Shown here: positions 1 through 64,000 of the stretch, one piece after another
Layout: every line of letters starts with the position of its first letter
Position numbering within the stretch: the stretch's first letter is position 1
NCBI GenBank assembly: GCA_021234155.1
Contig: JAJEKV010000282.1
Location: 1-64,000, forward strand
Length of the DNA: 64,000 bases
Source: Isoetes taiwanensis
Lineage: Eukaryota; Streptophyta; Lycopodiopsida; Isoetales; Isoetaceae
Direction of reading: 5' to 3'
The notes under the pieces: generated by a model
The model's input: the letters and a program-made list of their open reading frames with translations, nothing else
What the model was told of the DNA's origin: nothing
Databases searched by the model: none
Translations under genes and position numbers: made by a program

Positions 1-672
1 GAGGCCTGACATTTCTTATGTTGTAGGAGTGTTGAGTAGGTTTATGTCTAAAGCCTACTGTAACTCATTGGATGGCTGCCAAATGGGTGCTAAGGTATCT
101 TAAAGGTACACTGAATTATGGGCTGAATTATGACAAATTCAGCAACTTTTTGCTGCAGGGATATTGTGATGCTGATCATGCAGGATGTGTGGATGATAGG
201 GAGATCTGTAGGAGCTTATGTATTCAGTTTTGGATCAGCGGTGTAAGTTGGTTGAGCAAGAAACAAGATACAGTGTCTATAAGCTCAACGGAGGCTGAAC
301 TTGTTCTGCAGCAGCTTGTGAAGTCATATGGTTGGTAAGCTGCTAGCAAACTTGGGATTTGGTCAACAAGAAGCAGTAAAATCTACTGTGATAACATGAG
401 CAGTATCTATTTGACTAAAATCCAGTATTTCACAGCAGAGCAGAAAATTAAAACACATTGCCACTCATTATCATTTTATAAGGGAAGCGGTTGAAAATGG
501 TATTGCTGATCTAGTTCATTGCAGAACAGATCAACAAGTAGCTGATATTTTGACAAAAGGACTTTCCAAAACAAAGTTCGAAGATCTCAAGCAACGTCTT
601 GGAGTGGTCATCATCGAACTTTCTGAAATAACCTGCAGCATCATGACGGCATTTGCACATTAAGGGAGGATT
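1..672 (+). pseudogene. Ty1/copia pol 3' end (RNase H), broken
   Basis: This is the tail of a copia polyprotein entering from the left window edge. The stretch 72-338 reads as RNase H with YLKGT near its start, CDADHAG, and SSTEAE in the right order. The frame is then lost several times, and the last RNase H/C-terminal segment (ADILTKGL) is readable near 540-570. A purine tract (aagggagga) at 662-670 directly precedes an LTR beginning TGTTAGCA. The family is clear, but the stops and frame changes mean it cannot make an active enzyme. The upstream part of the element lies outside the window. Confidence 0.85.
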
Positions 673-806
673 TGTTAGCATGTTAATTAATGGTGCAAAT
701 GTATCATGTACAATATTGTACATAGTATAAAAGTAAAAAGTCTATGTAGGAGTTGACGTGTGGCATTTAGGATGGATAAACTTGATAGAATCCAGTGAGC
801 TCATGA
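673..806 (+). repeat. Partial 3' LTR of the copia element at 1-672
   Basis: The segment starts with TGTTAGCATG immediately after the polypurine tract. It matches, in inverse orientation, 34,200-34,335, including the TGGTGCAAA..TATCATGTA core and GTCTATGTAGGAGTTGAC. It is cut at about 807 by a LINE 3' end. Confidence 0.7.
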
Positions 807-968
807 AGAAAGAAAGAAAGAAAGAAAGAAAGATTTATTAACGTCTACGTAAGACCCAAAGGGTCTATGAGACCATAACATAAACAGAATTCAAGACCTT
901 CAGGAGGAAAACCCTCCTGTTATCTAAAGTATGGAAACAAAAATATTAAGTTTAACAATTGAAAATCA
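807..968 (-). mobile_element. LINE 3' end with (GAAA)n tail
   Basis: Read on the minus strand, this matches the 3' end of the LINE at 46,860-47,015: a GGAGGGTTTTCCTCC hairpin, then GGTCTCATAGACCC-TTT-GGGTCT, then ACGTTAATAAATC and a TTTC microsatellite (seen on plus as GAAA repeats at 808-832). It is a strongly 5'-truncated copy inserted in an LTR. Confidence 0.8.
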
Positions 969-971
969 AAG

Positions 972-1148
972 ATGCAAGAAAGATGCAAGAAAGATGCAAG
1001 ATACAAGCGCAAGCTAACCAATGCTATGGAGTGAATCAACTAGTATGAGGCGTGACTATGGCTAATATATGGATTGCCATGTCAGCAACAAGTGATGACT
1101 CAGCATGCACAGTCATCAACACACGTGGAGTATGATAATACTCTATCA
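972..1148 (-). repeat. Truncated 3' LTR of element B (copia-like)
   Basis: On the minus strand this begins TGATAGAG right after an AGGGGGGA tract. It shares the blocks GTTGCTGACATGG and AGCCATAGTCACGC with the LTR at 4,784-4,990, so the two are diverged members of one LTR family. Its far end is lost against the LINE tail at 807-968. Confidence 0.65.
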
Positions 1149-1210
1149 TCCCCCCTGATGACGACGTGCATGGCTGAAAACCAAAGAAGAAAAAACTACA
1201 TCCCCCCTGA
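1149..1210 (-). other. Paired polypurine tracts of element B
   Basis: Two AGGGGGGAT tracts, at 1,149-1,157 and 1,201-1,209 as read on minus, lie 52 bp apart just before the LTR. The related element A has the same paired layout at 3,448 and 3,549. The LTR-adjacent copy is expected to prime plus-strand synthesis. Confidence 0.55.
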
Positions 1211-2325
1211 GATCAAGCAGTGCTCATAAGATAGAGCAAACTCAACCAGAATATAAGCCATGGCTGCCAAAACATAGTCTTGAACCACATCTTTCTGCCT
1301 CTGTACCATTCTCGTTTGGTTGAAACATTCAAGCAAATTACTGAAATAAGACTTCAAAGAGAAGTCCATATAAGCCATATCCACACCAGGTAGCTTTTGT
1401 AATCCAGTGTCCTTGTTGATAAACTTAAAAAACTGTTGTGCTAACCTTTCTTTACGAGAAAAGAGCAGATGAGTCTCCGTACTAACAAGAGTATGCAATC
1501 TTGTTCCCTTACATTCTCTTGAGATAACCAGACTTTGATATTCACATAAGTCATCGAAATCATGCTGAATTTGAGTATTCTAAGAAGTACCTGATTTGCA
1601 GAATGCAAGCATGTAAAACTGACCTCTAGTAGTTGGCTGATCCCTTGAATATCAGTGCATGAAACATATCCCAAATATTCAGCCAAATTAGCATGATCCT
1701 TCACTTTCCCATCATGTGTGCAAAATTTAAATGAAATGTTTAAACACATATAAAGAGGTAGTTCTAGCTGTTGAGTACAAACCTGAGACATTATAGAAGC
1801 AAAATCATAAGTCTTCGCATCAAGATTCAGCCAAGGAAACTGGACAAGCAATTCTTCTTCCATATCACTGTCATGGGTAAGTGTTTCCTTCCTCAAATTA
1901 TATGTGTCATGAAGCCCTGCAAATTGATCTGCATCATGCATAAGAATCTGAACCAGGCCTGGTTGATTATTCTCACAAAACTGTGAAGGTACAAGTAGAT
2001 GTGACAGATCAAGCTTTAGGTTCCAAAAATCATCATACTTTCGTTGTAATATGCCCATGTCCTGTTCTGCCTTTGCTAGAATATCATTCCAAAGCTCCTT
2101 CATAACACAATAATCATTGTGGATAGTATCAAATTCACTGTCAAGACAAGGCAATTCTAACTGTTCAGGCATAAATACTTGAATGCTCTCTGAACCCAAT
2201 GAAAAATACTCCAAAGTCTGACACAAATTGTGATGTTCACCTTCACAAGATCGGAAGCCTGTAATAGAATAGTGCTTGTCAATATCTATTGGTAAATGAA
2301 GAGTATCTTGCTCACATAAAGTCAA
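1196..2325 (-). CDS. Unrecognised 294-aa ORF inside element B
   Basis: A long open frame (1,441-2,325, with an overlapping 100-aa frame at 1,196-1,498) lies between a gag-like frame and the element's polypurine tract, where pol would normally be. I see no protease DSG, integrase, YVDD or RNase H motif. The product is acidic and rich in Leu, Cys and His, with no clear membrane segment. It may be a non-canonical coding region of a non-autonomous LTR element, a captured host fragment, or gag-derived sequence that has diverged beyond recognition. No function is assigned. Confidence 0.4.
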
Positions 2326-2328
2326 GCA

Positions 2329-2903
2329 TTAACTCGTGTTACTAGCGTTACTAGCAGCATTAAGGAGATATGATTGGTCCAATACTTGAGCATTTTTATA
2401 TATATGTAGCCTCTTCCAAAATATTTCGAGACAATTAGAATCAGAGGAAGAATCGTGGATCTCAGGAACAGAAATAGAAAGCATAAAATTAGATATCTCA
2501 GAACTAACAGTCAAAGCAGTCAAAGCATGTTCATGCTTTTTCCCTTTTCTTTTTCTTTGTCTTTTTGCTTCTTCTTCCTCTGTAACTTACACTCAATAAG
2601 ATCCCAGAGTTCTTTAGAACTTGTAAATTGACCTGATACCCAGGGATGGACATGCAAATCTATTGTTGCTCGAATCAAAGCCAATGCAAGTCTGTCTCTC
2701 AACTCATACCCTTGATGATTTAGCTCTGATTTAGTAACCTGACCATTAACAATTTCCCAAATACCTTGTATGGACAGAAACTGTCTCATAGAATCCTTCC
2801 ATTGAGGATAATTGTCATGAGCTAAGGACCTAAATCCAAAATTAACTCCTTCAAATGACAACATCTCTAACATAGTACACAATACTGGCTTAAATCTTCT
2901 CAA
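2329..2903 (-). CDS. Copia gag-like N-terminal region (UBN2/DUF4219 type)
   Basis: The frame 2,520-2,903 carries the typical start of plant copia Gag: a F-G-V-N-F/Y-xx-W-like opening (here DNYPQWKDSM), then GIWEIVNG about 15 residues later, and a helical segment with SSKELWDLIE. It ends in a lysine-rich stretch, and a short in-phase continuation is found at 2,329-2,523. No zinc knuckle is visible. It probably forms the capsid of element B. Most of Gag and all of pol are missing downstream, so the element looks non-autonomous. Confidence 0.6.
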
Positions 2904-3447
2904 ACTCTATGAAAATCGTTCAAATATGAGAAAAAACTGACAAAATCAAACCCCAGAGACAACTGCCTTGCTCCTCAAGAAACCACAAATGAAAACCAGA
3001 GTCATTCGACCAGATTCCTCTGTGCTTTTTTTGCTGTAAATAGCCCTAAATAACTCATGGAACATCCCGGATGATCATTCCAAAATAGATCCTGCATGCA
3101 GACTTTTACCTTTTCCAAAACAAGAAAAAATACTCCACTAAGAAAAATATATGCCACGCAAAGAATAGACGTCCAGATCCTAGCTCAAACTTGAGATCCG
3201 GCTCCCTTATGCCGTAACTCCAAATCTGGCACAAATCCGATCCCAAATAACCTAGGCTTGCTTCGGATCTACCAATCCGGCTCCAAACATCACACAACTC
3301 CGATTGAAAGGTCAAATCTGTCAGATGCTCACCCAACTACAGATCTGACAATATCCACTCCGGCAAACGCCAGATCCCAGCAAAGTCTTGCTTACACAAA
3401 TTCGTCAAACTGTGAAGACTCCCAATCTAGTCCTGTGTTTGCTAACA
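2904..3447 (-). other. Leader region of element B / junction with element A
   Basis: This is non-coding sequence 5' of the gag-like frame. It abuts an AGGGGGGA|TGTTAGCAAA motif (PPT plus LTR start) at 3,438-3,455. After TGTTAGCAAA the sequence no longer matches the LTR at 4,784-4,990, so element A's 3' LTR is replaced by B's leader. No primer binding site is visible for B. Confidence 0.45.
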
Positions 3448-3557
3448 TCCCCCCTGATGACGAGCAGGACTGAACTGAAAAAACAGAAACAGAAAAACAA
3501 ACAAAAAGCCTCCTGAGAGAGAAGCTTTAAGAAAAAAAAACACTATGATCCCCCCTG
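3448..3557 (-). other. Paired polypurine tracts of element A
   Basis: AGGGGGGAT tracts at 3,448-3,455 and 3,549-3,556 (minus) follow the RNase H end of element A. The tract next to TGTTAGC is preceded by a GTCATC block also seen next to the LTR-proximal tract of element B. Confidence 0.55.
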
Positions 3558-3592
3558 AGAATAAGCATGGGGCAGAACATGCAAGAGCTGTT

Positions 3593-4667
3593 TCATCTGA
3601 CGGAATTGATGTCCTCCAAGAGGTTTTGTGAACCCACAGCAACTTGATGTTTGGTAAAGCAGTAAGACAGCGAGAGATATCCATTTTGGAGCTGCTCTTT
3701 GACAAACCACAGTTTGATATCCATATGCTTGATAAGCAGATGCATCTTGTAGTCTTTGGCGTGAACAATGGCTCCACAGTTATCACAGTAAATGGTCGCA
3801 GGTTTTTGAGGACAGCCCAAATCTTCATATAAGTTAACCAACCAGCGCATCTCTTGTACTGTTGTAACCAAGGCCTTGAGTTCAGCCTCAGTAGTACTGA
3901 TGATGCTGTTTGTCTTTTGCTTTTTAGATCCCCAACTAATAGGATTGCCTCCAAGAAAGGAAACGAATCCAGTAATGCATTTTCTTTTCTCAAACTCTGT
4001 AGATGCCATATCGGAATCTGAGAACAACATAAGAGTAGGATGATCAAGTTTGGTATATAGGACTCCTTCACTTTGAGTACCTTTGAGGTAATGGAAAACT
4101 CGTTTAGCTGCTTTTAAATGCGGTACTTTAGGATGATGCATAAACCTTAAGGACTGCAACAGCATATACCAAATTTGGCCTAGTGTTGGTAAGATAAAGT
4201 AAAGCCCCAATTAGCTGTCTGTAAAGAGTCGCATCAACATCCGGATGGTTGGAGTCTAGAGTTAGAGTGCAACCTCCCTCAAACGGAGTGGATGATGTTT
4301 TGCAATCTGCCATATGAAACTTCTCAAGAAGTTCAGTGGTGTACTTCCGCTGAGTGAGATGAATGCTTTGAGCACCTTGCCAAATTTCCATTCCCAAACA
4401 ATAATGCATTATGCCCAAATCTGTTACCTCAAAGTTTTCTGTAAGTGCCTTCTCAGTATGAGAAATAATAGAATCCGCATCCCCTGTCATAATCGTGTCA
4501 TCAACATAGAGAAGGAGCACACTAACTTGAGAATCAGTGGACATGAAATAAAGGCTTGTGTCTGCTCTAGATCTCTGGTAACCAAGATGCAGGAGAAATG
4601 CATTGATTTTCTGATTCGAAAGCTGAGGAGCTTGTCTCAGGCCCAACGATTTCAACCAACGATTCAA
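3593..4667 (-). pseudogene. Copia reverse transcriptase-RNase H, internally deleted element A
   Basis: The frame 4,128-4,667 encodes the second half of copia RT: LRQAP, then INAFLLHLGY, YVDD near 4,505, YCLGME and the RQLIGALLYL block. It then shifts into 3,593-4,210, which encodes RNase H (YLKGT, SDSDMA, SSTTEAELKAL-like block, DNCGAI). The LTR-PBS-leader at 4,668-4,990 joins directly to mid-RT, so gag, protease, integrase and the front of RT were deleted. It is a non-functional derivative related to element B by LTR similarity. Confidence 0.85.
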
Positions 4668-4770
4668 ATTCGAATTTAAACAATTCCAATTCCTCCTGAT
4701 CAGACCCGAAAAAAAAACTCGTTCTGATCTCAGCTGCTAAGATTCGGCACTCAATTTCCTCCTCGCATTG

Positions 4771-4783
4771 AGCTCTGATACCA
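4771..4783 (-). other. Primer binding site, initiator-Met tRNA type
   Basis: TGGTATCAGAGCT (minus) begins directly after the LTR end ...ATCTTCA. This is the usual plant copia site complementary to the 3' end of initiator Met tRNA. Confidence 0.85.
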
Positions 4784-4990
4784 TGAAGATATGACTGAAT
4801 ATGAATAGGAAGAAGACTACTATGCAAGGATAGAATGAGATAGACGATCTAGCTAGTCTAGTGAGTGAACTCTGAATGAACAACAATAAAGCGTGACTAT
4901 GGCTTTATAGGAGAGCCATGTCAGCAACACCTAGGTGGCATGCCTAGTCATCTACGAATAGTGACACATGACATGTGTCATTTGCTAACA
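4784..4990 (-). repeat. 5' LTR of copia element A (207 bp)
   Basis: It begins TGTTAGCAAA and ends ATCTTCA, giving TG...CA termini, followed at once by the primer binding site. It interrupts element C, whose integrase frame stops at 4,991. Confidence 0.8.
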
Positions 4991-6649
4991 TTTCCCAAGA
5001 ACACAAGGCTCACATACCTACTTGTCATCATGGATTGGGACAGCGTACGCAAACTTCTATAACTGATATGGCCATGCCTTTTATGCCAAATCTCTGACTG
5101 GCTGCTGCTACCTGCTACTATATTGGCCAGATTTTGGGCAGAGACAATCTCCATAAAATATAAGTTGCCTTCTCTTCTCGCATGGGCAATCACCTTCATA
5201 TTTCTTATTATCTCTATAAATTCTTCATTCGGCTGAAAAATTATTGTTTCATCTTCATCAAAAAAAAACTTTGAAACCCTTACGAGTTATGCAAGTAACA
5301 GAAAGTAGATTACTCTTTAGATCGGGTACAAATTTCACATTTTGAAATGTCACACTAGCGTCTCCTTCTCCTTTCACTCTTACATATCCATACCCTTCGA
5401 TTGCTAATCTGTTAAAAGGATTGTATCTCCATTATACTTTGTGAGCTTTGAGAAAAAGGATTCATCACTATTACATGAGTCTAGCACCCACTATCCAAAC
5501 AAGCAACACATCTATCACACTTGTATCTTACATGATCAACCTCATGGACAAACTTGCAAAATCTTGTGCATTCGTAGAGATTTGCTCTCCTGAGCTTGAT
5601 GGCAACCCTTCTTCAAGGTATTCACCTTCAATAGACTCTTTTTTAGAGGGCAATCATTTACCACACGACCAACTTCATCACAACAATGGCATTTGATATT
5701 TTTGTTGGAGTAAGAACGCCAACATTCCCCTCTTCCTTCAATTGTATTCCTCTACTTGTACTGTACGGCCTCTTTCATGGCCTCTTCCTCGTTTAGGTTC
5801 TCCTCGTTGATGCTGATGAGATTGAGAATCAGTTTTCGCAGCTTGACTCCTACTCCCCCTACTTCTTGATTGGCTGAAATTTCTTCTTGATTGGCTGAAA
5901 TTAACCTGCTCCATTTGTTCCAAGATTTGATTAACCTGCTCCATTTGTTCCAAGATTTGTGATCTCAAAACCTTTTGCTATAAGACTGCTGCAAGCTCTT
6001 TGAAGCTAGGCTAATTCTCCCGTGCTTGAAAAGCATCAAGAAAATGCTCATATTCAGGTGCTCCCTGATGCCCTCTTCAACTTCAACTCCGTTAGAAGCC
6101 AATTGTGCAGCAATTTCTGTGATCTTGGCAATGAAGTCACTCACATCTTTACATTATCTTTAACTTTAGACTGTTAAGCTGATTTCTTAACAGCTGCTTC
6201 CTTGTGTGATTTTTTGTCTCATAGATTTGTTGAAATCTGCGCCAAGCTTCACTAGCACTTTTCACTCCAAGTGCGTGCCTTTGCATGGAATCATCCATTG
6301 CAAGTTTGATGAGCAGCAGGCCGTTTTGTTCAACTTCTCCCATTTGTCATCTTCATTTTGGTCTTCACCAGCTACTACGTCCCAAACTCCAGCAAGATCA
6401 AGTGCCAAAGTCATCTTCTCCTTCCAAATGGAGTAGTTCTTCGAGCAAGAACATCTCGCTCATGAACACCTTTTCCAGGCTGTCCATTTTAAACTCTCCA
6501 TAACAGAGGGATGCTTCTCTCTAGGCTCAAACACAAGTTACAGTTAAAATCTGCTCTGTTTTCCACAAGGCAGAAAAACCTTCTCAAAATACTTCCTCTA
6601 CTGCACAGAATGAAGCACCCAAGGATGGCAACACTGCTCTGATATCAAA
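4991..6649 (-). pseudogene. Copia element C, gag to pre-integrase, decayed relative of element E
   Basis: Minus-strand relics are collinear with element E of this window. A gag piece at 6,149-6,343 includes SASEAWRRFQQIYETKNH. A nucleocapsid basic/RG segment at 5,738-5,968 carries a tandemly doubled QILEQMEQVN unit. A GAG-pre-integrase piece at 4,978-5,199 includes SSSQSEIWHKRHGHISY. The connecting sequence has several stops and short deletions. The element runs into the LTR of element A at 4,990. It is the same family as E (9.1-17.6 kb) but older. Confidence 0.8.
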
Positions 6650-6912
6650 TGTTGAGTGGGGAAGGTGATCTGAACAGCAAAACACAATGGAGAAAGGAGG
6701 AAACGCAACCACCAACAAAGGAGGAGCAAGAAACTTGTGCATTAGATGGTACATATATGTGTGCCTCATATTGGGTGGCAAATAGAGAAAAAGGTAAAAG
6801 GGACCCACGGGCTAATACCAAATGTCCCATGGGGTACAACGTTAAGTTACACGTTAAGTTACACTTTACGACTTAACATGTCCAACATATATCACATTAT
6901 ACTATTCTAACA
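6650..6912 (-). repeat. 5' LTR of copia element C (263 bp) plus PBS at 6,634-6,649
   Basis: On the minus strand it begins TGTTAGAATAG and ends CCACTCAACA, followed by TTTGATATCAGAGC, a one-base variant of the Met-type primer site. It has the same length and layout as the E LTR at 9,087-9,349. Confidence 0.85.
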
Positions 6913-7321
6913 GGTAAAAGGTTCAAAATCATCATACTGGTTTAGCAGACACCAATATCAGTACTTGAAACACTTGTATCAGAAGCATTATGAGAAACAC
7001 CAATAGCAGGATTTGGAACATTCGTAATATTAGTAGCAGATGAAGAAGTTCTAATCTCGAAGCTAGAGCCACGCTAGAAGGCTCTATATTTTTTTGAAGC
7101 AGCTAAGATGGCAATTGGAACATCTACCAAGGAGGCTTTTGATTTAAGTTTGATCAAATGTTTCCAGGGACTGAAGATTTGATGTCTTGGAGGCTATCAG
7201 AAATTCCTCAACATGGCAATTGCGTCCACTGTTTGTTCGTGATATGTAAAAAATATTAAAGAAATTCGCCTAGCCAAGCTATGTAGACGGTAGAAGATAT
7301 AAGGTGGTAGGCGAGAAATAC
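6913..7321 (-). other. Sequence after exon 45; no sound exon recognised
   Basis: The C-terminal part of an ASCC3-type protein (end of the second Sec63 module, roughly 180 residues) should follow exon 45 on the minus strand. Short open pieces occur near 7,085-7,210 and 6,950-7,070, but none reproduces the expected WWL..GD-type end and stops intervene. The remaining exons may be eroded, displaced beyond the window by the TE block at 1-6,912, or too divergent to see. Confidence 0.3.
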
Positions 7322-49117
<41,796 letters not shown>

Positions 49118-49378
49118 TCTGCAGAGATCTCGTTGAGAGTGGCCTACGGCCGAGTGGTTTTATAGTTTGTGTCGTGAAGATTTATGTGATGGCTTCCTAT
49201 CGGAAAACGATCGGAAAAGTGATTTCGTGTCAATGGTATAAAAAAAAATTCCGGATGGCAATGTTTTTTTTTTTGCGTTTTTCCGTTTTTCCTTGTCGTG
49301 TGGGACCGGGCGAGGGGAGAATGGGCACCTCGGTGTTGTAGGAGGAGTCATGTATGATGGAGGAAACCGCGACCGGGA
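49118..49378. other. Presumed 5' flank / leader of the helicase gene
   Basis: This is non-coding sequence upstream of the tentative start codon. I see no convincing TATA box at a useful distance. Homopolymer runs (A8 at 49,242, T10 at 49,265) are present. Confidence 0.3.
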
Positions 49379-49470
49379 GGGGTTTCCTGAATAAACCCCC
49401 GGGCGGTCGCCTCGCGAAGTGGCGGTAGCCGCTGAAGCAAGACCGCTGTGGGGTTTATTTCAGAAACCCC
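49379..49470. repeat. Inverted repeat of two 21-bp hairpin units
   Basis: GGGGTTTCCTGAATAAACCCC (49,379-49,399, given here by its arms GGGGTTT/AAACCCC) and its near reverse complement at 49,450-49,470 flank a GC-rich spacer. Each unit can also fold on itself. It lies about 260-350 bp upstream of the tentative start codon. Confidence 0.7.
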
Positions 49471-49689
49471 GAGCCGCCATGCGGTTACGCCTAACGAATG
49501 TCCACAAGGACTAAATTTTGCTAAAATTTTGGTTCTATTCTCTTCCCATGAAGCCGATGGAGTGGTGCAGTAAAGGAGCAGCGGAATGAGCTTTGCAAGC
49601 TTGCTTGCTTGTTACGTGATTCGGTGGTTTGCATTAGATTCTGTTTTGCATCGATTCGGCGGGTTTGGGCGCTTTGACATGATTCTAAG

Positions 49690-50000
49690 AGATCAAGATG
49701 GCTTAAAACTATTGTGGCAAAGCTATGGCATAGGAAGCCTGCTTGCCGCGGAAAGAAACTAGTATGGCGGAGCTATGGCATCTTGAAAACACAATAAATC
49801 CGAGGTTTAAACACAACCGACCCTCCATAGCCGACTTCCATAGCCGAGCTCCATAGCCATCCATAGCGACCTCCATAGCCGAGCTTTTGCAAAGCGGAAC
49901 CTCCATAGCCGACCGCCATAGCCGTGAAAGCAAATTCAACCGAAATCTGAAAAACCTCTCAAATCGAAAACCTTCGAGGTTTTTGGCGGAGCTCGGGCGG
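49690..50000. repeat. Imperfect tandem CCATAGCC(GA) repeat field
   Basis: At least nine copies of CCATAGC or its complement GCTATGG occur in this stretch, densest at 49,805-49,935, with spacers of 2-20 bp. The same word recurs at 62,215-62,465. Confidence 0.75.
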
Positions 50001-50999
50001 CGCTTTAAGCTCCAGAGCAAGTTGTTTATCGCTTTGAACAAAAGCATAAAACTGTAAATTTCGGCCTTTTGTGGACGCTATTTAACCCAAAACAACTAAC
50101 ATGTGTTCCCCGCCATAAAGCAACCATCAAAACACACACTACCTCCAAACAAGACCTAAAGAGGGAGACACCGCTATGCGAGGTTCGAACTTGCTCCGCC
50201 CCATCGCTTTGGCCTTCAATGGGATCCCATCACGTACATTTTTATTTCCCTCAATATCGTTCTCGGCCAAGATCTTAAAAAGTGGCTGTTAGGCCCTTCA
50301 AATTCCGGGCTTGATGCTTGAGATTTCCATTTAGAAGATTAGAGTAACTTGAGGTGGTTCCACCAAAAAATATGTGCAATGGGCAAATTGCATGTTGTGA
50401 TTTTCTGGTTTAAAATCTTAGGGGTTGGAAAAAATTACTTAGAATATATAGCACAATATAATATGCCTTAGAATCTAGATTAGAATTTACCGTGGTTAAA
50501 TAAAAGTAGACAATTAAAAGCAAAGGAATTACTTTATATATATATCCGCAAATGTCCATGTAGTATTGCTACATATTCAAGTTTCCTTTGATTTTCTTCA
50601 AAACTAGGTGATGTAGGGCAATCTAAGAAGTAACATTTATAGCCTGATTATACCGGCCTACATGAAGGTTAAATTTATTTTGAGCCATTCCATAGGATTT
50701 TTAGAAAATCTTGGCTCGATACCAATTAATACAAACCGCCTTTTCTACCCGCAAAACTAGTAGTCACAGTTCATCCAAATATCTTTAAAACCTGTGAACA
50801 AAAAACTTTCTTCAAGAAATTCACCACCCAACGGGCTCAAATTTGTGAACATTGCAAATGATCTATGTGGTTTTTTCTCAAAACCGAGAATTTTGTTTTA
50901 AAATTTTTTTCTTGAGGGTACCCTCCCGTGATATCATATCATATGCTTATGCTTTGATTGTGTTTCATCTCTCGCCGCTTTTCAAGACAGCCTTCATCA
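50001..50999. other. No recognised feature
   Basis: AT-rich sequence (especially 50,280-50,950) without a supported gene, RNA or TE signature. Confidence 0.4.
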
Positions 51000-51990
51000 A
51001 TGGTTGATGGTTTTGCAAAACATGACTCTCAGATACAATGGATCTCTCAACCGCCATGAACTTTCGCATTAAGTCACTTCCTGATAGTCCTCATGGCTGC
51101 AATTCTCCTATTTGCACTAGTAAGTAAGAGAACTTGGAGTAGAAATGGTGTACCGATTCATGCTCCCCTTGCTTGAAGTAATCCCATTGTCTTTTAAGAT
51201 CAGGATAATAATTTGCATGCAAGTTGTGCGATTCAAATGCTTTCCTAAAATCTGTCCATGTCTTTATCTAGGGGCAATAATTTCTTCCGGCCCTGCCACC
51301 ATATTCTAGCTACATCACCAAGTATTTATCCGTAGCTTGTAATTTTTGCTCCTCCGTAGCTTTGACTCTTAGAGTAGAAATGGTGTACCGATTCATGCTC
51401 CCCTTGCTTGAAGTAATGCCATTGTCTTTTAAGATCAGGATAATAATTTGCATGCAAGTTGTGCGATTCAAATGCTTTCCTAAAATCTATCCATGTCTTT
51501 ATCTAGGGCAATAATTTCTTCCGTCCTTGCCACCATATTCTAGCTACATCGGGCCAAGTATTTATCCGTAGCTTGTAATTTTGCTCCTCCGTAGCTTTGA
51601 CTCTTTCAAAGAAACTTTTCCACCGCCAAAAATCTAAAATCAAGGTGATGATGGCATTCCCTCTATTTTCTCCAACTATTTAATTCTTCCAATGTTGGAA
51701 TTTGATGCTGCAATAGGATAATCAGGTGGAGTGACTGGTGACAAATTACTGTGCAAAGGAGGTCGCCTGGATATATTAAATTCACCACCCAATTGTGCTC
51801 GATGGCGCATACACCGCAAAGGATCTCTCGCGGGCTCTTTCCAAAATCGAGAATTTTGTTGTTCAAATCAACAACTTCTCCGGGATCAATCATGGGATCA
51901 TTTAGACTTGGTTACCGTGATGTCGATGCCGCAGCAGCATTTGTGACCCTTTATCACGCTTTTCAGCCATTACTCTTCGCATGCATTTAA
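51000..51990 (-). pseudogene. Gypsy-like gag remnant with internal tandem duplication
   Basis: On minus, 51,605-51,130 reads ARIWWQGRKKLL, then TWIDFRKAFESHNLHANYYP and LKRQWHYFKQGEHESVHHFY. This is the pattern of Ty3/gypsy Gag (W-xx-F...F...Y...L...L.QG..SV..Y). It continues towards 51,000 with a KFMAVERSIVSESHV segment. The 235-bp unit occurs twice (51,138-51,372 and 51,373-51,607), so part of the domain is duplicated. The upstream part (51,663-51,893) is open but less clear. No pol follows. Confidence 0.6.
51138..51607. repeat. Tandem duplication, 235-bp unit
   Basis: Both units start AGTAGAAATGGTGTACCG and end with CTCCGTAGCTTTGACTCTT. They differ by a handful of substitutions and 1-3-bp indels. 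Confidence 0.9.
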
Positions 51991-53064
51991 TTACGCAATG
52001 TTCCATCCCAATTCGGAAACTAGATTCGAAGCGGGCGCCTAAACTAAATAAAAATCGCCTCAATCGCAGCTCTGATTATGGAGATATATCCAATTGAAGT
52101 TTAGCTCTCTCCACGACTTTAACCTTTTTTTAGCAGGCAATTGCCTTTTATATTAAAAAAGCTCCTTCCTTTAATTCCACCACACATCCAGATTTCAAAA
52201 TGATAACTAACACCTTTGCCTCTCGTGGTTCATCTCTCGCAAATCCTCTAAGCCGCCCCGAAGCTTGAAGCCAGAACGATTCCTTCCTCGCCTCAAGACC
52301 GATCGCCCTCGATCATCCGCCTTTGCGTGTCTTAACAATTCCTTCCCATCTCAAGATTGATCGTGATTCGATCATCCGCCCTTCTTGTCAAAAACAACCT
52401 AAGGGTACTTTTATTTATTTCATTTTCATTTGTTGTGAATGTTATTCTAAACTATGGGTGTTTGGAAGTTTAGGGAATAGTCCATATGCGAAAGAGAGAT
52501 CTACAAATTTGAAGATATCTAGTTTTTATGAATACTCAGCTTTGCAAAACTCATCTTATTGTAGAAGCAAAGAAGGCGATTCTTTAAGAGCAAAAACCTA
52601 TTGTATGGGTAATCCACAAGATGCATGATTCTCGTTGATGGAGTCTGTATAAAACTGCTTAGGGCGCCAGACACTATGGCAGCAAGGAATTGGTCATTTA
52701 TCGACTTTGAGCATGTATTTTTTACGCCTAAATGAATGTGCACTCAATTTAGGCCACCTAACAATATAAAACAAAGTTAGGGTAGCCTGACGGATCCGCC
52801 ATGAATGGGTAAATGTATGATCCAAACTTCAAACATGAAACCCCACCTAAACAATGTCAAGACGAAGTTCGTTTCTCACACAGCCTCGAAACGTTGATGA
52901 GCACGGCCTCACAGTGGATACTTTGGCAAAGGTCGGCCGCTCATAGCTTAAATTAAACAGTGAAAACTTTATCGATCGAAGTGGCTAGCCTACGTATTAA
53001 TGTGTGGAATCCCTTTGAAGCACTAATTGCAAGCTTGAGTTAACAAAAGCAAACCGATCCAATT
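51991..53064. other. No recognised feature
   Basis: No coding frame with a recognisable motif and no repeat structure is obvious in this stretch. Confidence 0.35.
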
Positions 53065-53500
53065 AATTTAAAAGATGAATTACGATCGGGCTTTAATCGA
53101 GGAAAGAGACCGCCGTAAACTAATTATGAGATCGCTAATTGTAGGCCTTCCTAAGCAATGAGATGAGAACATAAAATATGTAGTTCAAGAATTTGCATAC
53201 AACCATCCAAATTAGAAGAAGATTGTGGATTATTGATGCATGGATAGCATGTAAAAAAAAGTTGAAGATAAAATTCGCCATGTTCTTATCAAATGTCGAG
53301 ATGAGACTTCACGAACAGACATTATGAAGCAAGGGCCTCTTCTTAAAGGAACGTCTTACAGAGTGTGTGAAGATTTGACTTGACAGCAACTGCAAACCCA
53401 TCCAGATTCCATTTGTCAAGTCCGAGAAGCATGTGCTGCAGGAAAATGAGTTGTGTATAGGAAGGGGCAAGTCATTATCCATGATAGGCATGAATAAGAA
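53065..53500 (+). pseudogene. LINE family B ORF1
   Basis: Readable blocks are EERDRRKLIMRSLIVGLPK, RHVLIKCRDETSRTDIMKQG, LLKGTSYRVCEDLT and REACAAGK with VVYRKGQVIIHDRHE at the end. This is the order of L1-type ORF1 proteins with an RNA-binding middle and a C-terminal domain. Stops occur at about 53,162 and 53,385. A nucleic-acid chaperone role is inferred from the family. Confidence 0.65.
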
Positions 53501-53559
53501 TTGTCGGGACCTGATCACAAGGCTGCCCCAGTCTCTATTGCATATTAGAATGTTAAAAG

Positions 53560-56040
53560 CCCAAAAGGCATGTATACTAGTCTTGATTTGTTAGAGACTA
53601 AACAATTAGACATTCTCTTTCTTCTCGAAACTTGGGAACATCAATTTGCAAGGCTTCCTGCACTGTAGAAGTATGAGATGCACTCTATTTGGCACCATAA
53701 ACCTTCTCGTGGACGTCCCTGTGGAGGTATTGCTTGCATTTTCGATTTTAGACTAAGTAATAAAATAGATGTAATTTTTAGGGACGAAGAAAATAAACAG
53801 TTTATGGCTATAAAGATTTTGCTGCACTTTTGCTTCTAGAAAAGGACTTGGCCTGCTATACGCCTCCTTCAGTATATCATCAAAATGATGCCTCTATTGC
53901 TAAACTTGGCCTGAAAATTGCTGAATGGAAACACCTCTAGAATATACTAATAGTGGGTGACTTCAATGGCTGGACAAGCAACCTTCAAGGCAGACAGAAT
54001 TTTTGTTGACATTGATCCAGGATAACTAATGATAGAACCGTGGGGATCTATCATTTGCAAGAAAAAGTCAAGATAGACTAATGTTGCATGACATCGTGTT
54101 CTTAACCTCTCCGCTTCTTCTTTGGATTTAACGGATATTCAATGGGATTGGTGCATTTGCTTCGTATAAATTTACTTTTAGAAATGAGACCAGCTGGAGC
54201 GCTTTTACATACTCAACTTTGGACTATCTTATTGGTGACCCGCGATCTATATGCTATTCTTGAAGATATACCAATTGGTGATTTCATACCGTAAAGAGAC
54301 CATGCACCATTACTATTCAAGCCGGTTGCCAATGTAATCGCCTCGCGGAAGCAAGTAAGAACGCGCCTCAAATACAAGAAATCTAAAGTTGATGCTTTTC
54401 AGAAGAGATCACCAAGAATTTGCATCATGTTAAGAGCTTGTGAAATATACATTTGAAAGCAAGGGCATTGAATTGCTTATTGATTGAATGTCCCAAGCGG
54501 GTTTATGGCTAACCGATCACCATTGCACTCATCCATAAAATGCATAGTATGGTAAACCGTGCTAATAATCCATAAAAGTTGAAGGCATACAAAAGAATGG
54601 TCAAAGCTAAGAAACAAGAATGGTACGTAATGCATCAAATAGAGCCGACAAATCAAGCTCCATCACTCTCCAAAATGTTTTTGAGAACCTTGGCCCCGCC
54701 AAAGGAAACAACTTGCTCTAACAGATTTGCAAACTTGGAAAGCCTATACATTGCACCTTTACTTTAAGGGTGAGGATAAATTGTGTCTACCTATTGAGGT
54801 CGCTGCCTACTTTTGTGTGAATGTTGCATTGATGAAAAAGCTATTAATAGTTTAGCCCCCGGTAAAGCTCGGGACATGGTTGTTCTAGTAGCGTAATAAC
54901 CGAAAAGATGGCGGTTCAATTTGGCGTGATTTATTGCGTAGCTCTTTAATCAAGCTTATAACAGATGGTTTTCCGAGGCATGGATCCCAAGCTTGATCCA
55001 TCCCATTCACAAATATGGAGACGCATTGATGCAGCCTGTGTAACTATCACATATTAATGGTCAGCCCGATCCTTGTCAAATTTTTGGCAAAGTTTTTATT
55101 CTAAATTGACCGCTTTGGGCAGAGACACATAAAGTAGGAGTTCATGGACAAAGGCAGGATTCGACATGGACACTCTACATTGATCACCCGATTACACTTC
55201 AACCATGATTGAGACAACCAAATTGCAAAATAAGCCCTTCTTATGTCTGTTTTTATCGATTTTGCTAAAGCATTTGACACCATACCCCATCAAAAGTTAT
55301 TGGATCGCCTCGACTAACTTGGAATACCCGGTGATTGGATTCTAGCAATTGGAAGACTTTATGAGACAAGAAGAGGTAGAATTGCCACCCGTAAGGCTTA
55401 TCCGATGTAATCATTAGTGATATAGGTGTAAAGTGTGGCTGCCCGCCGCCTACACTATTCAAAGCTATACATTGATCACCGGAAGTGTTCCTTCAATCCA
55501 CTGTGTTGCTCATTTCCTCGCACATACCGTGAGATGGTAATATTACTACTTTATGCAAATGATTTGCTTTTTGTTTGCTCATTCTCCAAATGGAATTGCA
55601 GCAACAACTTGATGCATTAGCTGATTTTGCTTGCAATTCAACTTGAGCAAAACTAGTGTCTTGTGCTTTGGGAAGCAAACAAACAATATTATACTACTGT
55701 GGTAAGCCGATTGAGACCGCAGACTCCTATAATTACCTTGGCCATGAGGTCCTGGCTTGGACATAAAGTATGGACTAAAGGTATGGATCACCTGATATCG
55801 CCTTCCTTAAAAGCTATTTATGCATTGACAAATGTATATAAACATGCACACATCACCTTTTGGCCTTTGTAAAAAAGCTCTTTTGATGCATTGGTGCTAC
55901 CAAAGGGCTCAGATGTGAGTGAGATATGGGGGCCTTCTATCTCAGAATCCAAATGCAATGAACTCGAATCATTGCGTAAGACATGGATGCACCTCGACTT
56001 TGAAGGTCAAGTGCCGTACTCATATGAAATTATATTGTTT
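53560..56040 (+). pseudogene. LINE family B ORF2 (endonuclease-RT)
   Basis: The endonuclease shows LDLLETKQLDILFLLETWEHQ (53,580), CGGIACIFDFR (53,735), YTPPSVYHQNDAS (53,860) and ILIVGDFNGW (53,945). RT shows FIDFAKAFDTIPHQKLLDRL (55,250-55,310), RLYETRRGRIATR and LLLYANDLLF (55,545), a YADD box with Asp to Asn. Frames change repeatedly and stops are frequent, so it is inactive. A GC-rich segment follows from 56,090. Confidence 0.7.
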
Positions 56041-56700
56041 GACAAAGGATCTTTCCCTTCCTTCCTTTCCTTTTCCCTCCCGGCGCCTGCTCAAGGGGCG
56101 CCTGGGCGCCACTCGAGGCGCCGCCGAGGCCCGCCCGAAAGCGGATGCAATGATGGATGGCGCGGAGCAGCGGGGTTTGGAAGGATGGCTTCGTGTGCTC
56201 GAGTGGGTGTCCGGCCAAGGCATACTGGCCGGGCGCCTTTGGCGCAGTGGCTGGTGGATGGGTGAGGAGGCACCTCCGATGGGCGATTTCCCCGAGCCGT
56301 TTTTTTCGGCCGCTTTCCTCATGGTGTCCGGGATTGGCGCATAGGGGCGCCTCGCTTTTCCAAAGACCGGGGGCCAGAAGAGGTTACGGTTCGAGTTGCT
56401 TGGTGAAGCTTTGCCTTAAGGCCGGAGGTATGAAGGTATGCTTGTTGCTTGTGCAACAAAGATGGATTTTTTGATCGGTGAGCAGCCATAGTCATCCCGG
56501 CAACGACTTTTTCCCGTGTGGTTTTTAATCCCGGTCATGATGGTTGTGTTCTAGCTCACGCTTGTGCTTTTGGTTTAAGGGCTTCGGCCCATGTTCTTGT
56601 TTGGACTTCGGTCCATGACTTCGGTCCCTTATGTACTTGGTCCCATAACCCGATTGGGTTCCGTGGACATTAAAAATTTTTCCTTCCTTCCTTCCTTCCT
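56041..56700 (+). repeat. LINE family B 3' region: GC-rich stretch, hairpin and (TTCC)n tail
   Basis: 56,085-56,380 is strikingly GC-rich (GGCGCC repeated) compared with its surroundings. From 56,486 (AGTCATCCCGGCAACG) to 56,700 it matches 60,325-60,535. The end reads CCCATAACCC-GATT-GGGTTCCGTGGAC, then ATTAAAAATTTTTCC and four TTCC units. Confidence 0.7.
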
Positions 56701-57945
56701 CTAGAAATACATGCTATGTACAGGACAACAAAGTATTTGCAGAGAAAGAATGAGATGGATGATAGCACCTTGGTGAAAAATGCTTTAGATGCTTCAAAGC
56801 AACTTGCGCAGAAGGAAAAAAGCGCTTTTGGTACTGAGAACTATGTAATTGGTTTGGTAGATTCAGCCTGCCTATTAATGGTCAATATGATAGGTTAAAA
56901 AGAGAGCCTTCTTGGCTTACTGTGATTTTACCAACAAGGCAAAGGTTGGCTATTATATCAGGGATTTTAACCCTACCAGAGAACACATGATACAACTATA
57001 TTTGTGCCATTATTATGGGCCATTGCTTGCATGGACTCTAGGTTAGAATCAGATGCATTAGAAAGATATTTTTGAAGCATGATTATCGATGATCCTAACC
57101 AGTCGTTGCTATAATCTTGTCACCAAGTTTGCTATGATTAAGACCTTAACTATCCATAGGGGTTTCTATTCCTATCCGATTGTCATGCCTTGACCATATT
57201 TTGTCAAAGTAAAGCACCCATGCCAGTCCACTAAGACTAATGTCCGAGACGATACCTCTGAACTACCATAGCCATATCAGTTCGAGCACCAACTCAATTT
57301 GTTTCACTTGAGCACCAACTCAATCCATTTCAAGTTCTTAGGCCTAGGGTAAATTATGACTTATAAATAGCATCAACTATTCATTTCAATCACAATTACT
57401 ATGGCTAAGAATTAAGATTAAGGTACTAGAAGGATTGAATTGATCCACAAAGATGGAATAAAATAGACAAGGTTCAAAACTTTATAAATTGCTAAACTCA
57501 AAGGACGGATAAGGTTTAAGAATGGAATGAAATTAAGTTTTTCATTGAAGCATCAACTGCTCATAATTTTAGATGACAATCTAAAAGTATCAATATCATC
57601 CTTTACATTCAAAATCTTATGGCATCAGCCCATAATACTTTTAGATCTATTAATGGCAAAAATTGCCATCATAAGAATTGAACCGAATGGGTTTTTATCC
57701 GCTGGGAAGACCAATAGGTCTATGGAATCCAAACAAAAGAAAACAAATGTAAGTATTATTGTCCAAGGATAAAAGACTTCTACCCGGAAGGGTTTTGAGG
57801 GAAAAATCTTAGCAAAGAATAAGCATGCTAACAAAACTGCACCGCGGATACATATCAATGAAGTATTGGAGACACAATGAGTCCCGAAGATATGATCCTA
57901 GAATCCCCACCTCAATTTGTGTGCAACATCATATGGAGTCTGCTG
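56701..57945. other. No recognised feature
   Basis: A 60-codon plus frame (56,716-56,898) and an 81-codon plus frame (57,527-57,772) have no recognisable domain. The sequence is otherwise AT-rich and featureless to me. Confidence 0.35.
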
Positions 57946-59018
57946 GTTAGATGGGACCAACTCAAAGATAGCGCGCCTCGATAGGTTCAAATGTCGAAAG
58001 CGCTGGTATGGCACCACACCGACATAGCAACACCGATAGAGCATGTCTTCTCCGCTCCGAATCCATCCGCCTACCTCAATTTGGAGGAGGTGAGCACCTT
58101 TGTGAATGGAAGCAATGAGTCCAAGACTTCTTCATAGGTAAATGTGCTCGCAAGTATCATTGTAGATCCCGGCCAAGCGGGGGATTGATCTCGCTTTTGT
58201 ATTGTGTAGTTTTTACCTGCTCCAAAGCCTCATGGTATCCCAAAGCTTGTTCGAAAAAGCATGCCTTGAGGTATTGCTTCAAGTGATTGTGATCCTCCTC
58301 GGCTTGTATCCTTATGCACATGCACTTGCACATTTCATATATGAAAAGCCAATTAGTTTGCTTCTTCTTCTAACAAGATTTGAGGCACTGTAGATCCATG
58401 CCCACATTATAAGTGAGGTTTGAAAGGCAAGTTTTGCCCACATTGGACACCTTCCAAAAGTATTTGAGGTGACGCTCGAGCAATACCCCTCGTGAGAAGC
58501 AAAAATCGCCTCCCCGCAAAAGTATCGATAAGAAACTATCAACTTTACCCCAAATGCTTTGGCCAAAAAGACCTTCTGAACCCACTGAACCCACTCCAGA
58601 TCATTCTAAATGGCAAATGATATCACCGATCCCAAATGTCCATCCCACATAAAAGAACGAGCTTTACCAAGACCCTGAACAAGTGCGACTGATGGATTTA
58701 GTCGTAAAGCTTTGCTTTATAACTATTGTTCTGCATTGCCTTCCAGCCTGTCGTCACTTGTTGCTGGATAGAAGTGTTCCAAAGAATGGTAACAATAAAC
58801 TACATGCCTAGATACTTGTAGGTAGGCGCAACATTTATATTTTGACCTTGAGAAGTGGAGGGCGGTCTTGGCTCCTGTGAAGGCGAGATGAGGAGCCCCT
58901 TACTCTTAGTCAAATTCACACGTATTCCAGTGGTCGAACAAAAAGTATCTAGGGCATCCAAATGCTGTTGCATGTCAGTCGGGGTGTAAGTTAAGAGGTC
59001 CAAGAACGTCAATGCCAT
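57946..59018 (-). pseudogene. LINE ORF2 RT C-terminal fragment
   Basis: On minus, 59,018-58,800 reads MQQHLDALDTFCSTTGIRVN, LTKSKGLL and APTYKYLGM, the segment just after the YADD box of LINE RT. It continues with WKAMQNNSYKAKLYD, LVKLVLLCGMDIWD (58,650-58,690) and 58,594-58,370 (LERHLKYFWKVSNVGKTCLS). The frame is kept only in pieces. The family differs from L2 in sequence. Confidence 0.7.
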
Positions 59019-60320
59019 AAACCCGCACTTAAATAGTGTTTATGTTCAGAACGCTTGTAGAACCTACCGAAATCTCTTACAGCTAGAAATCACACAAGAA
59101 ATACCCTTCTTTGAATCTTCTCCCCCTCTCCAACTCACCCTGCTTTGAATCACATCGAAGATACTCCATTTGAATCACACACTAAAAATATCCTACTTTG
59201 AATCCTCTTACCCTGCTTTAACAGATTGAACGCAAATCTAAACTACCTTCCAAATGTATAGATTTTGATGCTGACTTCACCTTTGAAGGAAGAGCAACCC
59301 AATGGGATCCTAAATTGCATTCACACTCTTACATAGTACTTTAAAAAGAATCAAACCTCAAGTGAAGCTTCAAAGTGGAAAAGTTTTCTAGAATGCTAAT
59401 CTAGATCAACTAAAAAGATCCAAGCAAAAATCACTAAGCTTTAAGAGTTCGGTCCACAGGTAGCCATGGCCAATCCATGCCAAGGAGAAAAAGAAAGGCA
59501 AACTTGTTCCCCTGGGCAAGAACACATGTTTTGAATGCCTAATCTGCGAATTCTGCGACCTTTTTATCCAGCTAAGCTAGGGCTCGCAAGGATCCGGCAC
59601 AAGCCATAGCTGAGAGTTGAATTGGGATGTGCCCAATACAAGATCCACCATGCCATTCTTTGCGCATCAAACAAAAAGAACGGGATGGATAATTCCCGCC
59701 CCTAAAACCCGCTTTTTCTAGCTTAGATATTTTTCAATGATTGGCAAAAAAAAACCCACTCCTAAAAAAATTATTTTTGATTAAAACTTTTTGTTTCCAA
59801 CCAAAATTTCGTAAAAAGTATTTGCAAACATAACGGTTTAGGTTATGAGAAACGAATTTGGCCCCTTCACGGCCTTGGAAAAGGTATTCTAAATTGACAA
59901 TAATGCACATATAGATTCCAATAATACTAAATACATGTCAGAATGGTTGAGGCAATACAATAGAGGAGACAGAAAGCACCATGATCAAAGATCAATAAGT
60001 AGATGCTATATATATGAAACATGGTTCGGTTCCAATAAGTAGATGCAATGTGCCAACATAATCTGTGAGTAAGACATATGTATGTACAATTTACATTGAG
60101 GAAATAAAGCAAAGAATAATACATCTTATAGGATTGAACGCATTGTAGCCATCTTGGCTTATGTCGACCATCGCAAATTTTTTAAATATCCTCACCCATT
60201 ATATTAAGTTGAAGTTGATAATTCTACAACAAATCAATGCAGCTTGTAAATAACCAACTATCCCTCTTGCCAATGCGGGGATTCATCCTATTAGCGTTAA
60301 TAAATCAGTGAGAGCCTTGC
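59019..60320. other. No recognised feature
   Basis: No motif-bearing frame. Several A-rich stretches lie near 59,745-59,825. Confidence 0.35.
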
Positions 60321-60324
60321 CCTA

Positions 60325-60536
60325 ATAGTCATCCCGGCAACGGTTTTTCCCTGTGTGGTTTTAATCCGGGTCATGATGGTTGTGTTCTAGCCGACGTTGT
60401 GCTTTTGGTTTAAGGGCTTCGCCCATGTTCTTGTTTGGACTTCTGGCCCAGACTTGTCCCTTATGTACTTGGTCCCATAACCCACTTTGGGTTCCGTGGA
60501 CGTTAAAATTTTTTCCTTCCTTCCTTCCTTCCTAAA
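60325..60536 (+). mobile_element. LINE family B 3' end, truncated copy
   Basis: It matches 56,486-56,700: TCATCCCGGCAACGG start, GGTCATGATGGTTGTGTTCT, GGTTTAAGGGCTTCG, then AACCC-ACTTT-GGGTT, a GGACGTTAAAATTTTTTCC stretch and four TTCC units. Confidence 0.85.
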
Positions 60537-61650
60537 CCCCTTAGCCTACTAATATGCCTAGAACTCTATATTACACTTGGATCTGAGAGCCGTCTTCAAT
60601 AACAATGCAAAATTCTAGGCCACCTCAGCTCGTGCAAAGGATTCCAACACTTCATTAAGCACCACTCAGGAAGTCATGGATGCCTTAGCATCAGGCGAGT
60701 AGCCAAGGAGCAAGTATTTTTGAATTGATAAGTAGGCAGATCACCTGGACATTCCAAGTAGGTTAGCATATTTTATCTTCACTAGAGCTTTCCTAGATCC
60801 CAATGGATTATGAACCTTAATCAATGAACTCTAACTTGTTAAGATATATGTATGTGATTAGGATAGGTTAATCATAACTTAATTCTCAAGTAATGTATGC
60901 TCTATGAAGGTTGTCTATGTTGTCTATGGAGTATAGACCTAAAAGTTATAGTAGAGATGCTTCTAGCCTAAGACCCTATATTTTTACAATTAATTCGCTA
61001 TGTGCATAAGAGCCCGCCAAACTTAGAGTGACGAGCAATAACTGAGATGAATACGGGAGGCATTGACAAATGCGGTTGGAGCCTTGGCGTGTACTATTAT
61101 CTACTAGGAACGTTGTGGGTCGGACTCATGTTATCTTGAGGCATTTACCCCCGCTTGATTCCCCTTTCAAGGCCTTGTATGTTGCATTTGTGTGTTTCAC
61201 TGATGTGTATTTGATGGATGGGCATTGCCCTTGTGATGGTGTATAATCTTGTCATGTTGTTTGCTAACAAATATCACATTTCTGAAGTTCTAGGTCGCCC
61301 AAAACAGGAATGGGCCAATGGCACTGTGGCTTCTCTCTTCCCAACTCCTTGGCCATCCCAAGTGAGTATGGTTAGACGGAGGGTATATATAAATGAAGAA
61401 GGAAAGAAGTAATTCTTAGTCATGCTTGAAGGAGACTAAAAATGTTGTTGAACGTAAAGTTTTGTTAGGGTCCATTCTGGCTAATCCGCCAATGAGCTGT
61501 CGCCACGTGTCATGTTTTCTTTCCCGGAATGACCTCTTCGCTTGCATTCTAAGTTTACCTGTGTTCTTACCTGTATTCTGAAGTTTCTTACATGTATTCT
61601 GAAGTTTTACTTGCATTCCGCTTTCTTGTTTTAGTTTTACAGAGCATTGA
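60537..61650. other. No recognised feature
   Basis: A 64-codon plus frame at 61,218-61,412 lacks a recognisable domain. The rest shows no supported gene. Confidence 0.3.
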
Positions 61651-61659
61651 ATATTTACT

Positions 61660-61745
61660 GCCCAGGGAATTGAACCCCGGTCCAAAGCTCCAGCAACAGA
61701 TTTCTTAAACAAAAGCTTCAGAGCACCTACAGATTCCCTAAAAGA
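61660..61745 (-). repeat. Possible tRNA-like / SINE-like segment
   Basis: On minus, GGTTCAATTCC (61,671-61,681) resembles a tRNA B box and sits in a CGGGG/CCCTG arm. A TAGGTGCTCTG stretch about 45 bp upstream could be a weak A box. The acceptor stem does not pair cleanly, so this is not called as a tRNA gene. Confidence 0.3.
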
Positions 61746-61895
61746 ATGCTTCAGAAGGAAAGAAATTTTCAAAGGCTTCGACAGCTTTTCTTTTAGAAAA
61801 GCTTCAGAAAAGAAAAGCTTCGAAAAGCTTCAGAAAAGAAAAGAAAAGAAAAGCTTCAGAAAGAAAGAAAGAAAAGAAAAGCTTCGAAAGGAAGA
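61730..61895. repeat. AAAAGCTTC-rich purine repeat
   Basis: AAAAGCTTCAG or AAAAGCTTCGA recurs at least six times between runs of GAAA, a low-complexity field containing many HindIII-type AAGCTT words. Confidence 0.75.
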
Positions 61896-62079
61896 AAAGA
61901 AGGTTTAAATGCGTATCTATTGGCACATGTACACAAACAAACGCCTTCTTCAAATGAGAAGATTGAAGAACGAGCCTGGAAAGAGCATTTAGGAACATAG
62001 AAAGGAAAGAAAACACCGGATATCTTAAGATTAGGCTTAATAGAATGACGACTTGCACTCAAACCATGATTCTTCTTGC

Positions 62080-62465
62080 CATCGCTGCCAAGAATAGCTG
62101 CCAAGAATAGCTGCCAAGAATGCTGCCTTGTACCCTGCCAAGAAAGAACAGAATGCATGTGAGTCGCTGCACAAATCGGCTTTGTTACGCCATCTACGAA
62201 GCAGGATGCATCGCCATGGTCGGAAAGTAATGAGAATAAATCCTAACTGCATTTTAACAAACTGGAGCAGCAAAATGATCCATCGCCTTCATGGCGCCAT
62301 AGCCATGGCCGGAAAATGCTGCGAAGAAAAGAAAGTTTCAAAAGAAAGCAAAAAAAAATTCAAAAGAAAGCAAAGAAAGAAAGGTGACATTGCCGCAGCT
62401 ATCGCAAAGAGAAGGCGCCATCGCAGAGCAGAGTAGGGAGTAGGGCGCCATCACCATAGCCGGAG
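62080..62465. repeat. Short tandem AGCTGCCAAGAAT and CCATAGCC words
   Basis: AGCTGCCAAGAATA is repeated in tandem at about 62,090-62,130. CGCCAT and CCATAGCC words recur at 62,205-62,220, 62,290-62,315, 62,415-62,425 and 62,445-62,465, as in the field at 49,690-50,000. Confidence 0.6.
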
Positions 62466-62679
62466 CCGTAATGGGCCCTAACAAAACTTTACGCTGCAAC
62501 AATTGCTTTTAGGTGAACACACTCACGCTCCCTCCCCTTTGTTGACGGGGCGTTGAGGGAAACGGAAGGCTAGCAAATTAGTTCAACCTTATCACACTAT
62601 GGAAGATGGAGATGCCACTCTGATGAGTCGGCGGAACCGATTCACGCCTTTAGAACCGATTAGGCATATTCGTGAGCTT

Positions 62680-62880
62680 CGTAGTCTTAAGGCCTCCATT
62701 CACGTTTTAGAAGCTTCAAGATCCGCCTTTAAGCTTCAACCAAATCCTTAAGCAAACCTTAAGCTTCAAAGATCCTCGATTCGGGAAAGTCCGCCCTTAA
62801 GATTCAAAAATCTGTCAAAAAATTAGGCTTTAAGCTTCAAAATCCGACCTTGAGCTTCAAAGATTCTCAAGAACATCTTG
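62680..62880. repeat. TTAAGCTTCAA repeat field
   Basis: AAGCTTCAA occurs at least five times with 25-45 bp spacing, interspersed with ATCC(G/T)CC words. Exact unit borders are not clear. Confidence 0.6.
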
Positions 62881-63039
62881 ACGCCATAGCCCACCTCCGC
62901 AACAAGGCACAAAACCAGGGGAGGCTATTCGACAAGGGTGAGGAGGCCATTTCGCCAGACAATGTCGTATGAGTTTGAGGCGCCTTAAAACCGCAATCCG
63001 CTACTCGCAATCCGCCTGTAATCAAGCTCTTCTTCCATG

Positions 63040-63615
63040 GGCAAATTTCCGCCGTAATCATGCCTAAAATCGTGTTTTAAAAACTCGCTCGTAATCATGC
63101 CTACAACTCGCTTCGTAATCCGCTTTGAACCATGTCTAAAACTCGCAATCCGCTTCGTGATGGCTTCGAATCCGCTTTGAATAAACCCTAAAATGCATTT
63201 CTTCGGTTTTAATCAAGCCGAAGCCTGATGGGTATTGGGCCGGAAATGCCGAGGGATGGGTATGCCATGTCACCGGGAATGCGGGAGGGATAGGAAAATC
63301 GCCTCCCTGGCTAATATTTTATTTGGGGAAGGGAGATAGTGTGTGCCATGTCATTTGGGTGCCTCCACGCCGGGCGTCGGGGCCAGAATTGCACCTAAAA
63401 GGCGTGATACAGGAATGTTGCCTACATTCTGGCATGGAAATATGCCGACGCGCGGAGCGCGGAGGCATGGTTGCATGCCAGAATGGCCTAAAAAACATAT
63501 TGGCTAGAAAAATTTTATAAAGTTTTAAAATCGCTGGTAAAGCCTGAGAATGCGAGGTAAATCTTCGGAATCGCTGGGTAAAGTGCCGAGAATGCCTGGT
63601 AAATCTTTGATCTGT
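63040..63615. repeat. TCGTAATCC and ATCGCTGGTAAA repeat fields
   Basis: At 63,050-63,185 words such as CGTAATC, CATGCCTA and ACTCGC recur several times. At 63,525-63,610 four units of about 21-24 bp follow GAATCGCTGGTAAA-type consensus. The segment between has no recognised feature. Confidence 0.55.
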
Positions 63616-64000
63616 GCGTGTAGCCGGAGCAGCCAAGAAACGAAGCCCGCAGGAAGAAACAGAGAAAAATGCACACCTTCCACGCCACGTGGCATGGCAC
63701 CTAGTGGAAAAGCAGAATTTTTCTAAATTGTATACATATTTATTTTTGAACATAAATGTTGTTTATTTCGGAGATATAATAGACCTGTTTGAATTTTTAT
63801 GCCCTAGCAAATGCGGAGGCGTCGCGGGCGTTGATGCTCGGCTGCGTTATCGTAATGCAAGGTAGGATACTCCCTGCTCATGCAATGGACATTTTATGAG
63901 CTGCATCAAAACTGCGGAGTTTGATGGCGCTGTGTCGAATTCCGCTGTGTCCTTTGTCTCAGAAGGGGGAACCCTTAATGAGAACAATAGCAAGGAAGAT
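63616..64000. other. No recognised feature to the right edge
   Basis: No motif-bearing frame longer than about 80 codons and no TE signature. Confidence 0.3.

What the first reader, a model, noticed from the sequence alone, without database searches (positions are those of the whole stretch)
807..60536. LINEs of different families share a 3'-terminal hairpin with compensatory changes before a microsatellite tail
Near the tail, GGTCTCATAGACCC...GGGTCT recurs with a changing loop and stem. The forms are GACCC-TTT-GGGTC (about 845-860, minus), GACCC-TTC-GGGTC (46,965), GACCC-AA-GGGTC (37,790 and 41,748), GGCCC-TAT-GGGTC with one G-T pair (26,740, minus), AACCC-GATT-GGGTT (56,650) and AACCC-ACTTT-GGGTT (60,481). 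The G-C to A-T pair swap keeps the stem while sequence changes. A second hairpin (GGAGG/CCTCC or CTAGGAG/CTCCTAG) lies upstream in some. Each end is followed by TTTC or TTCC repeats. Stem-loop recognition of the RNA 3' end by LINE RT is known for some stringent-type LINEs, so this may be the recognition element of this host's LINEs.
Basis: partly seen in the sequence, partly recalled or inferred. Interest (0 to 1): 0.7.

Follow-up and report, generated by a model that had tools for sequence, protein, structure and literature searches.

The report
Shared two-stem hairpin ending LINE retrotransposons
Several distantly related jumping genes (LINEs) in this stretch of a eukaryotic genome end in the same small folded RNA shape just before a short repeat tail, which is probably the handle their copying enzyme grabs; handles of this kind are already known from other LINEs, so this is a good new example rather than a new phenomenon.

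Summary
In detail: all seven quoted hairpins are there. The quoted stem is the inner part of a two-tier hairpin; an outer stem, GUCY/RGAC, encloses it and can pair in all seven. A TTTC/TTCC tail starts 10-11 nt after the outer stem in five copies; one copy has an irregular tail, one none.

The copies come from different LINE families. A and B share 56% amino-acid identity, but their modules are 80-88% identical while the 60 nt upstream align no better than shuffles. A structure model of A+B recovers family C (E 2e-4 and 1e-3); a sequence-only model does not (E 0.2). Family D is missed. Covariation is thin: two pairs change on both sides, both in C, and 46 of 500 shuffles do as well. Unaided folding gives two stems in all seven, but the exact pairs in only four.

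Best reading: a 3' recognition element for target-primed reverse transcription, as in stringent-type LINEs. Function is inferred; the genome-wide test could not be run because the host genome is not held.

The parts
37307..37825 (+). Copy A1: LINE A 3' end (93% to 41257-41775); module 37782-37812 (outer 37783-37786/37809-37812, inner 37791-37795/37798-37802); no repeat tail
37826..41730 (+). LINE A body: end of ORF1, stop, endonuclease (Exo_endo_phos), broken reverse transcriptase, zinc-finger-like C terminus (the last two by eye and by match to B)
41684..41707 (+). Upstream hairpin of A2 (CTAGG..CCTAG, one bulge)
41731..41762 (+). Module A2: outer GTCT/GGAC (41732-41735 / 41759-41762), inner GACCC-AA-GGGTC (41740-41744 / 41747-41751)
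41774..41789 (+). TTTC tail of A2, 11 nt after the outer stem
45454..46956 (+). LINE B: C-terminal half of ORF2 with weak zf-RVT match (below cut-off), and 3' UTR
46913..46929 (+). Upstream hairpin of B1 (AGGAGG..CCTCCT)
46957..46988 (+). Module B1: outer GTCT/AGAC, inner GACCC-TTC-GGGTC
47000..47015 (+). TTCC/TTTC tail of B1, 11 nt after the outer stem
843..874 (-). Module B2: outer GTCT/AGAC, inner GACCC-TTT-GGGTC; 91% to B1 over 815-957, 86% over 815-980
806..833 (-). TTTC tail of B2 (7 units)
53444..55013 (+). LINE body lying before C1: ORF1 end, endonuclease, start of reverse transcriptase (three matched pieces to LINE A)
56639..56668 (+). Module C1: outer GTCC/GGAC, inner AACCC-GATT-GGGTT (two-sided changes)
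56680..56699 (+). TTCC tail of C1, 11 nt after the outer stem
60471..60501 (+). Module C2: outer GTCC/GGAC, inner AACCC-ACTTT-GGGTT; in a unit of about 210 nt (60325-60533) 90% identical to 56488-56700; no LINE protein match directly upstream
60513..60532 (+). TTCC tail of C2, 11 nt after the outer stem
26935..27209 (-). LINE D: C-terminal ORF2 remnant, 57% amino-acid identity to B (47/83)
26775..26792 (-). Upstream hairpin of D (CTAGGAG-AATA-CTCCTAG)
26726..26756 (-). Module D: outer GTTT/AGAC, inner GGCCC-TAT-GGGTC; irregular pyrimidine tail from about 2 nt on
47202..47225 (+). Degenerate copy E: 5' part of module kept, inner 3' arm absent, TTCC tail at about 47240
33829..33902 (+). Decayed copy F of the A 3' end (78%), with LINE protein remnant 33383-33547

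Best explanation
The last 45 or so bases before the tail are a conserved 3'-terminal RNA module of one group of APE-type LINEs. In the LINE RNA it folds as a two-tier hairpin: a 4-bp outer stem, an internal loop (3-4 nt and 4-7 nt), a 4-5 bp inner stem and a small loop, then in most copies 10-11 nt of AU-rich linker and a UUUC or UUCC repeat. The element's own ORF2 protein probably binds this module to select its RNA, sets the repeat tail at the nicked target and starts target-primed reverse transcription there, with slippage making the repeats (stringent-type recognition). Shown: the module, its pairing potential, its sharing among diverged families, its place, and its conservation above its flanks. 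Inferred: protein binding, priming and slippage.
For: Seven complete copies in the window. Folded alone, an inner and an outer stem appear in 7 of 7; the exact modelled pairs in 4 (B1, B2, C1, C2). Body versus module: A/B bodies 168/301 amino acids (56%) and 60% of bases; modules A-B 80-88% (35/44, 37/44, 38/43, 38/43), while in the 60 nt upstream A-B scores are 6-8 against a shuffled 95% point of 9. Nested pairing: 45 of 45 cells over 5 distinct rows, two pairs changed on both sides (U-A to C-G outer; G-C to A-U inner); the rival side-by-side pairing has 93% and no two-sided change. Held-out test: a structured model of A+B ranks C2 (25.4 bits, E 2.3e-4) and C1 (23.0 bits, E 1.1e-3) next after its own four; without structure they score 8.4 and 8.2 bits (E 0.21, 0.25; ranks 9 and 10). 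Tail begins 10-11 nt after the outer stem in 5 of 5 complete copies with a clean tail. Literature: 3' stem-loops bound by ORF2 and needed for retrotransposition in ZfL2 (PMC4176376, passages); a 3' hairpin with compensatory changes in a monocot L1 lineage (PMC3747384, passages).
Against: Covariation is thin: 46 of 500 shuffles reach the observed two-sided changes, and both lie on the C branch. With B as the arbitrary reference, random placement of the seven stem changes (all transitions) keeps every pair with probability 0.02 if only transitions occur, 0.001 at 67% transitions. Pair counts flatter the model: in A1 and A2 the innermost C-G would close a 2-nt loop and cannot form (2 of the 45 cells), the folded A modules use C6 rather than the U.G pair of the outer stem, and D's inner stem folds with a bulged U instead of the G.U pair. 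Module folds are only moderately stable (z -1.5 to -3.8; 0 to 18 of 200 shuffles as good). Folded with upstream sequence as well, C1 and C2 are no better than shuffles (52 and 87 of 200) and A2 loses the outer stem. D is not listed by the A+B model up to E 10, and C-D and C-E modules score 6-8, not above the shuffled 95% point of 8. No convincing target-site duplication was found for 8 copies. No binding or mobility data.
Confidence: 0.66

Rival explanations
1. The hairpin plus U-rich tail serves to form, end or protect the LINE transcript's 3' end (a processing, stability or termination signal), and is not read by the reverse transcriptase.
For: Position at the element's very end; both B copies carry AATAAA inside TTAATAAATC right after the outer stem. 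Hairpin followed by a U-rich tract is a known processing or termination layout (recalled).
Against: A, C and D copies lack AATAAA there; the ends carry tetranucleotide repeats, not poly(A); the 10-11 nt to the repeat suits a placement role. Not excluded.
Confidence: 0.15
2. The shared end spread between families by template switching or recombination (3'-end capture) and is recent; similarity needs no selection on structure.
For: A and B modules are much more alike than their bodies.
Against: Flanks on both sides differ by family (upstream hairpins and linkers), and C and D differ from A/B at stem positions in pair-keeping ways. Capture would itself suggest that the end is functional.
Confidence: 0.1
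3. The working fold is two hairpins side by side (GGUCU-CAU-AGACC and GUCU...AGAC), or a switch between this and the nested fold.
For: Both are possible in A and B; the first hairpin is the MFE of degenerate copy E.
Against: Two of five pairs of the first hairpin are broken in C and one of four of the second in D; no two-sided changes support it; mean pair probability of the first hairpin is 0.00-0.12 in the seven complete copies.
Confidence: 0.05
4. Ordinary decayed repeats whose hairpins are chance.
For: The shape alone is common: 337 matches in the window, tail association 19 against 13.2 expected.
Against: Sequence, shape and distance recur together in different families; the held-out model recovers C; 10 motif matches against 0.96 expected.
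Confidence: 0.04

Closest known systems
Monocot L1-clade LINEs and ZmSINE2/3 with a conserved 3' hairpin (Ohshima 2012, as described in PMC3747384; passages seen; the 2012 paper itself is not held)
   Same: Last ~45-50 nt conserved far above the rest of the element, hairpin with compensatory changes, shared by LINE families and possibly by a short non-coding partner.
   Different: There: poly(A) or poly(T) ends, conserved loop UCU and CGAG after the stem. Here: TTTC/TTCC tails, variable loop, (G/A)UUAA after the stem in A, B and C.
UnaL2 / ZfL2-1 / ZfL2-2 (L2 clade) 3' stem-loops (PMC4176376, passages)
   Same: Upper and lower stems, next to a short 3' repeat; in ZfL2 stems can be swapped if the loop is kept.
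   Different: There the loop sets specificity; here loops differ in length and sequence even between related families, while stems and linker are conserved.
General stringent-type stem-loop (PMC5135761, passages including the abstract): 8-10 bp stem, bulge 4-6 bp from the loop, loop of 5-7
   Same: Here 8-9 bp in all, interruption 4-5 bp from the loop.
   Different: Loop here is 3-5 nt.
Chlamydomonas SINEX-2_CR with (CTTT)n tail, partner RandI-2 (table in PMC3747384)
   Same: Pyrimidine tetranucleotide tail of the same composition as the TTTC tails.
   Different: No sequence comparison was possible; RandI membership of the present LINEs was not tested.

Membership tests
LINE (APE-type non-LTR retrotransposon) | Endonuclease of the Exo_endo_phos family before a reverse transcriptase | tested here: met
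   LINE A: PF03372 E 3.3e-08, above its cut-off. The RT half rests on less: 0 of 4 RT-region pieces of A and B gave a Pfam hit; RT is recognised by eye from motifs (recalled), and A, B and C match each other in part.
LINE (APE-type non-LTR retrotransposon) | Target-site duplications and 5' truncation | tested here: inconclusive
   B, D, A1 and F lack 5' parts; no convincing duplication for 8 copies.
Stringent-type LINE | Conserved 3' end, above the flanks, with a stem-loop | tested here: met
   clear for A, B and C, weak for D.
Stringent-type LINE | A SINE partner with the same 3' end | tested here: inconclusive
   C1/C2 unit of about 210 nt has the module; no LINE protein match directly before C2, no tRNA gene found in the window; SINE or truncated LINE stays open.
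Stringent-type LINE | 3' module needed for retrotransposition and bound by ORF2 protein | not testable with these tools
   Needs a bench assay.
L1 clade (plant) | RT phylogeny within L1, C-terminal zf-RVT | tested here: inconclusive
   zf-RVT in LINE B only at E 0.0061, 17.6 bits against a cut-off of 27.5; no reference RT set was on hand and no tree was made.

The most novel reading that the evidence does not exclude
The module also pairs over 3.8 kb with the ORF1/ORF2 junction of its own RNA: in LINE A 14 bases shortly after the ORF1 stop (37945-37958) are the exact complement of the 3' module's GGTCTCATAGACCC, so the recognition hairpin could be held open, or the RNA closed into a loop, while ORF2 is being translated, linking translation to template choice. 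Seen in one element only; the C body does not show it among its best windows and B lacks the region.
Probability: 0.06. Interest if true: 0.7.

Novelty: new member of a known kind. Interest (0 to 1): 0.45.

Why it matters
If borne out, it adds LINE families with pyrimidine tetranucleotide tails instead of poly(A) in which nearly half the protein residues compared have changed while one RNA handle is kept. That makes the question of how a LINE protein and its RNA handle change together, and whether short non-coding elements borrow the handle, directly testable by swapping modules between families A, B and C.

Tried and rejected
Host genome search: not held. Relatives elsewhere: 4 scans of viral contigs (two hairpin patterns, two LINE protein pieces) gave no relative; the protein scans matched 2 and 7 stretches by pattern, none confirmed. 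The single genome-contig scan gave one exact match, in a bacterial record, without TTAA or a repeat tail after it, taken as chance. Rfam: 0 families at gathering score. Clade assignment: 4 RT-region pieces gave no Pfam family, the two of them tried gave no NCBIfam family, and the endonuclease piece only a match far below cut-off and a chance PDB match. MAFFT on the raw modules slid inner arms out of register, so for pair counts and models I fixed the register by hand. Model R1 contains all seven copies and finds them by construction (lowest, D, 26.9 bits; next 11.6 bits, E 1.2), so I rest on R2. Side-by-side pairing: rejected on family C. Upstream hairpin: present in A, B, D and E with differing sequence; for the 75 nt before each module, in 200 mononucleotide shuffles each, folds as good occur 0 (D), 5 (B2), 10 (E), 11 (A2), 17 (B1), 25 (A1), 25 (C1), 39 (C2) and 189 (F) times, so I keep it as a side feature. 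Long-range pairing of module and junction: best of 773 windows in A (-36.6 kcal/mol; -26.8 best away from the junction), not among the eight best windows shown for C.
Full report
What was checked. Every coordinate in the finding was read. Seven ends carry the hairpin: A1 (37782), A2 (41731), B1 (46957), B2 (874, minus), C1 (56639), C2 (60471) and D (26756, minus). Two more are imperfect: E (47202), which lacks the inner 3' arm, and F (33857), a decayed copy of A. The motif GGTCTCATAGACC with up to two mismatches occurs 10 times against 0.96 expected; six of the 10 are A, B, E or F ends and four are not LINE ends.

Structure. Besides the quoted inner stem, a second stem can enclose it: the GUCY at the start (GUUU in D) pairs with RGAC after a 4-7 nt linker. 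Variants: the fourth outer pair is U-A (B, D), U.G (A) or C-G (C), the third C-G or U.G (D); the first inner pair is G-C (A, B, D) or A-U (C), the second A-U or G.U (D). On a hand-made alignment of the arms (5 distinct rows for 7 copies) 45 of 45 cells are standard pairs and two pairs have changes on both sides; 46 of 500 shuffles do as well, so this alone is weak. The side-by-side alternative has no two-sided change and is broken in C and D. Random placement of the observed changes (1 in A, 2 in D, 4 in C, relative to B, all transitions) keeps every pair with probability 0.02 if only transitions occur and 0.001 at 67% transitions.

Folding. Each module folded alone shows an outer and an inner stem in 7 of 7, z from -1.5 to -3.8. 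Details differ from the pair table: B1, B2, C1 and C2 show all modelled pairs; A1 and A2 show three of the four outer pairs, with C6 pairing in place of U5, and an inner stem without the innermost C-G, which a 2-nt loop cannot close; D has all outer pairs but its inner stem bulges one U. Folded with upstream sequence, A2 keeps only the inner stem of the module, while the other six complete copies keep both; z is -1.2 (A1), -1.6 (A2), -2.4 (B1), -2.3 (B2), -0.6 (C1), -0.2 (C2) and -2.2 (D).

Held-out test. A covariance model built from families A and B only, searched over the whole window with filters off, ranks C2 (25.4 bits, E 2.3e-4) and C1 (23.0 bits, E 1.1e-3) directly after its own four sequences. 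The same rows without structure give them 8.4 and 8.2 bits (E 0.21 and 0.25), ranks 9 and 10. Decayed copy F does better without structure (E 4e-4) than with it (E 0.11). Family D is not listed by the structured model up to E 10; the sequence-only model lists its first half at E 0.13. By the tools' own statement the E-values of the calibrated model are rough.

Families. LINE A (37826-41730) has an endonuclease domain (PF03372, E 3.3e-08) and a broken reverse transcriptase. B (45454-46956) matches it at 168/301 residues (56%) and D (26935-27209, minus) at 26/46 (57%); B-D 47/83 (57%). The LINE body at 53444-55013, before C1, matches A at 53/128 residues (41%); one of these four pieces (56154-56210) is oddly spaced, lies in a stretch without other LINE-like reading and is doubtful. 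No match at E 0.01 between that body and B, D or F. The C-terminal zinc-finger part is not seen between this body and C1, so that C1 is its 3' end is likely but unproven. C1 and C2 are 90% alike over 56488-56700 / 60325-60533, and no LINE protein match lies between C1 and C2, so C may be a SINE-like unit or a truncated LINE. A1 is a second copy of A's last 520 bases, directly before the A body.

Conservation is local. A-B modules share 35/44, 37/44, 38/43 and 38/43 aligned bases (80-88%). In the 60 bases just upstream A-B alignment scores are 6-8, against a median of 5 and a 95% point of 9 for shuffled sequence. Upstream scores above the shuffled 95% point do occur between families: A1-D, A1-E, A2-E and D-E in the nearest window, A1-D and D-E in the next, A1-B1 in the farthest, so D, E and A may share more than the module. 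Within the module C-D (8, 8) and C-E (6, 8) do not exceed the 95% point of 8, nor does A1-E (8). The distance from the outer stem to the first tail unit is 11, 11, 10, 11 and 11 nt in A2, B1, B2, C1 and C2; 2 in D; 14 in E; A1 has no tail. Of 10 stretches of three or more pure tetranucleotide units, 6 (A2, B1, B2, C1, C2, E) follow the module or its remnant and four (22916, 56056, 61874, 62383) do not, by reading the 75 bases before them.

Mechanism. The simplest account is 3'-end recognition by the element's own ORF2 protein before target-primed reverse transcription. In ZfL2-2 the ORF2 region between endonuclease and RT binds the 3' stem-loop, and a ZfL2-2 stem mutant and loop mutant could not retrotranspose (PMC4176376, passages). 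A group in a monocot L1 lineage keeps its last 45 nt at 0.144 divergence against 0.570 for the whole element, with a hairpin and compensatory changes, shared by maize and sorghum SINEs (PMC3747384, passages). The present elements show a like signature. What differs is the tail (TTTC/TTCC; in that review's table 224 of 233 flowering-plant L1 families end in poly(A), 9 in no repeat), the two-tier stem and the variable loop.

Limits. The host was not identified. A Ty1/copia element and probable helicase exons far apart would fit a plant with long introns, by inference only. With one window there are four family-level types of module. Six searches of the held paper library (listings, plus passages of three papers) showed no report of this module, but the library holds open-licence papers only, lacks the 2012 paper, and was searched by words, not sequence, so this is weak evidence on novelty.

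Noticed in passing
37935-37958 (+): In LINE A the ORF1 stop (TAG) is followed in frame by ORF2, and GGGTCTATGAGACC at 37945-37958 is the exact 14-nt complement of the 3' module; mononucleotide-shuffled bodies reach 12 at most in 300 shuffles.
   Followed up: partly
53444-53550 (+): The LINE body before C1 has an in-frame stop (TAA, 53495-53497) at the place matching LINE A's TAG (VYRxGxVIIxD..., then stop, then E-L); ORF2 seems to run on in the same frame and no ATG is seen before the endonuclease. Readthrough or reinitiation is possible; this copy has many other stops, so chance is not excluded.
   Followed up: partly
23171-23000 (-): Copy H: an A-like 3' UTR (68% over 23048-23171) ends in a quite different hairpin, CAGCTG-TATTTTG-CAGCTG between ATAAT and ATTAT, just before AATCTTTCC: possibly a family with another handle.
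   Followed up: partly
23866-24168 (-) and 42709-43011 (-): Likely exons of an ASCC3/SLH1-like or Brr2-like DExH RNA helicase gene on the minus strand (PDB matches, best E 1.1e-21 and 0.0019); LINE copies between them would lie in its long introns.
   Followed up: partly
10292-19733 (+): A Ty1/copia element with integrase and RVT_2 domains (14105-17260) lies after a shortened copy of itself: 10292-10716 equals 13746-14170 (99.8%) and 10715-13745 equals 16716-19733 (99.2%), which looks like a tandem duplication with an inner deletion in the first copy.
   Followed up: no
56579-56630 (+): C1 carries tandem UUCG-loop hairpins upstream of the module (GGGCTTCGGCCC, GGACTTCGGTCC, GACTTCGGTC); C2 has altered forms.
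   Followed up: no
51133-51605 and 25291-25474: Two-copy tandem repeats with periods of 235 and 92 nt (95% and 95% matches).
   Followed up: no
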